Origin: an uncultured Bacteroidota bacterium
Lineage (GTDB): Bacteria; Bacteroidota; Bacteroidia; Chitinophagales; Chitinophagaceae
Direction: 5' to 3'
DNA: 64,000 nucleotides
Assembly (NCBI GenBank): GCA_903839875.1
Contig: CAIMDZ010000039.1
Location: 16,275 to 80,274, forward strand
Position 1 is the stretch's first letter. The number at the start of each line of letters is the position of its first letter. The translations under genes and the position numbers were made by a program. Positions 1-64,000 of the stretch are shown in pieces. The notes beneath the pieces were generated by a model. It was not told the DNA's origin and ran no database searches. It was given only the letters and a program-made list of their open reading frames with translations.

Positions 1-85
1 AAACATTCGCCACGTGTTACTTGACAAGAATATCTTCACAAAACATCAACATCATGGCAAACAATCCATCCTATTCAATTTATTT

Positions 86-676
86 ATGAAAGCCCTATGC
101 ACCATATTGCTTTTTCTCTTTAGTTATTTCAATGGCAGCGCTCAATATGAAAAGTACAGAGATGATAATTTCCCATTGTTTAAAGAACAGGTAAAGTGTT
201 TTATTGACACTATAAAGAAACACTCTTTGTGGCATGGCGATCACAATGTTTATGTTGCATACATGTACGATGCAGGTGATGACACAAGCGCATTTTGTTT
301 TACTTTATTGTATTTAATGCTGGAAAGTGAAAGTTTTCTGGTAGCAGGAAAGTTCATGTTCACAATTGATACTGATATCCTCCTTGTAAACAATGATGAC
401 AAATACATTAAAAAATGGAAGGAAAAGCACTACATTTTACCATTAGATTCTTTGAAAGAAAAAAGGATCACAGGTAAATTATTTACTTTTGATGGGATAA
501 TTTTTCACTATCAGTCGCCGGACCCACCACGCATATTAGTTTGGTTTGATGGGAAAATTATTCGTAGCAGGGTCTACAAAGGCTATGACAGAGTTCCCGT
601 TAGATTTTCATTATCAGAGGTTTTTTCTGAGCATCCAATGGCTTTACCATTACCGCCCCTTCCTGAAATAAAATAA
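86..676 (+). CDS. Hypothetical secreted protein (signal peptide MKALCTILLFLFSYFNGSAQ)
   Basis: ORF with N-terminal hydrophobic signal; the internal ATG at 86 is the better start. Confidence 0.6.
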   Translation: MKALCTILLFLFSYFNGSAQYEKYRDDNFPLFKEQVKCFIDTIKKHSLWHGDHNVYVAYMYDAGDDTSAFCFTLLYLMLESESFLVAGKFMFTIDTDILLVNNDDKYIKKWKEKHYILPLDSLKEKRITGKLFTFDGIIFHYQSPDPPRILVWFDGKIIRSRVYKGYDRVPVRFSLSEVFSEHPMALPLPPLPEIK

Positions 677-717
677 TCTGCCTGGTAGAGCAATGACATT
701 AGGTGGTTCAGCGGTTT

Positions 718-1881
718 TTATTTCAACAAGATATACGTCTCTACGTCCTTATTAGTTATCTTTTTATCAGAAAGAATAATGAGGCGTTCTACCACATTGC
801 GCAGCTCACGGATGTTGCCGGTCCAGTTATATTCCTGCAGCATTGCTACAGCAGCAGGTTCTATTTCCTTTACCGGTTGTTTATATTCCTCACTGATATC
901 TTTCATGAAGTGAGTAATAAGCGCAGGAATATCATCGCGCCTGTCATTGAGCGGTGGCACCTGTATCAGGATAACGCTTAGCCTGTGGTAAAGGTCCATA
1001 CGGAATTTTTTAGCCGCTACTTCTTCCATCAGGTTTTTGTTGGTAGCTGCTATTACGCGCACATCCACCTTTATATCCTTTTCACCACCTACCCTGGTAA
1101 TGCGGCTCTCCTGCAGGGCGCGCAGCATTTTGGCTTGCGCGTCATGGCTCATATCGCCAATCTCGTCCAGGAACAGCGTTCCGCCATTAGCCTGTTCAAA
1201 TTTGCCGATACGTTGTTTTATAGCAGAAGTAAAAGATCCTTTTTCATGACCAAAAAGTTCACTTTCAATAAGTTCTGAAGGGATGGCCGCGCAGTTCACC
1301 TCCACCATCGGTCCGCTGCTCCGGTTACTGAGCTCATGTAAACGGCGTGCTACCAACTCTTTGCCAACACCGTTCGCACCTGTAATAAGTACCCGGGCAT
1401 CAGTTGGGGCAACTTTGGCAATGGTTTCCTGTATGCGCATCATTCCCTCGCTCGCGCCAATCATCTCGTATCCCCTGGATATCCGTTTACGCAGTTGTTT
1501 AGTTTCCGCCACCAGTGATTTCTTATCCATGGCATTGCGCACAGTTATCAGCAGCCTGTTCAGGTCAGGAGGTTTGGATATATAATCGTAGGCCCCTTTC
1601 TTCACCGCATCTACGGCTGTTTCTATATTCCCATGTCCTGATATAACTATGAACGGAGTATCAGGCCGCTCTTCCCTGGCCATTTGCAATACTTCCAGAC
1701 CATCCATTCGCGGCATTTTTATATCGCAGAGAATGCAGTCATAATTGTTTTCTTTGATTTTTTTAGCGCCTTCGGCTCCGTCTGCCGCCTCATCTACAGT
1801 GAAGCCTTCGAAAGTTAGTATCTCACCCAGCGTCTTGCGGATCGCTTTTTCGTCGTCAATAACCAATATACTTTGTGCCAT
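718..1881 (-). CDS. Sigma-54-dependent response regulator, NtrC family
   Basis: Receiver domain (ILVIDDEKAIRKTL...DIKMPRMDG), AAA+ domain (GANGVGKE, GAFTSA-like GSFTSA, ESELFGHEKG), C-terminal region. Confidence 0.95.
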   Translation of the reverse strand: MAQSILVIDDEKAIRKTLGEILTFEGFTVDEAADGAEGAKKIKENNYDCILCDIKMPRMDGLEVLQMAREERPDTPFIVISGHGNIETAVDAVKKGAYDYISKPPDLNRLLITVRNAMDKKSLVAETKQLRKRISRGYEMIGASEGMMRIQETIAKVAPTDARVLITGANGVGKELVARRLHELSNRSSGPMVEVNCAAIPSELIESELFGHEKGSFTSAIKQRIGKFEQANGGTLFLDEIGDMSHDAQAKMLRALQESRITRVGGEKDIKVDVRVIAATNKNLMEEVAAKKFRMDLYHRLSVILIQVPPLNDRRDDIPALITHFMKDISEEYKQPVKEIEPAAVAMLQEYNWTGNIRELRNVVERLIILSDKKITNKDVETYILLK

Positions 1882-2099
1882 GTGTCTTTAAGTTAAAAGT
1901 TAAAAGCAAAAAGTGACCTTCAGATCGCTGCTGCCGTTAGTTTGAATTAAGAAGTGCCAATTTACCGATTTATTGGTTTTAAAAACGCCCCGGTGATAGA
2001 ATTGCCTATAAAAGTTGTTTTTATTCTGCAATTTTGTCAGGTGAATTTGTGGCATGTGTTTTGAATGTAGGTACATGTAGTTATTTTAAAACAAAATTT

Positions 2100-2813
2100 A
2101 TGGCAAAAACAATATTTCACCCGGCAAATCAAAGAGGACATGCAAACCATGGCTGGCTGGATGCGCACCATTCTTTCAGTTTTGCAAGCTGGTACGACCC
2201 GACGAAGATCCATTTCGGGGCATTGAGGGTTCTGAATGATGACATAGTATCCGGTGGCCAGGGTTTCGGACGGCATCCGCACGATAATATGGAGATCATC
2301 ACCATTGTCCTCGATGGAACCCTGGAACATAAAGACAGCATGGGCCATACCCAACAAATAATTCCCAATGAGGTGCAGGTAATGAGCGCCGGAACGGGAG
2401 TAACACATAGTGAATACAATCCTGATCCGGTAAAAATTGTAAACCTGCTGCAGACATGGATCTTTCCCAAAGAAAAAAATGTGCAGCCGCGGTATGACCA
2501 GAAAACTTTTCGGGCTGAAGATCGGGTGAATAAACTTCAGGCGCTGGTGTCGCCGATTTACAACGATGATGCAGGATTAAAAATTCACCAGGATGCCTGG
2601 ATATACAGGATCTCTCTGGAGGCCGGAAAAAGCGTGACTCATACTTTACATACAAAAGGCCACGGGGCGTATATCTTCCTGATTGACGGCAAAATAAACA
2701 TAGAAAACCAGATTTTGAATAAAAGGGATGCTTTAGGTATCAGTGAAACTGAAATGTTCGAAATAAAAGCAACCGAAAAAAGTGATGTGCTGATACTTGA
2801 AGTACCGATGTGA
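2100..2813 (+). CDS. Pirin family protein
   Basis: FHPANQRGHANHGWLDAHHSFSFASWYDP...FGRHPHDNMEIITIVLDG cupin/pirin motif; start trimmed to the ATG at 2100. Confidence 0.93.
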   Translation: MAKTIFHPANQRGHANHGWLDAHHSFSFASWYDPTKIHFGALRVLNDDIVSGGQGFGRHPHDNMEIITIVLDGTLEHKDSMGHTQQIIPNEVQVMSAGTGVTHSEYNPDPVKIVNLLQTWIFPKEKNVQPRYDQKTFRAEDRVNKLQALVSPIYNDDAGLKIHQDAWIYRISLEAGKSVTHTLHTKGHGAYIFLIDGKINIENQILNKRDALGISETEMFEIKATEKSDVLILEVPM

Positions 2814-2872
2814 TATTGATTGCAGATTCAACTTATTTTGGTATATTTAGATACCCGTTAAAAACTGACTGA

Positions 2873-3097
2873 ATGACCAGACACTATATTAAGGGAGACC
2901 TCACAGTTATATGGAAATCTGAATTGTGCGAGCACTGTACTAATTGCTGGAAGGGGCTGCCGGAAGTTTTCAGTCCGGGCAAAAAGCCATGGATCAACCT
3001 GGATGGGGCAGATGCGGAACGGATCATAGCTCAGGTGAAGAAATGCCCGTCAGGTTCCCTGAGTTATGTGATAACTGACAATAAAGACCGATTTTGA
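2873..3097 (+). CDS. YjdI-type divergent 4Fe-4S mono-cluster protein
   Basis: C-x2-C-x2-C plus downstream CPSGSLSY motif. Confidence 0.75.
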   Translation: MTRHYIKGDLTVIWKSELCEHCTNCWKGLPEVFSPGKKPWINLDGADAERIIAQVKKCPSGSLSYVITDNKDRF

Positions 3098-3729
3098 ATT
3101 TTACAGAAAAGATAGAATGGCTTAGGAATCGCTTGCAACAACCATTACCGGGCCGGCCGGCGCAGGAAAGAATGATGGGAAGGGTTGTAAACTCGCCTCA
3201 AAAAGTTCCGGATGATGCAAGACCCAGTGCTGTATTGTGCCTGTTATTCCCCATGAATGAAGAATTGCATCTGCTGCTGATGAAAAGACGCGAAGACAAA
3301 ACAGCACACAGCGGACAAGTAAGTTTTCCGGGAGGCAGCTATGATAGTACAGATGCCGACCTGAAAGCTACAGCCCTTCGGGAGGCCCAGGAAGAATTGG
3401 GTATCATTTCCGGTGAAGTGGATTTGTTAGGCGCTCTGACACCACTGTATATTCCGGTCAGCAATTTTAATGTTTATCCTTTCGTAGGCTATGCCAAAAA
3501 CAGGCCCGAATACAACCTCAGCCACAACGAAGTAGCCTATACGCTTGAAGTGCCGCTTGCCAACCTGCTACAGGCAGACCGAAAGATCGTAACCGAAGTA
3601 ATATCACCCGCCCGGCCCGATATAATCAGGAATGTGAATGCCTATAAACTGGAAGATGGTACTATTATCTGGGGGGCTACTGCGATGATCATTAGTGAGC
3701 TGGAGATTATTCTCGAAGCCGGGTTTTAG
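3094..3729 (+). CDS. NUDIX hydrolase, CoA pyrophosphatase-like
   Basis: NUDIX box GGSYDSTDADLKATALREAQEELGI; TTG start overlaps the preceding stop codon. Confidence 0.88.
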   Translation: MNFTEKIEWLRNRLQQPLPGRPAQERMMGRVVNSPQKVPDDARPSAVLCLLFPMNEELHLLLMKRREDKTAHSGQVSFPGGSYDSTDADLKATALREAQEELGIISGEVDLLGALTPLYIPVSNFNVYPFVGYAKNRPEYNLSHNEVAYTLEVPLANLLQADRKIVTEVISPARPDIIRNVNAYKLEDGTIIWGATAMIISELEIILEAGF

Positions 3730-3794
3730 AAAATTTAGCTTTAAAAAAAAGGGGTATAATTTAGTTTTCGTAAATTTGGGTAAATACATTGGTT

Positions 3795-4037
3795 ATGTCC
3801 ATTCAGCAAATGCAGCAGCAACTTATAGACAATATTAGTACAATTAAGGATGAGAATATTCTGAAGATGCTTGATGAAGAGGTATCCTATTATCTCCGGC
3901 TTAAAGAGGACCTTTCAGAATTATTATCTGAAGAAGATCATAAAGAATTGGTAATGCTGGCCAGCGAGCCGATTGATAAGAACACCATGTCTTTAAAAGA
4001 GTTTAATACCATTATGGACAAATGGCGTATGAAATAA
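3795..4037 (+). CDS. Antitoxin-like small protein
   Basis: Small acidic ORF overlapping the ParE-like gene by 16 bp. Confidence 0.6.
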   Translation: MSIQQMQQQLIDNISTIKDENILKMLDEEVSYYLRLKEDLSELLSEEDHKELVMLASEPIDKNTMSLKEFNTIMDKWRMK

Positions 4038-4309
4038 TAATCAATAAGCGGTTTACTAAAAAGTTGCAGGGCGTCCTTGACTACCTCGAACACGAATGGG
4101 GAGTAAGAGTAGCTACAGAATTTTTAGACAAAGTACAATCCAGAATCTTTCGATTACAGACTTTCCCATTTACAGGCACGCTGACCAGTGTACGCAATGT
4201 AAGAAGTACAATCATCACCAGGCACAACAGGATGTATTATCGGATTGTAAAAAACAAAGTGGTGATATTGAATATGTATGATACCAGAAGGAAAAAACGG
4301 AAAGAATAG
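4022..4309 (+). CDS. RelE/ParE family toxin-like protein
   Basis: RFTKKLQGVLDYLEHEWG...FPFTGTLTSVRNVRSTIITRHNRMYYRIVKNKVVILNMYDTRRK. Confidence 0.82.
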   Translation: MAYEIIINKRFTKKLQGVLDYLEHEWGVRVATEFLDKVQSRIFRLQTFPFTGTLTSVRNVRSTIITRHNRMYYRIVKNKVVILNMYDTRRKKRKE

Positions 4310-4312
4310 TTT

Positions 4313-4552
4313 CTATTCCTTTGTGTCTATCAGCACCTTCATCATTTTCATCGCTTCTTCATGAGTGTAAAATTCGCCCCTATCCTTTGCTGCATCAATG
4401 TCCTCAAGCTCTTTATTTTCTTGTTCCAGGCTCATTGCTTCTTCTTCCTTTCCGGGAAAAGTAGTTTTCACATAACCTAGCAGTGATTTTTTTTCGGTAG
4501 CGCTAAGTACATGTATATATGAATTTAGCTGCCGTTCAACATTTGCTCTCAT
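4313..4552 (-). CDS. Orphan antitoxin-like protein
   Basis: 79 aa ending DRGEFYTHEEAMKMMKVLIDTKE, resembling antitoxin C-termini; convergent to the ParE gene. Confidence 0.5.
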   Translation of the reverse strand: MRANVERQLNSYIHVLSATEKKSLLGYVKTTFPGKEEEAMSLEQENKELEDIDAAKDRGEFYTHEEAMKMMKVLIDTKE

Positions 4553-4632
4553 AAAATAACTGTTTATACAAATTTACCGGAAAAATTAATATTCTCCGTC
4601 CGCCGCACACATTTTTGCCTTTTCACTTCCCC

Positions 4633-7600
4633 TTACATATTCCTCCTATACTGCCCCCCAACCTCAAACAAAGCTTTTGTAATCTGCCCCAGTGAACAGA
4701 ACTTTACCGTTTCCATCAGCTCGGCAAAAATGTTCTTGTTGTGTATAGCCACCTGCTGCAGGTTGTGCAGCATATCACCGCTCTTTGCCTCGCTGCGCTT
4801 CCACAGGTTTTGAACTGTCTGTATCTGGAATTCTTTTTCTTCAGTTGTTGAGCGTATCACTTCTGAAGGAATAATTGTGGGCGACCCCTTGGAACTAAGG
4901 AAAGTATTTACGCCGATAATCGGGAATTCTCCTGTATGTTTCAATGTTTCGTAATAAAGACTCTCCTCTTGTATCTTGCCACGCTGGTACATGGTTTCCA
5001 TAGCGCCGAGTACCCCTCCGCGTTCAGTGATCCTGTCAAATTCAGCCATTACTGCTTCTTCAACAAGGTCAGTTAATTCTTCGATTATGAAAGAACCCTG
5101 CAATGGATTTTCGTTCTTAGCCAGGCCAAGTTCTTTATTGATGATCAACTGTATAGCCATTGCCCTGCGTACACTTTCCTCAGTAGGTGTTGTGATAGCT
5201 TCATCGTATGCGTTCGTATGCAGTGAATTACAGTTATCATAAATAGCGTACAAAGCCTGCAGCGTGGTGCGAATGTCGTTGAAATCTATTTCCTGAGCAT
5301 GTAATGACCGGCCAGATGTCTGTATGTGATATTTGAGCATTTGCGAGCGCTCATTACCCCCATACTTGATCTTCATTGCTTTGGCCCAGATACGGCGGGC
5401 CACACGGCCTATCACACTATATTCAGGGTCTATACCATTGCTAAAGAAAAATGAAAGATTGGGCGCAAAATCATCAATATGCATCCCCCGGCTCAGGTAG
5501 TATTCTACAAACGTAAAGCCATTGGAAATGGTGAATGCCAGTTGCGAAACAGGATTAGCGCCTGCCTCTGCAATATGATACCCGCTTATAGATACTGAAT
5601 AGAAATTGCGTACCTGGTTATCAATAAAATACTGCTGCACATCACCCATCACCCGCAACGAAAACTCAGTAGAGAATATACAGGTATTCTGCGCCTGGTC
5701 TTCTTTCAGGATATCAGCCTGCACGGTACCACGCACGGCTTTCAGGGTATCAACCTTTATCTTATTATACACATCCGCCGGCAATACCTGGTCACCGGTT
5801 ACACCCAGCAGCATTAATCCAAGCCCATCATTCCCTTCAGGTAGAGTACGATCTCTGAATGACGTAACACCTCCCTCTCCTTGGGAGAGGGCCGGGGAGA
5901 GGTCATAATATGGCCGTTCAACTCCCTTCTCTTTAAATATCCCGTCTATCTTTTTGTTTACTTCTTCTTCCAGCCCATTAGCTTTTATATATAACTCGCA
6001 CTGCTGATCAATTGCTGCATTCATAAAGAACGCAGTTATAGTAGGAGCCGGACCATTGATCGTCATGGATACCGACGTCTTCGGATCAGCGAGGTTAAAA
6101 CCGCTGTACAATTTCTTGGCATCATCAAGGCAGCACACACTCACACCCGAGTTGCCCACCTTGCCGTAAATATCCGGCCTGTGATCAGGGTCCTGGCCGT
6201 ACAGCGTCACACTGTCAAATGCAGTACTCAGCCTTTTTGCAGGCAAGCCATGAGATACATAGTGGAAACGCTTGTTGGTACGTTCGGGGCCACCCTCTCC
6301 GGCAAACATACGCGCCGGGTCTTCACCTTCACGCTTGAATGGATAAATACCCGCAGCATACGGAAATTCTCCCGGAAAATTTTCCGACAGCGCCCATTGC
6401 AAAATCTCCCCCCACGCCTCGAAACGCGGTACAGCTACCTTGGGTATCTGCAAGTGAGATAGCGATTCCGTATGTGTCTTTATCTTCAGTTCTTTGTCTC
6501 TTACTTTGTAAGAGTAGTAATCTCCGGTGTACTGTTTTTTCTTTTCTACCCAATTTTCCAGCAGGTGCTTGTTCTTTGGGTCCAGTTCCAACTCCAGTTT
6601 ACCGTAAACTTCCTGCAGCGTTTTTATAAACCGGTCCTTATCATCAACCGCAGTAGCCTGTAATGTCTGGATAGTTTTTTTGATCGAGAATAGTTTTTGA
6701 GCAACGGCACTTTGGTCCTTCGCCCACTTGTCATACTTGCGGTTGTTCTCGGTTATTTCGCTCAGGTAACGGGTACGCGATGGAGGTATGATGTATACCT
6801 TCTCGCTCATCTCATCAGTGATCTTGTAGTTGCTGTGCAGCGGCGCCCCTGTCTTATGTTCCAGCAAATCCATCAGCGACTTATACATCGTATTGGTACC
6901 CGGATCATTGAACTGGGAAGCAATGGTGCCAAACACCGGCATGTCGTCCGACTTTTGTTCAAACAGCTTATGGTTGCGCTGGTATTGTTTCTTTACATCG
7001 CGCAGCGCATCCATTGCTCCCCTCTTGTCAAATTTGTTGATCACAACTATATCTGCAAAATCGAGCATGTCAATTTTCTCCAACTGTGAAGCCGCGCCAT
7101 ATTCCGGCGTCATTACATACATGCTCATGTCGCAATGGTCGGTAATCTGTGTATCACTCTGGCCTATGCCCGAAGTTTCCAGGATAATCAAATCGTATTT
7201 TGCCGCTTTTAAAATGTTTACGGCATCATGAATATATTTTGAAACAGCCAGGTTGCTCTGGCGCGTTGCCATTGACCGCATATATACCCGGTCGTTGCGT
7301 ATGGAATTCATCCTGATACGGTCACCAAGTAAAGCGCCCCCTGTTTTACGTTTCGTGGGGTCTACCGAAATAATACCAATGTATTTATCCTTAAAATCAA
7401 TCAGGAATCTGCGCACCAGTTCATCTACCAGCGAACTTTTACCCGCTCCGCCCGTGCCGGTAATACCCAGTACCGGCGTATGAGTAACCTCAGCCTGCTC
7501 CTTTATCTTTTTAAGTGCCGCCTGTGTTTCAGGCAGTTCATAATAATTTTCAGCAGCCGATATAATACGGGCTATGGATTTTACGTCCTTTTCCACCAAA

Positions 7601-8058
7601 TGATCCACCTCGCCATTCAACTGATTACCCGTAGGATAATCACTTTTTTCCAGCAGGTCATCAATCATCCCCTGTAGTCCAAGAGAGCGCCCGTCGTCCG
7701 GAGAATAAATGCGGGTAATGCCATAATCTTCCAGTTCTTTTATTTCAGATGGCAGTATCACACCACCGCCGCCGCCAAATATTTTAATGTGCCCGCATCC
7801 TGCCTGTTTCAGCAAATCATACATGTATTTAAAATACTCCACATGGCCACCCTGGTAGGAGGTAATAGCTATAGCATTGGCATCTTCCTGTATGGCGCAA
7901 TCCACCACTTCCTGCACACTGCGGTCATGGCCCAGGTGTATCACCTCTGCCCCGCTGGCCTGCATGATACGGCGCATGATATTTATAGATGCATCGTGGC
8001 CGTCAAATAACGAAGCCGCTGTAACAAGACGTATTTTATTCTTAAGAGAATAAGACAT
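4633..8058 (-). CDS. icmF: Fused isobutyryl-CoA mutase IcmF (B12-binding, G-protein chaperone and mutase domains)
   Basis: 1141 aa: N-terminal B12 domain ([21 protein letters not shown]), P-loop [12 protein letters not shown], mutase motifs [17 protein letters not shown] and [27 protein letters not shown]. Confidence 0.93.
5861..5904. repeat. REP-like palindromic repeat inside icmF
   Basis: acgtaacacctccctctccttgggagagggccggggagaggtc; second copy at 33345-33387 with 3 mismatches in 43 bp. Confidence 0.85.
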
Positions 8059-8220
8059 ATTTAAATTATATTAAAACTGGCTGCAAAGTTACGAAGATAC
8101 TCTGTAGTAGAAAGCCTTTGGCGCAAATGGATGTATGTATGACAAATTCCACTTTTCTCCAATAGCCCCGGCCTTTCCCAAAGGGATGCATTCGCATAGG
8201 CCGATGTCATTTAGTTAAGG

Positions 8221-8306
8221 AAGTCCGGCGGACTTAAATGTGAATAGCCGCCGGTTTCACCGGCGGAAGATCAGCGTAAACACAACCCCGGAGCGGGTTG
8301 AATGTG
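8221..8306. repeat. Triple-hairpin intergenic repeat, copy 1
   Basis: aagtccggcggactt / ccgccggtttcaccggcgg / aaccccggagcgggtt; second copy at 30223-30309. Confidence 0.85.
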
Positions 8307-8450
8307 GATTGGGAAATTCCATAATCGCTTAACTTAAATACATTGCCTTGCTGCCTAAAAAAAATTATTCCAAATGTGGTAAAATATTTTCATAAACACT
8401 ATACAATTTACATAATAGCAATTATATTTGTCCGTATAAAAATTTATAAC

Positions 8451-8936
8451 ATGAAAAAAATACTACTGTTCCTCCTGGTATCTTTCAGTTTTAGTTCAAT
8501 TAGCTTCGGACAGGATTTTTCGTTCGACGAACTGGTAAAAATGAGATCCTATACATATCCGGCGTTCGAAACGTACGTTCACGAAAAAGGCTATAAACTG
8601 AACCACCTTGAGTACAACGAAAGGTGCACGGTTTTCCGGAACGGTAATAATGTTGTTTCCTATTGCCATTACTACGATGATGGTTATTCTTACCACAACC
8701 ACGTAGCTATCAAGTTCGAAACCTCCAGCAAAGCTGAATACGAAAGGTTAAAAACACAGGTAGCTTCCCAGTTACAGTACTACAAAACAAAACTCCGCAG
8801 GTTCACAAACCAGCACTACCTCGAGCATATCTATGTAAATGACGCTATTTCCGTACATCTGTATGATATCTCTTACCGCGACGACGACAAGCCATACTAC
8901 CAGATCGAAATCTTCTCGGTATACGCAGCTTATTAA
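8451..8936 (+). CDS. Hypothetical secreted protein
   Basis: Signal peptide MKKILLFLLVSFSFSSISFGQ; start trimmed. Confidence 0.65.
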   Translation: MKKILLFLLVSFSFSSISFGQDFSFDELVKMRSYTYPAFETYVHEKGYKLNHLEYNERCTVFRNGNNVVSYCHYYDDGYSYHNHVAIKFETSSKAEYERLKTQVASQLQYYKTKLRRFTNQHYLEHIYVNDAISVHLYDISYRDDDKPYYQIEIFSVYAAY

Positions 8937-8954
8937 TAAACACACACACAATAA

Positions 8955-8990
8955 TTAAGGGGTATGGATTAGTTCTATACCCTTTTTTCT
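8955..8990 (+). terminator. Probable intrinsic terminator
   Basis: aaggggtatggattagttctataccctttttt hairpin plus T-run after the 8451-8936 CDS. Confidence 0.6.
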
Positions 8991-9051
8991 GGGGTAAATC
9001 TGCTGATGTGTTAATATTTTGGATCAGGCTTGGGTACAACTATCACCGTCC

Positions 9052-9182
9052 GTTGCCACGCTCGCTTGTACGTTCAGTATTTCTATTGAGCCTCCCCTTA
9101 TTGCGCCAGCAAACCCACCTAACACGCAGCAGAGCAACTCTCATCCTGTTTTTAGGAGGAATACCCGAAGGGGGAGGTGGTT
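9052..9182. repeat. Composite dispersed repeat, copy 1 (no DUF559 gene)
   Basis: gttgccacgctcgcttgtacgttcag...ccccttattgcgccagcaaacc...taacacgcagcagagcaactc...cccgaagggggaggtggtta; same segment order at 35750-35962. Confidence 0.85.
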
Positions 9183-9481
9183 AATTTTATATCCCGCTCT
9201 CAGCTCTGTTTCTTCGCTCTCCCATGATGGGTATTCGGCAAACTACTTTTCTGTTTGTTACAAATGTGCCCTGTTGGCACAGTAATTAGATATGCATCCT
9301 GAAATCCAATTCGGGGTTTTGTAAACTAAATAAATGGGACGATTATTTGATGGTTAGGTTGCATTGGGATGCTTGTGCTGCCAAACCAGGTTTTATCTCA
9401 CAATGAATTTCCCGGATCATTTAAAAAGAATGAAGACTTGAAGTACAACAACCAACCATAATATACTAATTGGCAGATCAA

Positions 9482-9582
9482 ATGATAGTCGTCAGGCATG
9501 GATTGATCCTCATCAGTGGAGGCGCTGATAAACATCAGACCGCTCATTGATGTCTATCAGACCACTTTGTGATAGGTGTCAT
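9482..9582. promoter_or_regulatory. Array of five 14-bp palindromes, NTGAT-N4-RTCAN
   Basis: ATGATagtcGTCAG, TTGATcctcATCAG, CTGATaaacATCAG, TTGATgtctATCAG, GTGATaggtGTCAT with centres 21, 22, 22 and 22 bp apart; about 75 bp upstream of the 9657 start codon. Confidence 0.75.
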
Positions 9583-9656
9583 AAAATACCAACATCAATC
9601 ACATGAAATTTGTGTCATCAAAAAACAATTATTCAAAAAATAAAAAATAAAAAATT

Positions 9657-10520
9657 ATGAATGCGAAAAAAATGTTATCAGCACTGATTCTATTAGGAAT
9701 CATCATGATTGGGTTAACCCAATGTACAAAGAAGAAAGGGGACTCGGTTTCCAATGCAACAATTACACCGTCAGGTATCGGAGACTCCGCCATATCTTAC
9801 GTTCCTACCGCATCAGGTCAACTTGGTGTTGCCTATTTAGACCAGGTACATACAGGCTTTACGTGGAAATGTTTATTCATGGATCTGACGAATACCTACC
9901 TGAACGGCAGATTCAATAACTATGGATTTTCTTCGTTCCAGTTTGACCCTAACAATCTCAGTGCAGCCCAAATACACTTCTGGGTTGACATGTCCGGCTT
10001 TAATACCGGTCAGCCTGGCAGAGATGGTAATGGCAAATGCGGCCGCAGCTATATTGGCATTACTTACAAAGATTCAGCAAAGACTATTGTTGATTCTGCA
10101 AGCATCTGGGCATTTTATGATGCTACTACGGTTATTAAATCAGGCAGTGGTTATATTGCCCAGGGTACATTAAAATTGAACAGGTGGAGAGGCATAGGAG
10201 GCCACACAGATGGCGATATGGTTTCAAATCCCTGTACGCTGTATTTTAATTTCAATGAATATAAGGATATGGGCGGCACTCCTGACCAGCATCGGTTTGG
10301 CTTCAGCGGTCACTTATTATTTAACCGCAGGGATTATGTAGATCCAAATTCAACCAAACAATGGGTTCCGACACCAACTGTGGGCACACACAATCTTTCT
10401 CCGGCTGATGTGTCAGGAAATCTTTCAGCAGCAAATAACACAATGTATGGCGTGTATATGACAGAGGTAGGAGATTCATGCTGGGTAAACGTAGACCCTG
10501 TTTTCTACAAAAACTATTAA
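9657..10520 (+). CDS. Hypothetical lipoprotein
   Basis: Lipobox-like IGLTQC near the N-terminus; first gene of the cluster. Confidence 0.65.
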   Translation: MNAKKMLSALILLGIIMIGLTQCTKKKGDSVSNATITPSGIGDSAISYVPTASGQLGVAYLDQVHTGFTWKCLFMDLTNTYLNGRFNNYGFSSFQFDPNNLSAAQIHFWVDMSGFNTGQPGRDGNGKCGRSYIGITYKDSAKTIVDSASIWAFYDATTVIKSGSGYIAQGTLKLNRWRGIGGHTDGDMVSNPCTLYFNFNEYKDMGGTPDQHRFGFSGHLLFNRRDYVDPNSTKQWVPTPTVGTHNLSPADVSGNLSAANNTMYGVYMTEVGDSCWVNVDPVFYKNY

Positions 10521-10575
10521 TCTTTTCTTCATAACAAATTAATCAAATTTTCTAAAAAATATAAAAATATAGCAT

Positions 10576-10959
10576 ATGAAATCATTCGCAATAATTTCAG
10601 CACTTCTTCTCACGGGATTGTTCTTCACCATTGGTTGTAACAAAGACAAATATACAAAGGGTGCAGCCAGGATATCCGGTGCAGTAACTTACAAAAATAG
10701 CGCAGGTACTTCTGCAGCTGCTCCTTATGCCAATGTACACGTTAATTATAACAGCAGTGTGGCAAAAATTCCATATGACCTGACGGTAGTGGCTGATGCA
10801 AACGGAAAGTTTATGGTAGAACTACCAACCGGCAACTATTTTTTCTCGGCAGATTTCACAGATTCATACGGATTTTATTATACCGCAATCCAGGGAACTG
10901 CAGTTAACATCAATAATACCAATGATCAGGTAACCACAGTAGCTATTATAGTTCAATAG
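10576..10959 (+). CDS. Hypothetical lipoprotein, carboxypeptidase-regulatory-like fold possible
   Basis: Lipobox FFTIGC; YANVHVNY...DANGKFMVELPTGNYFFSAD. Confidence 0.55.
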   Translation: MKSFAIISALLLTGLFFTIGCNKDKYTKGAARISGAVTYKNSAGTSAAAPYANVHVNYNSSVAKIPYDLTVVADANGKFMVELPTGNYFFSADFTDSYGFYYTAIQGTAVNINNTNDQVTTVAIIVQ

Positions 10960-11089
10960 GAAAATGAAGCCGGCAACCAAAGAAAAATGCTAAAAAGGAA
11001 AAAATATTATACTCCCTGATATGTTGATTCTTAGGTTGCCGGTTATTTTATTTGAAAGTGCCGAAATTCAATAAAACAATAGAACGATC

Positions 11090-12451
11090 ATGTCGACTAG
11101 AAAAAAATATCTTCTGATCATGTTTTGTCTGTCCCTTGTGATATGGCAATCATGCAGAAAAGATTATACTTACGTTATTCCTCCTCCGCCCGGCCCTCAT
11201 AGTACGGATACGCTTTTTGCCCTGTTCGTTACTACCTCACCTGATAAAATCACTTCACCATTCTGGAGTAAAGCCAACTACCTGTCTGTAAACACAACAG
11301 ATGTCAGCAAAGGTCTTCTTTATGGTTATGGCTGGCTAAATATGACAGGTACTTTTAGTGGCGAAACCTCATTCAGAAGTACTAATCCCGGGCTGACTCT
11401 TAAAGCCGCATACGATAGCGCCAATCTTTATATTCTTGCTGAATGGCAGGATACAGTTGCCGATTTTTCATACGGCAGCCTGATGTTTAATGGTAGTACT
11501 GACCCAAAGAAAACCGACACGACAAATGGCTGGACCTATCAAAGAAACTGTGACCATTTCGCCATGGCATTTGAAATTTCATCTGCGTCAAGTCCCAACG
11601 GAACATTCACAAATGCGGGTTGTGCTGCAAGCTGCCACGGCAGCGGCGCCACTGCCGCCATGTTCCCGACAGCAGGTACAGTGGATTTGTGGAACTGGAA
11701 TACAGCCCACTCCGCACCAATGGGGTATGCCGAAGATATGGTAGCCAGTTCAGCCGGGCTTTCAGATGATGCAGGTAACAAAATGTGGACTCCAAATATT
11801 AATGGCGCAAATGGCCCGAAATTTGAATGGAATGGAACAACACAAAATGTAACACTACCCAACGGAACAGCAGCAATTCTTGACCCGGCTTTTTACCTTT
11901 TAAACACGACACCCTTTGTTGGGAATCCCCATGGTGGCGATACCATTTATCATAAAATATTTCCGGGTAATGCCGACGCTTGTTCAACTTGTCATGGAGA
12001 TAAAGGGCAGGGCGGGGAATACGGCAGTGTGAATACTGTAGGATTAATTGGCAAATCAAGGGCTTCCCTGATCTCGAGCATGAATAACCAGCCGGAAATG
12101 GCAGCCTATTTTCCAACGCTTGATTCTGCTGCATTAGTAAATGTACTGGCTTACATCAGGGGATTAGGCGGAGTACCAGGCGCTGTTTTATCTGTGCCCG
12201 GCGGAAGTAATGCGGATATTATTGCTGTTTCAAACATAACTCCCGTTGACATTAAGAATGCCTACAAACCTCAGACCAATAAACATAAACAATACCAGGT
12301 GCTCATCATCCGGAAATTAAAAACCAATAATCCCGATGATGTTCAGTTTGATTTTTCAAAGAGTAAAACATACATATTTGGCGTGGCTTTGATGGATAAT
12401 GACGGGAAAAACCATATTGGCTCTTTAAAGGAAACAATAAAATTTAAATAA
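11090..12451 (+). CDS. Lipoprotein with ethylbenzene-dehydrogenase-like heme-binding region and c-type heme motifs
   Basis: SCRKDY lipobox; CAASCH and CSTCHGDKGQGG heme motifs; AYDSANLYILAEWQD...CDHFAMAFEI pattern of EB_dh-type domains. Confidence 0.7.
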   Translation: MSTRKKYLLIMFCLSLVIWQSCRKDYTYVIPPPPGPHSTDTLFALFVTTSPDKITSPFWSKANYLSVNTTDVSKGLLYGYGWLNMTGTFSGETSFRSTNPGLTLKAAYDSANLYILAEWQDTVADFSYGSLMFNGSTDPKKTDTTNGWTYQRNCDHFAMAFEISSASSPNGTFTNAGCAASCHGSGATAAMFPTAGTVDLWNWNTAHSAPMGYAEDMVASSAGLSDDAGNKMWTPNINGANGPKFEWNGTTQNVTLPNGTAAILDPAFYLLNTTPFVGNPHGGDTIYHKIFPGNADACSTCHGDKGQGGEYGSVNTVGLIGKSRASLISSMNNQPEMAAYFPTLDSAALVNVLAYIRGLGGVPGAVLSVPGGSNADIIAVSNITPVDIKNAYKPQTNKHKQYQVLIIRKLKTNNPDDVQFDFSKSKTYIFGVALMDNDGKNHIGSLKETIKFK

Positions 12452-12462
12452 AATACGGGAAT

Positions 12463-12867
12463 ATGAAACACACAAAAATATTGCTCCTTTTTTTGGTTGC
12501 TGTTCTGGTTTTGCTGCATGCCTGCAGAAAAGACTTTACAATGGCGCCTGCAGCAGTTCAGTTGCCGTCCGGTACTATTAGCTTTGACACAGTAATCCTT
12601 CCTGTTTTGACGGCTAATTGTGCAAAATCCGGTTGCCATGTGGCTGGAGGGCAAACACCTGACTTAACTGTGTCTAATGCATACGCGCAATTGACCGGAT
12701 TAGGATATGTGCCCCAGGATGACACAATTGAAGCAGATGCAAAAAAGAGTACTCTTTATGCAAAGCTTATCTCCACTTCAAAACCAATGCCGCCTGCTAA
12801 CCCACTAACACCAACACAACTGGCTGAAGTACTTGCATGGATTCAACAAGGATCTCTAAACAATTGA
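12463..12867 (+). CDS. Small cytochrome-c-like lipoprotein with atypical CX4CH motif
   Basis: LLHAC lipobox; VLTANCAKSGCHVAGGQTPDL...LISTSKPMPPANPLTPTQLAEVLAWIQQG. Confidence 0.7.
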   Translation: MKHTKILLLFLVAVLVLLHACRKDFTMAPAAVQLPSGTISFDTVILPVLTANCAKSGCHVAGGQTPDLTVSNAYAQLTGLGYVPQDDTIEADAKKSTLYAKLISTSKPMPPANPLTPTQLAEVLAWIQQGSLNN

Positions 12868-12878
12868 ACATAAAACAC

Positions 12879-13793
12879 ATGAAAAATAACAATAGTATGC
12901 TTAAGCAAAAATTATTTCTCCTGATGTTGCTCGTGTCACCGGCTGTTTTTGCCCAGGATGCCAGGACCGGAGATGACGCCATAGGTACCAAACCGGCCAG
13001 GAAGGAAGTAAAGTCAACTTTTGAAAGCGCTGTAGTAATTAATAATCAGACAATTGAGACTACCCATAAAAAAACACTGGAACTGATGATCCAGCACAGG
13101 TTTGGGGTTATTGAAGGCTTTGATGACCTGGGGGGCATCTGGGGTTCATCCAACATCCGTCTTGGACTTACCTACGGAATTACGAAACGTTTATCTGTTG
13201 GAGTAGGTGCAACAAAAAACAATAAGGTGTACGACCTGGAATGGAAATATGCGATACTTAAGCAATCCCAAAATGGAGGAAGCCCGGTGTCCGTGACCTA
13301 CTTCGGAAATTTAGGCCGCAGTGCCGCTTCAAAGTCCTATTTCCAGGTTAAAGATGATTCCCGGTTGGATAAGGATACCACAAAGTATGAGGCATACGAC
13401 CGGTTCTCGTATTTCAACGAGATCATGATAGCGCGTAAAATAAATGATAAGATTTCTCTTCAGCTTGGCGGTACCTACTCGCATGTAAACCTTGTGGATT
13501 CAGGAATGAAACATGATGTCATTGGGGTGTCTTTCGTTGGCCGGTATAAATTCAGCGCACAGTCTTCTGTCGTACTTGAATTTGATTATCCTCTTGTTAC
13601 GCATGATGTGAATAAAAATATGCCAAACCTGGGAATAGGGCTTGAGGTGGCAACCAGCGGGCACGCCTTCCAGATATTCTTATGCACGGCAGATGGTATC
13701 AACAATCAGTATATCATGGTTTATAACCAAAATGATTTTTCCAAGAGGCAGATAATGCTCGGCTTCAATGTTACAAGATTGTGGGGCTTTTAA
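12879..13793 (+). CDS. DUF5777-like outer-membrane beta-barrel protein
   Basis: Signal peptide ending SPAVFAQD; MIQHRFGVIEGFDDLGGIWGSSNIRLGLTYGITKRLSVGVG. Confidence 0.75.
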   Translation: MKNNNSMLKQKLFLLMLLVSPAVFAQDARTGDDAIGTKPARKEVKSTFESAVVINNQTIETTHKKTLELMIQHRFGVIEGFDDLGGIWGSSNIRLGLTYGITKRLSVGVGATKNNKVYDLEWKYAILKQSQNGGSPVSVTYFGNLGRSAASKSYFQVKDDSRLDKDTTKYEAYDRFSYFNEIMIARKINDKISLQLGGTYSHVNLVDSGMKHDVIGVSFVGRYKFSAQSSVVLEFDYPLVTHDVNKNMPNLGIGLEVATSGHAFQIFLCTADGINNQYIMVYNQNDFSKRQIMLGFNVTRLWGF

Positions 13794-13870
13794 ACTATAT
13801 TGAAAGTTAGCCAGGACCAGGCTGGATAATGTGGTAAAACATTTTTCATTTGTTTGAGTGGTTTGCAGAA

Positions 13871-13909
13871 AGCAGGAGTGGTTTCATAAACGCACCTGCT
13901 TTTTTTTTG
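13871..13909 (+). terminator. Intrinsic terminator of the 9657-13793 cluster
   Basis: agcaggagtg...cgcacctgct followed by a T-run. Confidence 0.7.
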
Positions 13910-14054
13910 AGCTATACAGAAATGTAAATTTATACTGCACATATCCATTGCAGACTATATTACTTGTTTATTTTTGCATCATTATTTTAGGATAGAATAA
14001 ATCTCAAAAAAATCCTGTTCGTATTACAGGCTTTAACGGTTACAGAAAGATGAT

Positions 14055-14759
14055 TTGCCAATGCATTCTATAGATGTTGAAAACCTGATGTACATTTTTT
14101 ATACCTGTTATGGAATTTCCATAATAGGCCCTGTACTTTGTATCATCAGCTACTTTTTGCGTAGTAAAGTTTTATACATCATCGCATGGGTAGTCTCTGT
14201 GCTTTCCATATTAGCTTCCATAGTTTTTACATTTGATAATCTTGGCAGACTCTCTCTTATCATACCTTCTTTTTGTTTTTTCATTTTATTATTAAAACCC
14301 GGAAGAAAGAGTACAGGTAACAAATACCTGATAATTTATTTGTTTAGGTCAGTCATGTTGCTGATGGCTTTTTATGTAAGTATCAAAATGATTTTTGAAG
14401 GGTTTATGGAGGGTTTTATTATAAACCAATTTTACCCGATATTCCTTATGTTGCTGTTCAATGTTGTAATAGGTTTCCTTGTTTATAAACTACCCGGTCA
14501 AAATAAAAAGATTAAGGTTCGGGGAATGTTTCAACCCGTTTTATGGAGCCTGCTTATTGGCATAGGTGCATCTGTCATTGAAATGAAATACATGATTGTC
14601 TGGCCACCCGGTTTCCGGAAACACGCTGTTTCTGATGTTCGCTTTACTATGTTTGATATGTCTTACCATAGCATTTTCATTAACCTTGCTTGCTGGGCTA
14701 TTACAGGTATGCTGGTTTATTTTTTCTATAATTTACAACAACAAAAACTATCAAAATGA
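14055..14759 (+). CDS. Hypothetical multi-pass membrane protein
   Basis: Several hydrophobic segments over 234 aa. Confidence 0.65.
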   Translation: MPMHSIDVENLMYIFYTCYGISIIGPVLCIISYFLRSKVLYIIAWVVSVLSILASIVFTFDNLGRLSLIIPSFCFFILLLKPGRKSTGNKYLIIYLFRSVMLLMAFYVSIKMIFEGFMEGFIINQFYPIFLMLLFNVVIGFLVYKLPGQNKKIKVRGMFQPVLWSLLIGIGASVIEMKYMIVWPPGFRKHAVSDVRFTMFDMSYHSIFINLACWAITGMLVYFFYNLQQQKLSK

Positions 14760-15148
14760 AACTATCCCCGCTATCGGGTTCGGCGTAGTGAAAGATATTT
14801 GTTACCTTCAAACCAGTCACCCCTTATTCCAATGGTCCAGGTCTTACTTGGTCCTGAAACTTGCAAGTGTCTCCCGCGCAATGGCAAATATCGTTTTTGG
14901 TTTACCCGCAAAACCTGTTGTTCTCAGATGTTAACGACAACATATCTGGAACGGCATATAAAACCCACCCTGGTTTAAGTCTTCCAGTCTTAAATCCCTT
15001 ATGAGAAGAAGGACTCTGTCCGGCAACACATATTCCCAAAGCCCAATACAATTCCGTCCCCGCGGCCTCTCCGAACCTGCCTGTCTGCCGACAGGGCAGA
15101 GCTTGTGCGGAGGGTGGAGGACGCTCCTGTAGGTGCCTGCAAGTTGTT

Positions 15149-15304
15149 TATACTGAAAACGGGATAGAATAGTGCATTAACGAAACATGGATTTTGCGAG
15201 CTTGACAACTACATAATGTGTTTATTAGCAAACAATTATTACTCGTTTCTTTGCGCCTTTGCGTGAACCATTTTCTTGCACTGATTTATGCCGCGCGAAG
15301 TATG
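15149..15304. repeat. About 155-bp direct repeat, copy 1
   Basis: acgggatagaatagtgcattaacgaaacatggattttgcgagcttga(c/t)aactacataatgtgtttattagcaaacaattattactcg...; copy 2 at 17444-17610. Confidence 0.9.
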
Positions 15305-15411
15305 GTTATGGACAACACCGCGCATCCTAAAATCTTTAAACCTGACTGCCGGCAGGTAGGTCCTATAAATCTTGGTTCAGACAATAATAAATAGCACTAA
15401 TATCACCAACC

Positions 15412-15870
15412 TCCCAATCTATCACAAAAATTCCTACCACTGTAAATCAATCACTTACAAAAACTTTATCCACAAAATTTGGAAATGTCAATTATTATAC
15501 TTACATTTGTAGCTATTTTTTGGAATATAAGACAGATTTAAGGCATTGTATAAAAAAACAGCCTGTCATGAACAAAACAACAATATATAATAAACACATG
15601 GTAGGGGCAGTGCCCATGTGCCTGCCCCAATCGCGCTGGACAGGCAATAATGGTTAGATTCACACAATTTTTATTACTATTTTATTATATATATAACACA
15701 GCTTCCGATCGCTCTTCCTGTTCCGGAAAAAACCGGAAAAAACCAGAAGTAACCGGAAACACAACTGTTTGAAAATCAATTTAAAATGTAAAACCAGAAG
15801 TTTTTCCTAAACCCGTAGTTCTTATAAATTATGCCACTGTTATGAATAATAAAATACATTATTTAAATCG
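15412..15870. repeat. Dispersed non-coding module, copy A
   Basis: Collinear with 37787-38172: ttatccacaaaatttggaaatgtcaattattat..ctacatttgt and the downstream ataacaca.cttccg...ttgaaaatcaa...tatgaataa block. Confidence 0.8.
15478..15509 (+). promoter_or_regulatory. Bacteroidota-type promoter, TTTG-N20-TACATTTG
   Basis: TTTG at 15478-15481 and TACATTTG at 15502-15509. Confidence 0.6.
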
Positions 15871-16681
15871 CCCACTCCCCGGTTATTTTCGGTGCGATAC
15901 AGATCACAAACGATGTTTCTCGCGCAGGTCACGTCCCGCCTCGGCATAGCATAATTCCATAGTTCCGATAACTATCGGAAGGCATCGCCAACCGAACCCG
16001 TTCATTACTCACTCACAAAAGCATTGTCCAGATGCGACAAAGTACGACAATGATACGACATTTGAACATTATTAATATTATTGCTGGCAAAGGGTTTAAC
16101 CCGATTTTTGAACAAAGTTATCCACAAAAAAAATAGAAAAATACGACAATGAATTCGGTAATAATTTGGTTGCTCTGTGCTGCCACCAGGTGGTTAAATC
16201 CCATAGCCCCGATAGCTATCGGGAGCAGTAAACAAAAAACAGGATTATCTAACCAACGTGTAAACACATTTCAGGACGAGGCAACCCATGCAGGACGCAT
16301 AAACTATTTACCATATTTTACCTTTTTTTTACCTTTTTTGGAAGTAAATTATTACCTTTTTACATTTAATTATTAGTCAATTAACTGGTAATCAATACGT
16401 TTGATCATCAAAAAGTAAAAGCCCAGATGTATCTCATAAATTTTTACCTTTTTTGCAGAAAACTCTACGATTCACACCGTACCTCAAATAAAATGGAACG
16501 GTACCCATGTCTCCGCCCTGCGCAACACGGACCACCCAACACGGCCAACTGCCAACTGGATACTGCCAACTGGGATACTGCGCAAACATGGGTAAAACAT
16601 TTGCCAAAAGGATGGCGACGAAGATTTATTCTTCTGCAAAGTCCCGGCACAAGGTCACCCCCCTTTTTCTGCGGGAGGGAT

Positions 16682-17329
16682 TTAAGGTTTCCGGGGGCTA
16701 AACCTGCAGGAAAAACCCAAACTGAAAATACTCTGTTTATCAAACCCAATATCGCCAAACAGGCTGCACTTTCCTGAAAGGTAGTACCTGGCCCCGGCCT
16801 TAAGGTAAGGAGTAACAATATGGTCAAATTTTACTCCGGTAGAATCGCCCATTGGGTAAGAACCATAACGGAGATTGTTTAGAGAAACACCAACACCGGC
16901 AAATGGGTCAAGATGCTTAATGTGAATGTACTTTTGAAGATGATAAAATACAGTTAGCCCACCGCCAAAAATCCGCGCATTGTCAGTCCTGTAGCGGGTA
17001 AACGGGACGTTATTACCTGTATAATCCTGTTTGTAATTGTAAATAAAAGCATCGTAACTAAAAGTTACCCCAATGCTGATGTGCTTGTATAACCCATATT
17101 CCAGTTTTGCATAAAAAGGGGTAAACCCGGAAGTATTACTTTTTTCAAACCCCGAAGGCAAAGTGTAATTGTGACGGTAATAGTCAATAAATCCTAAAGA
17201 AACCGTAGCCATGGCGTAGTGGCGTTCGTAAGTAGTCAGGACTGGATAATTACTACCCACGGTAGAATCGGTTTGTGACCAGCCTCTGAAGGATATCAAA
17301 ACAAATAAAAACGATAATAAAAGTCTCAT
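16682..17329 (-). CDS. Outer-membrane beta-barrel protein, hypothetical
   Basis: Signal peptide; repeated beta-strand pattern; ends IFSLGFSCRFSPRKP. Confidence 0.6.
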   Translation of the reverse strand: MRLLLSFLFVLISFRGWSQTDSTVGSNYPVLTTYERHYAMATVSLGFIDYYRHNYTLPSGFEKSNTSGFTPFYAKLEYGLYKHISIGVTFSYDAFIYNYKQDYTGNNVPFTRYRTDNARIFGGGLTVFYHLQKYIHIKHLDPFAGVGVSLNNLRYGSYPMGDSTGVKFDHIVTPYLKAGARYYLSGKCSLFGDIGFDKQSIFSLGFSCRFSPRKP

Positions 17330-17443
17330 ATCAATGGCAAGCTAATAAACTAAGTGAAGATGACAAAATTAATCCTGCGAAGTTGGCTGGTTATTTTTCT
17401 TTTCTGCAAGTTATCACAATGACTGTCGGGACGAAAAGCAGGC

Positions 17444-17610
17444 TATACTGCAAACGGGATAGAATAGTGCATTAACGAAACATGGATTTTGCGAGCTTGA
17501 TAACTACATAATGTGTTTATTAGCAAACAATTATTACTCGTGTCTCTGCGCCTCTGCGCCTCCTATGCGTGAACCATTTTCTTGCACTGATTTATGCCGC
17601 GCGAAGTATA
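17444..17610. repeat. About 155-bp direct repeat, copy 2
   Basis: Near-identical to 15149-15304. Confidence 0.9.
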
Positions 17611-17699
17611 TACACAGATTTTGCAACAAATCAGAAATGGAAAAGAACATTCAAACCAGGCAGCCGGCTGCCTGGTTGCAGGATATATTCTTCACTTAA

Positions 17700-18155
17700 T
17701 CATATTATATTTATACACTCATTTATAACATCCATTACCATATCCCGCTCATATCCTTTTTGAACGAGATATCGGTATAGCTTCGATTTCCTTGATTGCA
17801 GACTTCTGTCTTTCTTAACTTCAGCCCACTTTTTATATGCAATTTTGTTTAATGTACTGTGGTAATCATCCCCATCTATTTCTGTCAGCGCCTTTTTTAT
17901 ACAGTAATCCGAAATTTTACGGAGTTTCAATTGTTGCTTTATTTTTTCGCGCCCCCATTGCTTCATCCGGAACCTGCCACGGGCAAAGGCTCTTGCAAAC
18001 CGCTCTTCATTCAATACCCCGGTTTCTATCAGACCGGATAATTGTTGCTCCACCTCAGGGGTTGTAAATCCTAATTCATAGAGCTTATTCCTGACCTCGG
18101 AATGGCATCGCTCCTGGTATTTACAGTAATGAAGTATGGCTGCTTTTGCTTCCAC
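17700..18155 (-). CDS. recX: RecX family regulatory protein
   Basis: LHYCKYQERCHSEVRNKLYELG...LNEERFARAFARGRFRMKQWGREKIKQQLKLRKIS. Confidence 0.88.
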   Translation of the reverse strand: MEAKAAILHYCKYQERCHSEVRNKLYELGFTTPEVEQQLSGLIETGVLNEERFARAFARGRFRMKQWGREKIKQQLKLRKISDYCIKKALTEIDGDDYHSTLNKIAYKKWAEVKKDRSLQSRKSKLYRYLVQKGYERDMVMDVINECINII

Positions 18156-18174
18156 CGGTTCTAATGATCTTTAA

Positions 18175-20046
18175 TTATCTGCCCATAAATACCATCAATA
18201 TCTGCACATCGCTTGGGTTAACCCCACTTATCCGGCTTGCCTGCCCAAGGGTACGAGGCTTGATCTTATTTAATTTCTGGCGGGCTTCAGTTGATATTGC
18301 TGATAATTTATCATAATTAAACGATTCCGGGATCATCAGGTCTTCCAAAGAAGACATTTTTATCACTAAATCCCTTTCCTTCTCTATGTATATATCATAC
18401 TTAATCTGTATTTCGGCTTGTTCCACAACGAGGTCATCAAAATCATATTTTACTATTTCTTTAAGAGATGGAATTGCAGTAATCATATTTTTAAGACCTA
18501 TGCCAGGGCGCAACAATAGCTTTATTGCTTTTGTCTTTTCTGAAAGTGGAGATGAGCTGGAATCATTCAAAAACTGGCTAACCATATCCCTATCAATAAT
18601 AAAATCTGCTAATATCTGCTTCAGACGAGCCACTTTCTCCTTTTTCTGGTTCATAAGGCCCAACCTTTCGTCAGAAGCAAGGCCTATTTTGTACCCCAAT
18701 TCCGTAAGCCTAAGGTCGGCGTTATCCTGCCTGAGCAGTGTCCTGAACTCTGCCCGGCTGGTAAACATACGATACGGCTCGTCTGTTCCTTTATTTATCA
18801 GGTCATCAATAAGCACCCCAATGTATGCATCACTTCTTTTTAGCACTAATTCTTCCTGTTCACTGGCCAGCCTGCTGGCGTTGATACCGGCCATTAATCC
18901 CTGGCAGGCGGCCTCTTCATAGCCCGTGGTACCATTTATCTGGCCGGCAAAGAAAAGATTTCGTATTAATTTGGTCTCCAGGGTGAATTTTAACTGTGTA
19001 GGAGGAAAATAATCGTATTCAATAGCATATCCGGGCCTGAAAAATCTGCAATTTTCGAATCCGGGCACCATTTTTAGCGCTTTATACTGCACATTTTCCG
19101 GTAAAGACGTACTAAATCCGTTAACGTAGATCTCAACAGTGTTCCATCCTTCAGGCTCTACGAACAATTGATGACGGTCTCTCTCAGCAAACCGGCTGAT
19201 TTTATCCTCAATACTAGGGCAATACCGGGGGCCACTCCCCTTTATCCTGCCCTGGTACATAGGCGACTGTTCGAAACCCGTCTTAAGTATATCGTGTACT
19301 TCCGGGCTGGTATAAGTAATCCAGCAACAACGCTGTTCCTTAGGTGTTATCTTTTTCACTGGCAGATAAGAGAATCCCACCACTTCATCATCGCCCTCCT
19401 GCACATCCATTTTACTATAATCCAGGCTTCTGCCATCAATGCGGGGAGGTGTGCCCGTTTTCAGACGGGCGCTCTCAAACCCTAGTGAAACCAACTGTTC
19501 TGTAATGCCTGTTGCCCCCTTCTCGCCTATTCTACCACCCCCAAATTGCTTTTCCCCTATGTGAATTACCCCATTTAAGAAGGTTCCATTGGTTAAAACC
19601 ACACATTTCGCCATTATTTCCTGTCCCATTCCGGTTACCACACCGGTAATTGTTCCACGTGAAACAATTAATCCTTTCACCATATCCTGCCAAAAATCAA
19701 CATTATGTGTCTTTTCCAGCATATCTCTCCAGGTCGTGGCAAATAGCATTCGGTCATTTTGAGACCTTGGACTCCACATTCCCGGACCTTTAGACTTATT
19801 AAGCATCCGGAATTGAATCATGCTCTTATCACTCACAATACCGCTATATCCACCAAGGGCATCAATTTCCCTTACAATCTGGCCTTTCGCAATACCGCCC
19901 ATTGCAGGATTACAACTCATTTGGGCAATGGTCTGCATATTCATGGTAATAAGCAAAACCTTAGAGCCCATATTGGCAGCAGCTGCAGCAGCTTCGCAAC
20001 CAGCATGACCAGCGCCAACAACAATTACATCATAATGAGGAAACAT
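18175..20046 (-). CDS. mnmG: tRNA uridine-5-carboxymethylaminomethyl(34) synthesis enzyme MnmG
   Basis: MFPHYDVIVVGAGHAGCEAAAAAANMG; MSCNPAMGGIAKGQIVREIDALGG; GQINGTTGYEEAACQGLMAGINA; start trimmed from 20169. Confidence 0.97.
   Translation of the reverse strand: MFPHYDVIVVGAGHAGCEAAAAAANMGSKVLLITMNMQTIAQMSCNPAMGGIAKGQIVREIDALGGYSGIVSDKSMIQFRMLNKSKGPGMWSPRSQNDRMLFATTWRDMLEKTHNVDFWQDMVKGLIVSRGTITGVVTGMGQEIMAKCVVLTNGTFLNGVIHIGEKQFGGGRIGEKGATGITEQLVSLGFESARLKTGTPPRIDGRSLDYSKMDVQEGDDEVVGFSYLPVKKITPKEQRCCWITYTSPEVHDILKTGFEQSPMYQGRIKGSGPRYCPSIEDKISRFAERDRHQLFVEPEGWNTVEIYVNGFSTSLPENVQYKALKMVPGFENCRFFRPGYAIEYDYFPPTQLKFTLETKLIRNLFFAGQINGTTGYEEAACQGLMAGINASRLASEQEELVLKRSDAYIGVLIDDLINKGTDEPYRMFTSRAEFRTLLRQDNADLRLTELGYKIGLASDERLGLMNQKKEKVARLKQILADFIIDRDMVSQFLNDSSSSPLSEKTKAIKLLLRPGIGLKNMITAIPSLKEIVKYDFDDLVVEQAEIQIKYDIYIEKERDLVIKMSSLEDLMIPESFNYDKLSAISTEARQKLNKIKPRTLGQASRISGVNPSDVQILMVFMGR
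19651..19666. promoter_or_regulatory. parS-type ParB-binding site inside mnmG
   Basis: TGTTCCACGTGAAACA, matching the known chromosomal parS consensus. Confidence 0.85.
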
Positions 20047-20103
20047 AAACGCAAAGATACAACCATGACATGATAAAGTTATAATAAATATAGAGTAGTA
20101 CAT

Positions 20104-20119
20104 TGTTCCACGTGGAACA
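20104..20119. promoter_or_regulatory. parS-type ParB-binding site upstream of mnmG
   Basis: TGTTCCACGTGGAACA, a perfect 16-bp palindrome. Confidence 0.87.
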
Positions 20120-20623
20120 AATAACAACCAAAAATTTAATAAAATTATAGCATCAAACTGTAAAGACACCTTTCATTATAAACTATAGTGATAATAAACA
20201 AACCGGTAAACAACAATATCGGGTATAAAAACAACCAATACAGAATTAAAAAACAGACCAAGTATAAACTAAATTTAAAACAAAAAGTAGTGTAATGTAA
20301 ACCAAATTATGTAGTTTCCTAAGATTAGAACCAACAAAACCAAAGTTCAGAAATATCATTGGGAGCATCCTCCTTTTTACCAAAGGATAGAATAAGCGAT
20401 TACGTTACTTGCGATGTACTCTTCATCCTGAGGAACTAAGGCCATCAATAGGAATAGGAACAAATGCACCAAGAAGAAAACAGATTTAATCAACACCCCC
20501 GTAAGTTGAATGTACTATGGGAAAGACAACAAATAGCTTAAGTTACTGACATTGCCTTGTGCACTACCAGAAAAAATAATCAATAACCGATAAAAATCAC
20601 AGTCTCTCGTTTAAAAAGCCACA

Positions 20624-21079
20624 CTATACAAAACCCATTCCCTTCACAAATCTATAACCTAGACTTTCAATAATTTTATAAACTTGCGCACGCTTAAATG
20701 TTACGTGAAATGATTTATGTATGAATTCATTAACCAAAGGGCCACTCCAGATAAGGGCATCAAAACCATTCTTTGTCGGGGATACCTTCAATGCCTCTTT
20801 AAGGATAGATAGCTGGTCAACCGTAAGTACACTTTTTCTGCCTCTACCTTTCTTATCCTTCAATCCATCAACACCAAATTGCTCAAAACGATGAACCCAA
20901 TTTGTAATTTGCTTAAAACTAGTTTGATATAAATCCTCCACCTTTCGGCTTGATTTACCCGCAGCAACAAGATATACGGCATACATACGCATACCTATCA
21001 GATACTTTTCATCCCTTCTTATTAATGCCTTAATCGAATCAGCATCATATCCTTTAACACCTAAAGACTTGCGTGGCAT
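20624..21079 (-). pseudogene. IS630-type transposase N-terminal HTH fragment, no DDE domain in the window
   Basis: KVEDLYQTSFKQITNWVHRFEQFGVDGLKDKKGRGRKSVLTVDQLSILKEAL; no catalytic ORF downstream at 20170-20624. Confidence 0.65.
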
Positions 21080-21191
21080 AATGTAGGTTAAGATTGTAAA
21101 AGTAAAACTATTTGTGTAATTATTTATAAGACAAAAAATAATCAGGAAATTTACAACACATCCAACAGAGTATTCATAAAGAACAAAAAAA

Positions 21192-21212
21192 GGGTGCTCT
21201 TGTGGAGCACCC
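21192..21212 (-). terminator. Intrinsic terminator
   Basis: GGGTGCTC/GAGCACCC hairpin with a U-tract on the minus strand. Confidence 0.75.
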
Positions 21213-21236
21213 CTAAAAAGTATGTTAATCAGGAAC

Positions 21237-23246
21237 TTATCGAACTATAACAAATTTCCTTGAAAGAGCCTGTCCATTAGCATTTACAACAAGGTAGTAA
21301 TTACCAGGAGCAAGATTAGCTGTTGACATTTTGTAAGTTTCAGAAGAAATATTATTGTGACTCTCCTTACTTACGAACCTTCCTAAACCATCTATGATTG
21401 TATAAGTAACTGTGGTAGCAGGATGATCAAGACTAATAGAAACATTGATATACTCAGAAGCAGGATTTGGAGAAAGACTAACATCTGCAAAAGCCTTAAC
21501 GCTTGTAACAGCAACATGAGAACGAGCTGTATCTTTTACAATCAAAGCGATTGAAGGAATCAAACCCTTCATACTACTGTAATTAAATGAATCAATAGAG
21601 TTAACATAAGCTGTCTCACCAAAAGGACATGGTGCAGTTGCACTTGCCGGGCTTGCAGTCATAGTGTTAGTACCAGAATTATAATCACCAGGCCATTCTA
21701 CACCCGAATATTCGATGTAACCAGCATGATTAGCACGGCCATAAACACGTGGGTAAGGATCTAAATAACCATCACAACCTAAGAAGTAAGTAGCAGGAAC
21801 CTCTGCAGCAACATAATACCATGAATTTGAATCAAGTACAATAGGATTAGTAATAGATCCCGTTCCGGGGTCTCCCATCCTTGCCTTAAAAACAACACCT
21901 GAAGTATCTGTTGTGCCATTGAATGCATAAACACCTTGTGAAACAAGCTGAAATTCACCATTCTCTACTAATGAATCATGTGGTTGGCCACCAGAACCAT
22001 CAACCCATTTAAAAACAAACAAATTCATAGGACCTGATGTGATAGGGCCTAATGTACCATTCGGATTGTAGATAGAAAACTGTACACTACTTATTCCTTT
22101 ACCACCATGTGCAACATAATACATTGGGCCCCAGGTGTAATCAGGAGGGGTAGTACCACCAATACCTTCAAAAATAGTAGCTATAGGTGCATTCTTAACG
22201 AAATCATACCTTGATTTGGAATAAACACTGTCTGTAGTATAGAAGGAAACCGTAGTAGTATTATCAAGCGGATACTGATCAACAGTATCTGACATGATAG
22301 TGTACTTCAAGTCAAATCTTCCTTTACCAGGAGTACCGGTAGGTGCAAAGTTGTACTCGTTACTTGCAAAAATTGCATAAATAGAATCAATCGCATTAAA
22401 ATTAGCTTCCGCAGCGGTAGTATCAGTATATATCAAGTTCTGTAAACCACCATTAGGTGTAAAATACAATGCTCCTGCAACCTTAACATTCACACCTGCA
22501 CTTGTACCATAGTTAGCAACAAACGCGCCGTCAAGACCCTTATATGCCACTGGATTGCCACTTGAAACTAATTGATCAGCAGGTATAGCAAAAGCATGCC
22601 ATCCCGCTACGCCGCCAGGAACAAACCCCATATCATTTCTGTTACCAAGACCCCATGGAGTAATAGTCATCTTAACCGGAACACCAGCTCTGTACTGGCC
22701 ACTGATAGCCATACCATCAAGGTTACCAACCATAAAAACCGGGATTGTTACACCTCCGCCTGAGGCGCCTGCGGCCATACCTATAGGACCCATACCAGGG
22801 TATTCATTTATAAGTACTACCGCTACTGCTCCGGCAGTTTGAGCGTTTAATGCTTTTAAACCAAACTCACAAGCACCACCACCTAATGGACCGCGCCAGA
22901 TAACGGCAATCTTACCACCCATAGAATACGGAAATGATGTGCAACCAAATGAATCTGCGGTTGAGTCCATAATAATAGGAACATTTACCAAAGGAGTAGT
23001 TACAGGAGCTCCCCAGGGAGTTGCTCCGCTCCACGCTGCAGTATATGCCTTATCACCTGCAATAGCAGCAGGGGTAGTTACTTCGAATCTTAGCCCTACG
23101 TAATCTTTATACCAGTTAGAGCTGGTTGCAGTGCCACCTATTGTTTGAGGGCCAAAAGCATAAGGATGAATTTGTCCTGATGCTGAGCTAGCTACGCCTA
23201 AAAGCGCGACAATTAATAATTTCTTAACAGCGTTAAATTGCTTCAT
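21237..23246 (-). CDS. T9SS type A sorting-domain protein with PA-like region
   Basis: C-terminal LSPNPASEYINVSISL...LAPGNYYLVVNANGQALSRKFVIVR; N-terminal signal peptide. Confidence 0.85.
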   Translation of the reverse strand: MKQFNAVKKLLIVALLGVASSASGQIHPYAFGPQTIGGTATSSNWYKDYVGLRFEVTTPAAIAGDKAYTAAWSGATPWGAPVTTPLVNVPIIMDSTADSFGCTSFPYSMGGKIAVIWRGPLGGGACEFGLKALNAQTAGAVAVVLINEYPGMGPIGMAAGASGGGVTIPVFMVGNLDGMAISGQYRAGVPVKMTITPWGLGNRNDMGFVPGGVAGWHAFAIPADQLVSSGNPVAYKGLDGAFVANYGTSAGVNVKVAGALYFTPNGGLQNLIYTDTTAAEANFNAIDSIYAIFASNEYNFAPTGTPGKGRFDLKYTIMSDTVDQYPLDNTTTVSFYTTDSVYSKSRYDFVKNAPIATIFEGIGGTTPPDYTWGPMYYVAHGGKGISSVQFSIYNPNGTLGPITSGPMNLFVFKWVDGSGGQPHDSLVENGEFQLVSQGVYAFNGTTDTSGVVFKARMGDPGTGSITNPIVLDSNSWYYVAAEVPATYFLGCDGYLDPYPRVYGRANHAGYIEYSGVEWPGDYNSGTNTMTASPASATAPCPFGETAYVNSIDSFNYSSMKGLIPSIALIVKDTARSHVAVTSVKAFADVSLSPNPASEYINVSISLDHPATTVTYTIIDGLGRFVSKESHNNISSETYKMSTANLAPGNYYLVVNANGQALSRKFVIVR

Positions 23247-23353
23247 ACAAAATAATATTTTTGATTAGATTTTGCCGCTAAGTTATAGATAATCTTAGTA
23301 ATAAAAAAAAATACCCTTTTGACAGATGATATTTTTTATAAATTAATATTATA

Positions 23354-24349
23354 TTAACCTCGGATTCCTAATTTCCTGCTTAACTCCATCATTCTGTCAA
23401 TTGGTATCCTGGAAGCCACTCTTAAATCTTCATCCATGATAATTTCAGGTTGTTCATACTTCATGCACAAATACAATTTTTCCAGCGTATTCAATTTCAT
23501 ATGCGGACAGTCATTACAGGCACATGCGTTATCAGGCGGAGCAGCAATAAATGTTTTAGCAGGCGCATTCTGTTGCATTCTATGCAAAATACCTGCCTCT
23601 GTAGCTACAATAAATAGATTGGAATCATCCTCTTCAGTGAATTTAAGCAATTGAGTTGTAGAACCGATAAAATCAGCAATGTTTAAAACTGCATCTTCAC
23701 ATTCAGGATGTGCAATCAGTTTTGCATCAGGATGTCTTGATTTCAGCCGAATAATTTTTTCTAAAGAAAATAGCTCATGAACCATACATACTCCATTCCA
23801 TAACAACATACTCCTGCCGGTTTCCTTATTAATATAAGCTCCAAGATTTTTATCAGGAGCAAAAATAATATTCTGATCTTTAGGAAGGCTCTCTACAATT
23901 AGTCGCGCATTAGATGAGGTACAAATAATATCACTCAAAGCCTTGATGCCCGCTGAACAATTAATATAAGAAATAACTAAATGATCAGGATGTTTATCTT
24001 TAAATAATTTAAACAAATGCGGTGGGCAACTATCACTTAAAGAACAACCGGCTTTAAGATCAGGGAGTAAAACTTTTTTCTTGGGATTTAATATCTTGGC
24101 TGTTTCAGCCATAAAATGAACTCCGGCGAAAACAATAATATCTGCGTCTGTTTTTTCTGCCTTTTGTGCTAAACCCAAACTATCCCCTATATAATCAGCT
24201 ATATCCTGTATATCAGGTTCCTGGTAATAATGAGCTAGAACAATCGCATTTTTCTCTTTCTTTAATTTATTAATTTCAAAAAACAGATCAATAGACGGAT
24301 CAATATCCATATCTAAAAAGCCAACTTCATTCAATTTATTCAAATCCAT
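23354..24349 (-). CDS. nadA: Quinolinate synthase NadA
   Basis: [48 protein letters not shown]. Confidence 0.96.
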
Positions 24350-24359
24350 AACCTAAGGT

Positions 24360-25150
24360 AAAGAAGTACAAAATTAGACAAATAATATAACAGACCACCT
24401 CAAAGAAAATATAATTGTACAATAACGACCCACTCAAACCATAGTTATCCGCTTAGTGAGAATGTCAAAATAACTATCCAACTTCGTAGGATTTATTTTG
24501 ACATCTTCACTTATTCACATTCCTAATAATTCTTTTTAAACTTTTTTAAAAAATCTACTTACTACTATTAGGGTTGGGGATTGGGGGAATAAAAAAAGTT
24601 GTTCCTATTGTAATTTCAATTTTAGTTTTTTATCCACAGATCAATGATAATTTACTAACACAAAAAAACCAGTAAATTCAACGAACTAACACCAAAATTG
24701 TGAATTGTTAGTAGAAAAAGCTGTTAGTTAAATTATCCACCTGAATATCGTAATAGTCTGTGGACAACCACAAATTTTTGCTAATAATCTGCAAAAACTC
24801 ATTACGTAAATATAGTTATAAGATTTGCAGCTAATCTTATACAATGATGTTGCATGGTTATCCACACAAAAAAATACAGAATAAATAGTACGAAAGAATA
24901 ATTGAGACGTCTTTAAATATATATTAGCAATATAACAAGGAAGAAAGTATTAAACGATTAACCATACCCACTGGTAATCCATATTTATAGATCATTAATA
25001 AACAATTTTTGGAGAGGTAATTTAGCCGTGATAAATAAAACAATAAGCTATATATAAAAATAAAGAGCTTTAATCCAATAATAACGCTACAAAATCTCAA
25101 TTTTTCCCATAAATTTGCCGTCCTTATTATAAAAACATCACAAACCTGCA
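24360..25150. other. Putative chromosomal replication origin (oriC)
   Basis: AT-rich 0.8-kb intergenic region; DnaA boxes TTATCCACA (24630-24638, 24858-24866), TTATCCACC (24733-24741), TTGTCCACA on minus (24759-24767); genes diverge on both sides. Confidence 0.75.
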
Positions 25151-27337
25151 ATGTCTGTAATACAAACGATTAGAAATAGGTACGGAAAAATAGCCGGCGG
25201 CGTTATAGCAATCTCGCTGATTGGTTTTATTGTACAGGATGCTCTTAATGGCTCTCTTAGAAATTGGTTTAGCGGCCATGATTCCAATGTCATGAAGGTC
25301 AACGGTACAAAAATAGACCCCAAAGATTACCAGATTCGTCTGAAGGAATATGAGACCTTGTATGGCATGTTCAATAAAAACCGGCCCCTTGATGATCAGA
25401 CCAGAGCTCAGATGAATGAGCAGGTTGTTCAGATGGTGGTTTATGAAACTGTCGTAGGAGATCAATGCGATAAATTAGGTATCCAAACATCTGACGATGA
25501 AAAAAAGGAACTTATTTATGGTGAGAATGCCGACCAGTTGGTAAGGCAGTTCCAGATTGAAGGACAGCAAATCTTCGTCAATGGCCAAACCGGCCAGTTC
25601 GATCCGCAGATGATAAAACAATTTGAGGAGGCAATAACCAAAGATCCGCAGAAGTATGATCCTAACGGAAAATTAAAGGAACAATGGCAAATGGTGAAAT
25701 CGTATGTTTTACGTACAAGCCGCATAAACAAATTCAATGCATTGTTTGCAGGCTCAGTTTATACGCCATTATATTTTCTGAAGAGAAACGTAACAGACCA
25801 GGGCGCAATGGCTTCAATAAAATATATCAAGGTGCCATACAGTGCAATTGCTGATAATGATATTAAGGTTACTGACGATGATATCAAAGAGTATCTTAAA
25901 AAGCATTCGGCAGCTTACCAGACTGACCAGCCAACGCGCACTATTGAATATGTGTCCTTTGATATTATTCCATCGTCAGCAGATACCAGCAGGCAAATTG
26001 AATCACTGAACCAGATCAAGGATGATTTTACTGCAGCCAAAGACAACAAATCTTTTGTAAACAGTAAATCGGAAGATGGCAACGCTTATACTGAAATGTA
26101 TTTAAACAAGCGCACATTCATGTCGAGGTATGCAGATTCTATTTCCGGTCTGCCGGTAGGAACCGTATATGGTCCGTATTTTGAAAATGGCGGTTATAAG
26201 CTTTCGAAAGTTGTTGACAGAAAAACTTTTCCAGACTCTGTAAAACTCAGGCATATATTAGTAAAGACAAAGGAGCGCAGCAATGAAGTTATGGATTCAA
26301 CAGCTGCAAGCATGAAAATTGACAGTGCAATTGCTGCCATCAACAGTGGCGCAAAATGGGATTCAATTGTTGCAGTATATTCACAGGATGAAGGAAGTAA
26401 TAAAAAAGGTGGAGAATATTGGTTTACCCTGCAGCAGAAACCGGGGATAGCAAAAGAATTCGGGGATTTTGTTTTTGATGGCAAGACCGGCGATAAGAAA
26501 AAAGTAAAGGTTTCAAACGATAACTATTCCGGGTACCATTATATAGAGATACTGGAACAAAAAACTATTGAGCCTGCAATACAACTGGCTACAATTACTA
26601 AACCCCTGTCGCCCAGCGACAGCACGAACAATGCGATCTATGGTAAGGCGAATGAGTTTGCCGGTAAAAACACCAATGGGGCAGACTTTGATGCGTCAAT
26701 AAAAAAATTGAATTATGACAAGAGGGTAGGCGATAATATTAAAGTAACCAGCTTTACTATTACCGGCCTCGGACCATCAAGGGAAATAATCAAGTGGGCA
26801 TTCAGCCATAAGGTTGGGGAAATTTCGAGCGTATTCCAGTTAAGTGGCCAAAGATATGTAGTTGCAAAACTTACAGGAATTGAAGAAAAAGGGACGCCGG
26901 CAATAACAGCCACAAACCGTCCGATGCTGGAACAGAAAGTAAGGGAAGAGAAAAAGGCGGAACAGATCATTAAGAAATATACAGGATCTTTGGAGTCAAT
27001 AGCATCAGCTTCAAACCAGCAAGTACAACAATCAGACTCTGTAGCGCTTAGTGGATATATTCCCGGTCTTGGATTTGAGCCGAAGGTGGTAGGTTATACA
27101 TTTTGTCAAACGTTCCAACCCAATACTGTATCGCCCGGAATTAAAGGACAAGGCGGAGTGTATTTTATTTCTGTTTTAAAACGCGAAAACACACCGTCTG
27201 ATCCGAACATGATGCAAATGCAAATGGCACAGCAACGTTACCAGATTGAAAGCCAGTCAAGGAATGCCATTTCACAAATGTTACAGCAGTCTGTTATTAA
27301 AAGAGCGGATGTAAAATATAATGCGGAAAACTTTTAA
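25151..27337 (+). CDS. SurA-N/PpiD-like peptidylprolyl isomerase (parvulin type)
   Basis: MSVIQTIRNRYGKIAGGVIAISLIGFIVQDAL; parvulin core VKLRHILVKTKERSNEV...VYSQDEGSNKKGGEYWF. Confidence 0.92.
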   Translation: MSVIQTIRNRYGKIAGGVIAISLIGFIVQDALNGSLRNWFSGHDSNVMKVNGTKIDPKDYQIRLKEYETLYGMFNKNRPLDDQTRAQMNEQVVQMVVYETVVGDQCDKLGIQTSDDEKKELIYGENADQLVRQFQIEGQQIFVNGQTGQFDPQMIKQFEEAITKDPQKYDPNGKLKEQWQMVKSYVLRTSRINKFNALFAGSVYTPLYFLKRNVTDQGAMASIKYIKVPYSAIADNDIKVTDDDIKEYLKKHSAAYQTDQPTRTIEYVSFDIIPSSADTSRQIESLNQIKDDFTAAKDNKSFVNSKSEDGNAYTEMYLNKRTFMSRYADSISGLPVGTVYGPYFENGGYKLSKVVDRKTFPDSVKLRHILVKTKERSNEVMDSTAASMKIDSAIAAINSGAKWDSIVAVYSQDEGSNKKGGEYWFTLQQKPGIAKEFGDFVFDGKTGDKKKVKVSNDNYSGYHYIEILEQKTIEPAIQLATITKPLSPSDSTNNAIYGKANEFAGKNTNGADFDASIKKLNYDKRVGDNIKVTSFTITGLGPSREIIKWAFSHKVGEISSVFQLSGQRYVVAKLTGIEEKGTPAITATNRPMLEQKVREEKKAEQIIKKYTGSLESIASASNQQVQQSDSVALSGYIPGLGFEPKVVGYTFCQTFQPNTVSPGIKGQGGVYFISVLKRENTPSDPNMMQMQMAQQRYQIESQSRNAISQMLQQSVIKRADVKYNAENF

Positions 27338-27404
27338 TGGTTTCTCAGGCAAGGATATTTCAAATAACCCCGGGCCCAAAGGAAAGATATAAAAATAGTA
27401 CTAT

Positions 27405-27439
27405 AGAGGTTGTTCCCCAATGAGGAGCAACCTCTTTTA
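27405..27439 (+). terminator. Intrinsic terminator
   Basis: agaggttgttcc...ggagcaacctct plus tttt. Confidence 0.75.
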
Positions 27440-27490
27440 CATTTATTGGCTTAAATTTGAAATAAATTAAAAACTATTTTGTAATTTGTA

Positions 27491-28036
27491 GTGATGAGTG
27501 AGCGTATCATAACACTTTTTGGAGAAGAGTTGGTCCCGGAACAAATAAAAGCCGTAGGACGAAGCCGTGCAAAAAAGAAAACAGATGAAATTAAAGGAGA
27601 GGAAAATAAACCAGAGGAAAAGAAAATTGTAGCACCCGAACCGGTAGAAAATCAACCGGAAATACCTGAAATAACCATTGTTGAAGAACCGAAGGATTTC
27701 GAATTGCCCGAAGAATGGAGTGGAGATAAACATTATTATTCGATAGGAGAGGTTGCATCTCTTTTCAAAGTAAAAACATCCCATATCCGCTTCTGGACAA
27801 ATGAATTCAAACTTAAGGTTCGGACAACCCGCAAAGGAGACCGGTTGTATACTCCGGAACAGATCCGCGAGCTACGCGCCATTCATCACCTGGTAAAGGA
27901 GCGGGGATTTACACTTACAGGTGCAAAAGCGAAATTAAAAACGCAAAATAATAGGGATGTGGAAACTATAGACCTGAAACAAGCCCTGTTGCAATTAAGA
28001 AACCAGCTGGTTATTATCAGAAATAAACTGAACTAA
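27491..28036 (+). CDS. MerR family transcriptional regulator
   Basis: YYSIGEVASLFKVKTSHIRFWTNEFKLKVRTTRKGDRLYTPEQIRELRAIHHL. Confidence 0.9.
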   Translation: MMSERIITLFGEELVPEQIKAVGRSRAKKKTDEIKGEENKPEEKKIVAPEPVENQPEIPEITIVEEPKDFELPEEWSGDKHYYSIGEVASLFKVKTSHIRFWTNEFKLKVRTTRKGDRLYTPEQIRELRAIHHLVKERGFTLTGAKAKLKTQNNRDVETIDLKQALLQLRNQLVIIRNKLN

Positions 28037-28073
28037 GGGGAAACCATGATAAAATGAGCATTGCCGAATCAAT

Positions 28074-28589
28074 ATGAGAACAATAATTTTTTCAGTTTTT
28101 TTAATGATCAATGTGTCTGCATTTGCGCAAACTCCGGCCTATGATATTTCAAAAGATCCAAAGAATGGAGAAATAACGTTCAGAGGCCCGGTTACTTTTG
28201 AAGACCTGGAAAAGGAACCAACCTTTACCTGGCTTACGACAGGCAGGGATGAATATAAACCGGATGAAAATAAAGTAAAATTTATCCGCGAAAAAATAGC
28301 TGCCGGTAATTATACTTTTGTTGTTTTCCTTGGCACTTGGTGTAGCGATTCTCACGACCTCGTACCAAGATTTAGGAAAGTACTGGAGTTAATTAAATTC
28401 CCGCTTACTAAAGTAACCATGTATGGCACTGACCGGGAAAAAACAACAAAAAATGGCGAAGAAAAGCAATACCGGGTAACACTTGTGCCCACAATAATTT
28501 TATTTGAAAATGATAAAGAATCAGGACGTATAACAGAAACGGTACAAAAAAGTATAGAAGATGATATCGCGTCCTTTTTTCCTGACTAA
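28074..28589 (+). CDS. Thioredoxin-fold secreted protein
   Basis: Signal peptide; VVFLGTWCSDSHDLVPRFRKVL; VTLVPTIILFEND. Confidence 0.8.
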   Translation: MRTIIFSVFLMINVSAFAQTPAYDISKDPKNGEITFRGPVTFEDLEKEPTFTWLTTGRDEYKPDENKVKFIREKIAAGNYTFVVFLGTWCSDSHDLVPRFRKVLELIKFPLTKVTMYGTDREKTTKNGEEKQYRVTLVPTIILFENDKESGRITETVQKSIEDDIASFFPD

Positions 28590-28722
28590 AAAATGGTCTG
28601 CGGGTTTTCAAAATTTTCAATATCTCCCCACGCAATATTTCGATAATAAGTTTTATTGTCTTTAACCATCTAAGAGGATTGAGGGGAGAATAATTACTTT
28701 TGTTGCAATTATTAATACGATT

Positions 28723-30195
28723 ATGGAATTACCAGCACATATATCCATTGAAACCCTAAAGAACCTTTCCGGCACTTTGGAATTATCTGCAGAAGCAATA
28801 AACCGGATATCCATCAACAGAGCCTACCTGGATAACATACTAAAATCGGGTAAAACATTTTATGGCATCAATACAGGTTTCGGGTCATTGTGCAATGTAC
28901 GGATCAGGGATCATGAGCTGGAGCAACTCCAGGAAAACCTTGTTTGCTCACATGCCTGTGGAATGGGCGATGAAGTGCCGGAGGAAATAGTCCGGTTAAT
29001 GCTCTTATTAAAAGTGCATGGTCTTAGCCAGGGGTATAGTGGCGTCAGGCCCGGGATCGTGCAGCGGCTTGCCGATTTTTATAACATGGGAATAACACCT
29101 GTGGTTTATGAATTAGGTTCTTTGGGCGCATCCGGTGACCTGGCGCCGCTCGCACATCTGAGTATGCCTCTTTTTGGTAAAGGTAGGGTAAATTATAAAG
29201 GAGCAAAAATAACTGCTGCTGAAGCGCTGAAGCAAACCGGACTGCAACCACTGGTGCTGGCTGCAAAGGAAGGGCTTGCGCTGCTGAATGGTACACAGTT
29301 TATGAGTTCATACATCTGCTGGTCGTTAATGGTTGCAAAAAAACTACTGGTATGGGCCGATATTATTGGGGCTATGTCGGCGGATGCTTTCCTGGCTAAA
29401 GATGAACCTTTTAAACCGCCTGTTCACAGGGTTCGTCCGCACAAAGGGCAGATAACCACTGCGGCTAATATGCTGAAGTTTCTGGCTGGCAGCGAACTGC
29501 AGCAAATGCAAAAGGAACAGGTACAGGATCCTTATTCATTCAGATGCATACCGCAGGTGCATGGTGCAACGAAGGATGTAACCGATACGGTGGCCAGCGT
29601 ACTGGAAACAGAGATAAATTCTGTTACCGATAACCCGATCGTGTTTCATGATGAGGATGCTATAATGAGTGGAGGAAATTTTCACGGGCAAACCCTGGCG
29701 CTGCATGCTGATTTCATGGCAATTGCAATCGCAGAGTTGGCAAATATTTCGGAGCGCAGGACTTACCTGCTCGTTAGCGGGCAACGAGGCCTTCCTCCGT
29801 TCCTGGCGCCAAATGCAGGATTGAACAGTGGTTTCATGATTGCGCAATATACAGCGGCTGCAATAGTAAGTCAGAATAAACAATTCTGTACGCCGGCATC
29901 TGTAGATAGTATTGTTAGCAGCAACGGTCAGGAGGACCATGTAAGCATGGGCGCGAATGCCGCTACCAAGTTGAGACATGTGGTTCAGAATGTGCAGCGT
30001 GTTTTAGGAATAGAATTGCTGACAGCTGCTCAGGCACTGGATCTGCGCCGCCCGCAGAAATCATCACCCGTTCTGGAAAAGGTATGGAGCGCCCTGAGAA
30101 GCGAAACCAACTTTATGGCAGAAGATGAAGTACTGCATTATAAGCTGATAGTGGCTGAAAGATTCCTGGATAGAGATCCTGAAGTTTTTTTGTAG
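28723..30195 (+). CDS. hutH: Histidine ammonia-lyase
   Basis: GINTGFGSLCNV; ASGDLAPLAHLSMPL (MIO motif); SGGNFHGQTLALHADFMAIAIAELANISERR. Confidence 0.95.
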   Translation: MELPAHISIETLKNLSGTLELSAEAINRISINRAYLDNILKSGKTFYGINTGFGSLCNVRIRDHELEQLQENLVCSHACGMGDEVPEEIVRLMLLLKVHGLSQGYSGVRPGIVQRLADFYNMGITPVVYELGSLGASGDLAPLAHLSMPLFGKGRVNYKGAKITAAEALKQTGLQPLVLAAKEGLALLNGTQFMSSYICWSLMVAKKLLVWADIIGAMSADAFLAKDEPFKPPVHRVRPHKGQITTAANMLKFLAGSELQQMQKEQVQDPYSFRCIPQVHGATKDVTDTVASVLETEINSVTDNPIVFHDEDAIMSGGNFHGQTLALHADFMAIAIAELANISERRTYLLVSGQRGLPPFLAPNAGLNSGFMIAQYTAAAIVSQNKQFCTPASVDSIVSSNGQEDHVSMGANAATKLRHVVQNVQRVLGIELLTAAQALDLRRPQKSSPVLEKVWSALRSETNFMAEDEVLHYKLIVAERFLDRDPEVFL

Positions 30196-30222
30196 GAGTA
30201 AGCGTATTTCATAATCGTAAAG

Positions 30223-30309
30223 AAGTCTGGAGGACTTCAAGGTGAATAGCTGCCGGTGAAACCGGCGGTACTAAAGAAAAGTGACACAACCCCAGCGGGG
30301 TTGAATGTG
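30223..30309. repeat. Triple-hairpin intergenic repeat, copy 2
   Basis: aagtctggaggactt...gaatagctgccggtgaaaccggcgg...acacaaccccagcggggttgaatgtg. Confidence 0.85.
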
Positions 30310-30373
30310 ATATAGGTAATACCAAAGCCGTCAAAGTAAAGACATGATAGAGTTTCGGAATGAGCGCAGGATC

Positions 30374-32245
30374 TTACTGTAGCATAAACCCCGGATTATT
30401 TGCCTTTGCAATTGAATCGTATTTTTTTGTTGAGTCCGCAATCTGCAAATGATTGTATGCAATAGCCAGGTATCCGTATGACGGACTTGAATTATCATCG
30501 AAGCGCAGGGCGTGTTTCAGCGGCATTATAGCAGAATCGTACTTACCCATTTTCAGGTAGCAAATACCAATGTTGCGGTAGCCTCGTGTATAAGCCGCGT
30601 CGGTTGCAATTGCTTTCCTGCAAAACTCAATGGACCGGTTGTAGTCGCCTTTCTTAAAATACACACCCGCCAGTTTGTTCAACGAAAAAGTATCTGCGGC
30701 ATTCATTTCTATTGCACGGGCATAATATGCCCCGGCAGAGTCGTACAGTCCGCTGGTAAAATAGGAGTTTCCCATTACTATGCACACTTCATGGAAATGC
30801 GGATAAAGAGCAAGCGATCTTTTCAGACATGCCAGGCCCTGTTCCCGTTTTTTATTGTTGGCGACGGAATCATCCCGATCGCCGAGACTTGCCAGGTTCA
30901 CTAATTCCGTACCATAGTAATATAAAAGCCTGCAGTTATCCGGCGCTTTTTTGAGATCGGTTTTATAAAGCGTATAGTTGTCATACCAATCACCATTGCG
31001 TTTATAAGCCATAAAGCAATAAGCAAAGGACACCGGTATCATTACCAGCAATAATGTGCGGTTTTTTAATACAGGCGCTCCGGCATAAGTTGGTTTTATG
31101 GTCAGTTTTTTAATAAGCAGCGCTAACATAAGGCAAAAGCCAACCGAAGGGAAGAACAGAAAACGCTCGGCAAACTCGGAATAAATGAGCAGGGGGATAT
31201 TGGAAAAAACGGCTATTGTGAAAAAGAAAAATAAGATACTGAATGCCAGCGGATCCTTATTTTTTTTCAGCAGCCTGTAAACAGCAGTAACACCTGAAAT
31301 AAGAAGTACCGCTAAAGAAAGCAATACATAAATATTCCCCATACCCACAGTAGAAATAGTGCTGTAGCCATAATCGCAGATGAGGGGCCAGGGCACAAAC
31401 AATAGTTTCAGATACATGCCTAAAACCATAACCGCAGTTGCAATACGGTCGGCGAATGTGGCGTGGAGAAGCGGGTTGGCAGTAAATTCAATTGTTGCTG
31501 TATGGTGTACTCCCAGCACCCCCGCACGCATAAGCAGGAACACAACTGTGACAGCAATGGCTGCAACTGAAATAGCAATGCTGCGTTTTTTATTTTCGTT
31601 AATATAGAAAAAGAAGATCAGCGGTATCACAACCAAAAACGCAATAACGGTCTCTTTGGAAAGAAAGGACAAAAGAAGTAACAGTCCGCCGGTTGCCAGT
31701 TGCCGCAACCTGCCGCTCCTGGCATATCCGGCAAAAGCCTTTAATGCAAGGAAGCCAAACAGAAAGCAAAGTAATTCATCCCTGCTCTTGATATTTGCTA
31801 CAACCTCTGTGTGCACAGGGTGCAGCGCAAACAACAATGCTGTGATAAATGAGACAACGGTATTGCTGAATAGCAGGTTGAGGAAAAGAAAAAGAGCAAC
31901 GACGCAGCCGCAAAAAAGAAGGATATTTGAAAAATGATTTTCGGCAGGATAAGCCCCCCAGATCCCGTACTCTATTGCCGATAAAATTAATGGAACCGGC
32001 CGGTAGCTTTCGGCGTCATTAGACTGGGCAAAGCCTTTCATACGTGGAGTAACCAGTAGTTCCGGTATGCCTGAAAAACCTTTTGTGACGATTGTATTTT
32101 CAGTAATTACAGTGGCGTCATCCAGCACATAGCCGTTCGATAGAGTGTTGGCATAAAGCAGAATAGCTAAACAACCTAAAATAACAGCAAGCTTTGTTTT
32201 CAAAGTGAAACCGGAAGTTATTTTTTGGATGAACAGATTTGCCAT
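30374..32245 (-). CDS. Multi-pass membrane protein with C-terminal TPR repeats (Tmtc/GT-like)
   Basis: N-terminal TM segments; LYANTLSNGYVLDDATVITEN; TPR region (SFLNKLAGVYFKKGDYNRSIEFCRKAIATD-type). Confidence 0.75.
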   Translation of the reverse strand: MANLFIQKITSGFTLKTKLAVILGCLAILLYANTLSNGYVLDDATVITENTIVTKGFSGIPELLVTPRMKGFAQSNDAESYRPVPLILSAIEYGIWGAYPAENHFSNILLFCGCVVALFLFLNLLFSNTVVSFITALLFALHPVHTEVVANIKSRDELLCFLFGFLALKAFAGYARSGRLRQLATGGLLLLLSFLSKETVIAFLVVIPLIFFFYINENKKRSIAISVAAIAVTVVFLLMRAGVLGVHHTATIEFTANPLLHATFADRIATAVMVLGMYLKLLFVPWPLICDYGYSTISTVGMGNIYVLLSLAVLLISGVTAVYRLLKKNKDPLAFSILFFFFTIAVFSNIPLLIYSEFAERFLFFPSVGFCLMLALLIKKLTIKPTYAGAPVLKNRTLLLVMIPVSFAYCFMAYKRNGDWYDNYTLYKTDLKKAPDNCRLLYYYGTELVNLASLGDRDDSVANNKKREQGLACLKRSLALYPHFHEVCIVMGNSYFTSGLYDSAGAYYARAIEMNAADTFSLNKLAGVYFKKGDYNRSIEFCRKAIATDAAYTRGYRNIGICYLKMGKYDSAIMPLKHALRFDDNSSPSYGYLAIAYNHLQIADSTKKYDSIAKANNPGFMLQ

Positions 32246-32345
32246 ACATTTTTGAACAGATTTTGAAATTAAGATAAATTTTTCACTTGCTTATGACTGG
32301 CATTTACAAAACAATGGTTTAGTTTAATACTTTTGAGAAAATATA

Positions 32346-33254
32346 ATGACTACCCAAAATAACTATATTGTTTTTCAGTGCTATGGAAATGAGCGTGTGT
32401 TTCATGAATGTGCCTTTGCTCTTTTATCCCTGTCGCGTCTTTATCCTGAAGGATTTCCTCCAAATCTCCAAATCTGCATATATACAGATAAACCAGGCTG
32501 GTTCCGGAATTTCAGCGACTGCCCTTTGCCGCTCAATTACCGCGAGCTAGATTTGGAAACCATAAAGCAATGGCGCGGAAATATAGATTTTGTGCACCGG
32601 GTGAAAATCGAGATACTGAAGGATTTTACCAACGACCGAACGGGCAACATACTCTATACGGATACGGATGTGGTATTTACCAGGCCGCTTGACAAACTGT
32701 TCGCGGGCATTGCTAAAGGCAACCGGTACATGCATGTGATGGAAGGTAATATAAACGAATGGGGCAATCCTATTTTCAGAAAACTGCATAAATACCTGAA
32801 ATCGAAAAAATACCTGAGCGTAAACGATATGCCCTTGTTCAATATGATCATGTGGAATGCCGGGGTGCTCGGTTTCAATACCATGCACATACGGTTGCTG
32901 AACGACGTGCTGAAATTTACAGACGATCACTATCCGGAGTTCCCCAAGCATATTATAGAGCAGTTTGCATTTTCTGTTTACTTCTTAAAGCCTGGTAACA
33001 TAAAGGCCGCTATACCCTGGATACTCCATTACTGGAACCTGAAGGAAGCCGGTGAAATACTGTCGTCTTTTTTCACTTATTTCGGCGGACGCCCCTGGGC
33101 AGAGTTAATGAACTACAGCCAGCTGATACAAATACCCGTGTTGATGCAGCAAAAAATAAATTTTTACCAGTGCAGAAATATTGTTGATAAGATCCGGAAG
33201 AAACAATGGCTGCCTGAAATTCCGGATTGGGCGGAAATGCTTAAGCAGTTATGA
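32346..33254 (+). CDS. Putative nucleotide-diphospho-sugar glycosyltransferase
   Basis: DXD-like LYTDTDVVFTRPLDKLF. Confidence 0.65.
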   Translation: MTTQNNYIVFQCYGNERVFHECAFALLSLSRLYPEGFPPNLQICIYTDKPGWFRNFSDCPLPLNYRELDLETIKQWRGNIDFVHRVKIEILKDFTNDRTGNILYTDTDVVFTRPLDKLFAGIAKGNRYMHVMEGNINEWGNPIFRKLHKYLKSKKYLSVNDMPLFNMIMWNAGVLGFNTMHIRLLNDVLKFTDDHYPEFPKHIIEQFAFSVYFLKPGNIKAAIPWILHYWNLKEAGEILSSFFTYFGGRPWAELMNYSQLIQIPVLMQQKINFYQCRNIVDKIRKKQWLPEIPDWAEMLKQL

Positions 33255-33344
33255 TGTCCTTCACCATTTGATCCCTGCAAAAATATCATGGCCAATTTCA
33301 TAACACCTCTCATCGCACCGGAGAGAGGCCTCCCACTCGCACCT

Positions 33345-33387
33345 ACGTAACATCTCCCTCTCCCAGGGAGAGGGCCGGGGAGAGGTC
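33345..33387. repeat. REP-like repeat, copy 2
   Basis: acgtaacatctccctctcccagggagagggccggggagaggtc. Confidence 0.85.
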
Positions 33388-35613
33388 TCACCTAAGCATT
33401 TTTATAAGAGTATTTACTGCTGCAAGATTTTCAGGATAGTATATTGACTGGTACAGGTCTTCTTTTTCTTTTTGAGTAATATGAAAGTTAAGCGCGGCTG
33501 TTTTTTTCGATTCTTTCGGAACATATTGCAGCGTAACAAACTTTAATTTACCATTCATGCAATAGGGCGCAATATCCTTTGTGTATTCATGATTGTAGGA
33601 TTGCATGGCCTCCCATTTATTTTGAATTACGAAAACAGGATCTATTGCCATATTGGTTAATGATGACTGGGTGGAGTTGGAGCTGACATCATATTCACGG
33701 GTATCCCTTATCTGAAGGAAAATTGTTTGCCTCGTATTTTTCTGCAGCCAATCGCGCATGACGAATAAGTAACGGGCAGAAATATCGGTGCCGAAATTAT
33801 CGCTCAGGCCTGCATCCATAATATTCATATCAGGCCTGCTTGGTAGTTTTACAACAGGAAGCACAAACGGAAATGTTGCGTTCATCCGGAGAGCGGTAGT
33901 CAGGCGTAGATTGTATGGATTTTGCTGATCAAAAAATGCGGCGAAATCTACTGCGTCTATAGGTGGGGTTGGTTCGCTGAGCGAGTATTCGGGTTGGGTG
34001 AGATAACCCACAGGCTGGTTAGAGATAATAAGCTTTCTTCCATCATTAACGATAGTACCATTTATGAGCATGAGTGGAATTTCTCCCTTTGCTTCCCGTT
34101 CTTTAAAGTAGCCGATATTTTTATCAAGCAGACCGTCGGTATTTCGTATTAACTCCTGCTCCATAGCATATCCACGGTCGCGGGTATAAGAATAACCGGC
34201 CACCGTTATTCTGTTGAAAGGCGAAACAAGGTCTACGCTGGCAAGTGAGAAGATAATAGAGTTGAGCAGGTCCTTACCAATATTTTCCTGGTATTTCCGT
34301 TCATAAGGGTTAACAATTAAGCCCTGCAGGAAGGCATCGTGAATACTGCGCCAGTAGGCCGCGCCGATCATGCCACCCGAAGCCCCGGTCAATAAAACCG
34401 TACTTTTGAAAAGACGGCCCTTAGTAGCGCTATCTATATATTGCAGGGCGCGAAAAGTCCAATAGGCAGAACGTGAGCCACCGCCGCTTACAGAGATGAT
34501 TACCAGCGGGGGTAAAGAGGTATCGCCGAGGTTTTTATTTTTCCAAAGCTGAAGCCTTGCTTCTTCAAATTTTTTATGTTCCGCAAAACGCTTTGTTGTA
34601 AAAATATCATGCAAATGGATGTAATCATAAATTGGTTTCGTCCGTTCAGCGGTATGGTAATTAAGCCCGTAAGCAATGCTCCTGAGATCGAATAGTTTGT
34701 ATTTTACCATCAGCGATAACAGGATAAAGAATATTACCCATCCGAGGGCTTCCCAGCTTTTCAAAAAATATTTAAATGCCCCCACTACCCCCATTATAAT
34801 AGAGAAGAATAAAAGGAAACCGGCGCCTGCGGGCACTCTTAACAAAGGCTTTTCCATAAATGCACCCATGATTAAAAGCAACATGTAGGATATGAGTGCA
34901 GCGAATATTACATTTCTATGGTGCCGTCTAAGCACTGTATTCATAACCCGTGGATGGTAAGGCTCCAGGTCGGCGCTTTTTTCAACCCGTAGTTTACCGG
35001 ATATATAGGACCTGGCAGGAATTATATCAATTTCGTAATCCAGGGAGTCGTAAGGAATAATACCCCTGATACGCGATGGGTTGGTGATCTTTGATAAAAT
35101 AGTTTTAAAAAAATCGCGGCTCACCCTGAAAAAATAAATGAACGAAATAAGTATGATCACCAGCATGCCAAGGTAAAAACCGATTTGCTGCACCAGTATA
35201 TCCTCAAGGCTGGAGTGCTCATCGTGCCACTGAAAATGGATGGTGACCATAGAATAAAAAATAAGAAATGCTATAGGGATGATGGAATTGTTGTAAGAAT
35301 AAACAACAAAAGCATGTCTCGTGGCTCCCATATAGGGTATGCGTTTGCTGTGAATAATAAAGGTAGTGATGTGCCATGTCATGGTGAAAACGCACATGGC
35401 GCAGCCCAGCAGGAACATACTCATAAAACTGATATTGCCCAGATATTCAGGCGCCAGGAAAAGCGACGACGCCCCGAAGTGTGATGCGAAATTCCCCGTG
35501 ATGGTAAGCAATAAAATAAACCAGAACAGCAGCAGCAACTGGTACTTACGGAAATGAAGTAACAATAACTGTACCGGTAAGAAGAAGTAAATGCCGCTCA
35601 GCACCCGTTTCAT
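33388..35613 (-). CDS. Membrane patatin-like phospholipase family protein
   Basis: VSGGGSRSAYWTFRALQYID oxyanion motif, LTGASGGMIGAAYWRS serine motif, DAGLSDNFGTDIS acid motif; N-terminal TM segments. Confidence 0.8.
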   Translation of the reverse strand: MKRVLSGIYFFLPVQLLLLHFRKYQLLLLFWFILLLTITGNFASHFGASSLFLAPEYLGNISFMSMFLLGCAMCVFTMTWHITTFIIHSKRIPYMGATRHAFVVYSYNNSIIPIAFLIFYSMVTIHFQWHDEHSSLEDILVQQIGFYLGMLVIILISFIYFFRVSRDFFKTILSKITNPSRIRGIIPYDSLDYEIDIIPARSYISGKLRVEKSADLEPYHPRVMNTVLRRHHRNVIFAALISYMLLLIMGAFMEKPLLRVPAGAGFLLFFSIIMGVVGAFKYFLKSWEALGWVIFFILLSLMVKYKLFDLRSIAYGLNYHTAERTKPIYDYIHLHDIFTTKRFAEHKKFEEARLQLWKNKNLGDTSLPPLVIISVSGGGSRSAYWTFRALQYIDSATKGRLFKSTVLLTGASGGMIGAAYWRSIHDAFLQGLIVNPYERKYQENIGKDLLNSIIFSLASVDLVSPFNRITVAGYSYTRDRGYAMEQELIRNTDGLLDKNIGYFKEREAKGEIPLMLINGTIVNDGRKLIISNQPVGYLTQPEYSLSEPTPPIDAVDFAAFFDQQNPYNLRLTTALRMNATFPFVLPVVKLPSRPDMNIMDAGLSDNFGTDISARYLFVMRDWLQKNTRQTIFLQIRDTREYDVSSNSTQSSLTNMAIDPVFVIQNKWEAMQSYNHEYTKDIAPYCMNGKLKFVTLQYVPKESKKTAALNFHITQKEKEDLYQSIYYPENLAAVNTLIKMLR

Positions 35614-35749
35614 TTGTCCAAATCTGTTTAAATGTCAAACTACATAAAATTTTTTGAATTCAGGAATAGGGATATGCTATAAAGGGAAAATTAGTGGGTG
35701 AAGCTATGAAAAATGGTGTACTTAGCTACAGTGCTACTATTAAGCATCT

Positions 35750-35962
35750 GTTGCCACGCTCGCTTGTACGTTCAGGGCTTCTGTCATCGTGAGCACAGTC
35801 GAACGGCTGCCCTGAGGAATCGAAGGGTCACTCCCTTCAAGGTTCAGGGTCCTATTGGGCAACCCCTTATTGCGCCAGCAAATCCTACATAACACGCAGC
35901 ATAGCCAACTCCCAACTCGTTCCCTTTTTTCAAGGGAAGGTGCCGAAGGCGGAAGGGTCAAA
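35750..35962. repeat. Composite dispersed repeat, copy 2 (upstream of DUF559 gene)
   Basis: Same block order as 9052-9182, with an extra gtcatcgtgagcacagtcgaac insert. Confidence 0.85.
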
Positions 35963-36021
35963 GAGGGGTGGCCTTTAGGAAGAGGTGATTTTTTTATTAA
36001 ATTCGAGAAAAAATACGTCCC

Positions 36022-36393
36022 ATGGAACCTAAAAAAATCCATTCGCTCCCTACACTCAAAGAAAAACGCACCACCCTCCGAAAAACCCTTACCCCTGCTG
36101 AAGCCCGCCTATGGAGTGAATTGAAAAACAGCCAACACCAAAACCGCAAATTTATCAGGCAGCACAGTATAGAAAAATATATTGTTGACTTCTATTGCCC
36201 CGGTGAAAAATTGATAGTTGAACTCGATGGCCAGGTCCATTTTAATGATGAAGCCTTCGAGTACGATACTCGGAGAACCAAACGGCTAAATGAACTTGGT
36301 TTTAAGGTAATCAGGTTTGAAAATAAGTTCGTCTTTCAGCAACTCGAATGGGTGCTATCCGAAATTGCCTCCCATTTTAAAAATGAAACGTAA
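36022..36393 (+). CDS. DUF559 (Vsr/PDDEXK-like endonuclease fold) protein
   Basis: LRKTLTPAEARLWSELKNSQHQNRKFIRQHSIEKYIVDFYCPGEKLIVELDGQVHF...RTKRLNELGFKVIRFENKFVF. Confidence 0.9.
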   Translation: MEPKKIHSLPTLKEKRTTLRKTLTPAEARLWSELKNSQHQNRKFIRQHSIEKYIVDFYCPGEKLIVELDGQVHFNDEAFEYDTRRTKRLNELGFKVIRFENKFVFQQLEWVLSEIASHFKNET

Positions 36394-36436
36394 CCACCTC
36401 CCCCTTCGGGTACTCCTCCTTGAAAAAAGGAGGAGA
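36391..36436. repeat. Inverted hairpin repeat directly at the DUF559 stop codon
   Basis: taaccacctcccccttcgggtactcctccttgaaaaaaggaggaga; reverse complement matches 9150-9182 and resembles 35918-35962. Confidence 0.8.
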
Positions 36437-36680
36437 GTTTTACTTATTATCCCACAAAACTATTTCCCGAAGGGAAAAAAACTCCCCTCTTGCCAAAGAT
36501 GGGACAGATTTATGAGGCGACTGCCGAATAAATCAGGGGTGATAAATGCTCACGCAGGTAAAAGAAGATCGGCCGGAACAAGGTCCCGCTCCTTCTGCTG
36601 GAGGCCGCGGTGATTTCAGGTGACATCTTCTCTCACTTCCACATTTATTTCCCTACCTTCACTTACTCTATGATATAATA

Positions 36681-37121
36681 GTGGAAGCAATCCGGAAATA
36701 CATACAAAAATTTGCAAAACTTCATGTGAGCCGGTCAAACGGAATTGCTCCGCACAAACCAATTCTGTTGCTTTCCATCATTCGCTTAATTGACCAAAAC
36801 GAGATCAGGGAAAATAAAATTTACATCACCCCACAATTGGTTGCATGTTTCAAAGAGGTATGGCATTCTTTGGTTACAACTGAAAGATTCACCGCTAATT
36901 TCTCACTTCCGTTTTTCCACCTCAAAACCGGTAAATTCTGGCACCTGCAAACATATCCCGGAGCCGAAATATTTGTAACGTCCTCTGGCTCCATCAGGAG
37001 CTTCGCAGCATTAAAGAATGCGGTTGCCTATGCCTGTTTCGATGCTGATTTATTTGATCTCCTGTGCAACAATATGAATCGCGCCTTTCTTCAAAAAGTT
37101 CTAGTGAGGATGCAAGGGTGA
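36681..37121 (+). pseudogene. N-terminal fragment of an HNH/sulfur-binding-type restriction endonuclease
   Basis: KYIQKFAKLHVSRSNGIAPHKPILLLSIIRLIDQNEI...FHLKTGKFWHLQTYPG; no HNH part. Confidence 0.6.
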
Positions 37122-37141
37122 AATTATTAAAACTTTATCCG

Positions 37142-37396
37142 TCAATTCATGCGTGACATGACACTAGTTCTAACCCCTATCTGCTGAGACAGCCAGTTAT
37201 TTTCGTCTGGGGCCAATTTATTCTCTCGGTAAACAATTCTAATATCTTTCTTTTGAAGATTCAATGCCTGAATATGTTCTTTGATCCGATTACAAAATTG
37301 CAAGTATGGACTTATGAGGATTAGCCTGTCTTTTGTATTTTTAATGAGTTCTTCTAAGTGATAAGAAATCATGGAAGTATTTAGAAATTTTGCCAT
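37142..37396 (-). pseudogene. Truncated PLD-like protein, N-terminus only
   Basis: MAKFLNTSMISYHLEELIKNTKDRLILISPYLQFCNRIKEHI...RIVYRENKLAPDENNWLSQQ; no HKD motif present. Confidence 0.6.
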
Positions 37397-37786
37397 TATG
37401 GTAGATTAATTTTTAGTTTTTTTATTGAAATGCAATATAGAGAAAAGAAACCCGGATGGCAATTAAATTTAATTATTGTCCCTATCAAAATAAAAATGTG
37501 AAACGCTCTTTTTAGCCCATGCCCGATCTTCGTATTTTCCCGAGAAATCTCTCACTCTTCCAAGCGTCGCGCTTGGTTCTATAATTTGCAAACGTGTCCC
37601 TTGCTATAAATAACTCACCGCGAATAGGTTGCACCACCTAACGGGGCGCATGAAAAGGGGGTAATCGTGGGGCTACACACTTTTCACCCACTACCGGGGT
37701 GATGACATGTTATTTTCTGTTAAACACATTCAGCGAAATCCATTAATCAGTTTAATCAGCGGTTCAGAAATTATATAATACCACCC

Positions 37787-38172
37787 ACTCCCATCCTATC
37801 ATAAAACTTTCTCATCGCACTCAGCTTGTATTTTACAAATAATTATCCACAAAATTTGGAAATGTCAATTATTATTCCTACATTTGTCGTTATTTTTTGG
37901 AGAATTGTATAAATTTTGAACAGTGTAAGAGCAGTCTTGGATGTCTCGCTGGCATTCATGGGCGTGAAATAGAAGTAGGGAATGTTTTATAATATATAAC
38001 ACAACTTCCGGATGATCTTCCGCTTCCAAAAGAAACCGGAAGAATTCCCGCAGTATCCAGAAACATAAATACTTGAAAATCAAACAAATTGTAAAATCCA
38101 GATGTTTTATCCCAATCCCGCAATTATTAAAAACCTATTACAGTTATGAATAACTAAATACAATATTTAAAT
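37787..38172. repeat. Dispersed non-coding module, copy B
   Basis: Collinear with 15412-15870; includes promoter TTTG (37855) N20 TACATTTG (37879). Confidence 0.8.
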
Positions 38173-38265
38173 AAAGAAAACGTTTGGTGAAACTATGCCG
38201 TCGAAGATTTATTCTCTTGTGAAGTCCCGGCACAAGGTCCCGCTTTTTTAACGTGATGAATTTAT

Positions 38266-38430
38266 TACATACATAACACAACTTCCGGTCCCCGACTGAC
38301 TTCCGGAAAAAACCGGAAGTAACCGGAAATATAACTGATTGAAAATCAATAAATGTATTAACAAACACACAATTTTTTACCTCCCGCAGTTTTTACCTAA
38401 CCACTGCAATTATGAATTATAAATAAAAAA
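38266..38430. repeat. Dispersed non-coding module, partial copy C
   Basis: acataacacaacttccgg...accggaagtaaccggaaatataactgattgaaaatcaa; hairpin ACTTCCGG-aaaaaa-CCGGAAGT at 38299-38320. Confidence 0.75.
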
Positions 38431-38457
38431 TTTCTGCAGAACTGTTCAATTTCTCAA

Positions 38458-38539
38458 CAACATTAGCGATGCAGAAAAATACCCGGCATTACAGCAGCAA
38501 AAACTTATCTGCATCATTCAGAAACGGTAGTTTGGTGCG
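38458..38539. repeat. Direct repeat, left flank of the DUF1016 islet
   Basis: Matches 40033-40115; identical 49-bp core acagcagcaaaaacttatctgcatcattcagaaacggtagtttggtgcg. Confidence 0.92.
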
Positions 38540-38921
38540 GTTTTGGATTTTTATGACAGATTTTGGGGTCGTATTATAATTTCTATACACGATTTAGGAT
38601 TACAAGATAGGCAGGATTATGGACACACTGCAAAAAGATCCACCATGTGCACAACATAAATTTTTTCAGATCAAGTTTGAAAGTGATGCATTTGTATATT
38701 ATTTGTATTTTGCTCTGTAATTTTGCCTGAGGAGATCCAGATATTTGAAAATGCAATTGGGGTATCAGACATTAATGAAAACAAATTCCGAGACACTGTC
38801 TCGGATATTTGAAAATGCAAAGTGTTTGAGGAAAAAATTAGCAAGTAGGATCTAGATATTAATGAAAACAAATTACGATACACTGTCTCGTAATTCTTAA
38901 AACTTAATATAAAGCAACAAA

Positions 38922-39917
38922 ATGCAAATACTATCCGATATACAACAGATACTAAGGCAGGCACAGCAAATGGTGGTGCGCCACATAAATAAGGCTATGC
39001 TGGAAGGATACTGGCAAGTGGGAAGGCGTATAGTGGAAGAGGAACAGCAGGGGGAAAGTAGGGCTGAGTATGGTAAGGGACTGATAATAAGCCTCTCAGC
39101 TGCGTTGCAAAAGGAGTTTGGCAAAGGGTTTTCTGAAAGGAACATAGAGCAAATGCGTTTATTTTATCTGGAATACCCAATTCCGCAGACAGTGTCTGCG
39201 GTTTTCCAAATTCCCGATTTTCAATTAAGCTGGTCGCACTACCAGATGCTGATGCGGCTGGATGATAAAAATGAACGTGCATTTTACGAAATAGAAGCCG
39301 CCAAAAATAACTGGAGCCTGCGGGAGCTGAAACGGCAGTTTGACAGCGCGCTGTATATGCGGCTGGCACTGAGCAAGGATAAAGAGGGCATAAAAGCACT
39401 GGCCGAAAAAGGACAAATAATAGAAACGGCAAAGGATGCAGTAAAGGACCCGTACATATTGGAGTTTTTAAACCTGACGGAGCATTACAGGTATTCGGAG
39501 AGCGACCTGGAGCATGAACTGATTGACAAACTGGAACATTTTCTGCTGGAGCTGGGAACGGGTTTTGCATTTGTAGCGCGGCAAAAACGGATAACAATTG
39601 ATGAGGAACACTACCATATAGACCTGGTTTTTTATAACCGGCTGCTTCGCTGCTTTGTGCTGCTGGACCTGAAAATAGGTAAACTAAGACACCAGGACAT
39701 AGGGCAAATGCAGATGTATGTAAACTACTATGACCGCCATGTAAAAACGGCCGATGAACATAAGACGATAGGCATTATACTGTGCAGGGACAAAAGTGAA
39801 ACCCTTGTAGAAATAACACTGCCACAAGATAATGACCAGATATTTGCGAGCAGGTATCAGACCCTGTTGCCAAGCAAGGAAGATTTGAAGAAATTGCTGG
39901 CGTCCAAAAACACGTAG
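38922..39917 (+). CDS. DUF1016/YhcG family PDDEXK nuclease-domain protein
   Basis: HINKAMLEGYWQVGRRIVEEEQ; LSWSHYQMLMRLDDKNERAFYEIEAAKNNWSLRELKRQFDSALY; HIDLVFYNRLLRCFVLLDLKIGKL. Confidence 0.95.
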   Translation: MQILSDIQQILRQAQQMVVRHINKAMLEGYWQVGRRIVEEEQQGESRAEYGKGLIISLSAALQKEFGKGFSERNIEQMRLFYLEYPIPQTVSAVFQIPDFQLSWSHYQMLMRLDDKNERAFYEIEAAKNNWSLRELKRQFDSALYMRLALSKDKEGIKALAEKGQIIETAKDAVKDPYILEFLNLTEHYRYSESDLEHELIDKLEHFLLELGTGFAFVARQKRITIDEEHYHIDLVFYNRLLRCFVLLDLKIGKLRHQDIGQMQMYVNYYDRHVKTADEHKTIGIILCRDKSETLVEITLPQDNDQIFASRYQTLLPSKEDLKKLLASKNT

Positions 39918-40032
39918 AGGGTGAGATATGTCCAGCAGCTTTTACTTTTTTGGGAAGACTGCGGTAAAAGATGCCTTTGAGTTAATATTCTTTATTAATC
40001 AAAGTCAAGCGAAATCTGACTATTGTTTGATG

Positions 40033-40115
40033 CAACATTAGCGATGCAGAAATATTCCGGGCCATCACAGCAGCAAAAACTTATCTGCATCATTCAGAAA
40101 CGGTAGTTTGGTGCG
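40033..40115. repeat. Direct repeat, right flank of the DUF1016 islet, overlapping the amidase 3' end
   Basis: See 38458-38539. Confidence 0.92.
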
Positions 40116-40847
40116 TGTTTTCCGGAGGTGTTCTTTGTCGAGGGTTATTGTATGGCAGGCAACTGTAACGGCCTGTTGCCAGATGGTTTCGCCGAGGGGG
40201 CCGAAGACGCTGCTTTCGCCTACATAATTAAACCCCTTGCCGTCTGTGCCTACGCGGTTTACACCCACCACGTAACATTGGTTCTCAATGGCGCGGGCCT
40301 GGAGGAGGGTTTTCCAGGCAAGGCTGCGGGGTTCGGGCCAGTTGGCTACGTAGAGCAGCACATCGTATTCATCGCCCTGGCTCCGGGCCCAAACGGGAAA
40401 GCGGAGGTCGTAACATACCAGCAGGTTGATGCGCCAGCCGTTAACGCTGACGATCAGGCGTTTTTCGCCGCGGGTATAGTGCTTTTCTTCATCGGCATAG
40501 GCAAAGAGGTGGCGCTTGTCGTAAAAACCAATGTGGCCGTCGGGCTGCACCCAGAGCATGCGGTTGAAGTATTTGCCTTCTTCTTCTATGATTAGGCTGC
40601 CGGTGAGAATGCAGCGGTGTCTGACCGCCATATCAGCCATCCATTTTACAGAAGTTCCATCCATAGGTTCGGCCAGCCTTTCGGGCGCCATGCTGAAACC
40701 GGTGCTGAACATTTCGGGGAGGGCTACTACCCTTTTGGGACCGGTAATGCCTGCCAGCATCTTTTCGTATTGCTGCAGATTGGCTGTTTTATCCTCCCAT
40801 ACTATATCTGGCTGAATTATCGTTATATGCAATTGTTCGTTGGGCAT
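40065..40847 (-). CDS. Carbon-nitrogen hydrolase, omega-amidase/YafV-like
   Basis: VVALPEMFSTGFSM; YDKRHLFAYADEEKHYTRG; LLVCYDLRFPVWAR; WPEPRSLAWKTLLQARAIENQCYVVGVNRVG. Confidence 0.93.
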   Translation of the reverse strand: MPNEQLHITIIQPDIVWEDKTANLQQYEKMLAGITGPKRVVALPEMFSTGFSMAPERLAEPMDGTSVKWMADMAVRHRCILTGSLIIEEEGKYFNRMLWVQPDGHIGFYDKRHLFAYADEEKHYTRGEKRLIVSVNGWRINLLVCYDLRFPVWARSQGDEYDVLLYVANWPEPRSLAWKTLLQARAIENQCYVVGVNRVGTDGKGFNYVGESSVFGPLGETIWQQAVTVACHTITLDKEHLRKTRTKLPFLNDADKFLLL

Positions 40848-40961
40848 AACTTAGACCTAAAATTAAATTAAATTTGCAGCAAATATTGCTTTTCGTAACT
40901 GTAATGCTTTTTTAACAACACTATACGAACCTTTTTCTGCATATTTGACCTTTGAATAGAC

Positions 40962-41678
40962 ATGAGAATTACATTTTTTTTGTTTTTACTGCTTTTACCC
41001 GTTATCGCTTTTTGCGGCGATAAGAAGAAACCCAAGCCAATGCCAGTGAGCAGGTGGCGGGAGATAAAGCGGATGAAACCAGACTCGACGGTTGTTTCTT
41101 TTGCCGATACCCTGTTTATTACGTTCAGAGCCAGGGATTCATTTCAATACCATAATAAAAACGGATTTATTTATAATGGCGGGTATACCATTAATGAAGA
41201 TAGCCTGCTGGACTTTGGTACCGCCCGCTATACTATAGTAGTAAGAAAACCAGCCAGCCTGGTACTGATGAATGATCAGGGTATTTATCATTTAGCCAGG
41301 GACTCTTCTGATACGGTAAAAATCATTGTTCTTCAAAAAGATGAAAAGATACTGCCGGTAACCGACATAGACCAGCTGATAGGGCGATGGACGGTGTATA
41401 AGCGCCAGTCGAAAGATACAGGAGGCGGGCAGATAGATAATTCAGTAAACATAAGATCGGCAATGATTACCGGGGCATCTACAGATGGCAAGTTGGGATA
41501 TATTTTTAGCGGCACAGATGGCAGTAAACCATCATGGTACATAAAGAGCCTGGGACCGGAGCAAACCCTGGATTGCTTTGGTAAAAATCATCGGGTTATT
41601 AAAATAATAAAATGCCAGAAGGGAGAAATGATACTGGAGGATGAAGGTATTAAATACTACTTTAAGCAGTTTAAATAG
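40962..41678 (+). CDS. Hypothetical secreted lipocalin-like protein
   Basis: Signal peptide; C-terminal LIGRWTVYKRQSKD...MILEDEGIKYYFKQF. Confidence 0.5.
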   Translation: MRITFFLFLLLLPVIAFCGDKKKPKPMPVSRWREIKRMKPDSTVVSFADTLFITFRARDSFQYHNKNGFIYNGGYTINEDSLLDFGTARYTIVVRKPASLVLMNDQGIYHLARDSSDTVKIIVLQKDEKILPVTDIDQLIGRWTVYKRQSKDTGGGQIDNSVNIRSAMITGASTDGKLGYIFSGTDGSKPSWYIKSLGPEQTLDCFGKNHRVIKIIKCQKGEMILEDEGIKYYFKQFK

Positions 41679-41783
41679 GGTAGTTGGGAATTTCCGGCGA
41701 TGGTAGAGACGCAATGGATTGGGTCTGCTTACTTTTTTTTTGTAATTGATTGAAAATGATATAGTTGTAGCGCTTTCATAAAA

Positions 41784-41826
41784 TTACTCAATATACTGAG
41801 TAATTTTACTCAATACACTGAGTAAA
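41784..41826. repeat. Two tandem hairpins TTACTCA-N6-TGAGTAA
   Basis: ttactcaatatactgagtaa and tttactcaatacactgagtaaa. Confidence 0.85.
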
Positions 41827-41847
41827 TCAATTAATTTGCTTAGAATC

Positions 41848-43497
41848 TTATTTGATCTTTAGTAAATAATAACTCTTCAGCACCTTGCTTCTTGTGGTGG
41901 GATTAAGGAATTCAGGAGTCAGTTCACTTACCTTAAATAGGGTACCTTGTTTTTCCATATCAAATAAAATTCCTTTTTGTTTCAGGTCGTTTAAACCATT
42001 ATCTCCAGTGAGAATATGTTTGGGTGGTCTTGCACTGTCAAAAGAACTGAGTTCGTCCACAAAACCCTGCGCGTAAAAATCCAGTGAATTTAACGGGTCG
42101 TGCATATCATAACATAGTACTTCTTTAGGGTCAATGGAATGATCATGTATGTATCTTCCCACCTGTGATCCCACCTGGTATTTAAGTAAAGTGGTATAAA
42201 GGTGATATGTAACAAAAATATTTACGATGATCATAGTCGAGGCAGGTAACCATAATATTTTCCCATGCAGCTTTTTGCGGAAGGCAAGATACAGCAAGGC
42301 CGAAAAGCACACTGCCCACAAAACAATTAGGGACCAGCCAGCCGGAAATACATACGTAATAAGCGCAAGAGATACCAACAGCAGAACAAAACTAATTGCC
42401 ATAAAGAACGGCAGAATAAATTTGTACAATTTGACGAATTGTTGCTCTTCTACCATCTGAACGAGCAAATGCGAAGTAATAATAGCCGCAAGAGGAAATG
42501 CTACAAAAATATAATGGGGTAGCTGGTAAGCAGATGAACCTAGCGCCAGATAGGCAAGAATAAATCCACCGGTAGTAAGAAATTCCTGGTGGGGCTGCAG
42601 ACGGAATTTTTGCCTAACAAGCTGAATAATATTAATGATCAGGGCCGGAAGGAACAAAAAGATCCAGGGGAGGAACGACCAGACCATGTTAAACAACAGA
42701 AAACTCAGGTCGACATCGTTTTTCCACGGGCTCTCGCCGGTGATGCGGCCGAAACTTTGTGACCAGTAAAAAAACCTCAAGCCTGAAGACCCCTTTATTC
42801 CATTCACGATCTTTTCGGGATGCATATCAAACTGCTGATAAAGTCCGATACTCATGGGTAAGAGGATGATACCAATAATAATAAAACCTAAAAGATAGGC
42901 AGGACGAAAGAAATTGCGCCATTCCCGCTTCAGTATCCAATCGGAACTAAAGCAGAAAACAGGCACTATCAGGGCAATAGGCCCCTTGGTCATCATGCCC
43001 AGACCGATAAAGGCAAACCCCGCCAGCAGGTACCCGATTTTGCATCGTACATACCATTCTTTAATGAGCCAAATGGAAGTAATGACACAACTCATAAGAA
43101 TAGTATCGCAACGAATATCATTTGTCATCAGGAACATTCCCTGGCAGGTGGCAAGTATTAATGCGGCAATTCGCCCGGTAGCTTCGTCATACAATATTTT
43201 TGTTAGCCGGTAGGTGGCATACAGCGCCAGTAATGCAAACAGGATTGAGGGCAATTTATATCCGAAATTACTTACCCCGAATACCTTCATGCTTGTGGCG
43301 CTTGCCCAGAACAGAAAAGGTGGCTTATCCAGGTAATCCATTCCCCGGTCGGTAATATGCAGGTAATCACCGCTTTTCATCATCTCGCGGCTTATTTCTG
43401 CATACTGCGAGGCATCAATATCCATAGTATCCACCCTGATTGCGGTGAAGTATAACAGGACGATCAGAATAAATACCCAAAACGGTACCTTTGGCAT
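41848..43497 (-). CDS. ArnT-like glycosyltransferase, GT39/PMT family
   Basis: DASQYAEISREMMKSGDYLHITDRGMDYLDKPPFLFWASATSMKVFG plus many TM segments. Confidence 0.88.
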   Translation of the reverse strand: MPKVPFWVFILIVLLYFTAIRVDTMDIDASQYAEISREMMKSGDYLHITDRGMDYLDKPPFLFWASATSMKVFGVSNFGYKLPSILFALLALYATYRLTKILYDEATGRIAALILATCQGMFLMTNDIRCDTILMSCVITSIWLIKEWYVRCKIGYLLAGFAFIGLGMMTKGPIALIVPVFCFSSDWILKREWRNFFRPAYLLGFIIIGIILLPMSIGLYQQFDMHPEKIVNGIKGSSGLRFFYWSQSFGRITGESPWKNDVDLSFLLFNMVWSFLPWIFLFLPALIINIIQLVRQKFRLQPHQEFLTTGGFILAYLALGSSAYQLPHYIFVAFPLAAIITSHLLVQMVEEQQFVKLYKFILPFFMAISFVLLLVSLALITYVFPAGWSLIVLWAVCFSALLYLAFRKKLHGKILWLPASTMIIVNIFVTYHLYTTLLKYQVGSQVGRYIHDHSIDPKEVLCYDMHDPLNSLDFYAQGFVDELSSFDSARPPKHILTGDNGLNDLKQKGILFDMEKQGTLFKVSELTPEFLNPTTRSKVLKSYYLLKIK

Positions 43498-43602
43498 AAT
43501 AAGTCAAAAAGTTAAAAGGGAAAACCAAAAAGTGAGCCGACCAAAGTAAAAACAGTTAACACCGGAGTTTTCCGGGAGCAAAAATAACCGCATTTTCAAC
43601 CA

Positions 43603-44625
43603 ATGTTGCAATTAAAATATTATTCTTACGAACTGGCATTTGAATACCCTTTTATCACCAGCCATGGGATGAAGACGCACCAGCCAACATTGATCACATC
43701 TCTTGGCCTGGGAAACCTTACAGGGTATGGAGAAGCGCCTGCAATATCCTACTACAATATTACCGTTCCCCAAATGGTAGAATCGCTTGAGGCAAAACGC
43801 TCAATGATAGAACGGTATGCGCTAACTGACCCCCAAAGGTTCTGGCATTTTCTGCATCATCTTATCCCAGGGCAGCACTTCCTCATTGCAGCATTAGATA
43901 TTGCGGGGTGGGATCTTTTTGCACAAATGCGCAGGCAGCCGTTGTACCAATTATTAAGTATTAAATGGGGCGATACTCCACTCACCGATTATACAATAGG
44001 CATAGATACCCTTGAAAATATGGTTGAAAAGCTTAAAGCCCATCCATGGCCTGTTTATAAAATAAAAATGGGTAGGCCGGACGACCTGGATTGCCTGAGG
44101 GTATTGAGGGCTAATACAGATGCTCCATTTAGGGTAGATGCAAATGAAGGATGGACAATGGAGGAAACAAAGAGATTGTTGCCTGAATTGCAAAAATTGG
44201 GAGTTACGCTCGTTGAGCAACCATTGCCAAGGGAAGAAAATGAGGCAATGATTGAACTAAAGGCCATATCTGCACTACCTTTATTTGCAGATGAAAGTTG
44301 CCGGACTGAAGATGACGTAAAAAAATGTCTGGACGGTTTTCATGGCATCAATATTAAGCTCACCAAATGCGGCGGTATCACTCCCGCTATGAGAATGATT
44401 AAGGATGCCCGAAACCTTGGCATGAAAGTAATGATGGGTTCTATGAGCGAAAGTAGCATAGGTACAGCGGCAATTGCCAATATGTTGCCGCTACTTGATG
44501 AAGTGGATGCTGACGGGCCATTATTGCTGAAAGAAGATGTAGCAGAAGGATTGAAATATGAGCATGGGGTGATAAAATTGAGTGGTGGTAGTGGCCTGGG
44601 GGTAAAGTTTACCGGAAAGCGATAA
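43603..44625 (+). CDS. Dipeptide epimerase, enolase superfamily
   Basis: YKIKMGRPDDLDCLRVLR; FRVDANEGWTMEE; LVEQPLP; ADESCRTEDDVKKCLDGFHGINIKLTKCGGITPA. Confidence 0.9.
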   Translation: MLQLKYYSYELAFEYPFITSHGMKTHQPTLITSLGLGNLTGYGEAPAISYYNITVPQMVESLEAKRSMIERYALTDPQRFWHFLHHLIPGQHFLIAALDIAGWDLFAQMRRQPLYQLLSIKWGDTPLTDYTIGIDTLENMVEKLKAHPWPVYKIKMGRPDDLDCLRVLRANTDAPFRVDANEGWTMEETKRLLPELQKLGVTLVEQPLPREENEAMIELKAISALPLFADESCRTEDDVKKCLDGFHGINIKLTKCGGITPAMRMIKDARNLGMKVMMGSMSESSIGTAAIANMLPLLDEVDADGPLLLKEDVAEGLKYEHGVIKLSGGSGLGVKFTGKR

Positions 44626-44645
44626 TAAAATTATTTTTGAACAAA

Positions 44646-45650
44646 ATGGATTTGCAACAAAACATATCACTAAAGGCCTACAACACATTTGGCATTGATG
44701 TGCCGGCGGAGTATTTTATTAAACTGAAAGATATTGAGACGCTAGTCGAGATAACTTCATTACCTCATCAGAAACACATACTTGGCGGCGGGAGTAATAT
44801 TTTACTTACTCAGCCGGTACGTGGGTTGGTGATCCACAATGAATTGAAAGGTATTGCAATAATCAGGGAAAATGATGAGCATGTCTGGCTACAGGTTGCC
44901 TCAGGCGAGATATGGCATGAGCTTGTTTTATTCGCTGTTAATAAAGGATTAGGCGGAATTGAAAACCTTGCATTGATACCGGGTACAGCAGGAGCTTCGC
45001 CAATGCAGAATATCGGGGCATATGGTGTTGAGGCAAAAGAGACCATAGAAAGTGTAACATTCTGGAGTTGGGCCGACAGATCATTTAGCACCTATGCCAA
45101 TGAGGAATGTGCCTTCGGTTACCGCGACAGCATTTTCAAACAAGAGTTAAAGGATAAGGTGTTTATTACCTCCGTGGTATACAAGTTGAATAAGCATCCC
45201 CAATTTAATACCAGCTATGGAGCTATAGCGCAGGAACTGGAAAGAATGGGTGTTAAGGAATTATCTCCGGCAGCCATCATGAATTCCGTAATAAATATTC
45301 GTATCAGCAAGCTCCCAGATCCGAAACAAATTGGTAATGCCGGCAGTTTTTTTAAAAACCCAACTATTGCTAAAGTGCATTTTGATATTCTCTCCTGCAA
45401 ATATCCGGGGATTCCATCCTACCCTGTTAATGAAAAAATGGTTAAGGTACCAGCTGGCTGGCTGATAGAACAATGCGGATGGAAAGGCTATAAAACCGGA
45501 GAAACCGGTGTGCATGCCAAACAGGCGTTGGTATTGGTAAACTATGGAAATGCAAAGGGCAGTGATATCTGGAAATTATCAGACGAAATTCTCGCCTCGG
45601 TAAAGGAACGGTTTGATATTGAATTGGAAAGGGAGGTGCAGGCTTGGTGA
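44646..45650 (+). CDS. murB: UDP-N-acetylmuramate dehydrogenase MurB
   Basis: NTFGIDVPAEYF; HILGGGSNILL; ENLALIPGTAGASPMQNIGAYGVE; GSFFKNP; AGWLIEQCGWKG. Confidence 0.95.
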   Translation: MDLQQNISLKAYNTFGIDVPAEYFIKLKDIETLVEITSLPHQKHILGGGSNILLTQPVRGLVIHNELKGIAIIRENDEHVWLQVASGEIWHELVLFAVNKGLGGIENLALIPGTAGASPMQNIGAYGVEAKETIESVTFWSWADRSFSTYANEECAFGYRDSIFKQELKDKVFITSVVYKLNKHPQFNTSYGAIAQELERMGVKELSPAAIMNSVINIRISKLPDPKQIGNAGSFFKNPTIAKVHFDILSCKYPGIPSYPVNEKMVKVPAGWLIEQCGWKGYKTGETGVHAKQALVLVNYGNAKGSDIWKLSDEILASVKERFDIELEREVQAW

Positions 45651-45674
45651 CATCAAAAATAAATTTTGAACTGA

Positions 45675-45690
45675 GTATCAAATTTGATAC
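45675..45690. promoter_or_regulatory. Perfect palindrome GTATCAAATTTGATAC at the hicA promoter (putative HicB operator)
   Basis: 16-bp perfect palindrome overlapping TAnnTTTG (TACATTTG, 45688-45695) just upstream of hicA. Confidence 0.65.
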
Positions 45691-45710
45691 ATTTGCAACA
45701 GCTATAGAAT

Positions 45711-45896
45711 ATGAAATCAAGTGAGCTGATTAAAAGAATCAAGTTGGCCGGTTGGGTAGAAATCCGGCAAACGGGGAGCCATAAAATATTCGTCCACAAA
45801 GATTTTAAATATTCAATTCCAGTTGCTGATCATGGTTCAAAAGAAGTGGCCACTGGAACGGCACATTCAATACTAAAAAAAGCAGGACTTAAATAA
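45711..45896 (+). CDS. hicA: HicA family toxin
   Basis: MKSSELIKRIKLAGWVEIRQTGSHKIFVHKDFKYSIPVADHGSKEVATGTAHSILKKAGL. Confidence 0.92.
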   Translation: MKSSELIKRIKLAGWVEIRQTGSHKIFVHKDFKYSIPVADHGSKEVATGTAHSILKKAGLK

Positions 45897-45914
45897 TCAA
45901 CTAATAGTAACAAG

Positions 45915-46325
45915 ATGAAAAAATTAGAAATTATCATAGAAAAAAATGATGGCATCCTATGGGGGCGTGTAGAGACCAAAGGCTGGATGCCTACTCCATA
46001 CGGAAATACTGTTGATGAGGTGATAGAAAATTTAAAAGAACTGGTAAGTGATTATGTTATACATGAAGGAAAAAATGATAAAATCTGGAATAAAATAGAC
46101 TGGAGCAAAGTCGAATTCGATTTTAAGTATGATCTGGTCGCTTTTTTTGAAACATTCAATTACCTGAACTTATCAGCAATATCAGGAAAGATAGGAATCA
46201 ACCGGACTTTGCTGAACCATTACAAGACTGGTTTAAAGTTCCCTTCAGCTAAGCAGGCACAAAAGATTGAAGACGCTATTCATGAATTGGCAAATGAGCT
46301 GGGAAAGATAAAACTCGTTGCATGA
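45915..46325 (+). CDS. hicB: HicB family antitoxin with C-terminal HTH
   Basis: IEKNDGILWGRVETKGWMPTPYGNTVDEVIENLKE; C-terminal SGKIGINRTLLNHYKTGLKFPSAKQAQKI. Confidence 0.88.
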   Translation: MKKLEIIIEKNDGILWGRVETKGWMPTPYGNTVDEVIENLKELVSDYVIHEGKNDKIWNKIDWSKVEFDFKYDLVAFFETFNYLNLSAISGKIGINRTLLNHYKTGLKFPSAKQAQKIEDAIHELANELGKIKLVA

Positions 46326-46459
46326 CCTAATAATCCTTATTCCTTTTGGATAACTTACATGCGGAGTGAGATGGGGGGAATTGCCCTGCACGAGGTTGTT
46401 GGAAGACACCAACAACGGCGGGAAAACCCGCAGGAGGGCGGGAATTTGTCCTACACCTG

Positions 46460-49400
46460 TTACTTCTTAAGAACAGGCAACTTAATGTAAAAAGTAGTTC
46501 CCTCTCCAATTTTGGTTTCAAACCAGATATCACCTTTCCAGAATTCAATAATTTTTTTGGTCATTGCAAGGCCGAGCCCTGTGCCTGAAGATTTAGTGGT
46601 AAAGTAGGGCTGGAATAATTTAACAACCACATCATCTGGTATTCCCTGGCCGTTATCCTTAATAGTTATTATAGCATTTTGATTTTCCGTAATTATAGAT
46701 ACATCTATTTTTCCGTGCCTGTCATCGGGGATTGATTGTTTTGCGTTTTCAAGCAGATTGCTGAAAACACGAAGCAACTGGCTTCGGTCAGAATACACGA
46801 ACAGATTTTCAGGGATGTCTTTAATACTTACTTCTGTGTTTGCGTCATTTCTATAAAGTTCAACGGCTTTGTTAAGCAGTTCGCCTAATTCCAGTTCTTC
46901 AGGCCGGGCCTCCGGCATCTTTGCAAAATTCGAAAACTCAGAGGCAATATAGGAGAGGTTGTCTATTTGCTCTACAATAGAATTGGTTAGTTTATCAGTC
47001 AGTTCTTTTATTTGAGGGTTATCATTTTTCATCTCCTGCCGCAGAAACTGAACATTCAGTTTCATAGGGGTAAGGGGGTTCTTGATCTCATGCGCCACTT
47101 GTCTCGCCATTTCCCGCCATGCGCTTTCCCGTTCACTCTGGGCCAGCATGGCCGCATTCTCTTCTACCTTATTTACCATCTTATTGTATTCGCTTACCAG
47201 CAAACCTATTTCATCGTCATAGGGCCATACAATGCGTTCATTCTTCTGCAGGTTGATGCGTTCAAATTGCTGTATGATAATACTGAATGACTTGGTTATC
47301 CACCGTGTAATAAATACGGTGATCAAACTTGAAAAAAGAAAAATGAATGCATACAGGTTAATCAGGGTTACCACAATATTTGATATCTGGAATTTCAGAT
47401 CTTTTTCTGAGGAGAAGAATGGCACGTTTATATATCCGAATGTTATGCCATGCTCATCCCGTAATGGCTGGTAGGCGGACAAATAATATAAGTAGGCAAT
47501 TCGCTCATCCTGAATATGTATGGATTTACCCAGGTCATTTAACTGATAAAATGCGTCCGGACGCATCCTGTTTGAAATTAATCCCTTGTTATAAATTTCA
47601 TCTTCCGATGTATTCAGTAATACTCCTTTCCGGTTAAATAAATTGATGTCAATTACCTGGCCATTGGCTAATGTAGTAATAAAGGATTTAAAACTATTGG
47701 ACCTGGCAACCGAATCAAACATGGCTTCTGTCTTAAAGGCTTTTACCTGCCTTAGGTTTTCCTGTATTGTTTGCCGGGCCAACTGCATGGCTGACTGAAG
47801 TTTGGCTCTGTTTGAGGTTCCGTATTGAATGCTGAAAAACAGGATCGTCACAAATCCGATAATGATAAAAGATATGAGCACCACACCAAGCATGGAAAAA
47901 TGAACACGCCTTCTAAGAGTCAGGCGGATAAATTTTTCAGAAGAAATTTTGTTGGAAAAGTAGGAAAGGTATAATTGGTACAATAAAATAATTCCGGCAA
48001 GCAGCACCATTATCACAAATAAGTAGGAAAACAAAGTGATCATTTCTATTGCCTGGCTGTGAATGTGAACTATGACAATAGTTCGCTTATCAGAAATTTT
48101 ATAGTATAGTTCCGAAATGTTGTGATTGGTTATGAATACATGATCCTGTTCTTGTTTAAGGGTATCATTCTTCAGATAAGCAGGGAAGGCATAATCATTG
48201 GTTTGTGAATTCAGCTTGCCATTCAGGTACACAGCATAGGTATATTCATTATCATGGGTGCTTTCTTTGGTAGCGCCGGTTTGCAGCAGCTCATTATAAA
48301 CTACAGTTTCGTTCGCTCTTTTTTTCTGGTCGAAATCAATAAATATGTAACCGAGTATTTTATTTATACCTTCCTGATAAACGGGAATGTAAGAGAGATA
48401 AAAATGTCTTTCATGAATGTCCTCCTTGTAAAAAAGATAGGATGTTTTAGTTAGTTCAGATTCTGATTTTTCATCCATCAGAGTGGCGAATCCTTCTGAA
48501 GTATCCTTATTATACAGGCTTCTTCCCGCCGCATCAAATAAATACAGTTTGGATTGATATTTTCCGGTTGTATAACCGCCAAGGTACTGTGCGTCAAAAT
48601 ATTGGTCTAACGTTTTTCTCGACGATGCCGAGGGCCTGCTAAAAAAATTTTTTATCTCAGCATCCTGTTCAATGATCCGGGCAGTTTTATCAAAGAGGGA
48701 TTCCATCATGTTGTCTCTTGGCGGAGACAGTTTTAAATTTACAAAAGCGATCCTGGTAACTTTTTCTTTTTCCTGGTTGAAATATTGAAGAATACCCGTA
48801 CAGAACATGCAGATGAATACTGCCCAGAAGATCATGTGAGGTTCAAAAAGGTCGGACACCAGTGAGAAATTCCGGATATCGAGTAACGGGATAAACAACA
48901 TCAGCCAGCCTAATAACGTCCAGTAAAAAACCCAGTCAAATGGTGCGGGATTTATTTTGAGTTCATTTTGCCTGCCGGTAAGTAAAATTAATAAAACACC
49001 TGTTGCAGCTATTAGCAGGTATTTGACCCACTTATTATGTATCAGTTCCGATAGCTGAACATTGAATAAATAAATTATTAAGCAGGATATGCCTGTAATG
49101 ATCCCTATTACAAGTAACCCGATAATCGTGTAAATATTGATAGAATAATAATGGCTTACATCGAATGAAATGTTGGAATCGAGCACAAGGCTGCGTATGA
49201 TGTTTACAAAAAAATAAGCATACCCAAGCAAGAGGCAAATAAGGATTAAAGCAAGCGGCCACCGGATACTTTTAGTGCTTATTTTGCTGAAGTAGGTCCG
49301 GTACAGGGTATGCCTTGTGATAAAGATCACCAGCCAAAGAACGCAAAGCGTATTGATAAAAAGATCTCCTAATGACCGGAGATAATCACTGGAGGCATAT

Positions 49401-50236
49401 AATGAAGATGAGAAAAAGGTAATTGTTTCGAGGCTGTAGGGCAAACCGTATTTATACAGAAGTAATTTGAAAATGACAACGATCAGAAGCGTAACAATAA
49501 ACCCGGTGAGTGGTGAACGTTTGCGTGTCAGGTAGATAATTATTAACTGCAGCCACCAGATACTGGCAAAGAGGGTGGCAATGAGCAACGAAATGAAAAT
49601 GTAATCAGAATCTGGTATCCATTTTTGGAATTCGTGCAAGTTGAATTCAAGGCTAAAAACCCGTATACCTCCATGGAGTGCAATCGGATAGGCGCCATTT
49701 ACCGGTTGGTCTGCATCAATGATCTTTGTGGTAACCGGTATATTGCCGGAAGCTGCAAAGTGGGATTTCAGATAAACATTTTCCAGCGGATAGGTGATCA
49801 GTACCGGGAACAGGATAACCATTTTCTTATTCCCGCCCAGGTAAGGAAGCCGGACACATTTTTCCAGGAAAACCCCTTTTTCATTTCTTAGTATTACAGG
49901 CCTTGCAATTGCGCTATCATTAAGTTCGGCGATTACAATATTGGTGCTCCAGTATTTTAAGGTATCATTATCAAAGCCATAAATATAGAAAGGAAAACCA
50001 GTCAGTTTTTTTGATTCATTTACTGATAATGAATCAGCGAACATGCGTCGAATAAGCTCCTGCTCACCGGTAAATGCCTTATAAGCATCTTCCCGGTACT
50101 GCACGTCATTGTTCACCATCCTGGCCATTCGTTCAGGCAGCATCGCCTGCTTGCGCTGGAAAAAATAGTAGCTGCTTATGCCCCACAGCGATAAGCTGAG
50201 CAATAACCATCCCCAATATGGATAACGCCTGAACAT
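46460..50236 (-). CDS. Large membrane sensor histidine kinase, NtrY-like
   Basis: Many TM segments; H-box MARQVAHEIKNPLTPMKLNVQFLRQEM; HATPase GQGIPDDVVVKLFQPYFTTKSSGTGLGLAMTKKIIEFWKG. Confidence 0.92.
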   Translation of the reverse strand: MFRRYPYWGWLLLSLSLWGISSYYFFQRKQAMLPERMARMVNNDVQYREDAYKAFTGEQELIRRMFADSLSVNESKKLTGFPFYIYGFDNDTLKYWSTNIVIAELNDSAIARPVILRNEKGVFLEKCVRLPYLGGNKKMVILFPVLITYPLENVYLKSHFAASGNIPVTTKIIDADQPVNGAYPIALHGGIRVFSLEFNLHEFQKWIPDSDYIFISLLIATLFASIWWLQLIIIYLTRKRSPLTGFIVTLLIVVIFKLLLYKYGLPYSLETITFFSSSLYASSDYLRSLGDLFINTLCVLWLVIFITRHTLYRTYFSKISTKSIRWPLALILICLLLGYAYFFVNIIRSLVLDSNISFDVSHYYSINIYTIIGLLVIGIITGISCLIIYLFNVQLSELIHNKWVKYLLIAATGVLLILLTGRQNELKINPAPFDWVFYWTLLGWLMLFIPLLDIRNFSLVSDLFEPHMIFWAVFICMFCTGILQYFNQEKEKVTRIAFVNLKLSPPRDNMMESLFDKTARIIEQDAEIKNFFSRPSASSRKTLDQYFDAQYLGGYTTGKYQSKLYLFDAAGRSLYNKDTSEGFATLMDEKSESELTKTSYLFYKEDIHERHFYLSYIPVYQEGINKILGYIFIDFDQKKRANETVVYNELLQTGATKESTHDNEYTYAVYLNGKLNSQTNDYAFPAYLKNDTLKQEQDHVFITNHNISELYYKISDKRTIVIVHIHSQAIEMITLFSYLFVIMVLLAGIILLYQLYLSYFSNKISSEKFIRLTLRRRVHFSMLGVVLISFIIIGFVTILFFSIQYGTSNRAKLQSAMQLARQTIQENLRQVKAFKTEAMFDSVARSNSFKSFITTLANGQVIDINLFNRKGVLLNTSEDEIYNKGLISNRMRPDAFYQLNDLGKSIHIQDERIAYLYYLSAYQPLRDEHGITFGYINVPFFSSEKDLKFQISNIVVTLINLYAFIFLFSSLITVFITRWITKSFSIIIQQFERINLQKNERIVWPYDDEIGLLVSEYNKMVNKVEENAAMLAQSERESAWREMARQVAHEIKNPLTPMKLNVQFLRQEMKNDNPQIKELTDKLTNSIVEQIDNLSYIASEFSNFAKMPEARPEELELGELLNKAVELYRNDANTEVSIKDIPENLFVYSDRSQLLRVFSNLLENAKQSIPDDRHGKIDVSIITENQNAIITIKDNGQGIPDDVVVKLFQPYFTTKSSGTGLGLAMTKKIIEFWKGDIWFETKIGEGTTFYIKLPVLKK

Positions 50237-51010
50237 TTATTTTCCCGCTTCCGTTTCTTTTACCTTATTCCACAATTCATCCATTTCCCAAAGTGTCATA
50301 TCATGCAGCGACTTGCCTTGTCCGGATGCCATATCTTCTACCATGTTGAACCTGCGAATAAATTTTTTATTAGTTCGCTCCAAAGCACGTTCCGGATCAA
50401 CATTAATAAACCGGGCGTAATTGATCAATGCAAAAAGAACATCCCCGAATTCACCTTCTATTTTATTTTGGTCACTTTGCTCAACGGCTTCATAGAGCTC
50501 CTCCATTTCTTCCGATACCTTAGCTTTTACCTGGCCGGTATTTTCCCATTCGAATCCAACCTGCTTTGTTTTTTCCTGAAGTCTTAATGCTTTAATAAGT
50601 GCAGGCATGGCGTGCGGAACACCGCTTAATACCGATTTCTTGCCCTCCTGTTGTTTTATTTTTTCCCAGTTTTGCTTTACGTCGGTATCATTCTCCACTT
50701 TTACATTACCATATATATGCGGGTGCCGGTTGATAAGTTTGTTACACACTCCTTCTATAACATCATCGAGGGTGAATTTATTTTGTTCACTGCCTATTTT
50801 ACTGTAAAAAACTATATGCAGCAGCAGATCTCCAAGCTCTTCTTTTAGCCCCTTCCAGTCTTCGTTGGTTATTGTTTCAGAAAGTTCATACACCTCCTCA
50901 AGGGTTTGTGGCTGCAGCGTATGAATAGTTTGTTTTTTGTCCCAGGGGCATTCCGTACGGAGCTCATCCATTATTTTTCTGAGCCGCTCTAATGATTTTG
51001 AATAGTCCAT
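50237..51010 (-). CDS. mazG: Nucleoside triphosphate pyrophosphohydrolase MazG
   Basis: CPWDKKQTIHTLQPQTLEEVYELSETI...EELGDLLLHIVFYSKIG. Confidence 0.95.
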   Translation of the reverse strand: MDYSKSLERLRKIMDELRTECPWDKKQTIHTLQPQTLEEVYELSETITNEDWKGLKEELGDLLLHIVFYSKIGSEQNKFTLDDVIEGVCNKLINRHPHIYGNVKVENDTDVKQNWEKIKQQEGKKSVLSGVPHAMPALIKALRLQEKTKQVGFEWENTGQVKAKVSEEMEELYEAVEQSDQNKIEGEFGDVLFALINYARFINVDPERALERTNKKFIRRFNMVEDMASGQGKSLHDMTLWEMDELWNKVKETEAGK

Positions 51011-51065
51011 TGTTGTAAGCTATAATTATAAGTAAAGTACTAAGATAAGCTTTTTGGGCGCGCCA

Positions 51066-51656
51066 TTATGGATGCCCTGAAAGCGATGGTGAGTTTGGGT
51101 TTTCCCCCCACCGATACCCATCAGCATTCAGTCCGGCAAGTTGCAATACCCTGTGAATGACCGTATATGCCACATCGTTTATTGTTTGGGGTTTACTGTA
51201 AAACGAGGGGGTTGCCGGGCAAATAATACCACCTGCCTCTGTTACAGTAGTCATATTGCGCAGGTGAATGAGATTATAGGGTGTCTCCCTGACCACGCAT
51301 ATCAGCTTGCGCCGTTCCTTTAGCATCACGTCTGCAGTACGGGTTACCAGGTCATTGCTTATGCCTCCGGCAATTCTTCCTAATGTACCCATACTACATG
51401 GGCAAATGATCATTGTACTATAAGATGAGCTGCCGGAAGCAAAAGGCGCCATAAAATCATCTTTTTCCCATACTTTGAATGGGAATTTTTCATAATCCTT
51501 GTTTCCCAGTTCATGCTGCCAAACGGTATAGGCATTACTGCTCCAAACCAGGTCCACCGCGGCAACCTGGTCTGTTAGCCGCTGGATCTGTTCCAAAAGC
51601 ACTTTGGCATATATGGAGCCACTGGCGCCGGTAACTGCAATTGCTACTTTTATCAT
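51066..51656 (-). CDS. ubiX: UbiX family flavin prenyltransferase
   Basis: VAIAVTGASGSIYAKVLLEQ; IICPCSMGTLGRIAGGISNDLVTRTADVMLKERRKLICVVRETPYNLIHLRNM. Confidence 0.94.
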   Translation of the reverse strand: MIKVAIAVTGASGSIYAKVLLEQIQRLTDQVAAVDLVWSSNAYTVWQHELGNKDYEKFPFKVWEKDDFMAPFASGSSSYSTMIICPCSMGTLGRIAGGISNDLVTRTADVMLKERRKLICVVRETPYNLIHLRNMTTVTEAGGIICPATPSFYSKPQTINDVAYTVIHRVLQLAGLNADGYRWGENPNSPSLSGHP

Positions 51657-51725
51657 AAAATTATCAGGCAATTGAACAAAACTACATGGAATATTTGTAA
51701 ATTCGTTTTTCAAAAACAATAATCA

Positions 51726-52352
51726 ATGAAACGCGTATTGCTTCTGGCGATTTTAATGATCTCCATCCCTGCCCTTTTACATGCCGACAGCAAAAATAAA
51801 AAAGCTGCCGAGCCTGCTGATGACAATAAGGAAATACACTGGATCACTTCCTTTGATGAGCTTCAACAGAAAATGAGAGAACACCCCAAAAAGGTGTATA
51901 TAGATATATATACCGGCTGGTGTGGGTGGTGTAAAAAAATGGATGCTTCTACCTTTTCCAATCCAGCGCTTATTAAGTATATGAACACCAACTTTTATGC
52001 CGTTAAGTTTGATGCTGAGCGCCAGGACGTGATCAACTTCCAGGGAAAGGAATACCGTTTTGAGCCACAGTATAAGTCAAATACTCTGGCCGTTGAGCTG
52101 ATGAAAGGACAGATGTCCTATCCTACCACTATTTTCATGGTGGAGAATTTCCAGAATCCAACGCCTATTGCGGGCTACATGACCGTTGCACAAATTGAGC
52201 CGATCATGTCTTATTTTGGCGATAACGCATACAAGCACGTAAGCTGGGATGCCTACCAGAAAACATTTCATACCACGTGGGATAATGGTCAGGCGCCTGA
52301 TATGACGCCACCGCCCAACCATAATAAGGCTCACATATCTCCTGGCGAGTAA
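51726..52352 (+). CDS. Thioredoxin-family secreted protein
   Basis: Signal peptide; IYTGWCGWCKKMDASTFSNPALIKYMN; SYPTTIFM. Confidence 0.88.
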   Translation: MKRVLLLAILMISIPALLHADSKNKKAAEPADDNKEIHWITSFDELQQKMREHPKKVYIDIYTGWCGWCKKMDASTFSNPALIKYMNTNFYAVKFDAERQDVINFQGKEYRFEPQYKSNTLAVELMKGQMSYPTTIFMVENFQNPTPIAGYMTVAQIEPIMSYFGDNAYKHVSWDAYQKTFHTTWDNGQAPDMTPPPNHNKAHISPGE

Positions 52353-52378
52353 TCTAAAAAGAATTTTTGAAGAGGGGT

Positions 52379-53050
52379 TCAGCTTTTGGACTCCTCTTTT
52401 TCAATTATATGCCTCATATCAGTTTGGTAGTACTTGCAGGCTGGTTTTAATCCGCATTGTTCACATTTTGGACGGCGGGCTACGCAAACATACCTGCCAT
52501 GTAATATGAGCCAGTGGTGGGCAATGCCTAATAGTTCCTTCGGGATATTGGCTACCAGTTGCTGTTCGGTTTGTAAGGGCGTTTTTGCATTTGTAGTCAG
52601 TCCTATCCTGGCCGAAACCCTGAATACATGCGTATCAACGGCCATTCCGGGTTGCTTGAATACTACTGAAATAATTACGTTTGCCGTCTTACGCCCTACA
52701 CCCGGCAGTTGTACCAGGTCTTCCATATTATCCGGTACTTTTCCCTTAAATTGTTCTATCAGCATTTTTGCCATGCCTATCAGGTGCCTGGTTTTATTAT
52801 TGGCAAAACTTACACTGCGCACCAATGGTTCTACATCTTCAAACCCGGCTTTGGCAAGGCTTTCAGGGCCGGGAAATTTATTGAACAATGCCGGTGTTAC
52901 CAGGTTCACCCTTTTATCGGTGCACTGTGCAGACAGAATAACAGCAACCAATAATTCATATGGATTTGTGTAATGAAGTTCGGTTTCAGCTTCAGGCATA
53001 TTTTTCTGAAACCAATCAATAACAATAGCGAAACGTTCTTTTTTAGTCAT
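52379..53050 (-). CDS. nth: Endonuclease III
   Basis: LLVAVILSAQCTDKRVN; LPGVGRKTANVI; VDTHVFRVSARIGL; C-terminal 4Fe-4S cysteines CVARRPKCEQCGLKPACKYY; start trimmed. Confidence 0.95.
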   Translation of the reverse strand: MTKKERFAIVIDWFQKNMPEAETELHYTNPYELLVAVILSAQCTDKRVNLVTPALFNKFPGPESLAKAGFEDVEPLVRSVSFANNKTRHLIGMAKMLIEQFKGKVPDNMEDLVQLPGVGRKTANVIISVVFKQPGMAVDTHVFRVSARIGLTTNAKTPLQTEQQLVANIPKELLGIAHHWLILHGRYVCVARRPKCEQCGLKPACKYYQTDMRHIIEKEESKS

Positions 53051-53248
53051 AAAACTTAGCCCCAAACCCTCCCGATAAGAATTCGGAACCTTGTTCCAGG
53101 GCATCCCCATATTGTGTGGAGGAGCGGTTACAAAAGTATAATTTTGTTTGAATCGGGGCATTTTCTTTAAAATTCAGGAAAAAGAAAAATCAGACAGTAC
53201 TACCTGAATATAAAATAATAAAGTATTTTGTGACGTAATTATTTTTAA

Positions 53249-53437
53249 ATGAAGAATAAATTCACTTGCCTCGTAGCTTTAGTCATACTGATAGTATTTG
53301 CCAGCAGCTGCGGAACAACCACATACAGGGCTAAAAAGTATAAGACTAATAAATTCATTGGCTACAAAGCGCATTGGTATAAGTGGCATGCGCATCATTA
53401 CCGTCCCCGTCCTCACTACGGCGGTGGTTACTGGTAG
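53249..53437 (+). CDS. Small lipoprotein, Tyr/His-rich tail
   Basis: Lipobox VFASSC; HAHHYRPRPHYGGGYW. Confidence 0.6.
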   Translation: MKNKFTCLVALVILIVFASSCGTTTYRAKKYKTNKFIGYKAHWYKWHAHHYRPRPHYGGGYW

Positions 53438-53520
53438 TAAATTAGTTCAAAAATTCTCGCAGCAAACGAGATTGATCAGGCCCGCCCGGATGAACTCTTT
53501 TTGGACAGTTTTTCAGGGGT

Positions 53521-54252
53521 TTAATCGCCCTTATCTATCAGGTTATCTATATCTTTATTGATATTTCTACCTTTGCCAAAAAAGTAACCTGCAGACAATC
53601 CCCAGATACGGTTTTTATCGGATTCTGAACCCAAACCAATATCTTTTATCCCAGCTGTATAATAAGCACGGATAAACAAACCGGTAGGAAATTCATAACC
53701 CCCGACCAGGTTTACCCCAAGGTCGAACATGGCAAGTGGATTGCCTTTTACTATCCTGGTATTGTTATTAACGGTATAGGGAGTGTCGTTGCTTTTTCCA
53801 TAAGCCTGCATTTTGTTTCTTCCTCCTATGATATAGGAAGCTGTAACACCCACGCCAAGTGAAAACCTGCCCTTCCCCTGAATGCCTGTTTTATACAGCA
53901 GGTTTACCGGCAGGTCAATATAGTTAATGGTGAGCTTTTGGTCTACGTATTCATTCAGGCTATCACTTTTGTCGAATGAGAAACTCCTGGACTGCCCTTT
54001 TCTCGAAAAGTATAGCCCTGTTTGCAGGTAAGCTTTTCGGTTTAACCCATAGTCAATGATTCCGCCGATTTTTCCGCTGGCCTGGGGGCTGGTGCTTGCA
54101 GAAGTGAATCCTTCAGCCGGAGCAAAATGCATATTGCTCATTCCTATACCTGCCTCAGGTCCATACCCCATCTGTGCGGATACAGGGACAACAAAAGACA
54201 GTGATAAAACGAATAAAAAATATAGTCTCATAGCAATTAAGAAATCATTCAA
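53521..54252 (-). CDS. PorT-family-like outer-membrane beta-barrel protein
   Basis: GPEAGIGMSNM...KAYLQTGLYFSRKGQSRSFSF...INYIDLPVNLLYKTG. Confidence 0.78.
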   Translation of the reverse strand: MNDFLIAMRLYFLFVLSLSFVVPVSAQMGYGPEAGIGMSNMHFAPAEGFTSASTSPQASGKIGGIIDYGLNRKAYLQTGLYFSRKGQSRSFSFDKSDSLNEYVDQKLTINYIDLPVNLLYKTGIQGKGRFSLGVGVTASYIIGGRNKMQAYGKSNDTPYTVNNNTRIVKGNPLAMFDLGVNLVGGYEFPTGLFIRAYYTAGIKDIGLGSESDKNRIWGLSAGYFFGKGRNINKDIDNLIDKGD

Positions 54253-54300
54253 TGATCTTTCAAAGGTAGTTAATGGGGCTATTTAATTCATTAGCCTGTT

Positions 54301-55158
54301 TTAAGCGACAAAAAGCAGGTCATTCAGCCTTTTAATTTGTTTATTATCATATTTTATATTCCCTATCTCGCCAACCCACTTTATTTTTTTTATTGCATTA
54401 GTCAGATAGACCTCATCAGCTGTTAACAGTTCATCAATGTGCAGGCTTTTTTCTGTAACCGGCAATTTCTCTGTAATGTACCTTCTCATCACCCCTGCTA
54501 TACAGCCTTCAGTCAATGGTGGTGTAAAAATTTCTTCGTTTTTGATCCAGAAAATATTGGCTATCGTGCTCTCAATAATATTACCCCGTGTATTACAAAC
54601 CAATGCATCGTTCCATTTATTGTCTTTGGCCTGCCGTGCTGCCATTGCATAAATCAGGGCATTGCACGATTTGAGGTTTGCAAAGGTGTCTGTACTTTTA
54701 TTCAGGCCGGCAGCAATACCCATAACCAGACCATTTTCATTTAGTTTCAATGTTTCAGGCTGAAGGGGGAAGCATTCGATCACAAAACCCGATTTATTAT
54801 TTTCAGGACCATAAAGCCCGCCGCCACCAGCAAACACCTGCAGCCGAACGCGGCAGAGGTTTTCAAGACCATTCTTTTTTACGGTTGGTAATACCTGTTC
54901 TTCAAATAAGCCATTAGTCATCAGTTTTGGTAAGTCTAATTGCAATAATTGCAAACCTGCCAACAACCTTTGCAAATGGAATTGTCTTAGTGCAATTTCG
55001 CCACCTGCAACCAGTATGGTTTCAAACAAGCCATAACCATAACGGAAAGCGCCATTATCAATGGGCAACCGCGCCGCGTTATCTGATGTGATATTTCCGT
55101 TTATGTTGATGTAGTTCAAAATCAAAGCAGAATTGTTTGTCGAAATTAATCTAAACAA
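54301..55158 (-). CDS. Aminotransferase class IV (PabC/branched-chain type)
   Basis: DNGAFRYGYGLFETILVAGG; SCNALIYAMAARQAKDNKWNDALVCNTRGNIIESTIANIFWIKN. Confidence 0.9.
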   Translation of the reverse strand: MFRLISTNNSALILNYININGNITSDNAARLPIDNGAFRYGYGLFETILVAGGEIALRQFHLQRLLAGLQLLQLDLPKLMTNGLFEEQVLPTVKKNGLENLCRVRLQVFAGGGGLYGPENNKSGFVIECFPLQPETLKLNENGLVMGIAAGLNKSTDTFANLKSCNALIYAMAARQAKDNKWNDALVCNTRGNIIESTIANIFWIKNEEIFTPPLTEGCIAGVMRRYITEKLPVTEKSLHIDELLTADEVYLTNAIKKIKWVGEIGNIKYDNKQIKRLNDLLFVA

Positions 55159-55225
55159 TGTATTTAAATGTAATTTTTACTTAGGCGCCATTCAATGTTG
55201 TATTTTTGCGTCAAAATTTTAGCAT

Positions 55226-56179
55226 ATGCATTTTGAAAAGCCTGTTTCGGTACAATGGATCGCTGATTTTACAGGAGCTAAATTGATTGGTAATAAAGAG
55301 CAGGAAGCCACAGGCATCAATGAAATACATAAAGTTACAAAGGGGGATATTTCCTTTGTTGATTTTGAAAAATACTACAATGCCTGCCTCAATTCGGCGG
55401 CAACCATAATTATTATAAATAAAGAAGTTCCTTGTCCTGAAGGAAAAACATTGCTTGTGATCAGTGACCCGTTTACAGCTTATGTGAGTATAGTTAAGCA
55501 TTTCCAGCCTTTTGAGCCTGCTACCAAAATGGTTAGTGACAGCGCTATAATTGGAAATGGTACACATATTCAACCCGGCGCTTTTATTGGCAATCACGTA
55601 AGGATCGGTGAGAATTGCCTGATCCATCCGAATGTTACTATTTATGACCAATGTGTAATTGGTAATAATGTGATCATTCATGCGGGATGTGTACTGGGCG
55701 CCGATGCTTTTTATTTCAAACGCCGCAAAGACCGCGAGGTTCAGTACGACAAGCTGGTAAGCTGCGGCAGGGTAATTATTGAAGATGACGTAGAAATAGG
55801 CGCGGGCACTACCATAGATAAAGGCGTGAGTGGAGACACCATTATAGGCAAGGGCACCAAGCTGGATAATCATATCCACATTGGGCATGGCGCAGTAATA
55901 GGCAGGAATTGCCTTTTTGCCGCCCAGGTAGGCATAGGTGGAAAAGCTATTATTGAGGATGAGGTGATTTTATGGGGTCAGGTGGGTGTGAGCAAAGACC
56001 TTACCATCGGCAAAGGAGCAGTAGTATATGCGCAAAGCGGTGTACCGGCAAGCCTTGAAGGTGGTAAAGTATATTTCGGATCACCTGCTGAAGATGCAAA
56101 AACCAAGATGCGCGAACTGTCGTGGGTGAAACGGATACCGGAGATATGGGATCTTTTAACGAAGAGAGAGAAAGTTTAA
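55226..56179 (+). CDS. lpxD: UDP-3-O-(3-hydroxymyristoyl)glucosamine N-acyltransferase, LpxD family
   Basis: Hexapeptide repeats ([56 protein letters not shown]). Confidence 0.88.
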
Positions 56180-56184
56180 AACTA

Positions 56185-56305
56185 TGCTTCACGCGGTATA
56201 GATTTGTGCAAAAAAGTTTCACGCAAAGACGCAATTAGTTGTCATTTAACAGTATCCTGATTACGTTTTTAAGCTCGCAAAACACGAATTTAATGAACAT
56301 GTTTA
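56185..56305. repeat. Degenerate inverted copy of the 15149/17444 repeat
   Basis: atgcttcacgcggtatagatttgtgcaaaaaagtttcacgcaaagacgcaa...aagctcgcaaaacacg aligns with the reverse complement of 15149-15304. Confidence 0.6.
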
Positions 56306-56327
56306 CTCCGACCACAATATAAGTACC

Positions 56328-56885
56328 TTGGTATCAATAACTATAGACAACGATATTTTGCTACGTACGTATGAGGTCAGCGATGCTGAGGACTTATTTT
56401 ATGCTGTTGATCATGCCAGAAACCATCTGCATCCCTGGCTCAACTGGGTAGATAATACATTAAGGCCAGAACAATCACTGGAATTCATTCAACGGTCAAT
56501 TCATCAATTGGAAGCCCAGGAAGCGCTGGCTTTAGGCATTTTTTTTAAAACCGAATTGATTGGAGGCATAGGTATGGATAACTGGAACCAGGCCACAAAA
56601 AGAGCCCAGGTAGGTTACTGGATAATAAAGGAATTTGAGGGGAAAGGAATAATTAATAAATGCCTGCTAAAATTCATTGACTTCCTTTTTGATAAAACAG
56701 GCCTGAATAAAATTGAGATACATTTTGTAACTGCAAATAAACGAAGTGCAAAAGTAGCCCAGCGCCTGGGTTTCAAAACAGAAGGTATCATCCGCCAGAG
56801 TATCATCAGAAATGGCATGTCCGAGGACCTGGTTATTTCCGGGTTGCTGAAAAGTGAATGGGCAACCAAACAGCAATCTGAATAA
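56328..56885 (+). CDS. RimJ/RimL-type GNAT N-acetyltransferase
   Basis: GYWIIKEFEGKGIINKCLLKFIDFLFDKTGLNKIEIHFVTANKRSAKVAQRLGFKTEGIIRQSI. Confidence 0.92.
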   Translation: MVSITIDNDILLRTYEVSDAEDLFYAVDHARNHLHPWLNWVDNTLRPEQSLEFIQRSIHQLEAQEALALGIFFKTELIGGIGMDNWNQATKRAQVGYWIIKEFEGKGIINKCLLKFIDFLFDKTGLNKIEIHFVTANKRSAKVAQRLGFKTEGIIRQSIIRNGMSEDLVISGLLKSEWATKQQSE

Positions 56886-57080
56886 AATTATTTGTCATTT
56901 ATACATACTTACAGCCGTTTAAAAACTTTTCCGACCGATTGAAAACTCTTTTTGTTTGCTTATATTCTTTTGTTTATATTACATCTTCACTCAGCTTGAA
57001 ATTGCCTAATTATTTTTTTAAACTCCTAACAATCAACGATTATTTTACGCCTATAATGTTAACTCTTAAACAATGAAATT

Positions 57081-59429
57081 ATGAAAAGCAAGGTTACTGT
57101 TGCCCTTTTTATTATTTGTCTCGTTGGTATTTTAGCTCCTTCAGGTGCACAGATAATTACCACATTTGCCGGTAATAATACTTATACCTATGGCGGCGAT
57201 GGCGGCCCGGCAAGTGTTGCCAGGATGAATCGTCCATACGGAGTTGCCATAGACCCAACCGGGAATGTATACATAGCAGATGCAAGCAACAACCGCATCA
57301 GGATGGTGAGCCTTTCCGGCATTATTACCACATTTGCAGGTAATGGTTTCATCGGGTATAGCGGCGATGGTGGTCCTGCCACTGCTGCCAGCTTAAAATA
57401 CCCTATGGGAGTAGCAGCAGATGCTTCAGGTAATGTTTTTGTAGCAGATTATTCCAATAACTGCATCCGTAAAATTAATTCAGCCGGTATTATTACAACG
57501 CTTGCCGGCACAACGGTTGCCGGCTATTCCGGAGATGGATTGGCAGCTACATTGGCAAAATTAAATCAACCATCAGGTGTTGCAGTTGATGGATCAGGTA
57601 ATGTTTTTATTGCCGACCAGGCAAACGAACGAATCAGGATGATCAATTCATCCGGCATTATCTCCACTATAGCCGGCAATGGTATCGCTGGTTTTACCGG
57701 TGATGGTGGCGTTGCAACAGCGGGACGCCTGAATATGCCTACCGGTGTGGCTGTTGACGGGTCGGGTAATATTATTATTGCCGACCAGATGAACGGACGT
57801 ATCAGGAAAGTGAATACATCAGGAATGATCTCTACTATAGGCGGAAGTTCGACATTGGGTTATAGTGGCGATGGAGGACCGGCAACTTCTGCCGAATTGT
57901 ATCAGCCAACAGGTGTCAGCTTTGATGCTGCAGGCAATATTTATATTGCAGATATGGTTAACAACCGTATCCGAAAGATCAATACCGCGGGGATCATATC
58001 AACCAATACAGGAACAGGAGCACCGGGTTTTAGCGGTGATGGTGGCCCATCTATAGTAGCACAGATATACAATGGCTATGGCGTTGCAGCTGATATTTCA
58101 GGCAATATCTATATTGCAGATCTGAACAATAACCGTATCCGCAAAGTAAATACCTCCGGCATAATAAGCACCCTTGCCGGTAGTGGAGTTGCAGGTTTTG
58201 GTGATGGTGGCCCGGCCACAGCTGCAGTACTCAGCGGCCCACAGGATATGGCAATAGATGCTGCCGGCAATGTTTTTATTGCCGACCGTGATAACAACCG
58301 GATCAGGAAGGTTAATACCTCGGGTATTATAACCACAGTTGCCGGAAACGGGTTGGTCGGATTCAGCGGCGATGGTGGTCCTGCTACAAACGCTTCCTTT
58401 TTTAACCCTGCCGGAGTAGCAGTTGATGGCGCAGGTAATCTATATATTACCGATTGTTCAAATGCCCGGCTCCGCAAAGTAAATACTTCGGGAATAATCA
58501 CCACCATTGCGGGAAATGGCTCCCCTGCAGTCGGCACAATGGGCGATGGCGGACAGGCTACCAACGCACAGTTAGCAGCGCCTCAGACTGTGGTGCTGGA
58601 TGCCTCAGGCAATATTTTTATTTCCGACGCAAACAACCTTGTAAGGAAAATTAATACATCGGGTATTATTAATACTATTTGCGGAACACATGGTGTTATA
58701 GGATATACCGGTGATGGCGGACCCGCCAGCGCAGCTCTTTTAAGCAATATCGTAGTTGGTTTGGCGTTCGATGTTGCAGGGAACCTGTATGTTGACGATG
58801 GCGGAAACCATGTAATCAGGAAAATTAATACTTCCGGTATTATCAGCACTATTGCAGGAAACGGAACAGCCGGAGGTATAGGTGATGGTAGCCCAGCAAC
58901 CGCGGCAGAGTTAAATATACCTATAGGAGTAGACGCTGATGCTGCCGGTAATATTTATATCACCGATGAATTGACCCATACCAGCCGCATGGTAAATACC
59001 TCAGGCATTATATATAGAATTGGCGGAAATGGCATCCCGGGCTATAGTGGCGATTGGGGGCCTGCAACTGCGGGTTCAATGAATTATCCTTCGTGCAATA
59101 GGGTAGATGCTATGGGTAATCTTTATATATCCGACAGGCTCAACAACGTAATAAGAAGGATAAGTGCCGGACCAATCGCACTTGCTGTCAATAATGTGTA
59201 TGGAGAACGGGGGGACCTGAAAGTATTTCCCAATCCCACAAACGGAAATGTGACCATAGCCTGTAAAGAAAAAGTGGCCTTTATTACCATCACCAATATG
59301 TCAGGCGCCAGGGTATATACCAATGCTTTTAATGAGGAACAAGTGAATCTGAATATTTCTTCCTTACCGGCAGGTATGTACTTTATAAAAGTGAATGATC
59401 ATTACATTCAGAAGGTAGTGAAGGAATGA
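57081..59429 (+). CDS. NHL-repeat beta-propeller protein with T9SS C-terminal domain
   Basis: About 12 units of GIISTIAGNG..GFSGDGGPAT...GVAVD.SGNIYIAD..NNRIRKVNTS; C-terminal VFPNPTNGNVTIAC. Confidence 0.93.
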   Translation: MKSKVTVALFIICLVGILAPSGAQIITTFAGNNTYTYGGDGGPASVARMNRPYGVAIDPTGNVYIADASNNRIRMVSLSGIITTFAGNGFIGYSGDGGPATAASLKYPMGVAADASGNVFVADYSNNCIRKINSAGIITTLAGTTVAGYSGDGLAATLAKLNQPSGVAVDGSGNVFIADQANERIRMINSSGIISTIAGNGIAGFTGDGGVATAGRLNMPTGVAVDGSGNIIIADQMNGRIRKVNTSGMISTIGGSSTLGYSGDGGPATSAELYQPTGVSFDAAGNIYIADMVNNRIRKINTAGIISTNTGTGAPGFSGDGGPSIVAQIYNGYGVAADISGNIYIADLNNNRIRKVNTSGIISTLAGSGVAGFGDGGPATAAVLSGPQDMAIDAAGNVFIADRDNNRIRKVNTSGIITTVAGNGLVGFSGDGGPATNASFFNPAGVAVDGAGNLYITDCSNARLRKVNTSGIITTIAGNGSPAVGTMGDGGQATNAQLAAPQTVVLDASGNIFISDANNLVRKINTSGIINTICGTHGVIGYTGDGGPASAALLSNIVVGLAFDVAGNLYVDDGGNHVIRKINTSGIISTIAGNGTAGGIGDGSPATAAELNIPIGVDADAAGNIYITDELTHTSRMVNTSGIIYRIGGNGIPGYSGDWGPATAGSMNYPSCNRVDAMGNLYISDRLNNVIRRISAGPIALAVNNVYGERGDLKVFPNPTNGNVTIACKEKVAFITITNMSGARVYTNAFNEEQVNLNISSLPAGMYFIKVNDHYIQKVVKE

Positions 59430-59477
59430 TGAGGTTTTATTAACTACTGCATATAGTCAATTTATTGGTTATTAATT

Positions 59478-59500
59478 GTACCCGGGTTCGGCCCGGGTAC
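59478..59500 (+). terminator. Terminator-like hairpin
   Basis: GTACCCGGG-ttcgg-CCCGGGTAC followed by tgtatttt. Confidence 0.65.
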
Positions 59501-59651
59501 TGTATTTTAACAGCCATCGAAATTGAAGGTGAACCGGCAGTCCTGGTTGAAAAAGATCACATAATGTTTAGCGATTTCAACAGACAGAAATGCAGAGTTA
59601 GTTTTATTGGAGAGGAGATAATAGGGGGAAAGAAAAATAAAAGCTCATTTA

Positions 59652-59927
59652 TCAGTTTATCCATGGCCCCTGAAACGTTAGCCACTTGTAAATAATTAGA
59701 CCCAAAAGGGCAAGGGCGACTATTAACGAGATCAAAAAATCGTGGGCAATGTGGCTTGGTGGCACTACTTCCCGGCCAACTTCGTCGAACTGAACCGGTC
59801 GTGAACTGCGGTTAATAACATTGATTATTTGCAGCAATCCAAAGGTTATGGACCCGACCGCCATAATTATTATCATTATGAAACCAGCCATAATTGGCAA
59901 ACCCAGTGATGCCTGTAACAGAATCAT
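59652..59927 (-). CDS. Small two-TM hypothetical membrane protein
   Basis: Hydrophobic segments; divergent from the PLP enzyme gene. Confidence 0.5.
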   Translation of the reverse strand: MILLQASLGLPIMAGFIMIIIMAVGSITFGLLQIINVINRSSRPVQFDEVGREVVPPSHIAHDFLISLIVALALLGLIIYKWLTFQGPWIN

Positions 59928-60043
59928 ACATAAGTTTTTGCAAAAATAGCAGTTATAGCAGAAAGTATGCAGGGTTCCAGGTAATTGAACTAAATGGGTT
60001 TTACTGTTTTATTCTACCTTTGCAGCCGCATAACGAAAATCAA

Positions 60044-61198
60044 ATGGCAGATAAAAATTACAAGCTCGGTACCAAACTGATACATGCAGGCGTTCATCCT
60101 GATCCTACTACCGGCGCAATAATGACGCCTATTTACCAGACAAGCACCTATGTGCAGGCCGGGCCGGGCGACCATAAAGGATATGAATATGCACGTACCC
60201 AAAACCCTACACGTACAGTGTTGCAGAATGCACTGGCGGCTATAGAGAACGGGAAGTATGGCCTGTGTTTCGGAAGTGGCATGGCTGCAACAGATGCGGT
60301 TATCAAGTTATTGGTTCCCGGAGACGAGGTGATCGTTTCGAACGACCTTTATGGCGGCACCTATCGTATCATGACCAAGGTTTTTGCTAATTATGGCATT
60401 AAGTTCCATTTTATTGGCATGCACGATGTGCACAACATAAGCAGGCACATCAACGACAAAACCAAAATGGTATGGATTGAAACACCTACCAACCCCCTGC
60501 TGAATGTAATAGATATAGCCGGCGCAGCTGCCATCACCAAAAAGCACAACCTGACCTTAGTATGCGATAATACATTTGCCTCGCCCTACCTGCAAACCCC
60601 ACTCGACCTAGGTGCAGATATAGTGCTGCACTCTGCTACCAAGTACCTGGGCGGCCACAGCGACGTGGTACATGGCGCACTTATAATGAATGATGCCGGA
60701 CTGGAAGAACGCCTTCGTTTTATTCAGAACAGTTGCGGCGCAGTACCCGGCCCGCACGACTGTTGGCTGGTGCTCAGGGGTATTAAGACACTGCATGTGC
60801 GTATGCAGCGGCACTGTGAGAATGGGAAAACTATTGCGCATTACCTGCGCTCACACCCTAAAGTTGGAAAGGTGCTTTGGGTAGGTTTTGAAGACCATCC
60901 AAATCATGACATAGCTAAAAGGCAGATGCGCGGCTTTGGCGGTATGATCTCCTTCACGCTCAAAAACGATAATATAGAGGATGCCTTAGCAGTGCTGAAG
61001 AAAACACAACTTTTCTCACTTGCCGAATCACTGGGCGGTGTAGAATCGCTTATTGGTCATCCGGCTACTATGACGCATGGCTCAATTCCACGCGAACAAC
61101 GGATAGCCAACGGACTTGGAGATTCTTTGATCAGGCTAAGTGTAGGAATTGAAGATGTGGATGATTTGATAGAGGATCTGAAGCAGGCTATTGGGTAA
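60044..61198 (+). CDS. Cystathionine gamma-synthase/lyase family PLP enzyme
   Basis: YARTQNPTRTVLQNALAAIENGKYGLCFGSGMAATDA; VCDNTFASPYLQTPLDLGADIVLHSATKYLGGHSD; start trimmed. Confidence 0.94.
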   Translation: MADKNYKLGTKLIHAGVHPDPTTGAIMTPIYQTSTYVQAGPGDHKGYEYARTQNPTRTVLQNALAAIENGKYGLCFGSGMAATDAVIKLLVPGDEVIVSNDLYGGTYRIMTKVFANYGIKFHFIGMHDVHNISRHINDKTKMVWIETPTNPLLNVIDIAGAAAITKKHNLTLVCDNTFASPYLQTPLDLGADIVLHSATKYLGGHSDVVHGALIMNDAGLEERLRFIQNSCGAVPGPHDCWLVLRGIKTLHVRMQRHCENGKTIAHYLRSHPKVGKVLWVGFEDHPNHDIAKRQMRGFGGMISFTLKNDNIEDALAVLKKTQLFSLAESLGGVESLIGHPATMTHGSIPREQRIANGLGDSLIRLSVGIEDVDDLIEDLKQAIG

Positions 61199-61253
61199 AA
61201 AAACCAGGCCCTTTACATGGGCGTATTTTAATTGTGTGGTTTGTTGTGTGTTA

Positions 61254-61288
61254 GATTTGGCAACTCTTTTGAAAAGAGTTGTCAAATC
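61254..61288 (+). terminator. 35-bp hairpin, terminator/dispersed repeat
   Basis: GATTTGgCAACTCTTTT-g-AAAAGAGTTGtCAAATC, 17-bp arms with one mismatch. Confidence 0.7.
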
Positions 61289-61312
61289 TGAGTAGCGTAC
61301 GTTTTCCCCATT

Positions 61313-61463
61313 GTTGGTGTTCCTTAGGCTGACTGAGAACTAAAAAATGAACACATTAGCATTTTGTGGTTCTCAATATGCTTGCTTGTAATCGTTTTAA
61401 AATGGTTCGTTAAAATCAATTTAGCATAGGTTCGAGTTCTAAGTCAGCCTAAGGAACACTAAC
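61313..61463. mobile_element. MITE-like element with 29-bp terminal inverted repeats
   Basis: GTTgGTGTTCCTTAGGCTGACTgAGAACT at 61313-61341 and its complement at 61435-61463 (2 mismatches); no ORF inside. Confidence 0.7.
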
Positions 61464-61733
61464 AACTGCGGAAAATGTTACGAATAGTTCATTATGTGAA
61501 ACCCCAGGGAGTTCGTGTAGATACGAAAGACGGTACTTCCTAAATCGTGTTGGCAAGTGAACGATACAATCCTTTACTGTAGCGTGTTTTCGTTGATTAT
61601 GTAGTGTGAATAAGTGGATAACTATTCAGTGTTTTCGGGTGTTCGAGCATGATTTTTGCGGTATATTCGGTATAAAACCTGATAAAAATGCGCCAACGGT
61701 TTGAGCAACAAATAAGTATTGGAGGGATTGCAT

Positions 61734-63828
61734 TTAACCCACATTGCGTACTAACCAGATAATCCAAGGTCATTATCAGGTAGTTGTGTCTTTCGAATTT
61801 CGGCAGGGGGGACTACAAATTTTTTCCGGGTGAACGGTACAGGTTTATACCCGAGGGCTTTGTAAATGCACTTGACCTCATCCGTTGGTTCACTGCATTG
61901 GCGGATGATTATTTGTTCATACCGGTCGTTTTTCATGGTTGTTGTTACTGCCTTTTGTGTATTCATTGTCCTGACAGTATCGCGCCATTCATTATTAATA
62001 CCCTTTTGTTTTAGCTGGTGGCGGATCGTGTTTACCACCCAATATGCCAGCAAGCCCAAATGAAGATGAGCCATGGATGCAGCATCCGTTTTGTGGAAAA
62101 TCGGGCGCAGGTCAAGGTCTGTTTTGAGCACTCTGAAGGTATATTCTATTTCCCTGATCGTATTGTAAATGGTCCACTGGGTATGTTCGTCCTTTTCATT
62201 GAGGTTTGTACGCAACAGGTAGGTGCCTTCCTGTTTGTCAGTTTCCTTTTTCTCCCAGGTCAGGTCCACAACTGTCTCTTTAGAATCGTCCTTAACACAG
62301 ATGTCGTAGTGCTTGTGGGTGCTTGGGTAATTGGCTTTAAGTCGTCCTATCCGTTCCCATACTTTTGATAGTTTTTTTATCCCGCTTTTTTTATCCAGAC
62401 TGTCCTTGATCTGTTTGAGGCCTTCCTCAAAACGATCTGCAAAACGGTTATTCATGCTGCTTTCTTTGAGCGCTTTGGCATGGCTGTGTACCTGCAGATA
62501 GTTGTCGGTGCAACCTTCAACGGTTACTTTGCGAAGGGTAATGGGTTGTTCTTTGTTGTCCCGCACTACAACAGGAGATTGGTTGGTATCGGCTTTATAA
62601 TTTTTGAGTTTTGACCGCGATACACAGATGTAGCCATAGCCACTATCCCGCAGCAGCCTGATATTATCTTCAGTAGCGATGCCTGCATCCAATACCACCA
62701 CCGGCTTGCGGCCGTTGGCAGATGTTCTCAGGCTCATCTGTTTTATTATATGCTCCAGGGTCGTACTGTCTGCCGTGTTGCCTTCGTATATGTTGGAGTA
62801 TTTAAGAAAGCCTTCCGTATTGACTACAACGCCCAGTACCACAAGTTTCGCATCCTTACGTTTTTCTTTGCTTCTGCCAAAACGGGCGATATTGCTATTG
62901 GACATCCGCCCTTCAAAATAAGTGTTGGTCAGATCATACAATATTATTTTATCGTCCAGATCAAATAACTCATTGGTACGGTTACTTAAATGCTTTTCCA
63001 GCTCATCCTTTACGCTGTACAATTGGTGACTGATGGCATATAAACGGTCTTTGTTTATCTTACTTTCAGGGTATCCGGTCAATTCGCAAATGGCAGAGTT
63101 CTCCCTTATCCACTGACTGGTCCGGAGTTCAGAGGCCGGATAGACTGCACGGCTTACAATATGGGTCATTGCCAGCCTGATCGTTTCCTCATCCCACTCC
63201 TGCTGACGTAAAAATCTGCTGATCTTTAGTTGCTCAACTGTCTGAAGGCAAAGCCATTCAGCTCCAACTTCACGTACCTGTTTATTCTTTAGGCTGTTTA
63301 CATCTACTACATGGTAGTCTTTTCCGGATGCAATATCCAGCCGCCGCTTTTCTGCTATATCTGCAAAGAATTTTTGCGCCAGACGCTCCACCAGATCTTC
63401 TGTCGGTGCAAACATAGTGAGCTTACCTGTTCTTTGCTCATCTACTAATTGTTCTATCCTTCTGGCAAGGGCTTGTTTCTGTTCGTAAAGCGGCAGTTCA
63501 TCTAATGCACCCAACTGAATGATCGTATAGTGGCGCACCGCATTCCCTGAACGATAACTTTCGCACAAACGGTAATAGTCCTTAGGCTTGCCTGTTGCTT
63601 TATTTACCTTGGATATACGCTTGAGAAACATCAAATCAAAAGTAGATACAGCGTGCCAACGCTAAAAGTATGCGGTTGGACTACAAATTACGGTCAAAAA
63701 ATAGCCCTTTTGACTATCAATAATATAGGTATTAATCTAAAATATATACGACAAAAATCCGTACCATTTTAACAACGTAACCCCGAATTTTTAACATATT
63801 GAAAAAATAAAAAAGCAATGTGGGTTAA
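61734..63828 (-). mobile_element. IS1634-type insertion sequence
   Basis: Terminal inverted repeat TTAACCCACATTGC (61734-61747) / GCAATGTGGGTTAA (63815-63828) around one transposase ORF. Confidence 0.85.
61751..63634 (-). CDS. IS1634 family transposase
   Basis: DLTNTYFEGRMSNSNIARFGRSKEKRKDAKLVVLGVVVNTEGFLKYSNIYEGNTADSTTL; ...REIEYTFRVLKTDLDLRPIFHKTDAASMAHLHLGLLAYWVV. Confidence 0.9.
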   Translation of the reverse strand: MMFLKRISKVNKATGKPKDYYRLCESYRSGNAVRHYTIIQLGALDELPLYEQKQALARRIEQLVDEQRTGKLTMFAPTEDLVERLAQKFFADIAEKRRLDIASGKDYHVVDVNSLKNKQVREVGAEWLCLQTVEQLKISRFLRQQEWDEETIRLAMTHIVSRAVYPASELRTSQWIRENSAICELTGYPESKINKDRLYAISHQLYSVKDELEKHLSNRTNELFDLDDKIILYDLTNTYFEGRMSNSNIARFGRSKEKRKDAKLVVLGVVVNTEGFLKYSNIYEGNTADSTTLEHIIKQMSLRTSANGRKPVVVLDAGIATEDNIRLLRDSGYGYICVSRSKLKNYKADTNQSPVVVRDNKEQPITLRKVTVEGCTDNYLQVHSHAKALKESSMNNRFADRFEEGLKQIKDSLDKKSGIKKLSKVWERIGRLKANYPSTHKHYDICVKDDSKETVVDLTWEKKETDKQEGTYLLRTNLNEKDEHTQWTIYNTIREIEYTFRVLKTDLDLRPIFHKTDAASMAHLHLGLLAYWVVNTIRHQLKQKGINNEWRDTVRTMNTQKAVTTTMKNDRYEQIIIRQCSEPTDEVKCIYKALGYKPVPFTRKKFVVPPAEIRKTQLPDNDLGLSG

Positions 63829-63875
63829 GTATGAGTCATCCCGAAATAAAAAATAATTATGGGATATATTCACTT

Positions 63876-63919
63876 TTTCCTTGTTTGTCGGGGGGCATGC
63901 CCCCCGACAAACAAGGAAA
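63876..63919. repeat. 44-bp perfect palindrome
   Basis: tttccttgtttgtcggggggca|tgccccccgacaaacaaggaaa. Confidence 0.95.
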
Positions 63920-64000
63920 GTTCTACATTCCTTGTTGCCAATTTCTCTGTATTCTTATTTAGGGCCTGCTGGTTAAGTCACGTTAATTTTTGCATATAAG

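What the first reader, a model, noticed from the sequence alone, without database searches (positions are those of the whole stretch)
38458..40115. DUF1016/YhcG nuclease islet between direct repeats duplicating the 3' end of an amidase gene
The sequence caacattagcgatgcagaaa...cagcagcaaaaacttatctgcatcattcagaaacggtagtttggtgcg occurs at 38458-38539 and 40033-40115, with an identical 49-bp core. The right copy contains the last codons and stop of the convergent omega-amidase gene; the left copy is a gene-less duplicate. The 1.49 kb between them holds one complete ORF, a DUF1016 PDDEXK nuclease-domain protein. This is the arrangement left when a mobile element enters a gene's 3' end and regenerates it, as tyrosine-recombinase islands do at tRNA genes, but no recombinase is present. 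Inference: the DUF1016 gene may be a minimal, possibly self-mobilising or hitch-hiking islet.
Basis: partly seen in the sequence, partly recalled or inferred. Interest (0 to 1): 0.85.

Follow-up and report, generated by a model that had tools for sequence, protein, structure and literature searches.

The report
Nuclease gene with hidden DNA palindromes
A one-gene insertion of a candidate anti-phage nuclease sits at the end of an amidase gene between two copies of that gene's tail, and the nuclease gene, like relatives across many bacterial phyla, carries a DNA palindrome inside its coding sequence that codon choice shows to be maintained at the DNA level, for an unknown purpose.

Summary
In detail: an 82/83-bp direct repeat (49-bp identical core) flanks one intact DUF1016/YhcG gene, and the right copy is the 3' end of the convergent amidase gene. 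All 21 genus relatives checked have one amidase tail; in four, the patatin-like gene follows within about 110 bp. So DNA was inserted here, with a long target duplication. A self-mobilising islet is not supported: no recombinase, a single-copy unit, homology that stops at the ORF ends, and flanking repeats (15/102 DUF1016 genes, 9/452 neighbouring ORFs) that are as common around Abi_2 genes (3/13). Such insertions are already described for restriction-modification genes.

The surprise lies inside the gene. DUF1016 genes from many phyla, including E. coli yhcG, carry an in-frame DNA palindrome of about 25 bp, often in tandem, in a hypervariable loop. Of 121 genes, 37 have a perfect one with 12-bp arms (0.05 expected after synonymous shuffling). 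Arms differ between genes but covary, and the centre codon is CTG or GTG far beyond normal usage. The window's palindrome occurs once in its genome, so it is not a dispersed repeat. I found no description of it. A cis-acting DNA site is most likely; its function is untested.

The parts
38458..38539 (.). left copy of the direct repeat: gene-less duplicate of the amidase 3' end
   Evidence: alignment
40033..40115 (.). right copy of the direct repeat: last codons, stop and 3' flank of the amidase gene
   Evidence: alignment; amidase ORF
38922..39917 (+). DUF1016/YhcG (PDC-S02) PD-(D/E)XK nuclease gene, intact
   Evidence: PF17761 and PF06250; PADLOC PDC-S02; conserved D234, D249, K251
39183..39201 (.). 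perfect coding palindrome CCGCAGACAGTGTCTGCGG in the N-domain loop
   Evidence: single copy in the genome
38787..38805 (.). upstream non-coding palindrome TCCGAGACACTGTCTCGGA, similar to the second loop palindrome of the homologue L095
38869..38897 (.). second upstream palindrome, imperfect
   Evidence: tandem with the first (families D2 and D15)
40065..40847 (-). omega-amidase-like (CN_hydrolase) gene whose 3' end is the insertion target
33388..35613 (-). patatin-like gene (by motif, not tested), direct neighbour of the amidase in four relatives
37981..38433 (.). two units of a dispersed genomic repeat next to the left repeat copy; not specific to DUF1016
36022..36393 (+). DUF559 gene, elsewhere in the same larger insert

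Best explanation
A single-gene candidate defence nuclease (DUF1016/YhcG, PDC-S02) was acquired at the 3' end of an amidase gene. The insertion duplicated about 82 bp of the target, so the gene kept its end and a dead copy of that end was left on the far side (insertion shown by comparison with other species; the exact event, date and donor are inferred). No mobility enzyme is encoded and the unit has no conserved ends, so it probably arrived passively by illegitimate or homology-assisted recombination (inferred). Separately, the gene carries in its N-domain loop an in-frame palindrome maintained for its DNA sequence (shown at family level). The likeliest role is a dyad-symmetric cis site, acted on by the gene's own product or another DNA-binding protein for self-regulation or self-recognition (inferred, untested).
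For: Single amidase tail in 21 relatives and tight amidase-patatin spacing in four. Repeat far above chance. Repeats enriched around DUF1016 genes against neighbouring ORFs, with truncated copies of intact adjacent genes at L152 and L110. Palindromes: 45 with arms of at least 9 bp against 0.75 after synonymous shuffling; 37 perfect 12-bp-arm units against 0.05; centre codon CTG 61/67 and GTG 41/49 against 17% and 22% elsewhere, with the centre not used for selection; arms covary; present in distant members; private to the gene.
Against: No same-species empty site was available. The flanking-repeat enrichment is not specific to DUF1016 (Abi_2 3/13). Matching palindromes outside the gene are only weakly above chance (6 against 2.3 expected, at most 5 in 500 permutations). 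About a quarter of the genes have only weak palindromes or none. No binding or cleavage evidence exists.
Confidence: 0.55

Rival explanations
1. A site-specific islet: an integrase acting in trans inserted a small element at the amidase 3' end, the repeats being att sites that regenerate the gene.
For: Repeat at a gene 3' end with the gene restored; some DUF1016 genes overlap or directly follow an integrase or recombinase gene (L220, L222, L225, L249).
Against: No recombinase here, no conserved ends beyond the ORF, no other copy; repeats at other DUF1016 loci differ in length and sequence.
Confidence: 0.12
2. The left copy is a remnant of a local tandem duplication or of a recombination event with donor DNA that carried the amidase end, unrelated to DUF1016 entry.
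For: The region is a turnover hotspot with gene fragments and dispersed repeats; flanking repeats also occur at Abi_2 genes.
Against: The repeat brackets exactly one complete gene, and such brackets are enriched around DUF1016 genes against neighbouring ORFs.
Confidence: 0.25
3. The coding palindromes are a mutational by-product: template switching in hairpin DNA perfects inverted repeats in a loop that the protein does not constrain.
For: The loop is predicted to be disordered and is hypervariable; units within a gene resemble each other (2.2 against 4.2 differences in 7 arm positions); E. coli alleles gain and lose units.
Against: Position, reading frame and centre (CASTG) are kept across phyla, and the centre codon bias is not predicted by arm correction alone; neighbouring genes do not accumulate such palindromes.
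Confidence: 0.25
4. The palindromes act as mRNA hairpins that regulate translation or mRNA decay.
For: Arms covary as in a stem.
Against: Sense-strand G-U pairs are not favoured (30 G-T against 76 A-C mismatches; codon constraint confounds this); a central C:G pair in either orientation looks like double-stranded DNA rather than an RNA loop.
Confidence: 0.15

Closest known systems
Insertion of restriction-modification genes with long, variable target duplication (Nobusato et al. 2000; Furuta et al. 2010; both cited in PMC3031569)
   Same: A nuclease gene bracketed by long direct repeats derived from the target, without its own transposase.
   Different: Here a single DUF1016 gene without a methyltransferase; no same-species empty site was seen.
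PDC-S02, candidate single-gene phage defence (PADLOC); E. coli YhcG, COG4804
   Same: Same protein family.
   Different: The coding palindrome is not mentioned in the papers that I read; it was found here across the family.
Rickettsia palindromic elements and REP sequences
   Same: Palindromic DNA, for RPEs inside open reading frames (general knowledge of these elements).
   Different: Not dispersed: one copy in the genome, tied to one position of one gene family.
Operators inside coding sequence, as in lac or gal (general knowledge)
   Same: A dyad site in the coding sequence, with similar palindromes about 100 bp upstream at some loci.
   Different: Arms vary freely across the family, and tandem units with different arms occur in one gene.

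Membership tests
DUF1016/YhcG (PF17761 + PF06250), PDC-S02 | both Pfam domains over their cut-offs | tested here: met
   151 and 198 bits against cut-offs of 32.8 and 32.5; PDC-S02 at 7.6e-143
DUF1016/YhcG (PF17761 + PF06250), PDC-S02 | PD-(D/E)XK catalytic residues | tested here: met
   D234, D249 and K251 invariant in 56 sequences
DUF1016/YhcG (PF17761 + PF06250), PDC-S02 | anti-phage activity | not testable with these tools
Insertion with long target duplication | long direct repeat derived from the target flanks the inserted gene | tested here: met
Insertion with long target duplication | empty site with a single copy in a closely related genome | tested here: inconclusive
   single copy in 21 other species; no same-species genome available
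Integrase-type genomic islet | recombinase gene and conserved att ends | tested here: not met
   one complete ORF between the repeats; no homology beyond the ORF
REP/RPE-type dispersed palindromes | many dispersed copies in the genome | tested here: not met
   one copy with up to 2 mismatches, none in 34 relatives; about 930 kb of flanks nearly free of such palindromes away from DUF1016 genes

The most novel reading that the evidence does not exclude
DUF1016/YhcG nuclease genes share a built-in, rapidly diversifying DNA palindrome within their own coding sequence that is selected as DNA: a private cis site (self-recognition, autoregulation or cruciform target) whose sequence constrains the protein loop it encodes.
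Probability: 0.5. Interest if true: 0.8.

Novelty: new variant of a known kind. Interest (0 to 1): 0.6.

Why it matters
YhcG/PDC-S02 is a widespread nuclease family of unknown function, present in E. coli K-12 and listed as a candidate phage-defence gene. A palindrome under DNA-level selection at one codon position gives a direct experimental handle, since it can be recoded synonymously in K-12, and it suggests that the family handles palindromic or cruciform DNA, consistent with the resolvase-like nuclease prediction of Kosinski et al. 2005 (PMC1189080). The repeats suggest adding DUF1016 to the gene families that enter genomes with long target duplications.

Tried and rejected
Dispersed ~200-bp repeats as a DUF1016-specific cassette array: they lie at many other loci. 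REP/RPE-like dispersed palindromes: rejected. Upstream palindromes as remnants of a second DUF1016 gene: no convincing further DUF1016 similarity there. Distant E. coli search with a Pasteurellaceae DUF1016 gene: no match. Solved structure by sequence: none. Viral scan with the Rhodococcus protein: none. Break points at the yhcG palindromes in some E. coli strains lie next to transposase or IS genes and were not taken as evidence of palindrome-directed mobility.

Full report
Observation. The repeat is real: 38458-38544 and 40033-40121 align at 93% over 89 columns, with a local score of 69 against at most 16 in shuffled flanks. The right copy covers the last codons and stop of the - strand amidase gene (40065-40847; CN_hydrolase, NF007757). 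The left copy has no gene. Full-length matches occur only at these two places in the 5.29-Mb assembly. Between the copies lies one complete ORF with both DUF1016 domains and the conserved D234, D249 and K251. It matches the PADLOC candidate defence family PDC-S02 at 8e-143.

Empty site. The amidase was found in 35 of 41 genomes searched, the own one included. Each of the 21 genus relatives checked has one amidase tail. In G008, G017, G020 and G011 the patatin-like gene that lies at 33388-35613 in the window starts 75-105 bp after the amidase stop; in G021 it lies about 5.7 kb downstream. The window therefore carries a 4.45-kb insert (35614-40064) at a boundary that is tight in several relatives. 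The insert also holds a DUF559 gene and a weak restriction-like ORF and, left of the left repeat, units of a dispersed genomic repeat. The simplest order is amidase plus 33 bp plus dispersed repeats first, then DUF1016 inserted with target duplication. No same-species strain was available to prove it.

Is it a mobile unit? Homology between 38300-40200 and the nearest homologues (L095, L096, L179) covers the ORF and the palindrome units only. The upstream region is unique in the genome. There is no recombinase. Survey: 14 of 101 DUF1016 ORFs have a direct repeat of at least 25 bp within 600 bp on both sides, against 10 of 453 neighbouring ORFs. One of those controls proved to be a second DUF1016 gene, which gives 15/102 against 9/452, p=1e-6. 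Within 300 bp, by a different score, it is 8/101 against 7/452, p=0.002. At L152 and L110 the repeat is a truncated copy of an adjacent intact gene, as here. But Abi_2 genes show such repeats at 3/13, so the pattern is probably general for acquired genes. This is the insertion with long and variable target duplication described for restriction-modification genes (Nobusato 2000 and Furuta 2010, as cited in PMC3031569).

Palindromes. While comparing homologues I found that the loop between 'MRxFYLxY' and 'LSWSHY' is encoded by palindromic DNA. The window gene carries CCGCAGACAGTGTCTGCGG at 39183-39201. In 112 genes there are 45 odd palindromes with arms of at least 9 bp, against 0.75 (maximum 3 in 200 runs) after synonymous shuffling; those with arms of at least 7 bp cluster at 20-40% of the CDS. 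In 121 full-length genes, 88, 70 and 37 have units of at least 10, at least 11 and 12 of 12 pairs, against 7.0, 0.7 and 0.05 expected. All four Watson-Crick pair types occur at every arm position. Related genes show both-arm, amino-acid-changing substitutions that keep the palindrome, such as TACGCACTGCGTA in L087 and TACACACTGTGTA in L088. These counts are on units chosen for palindromicity. The least biased test is therefore codon choice at the centre, with the centre ignored in selection: CTG in 61 of 67 Leu codons (17% elsewhere in the same genes) and GTG in 41 of 49 Val codons (22% elsewhere). The central base is C or G in 158 of 182 units, in either orientation, as expected for a double-stranded dyad site. 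The genes are related by descent, so the p-values overstate independence, but 64 different left arms occur among 88 genes.

Breadth. The palindrome is present at the same place in all ten plasmid or phage records first fetched, including E. coli yhcG, Rhodococcus, Vibrio, Methylomonas, Cetobacterium and Citrobacter, and in seven more distant ones, including Wolbachia phage WO and Deinococcus. In E. coli yhcG the number and arms of the units vary between strains at one locus. About a quarter of the genes reach only 7-9 of 12 pairs or none, so it is very common rather than invariant.

What it is not. The window's arms occur once in its genome and in none of 34 genus relatives, so it is not REP- or RPE-like. 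About 930 kb of flanking DNA has almost no such palindromes away from DUF1016 genes. A few loci have a similar palindrome within about 130 bp outside the gene (L086, L069, L088, L133, L152 and the window), 6 against 2.3 expected and at most 5 in 500 permutations: suggestive only. G-U wobble is not favoured on the sense strand, though codon constraint confounds this.

Protein context. The predicted fold is of moderate confidence (mean pLDDT 70.6, pTM 0.44) and places the loop in a low-confidence stretch, residues 89-95 below 50. The nuclease domain is nearest NucS/EndoMS, weakly; Kosinski et al. 2005 predicted a resolvase-like nuclease (PMC1189080). A nuclease that acts on cruciform or dyad DNA would explain a site whose arms vary but stay palindromic; this is inference.

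Literature. Searches of the held open-access library for DUF1016, YhcG, the PDDEXK product name and PDC-S02 gave no title or abstract about such palindromes. I read passages of only a few of these papers, and subscription journals are mostly absent, so prior description cannot be excluded.

Verdict. The islet is a known kind of insertion. The coding palindrome is the surprising part; its DNA-level maintenance is well supported and its function is open.

Noticed in passing
L217, L218, L221, L245, L247: DUF1016 genes sit inside or beside type I restriction (hsdM/hsdS) and BREX (pglX/pglZ) operons, often overlapping the upstream stop codon by 4-11 bp.
   Followed up: partly
L220, L222, L225, L249: DUF1016 directly follows or overlaps an integrase or recombinase gene.
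   Followed up: no
L179:4228-4268: 41-nt perfect intergenic palindrome with core CGAGACACTGTCTCG, 1.6 kb upstream of the closest genus homologue of DUF1016.
   Followed up: partly
L179:4628-7097; window 37981-38433: Genome-specific dispersed repeats of about 200-280 bp, in tandem at many loci of G007 and G014 and at about 24 places in the own genome; function unknown.
   Followed up: partly
L113:5334-8945: Array of repeat, DUF1016, repeat, Fic-like gene, repeat, which looks like a cassette array.
   Followed up: no
L106:5064-7675: DUF1016 lies within tandem copies of a small GIY-YIG-like gene.
   Followed up: no
L234, L243, L235: In E. coli B and some other strains yhcG is broken directly after or at its last palindrome, next to a transposase gene or IS1.
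   Followed up: partly
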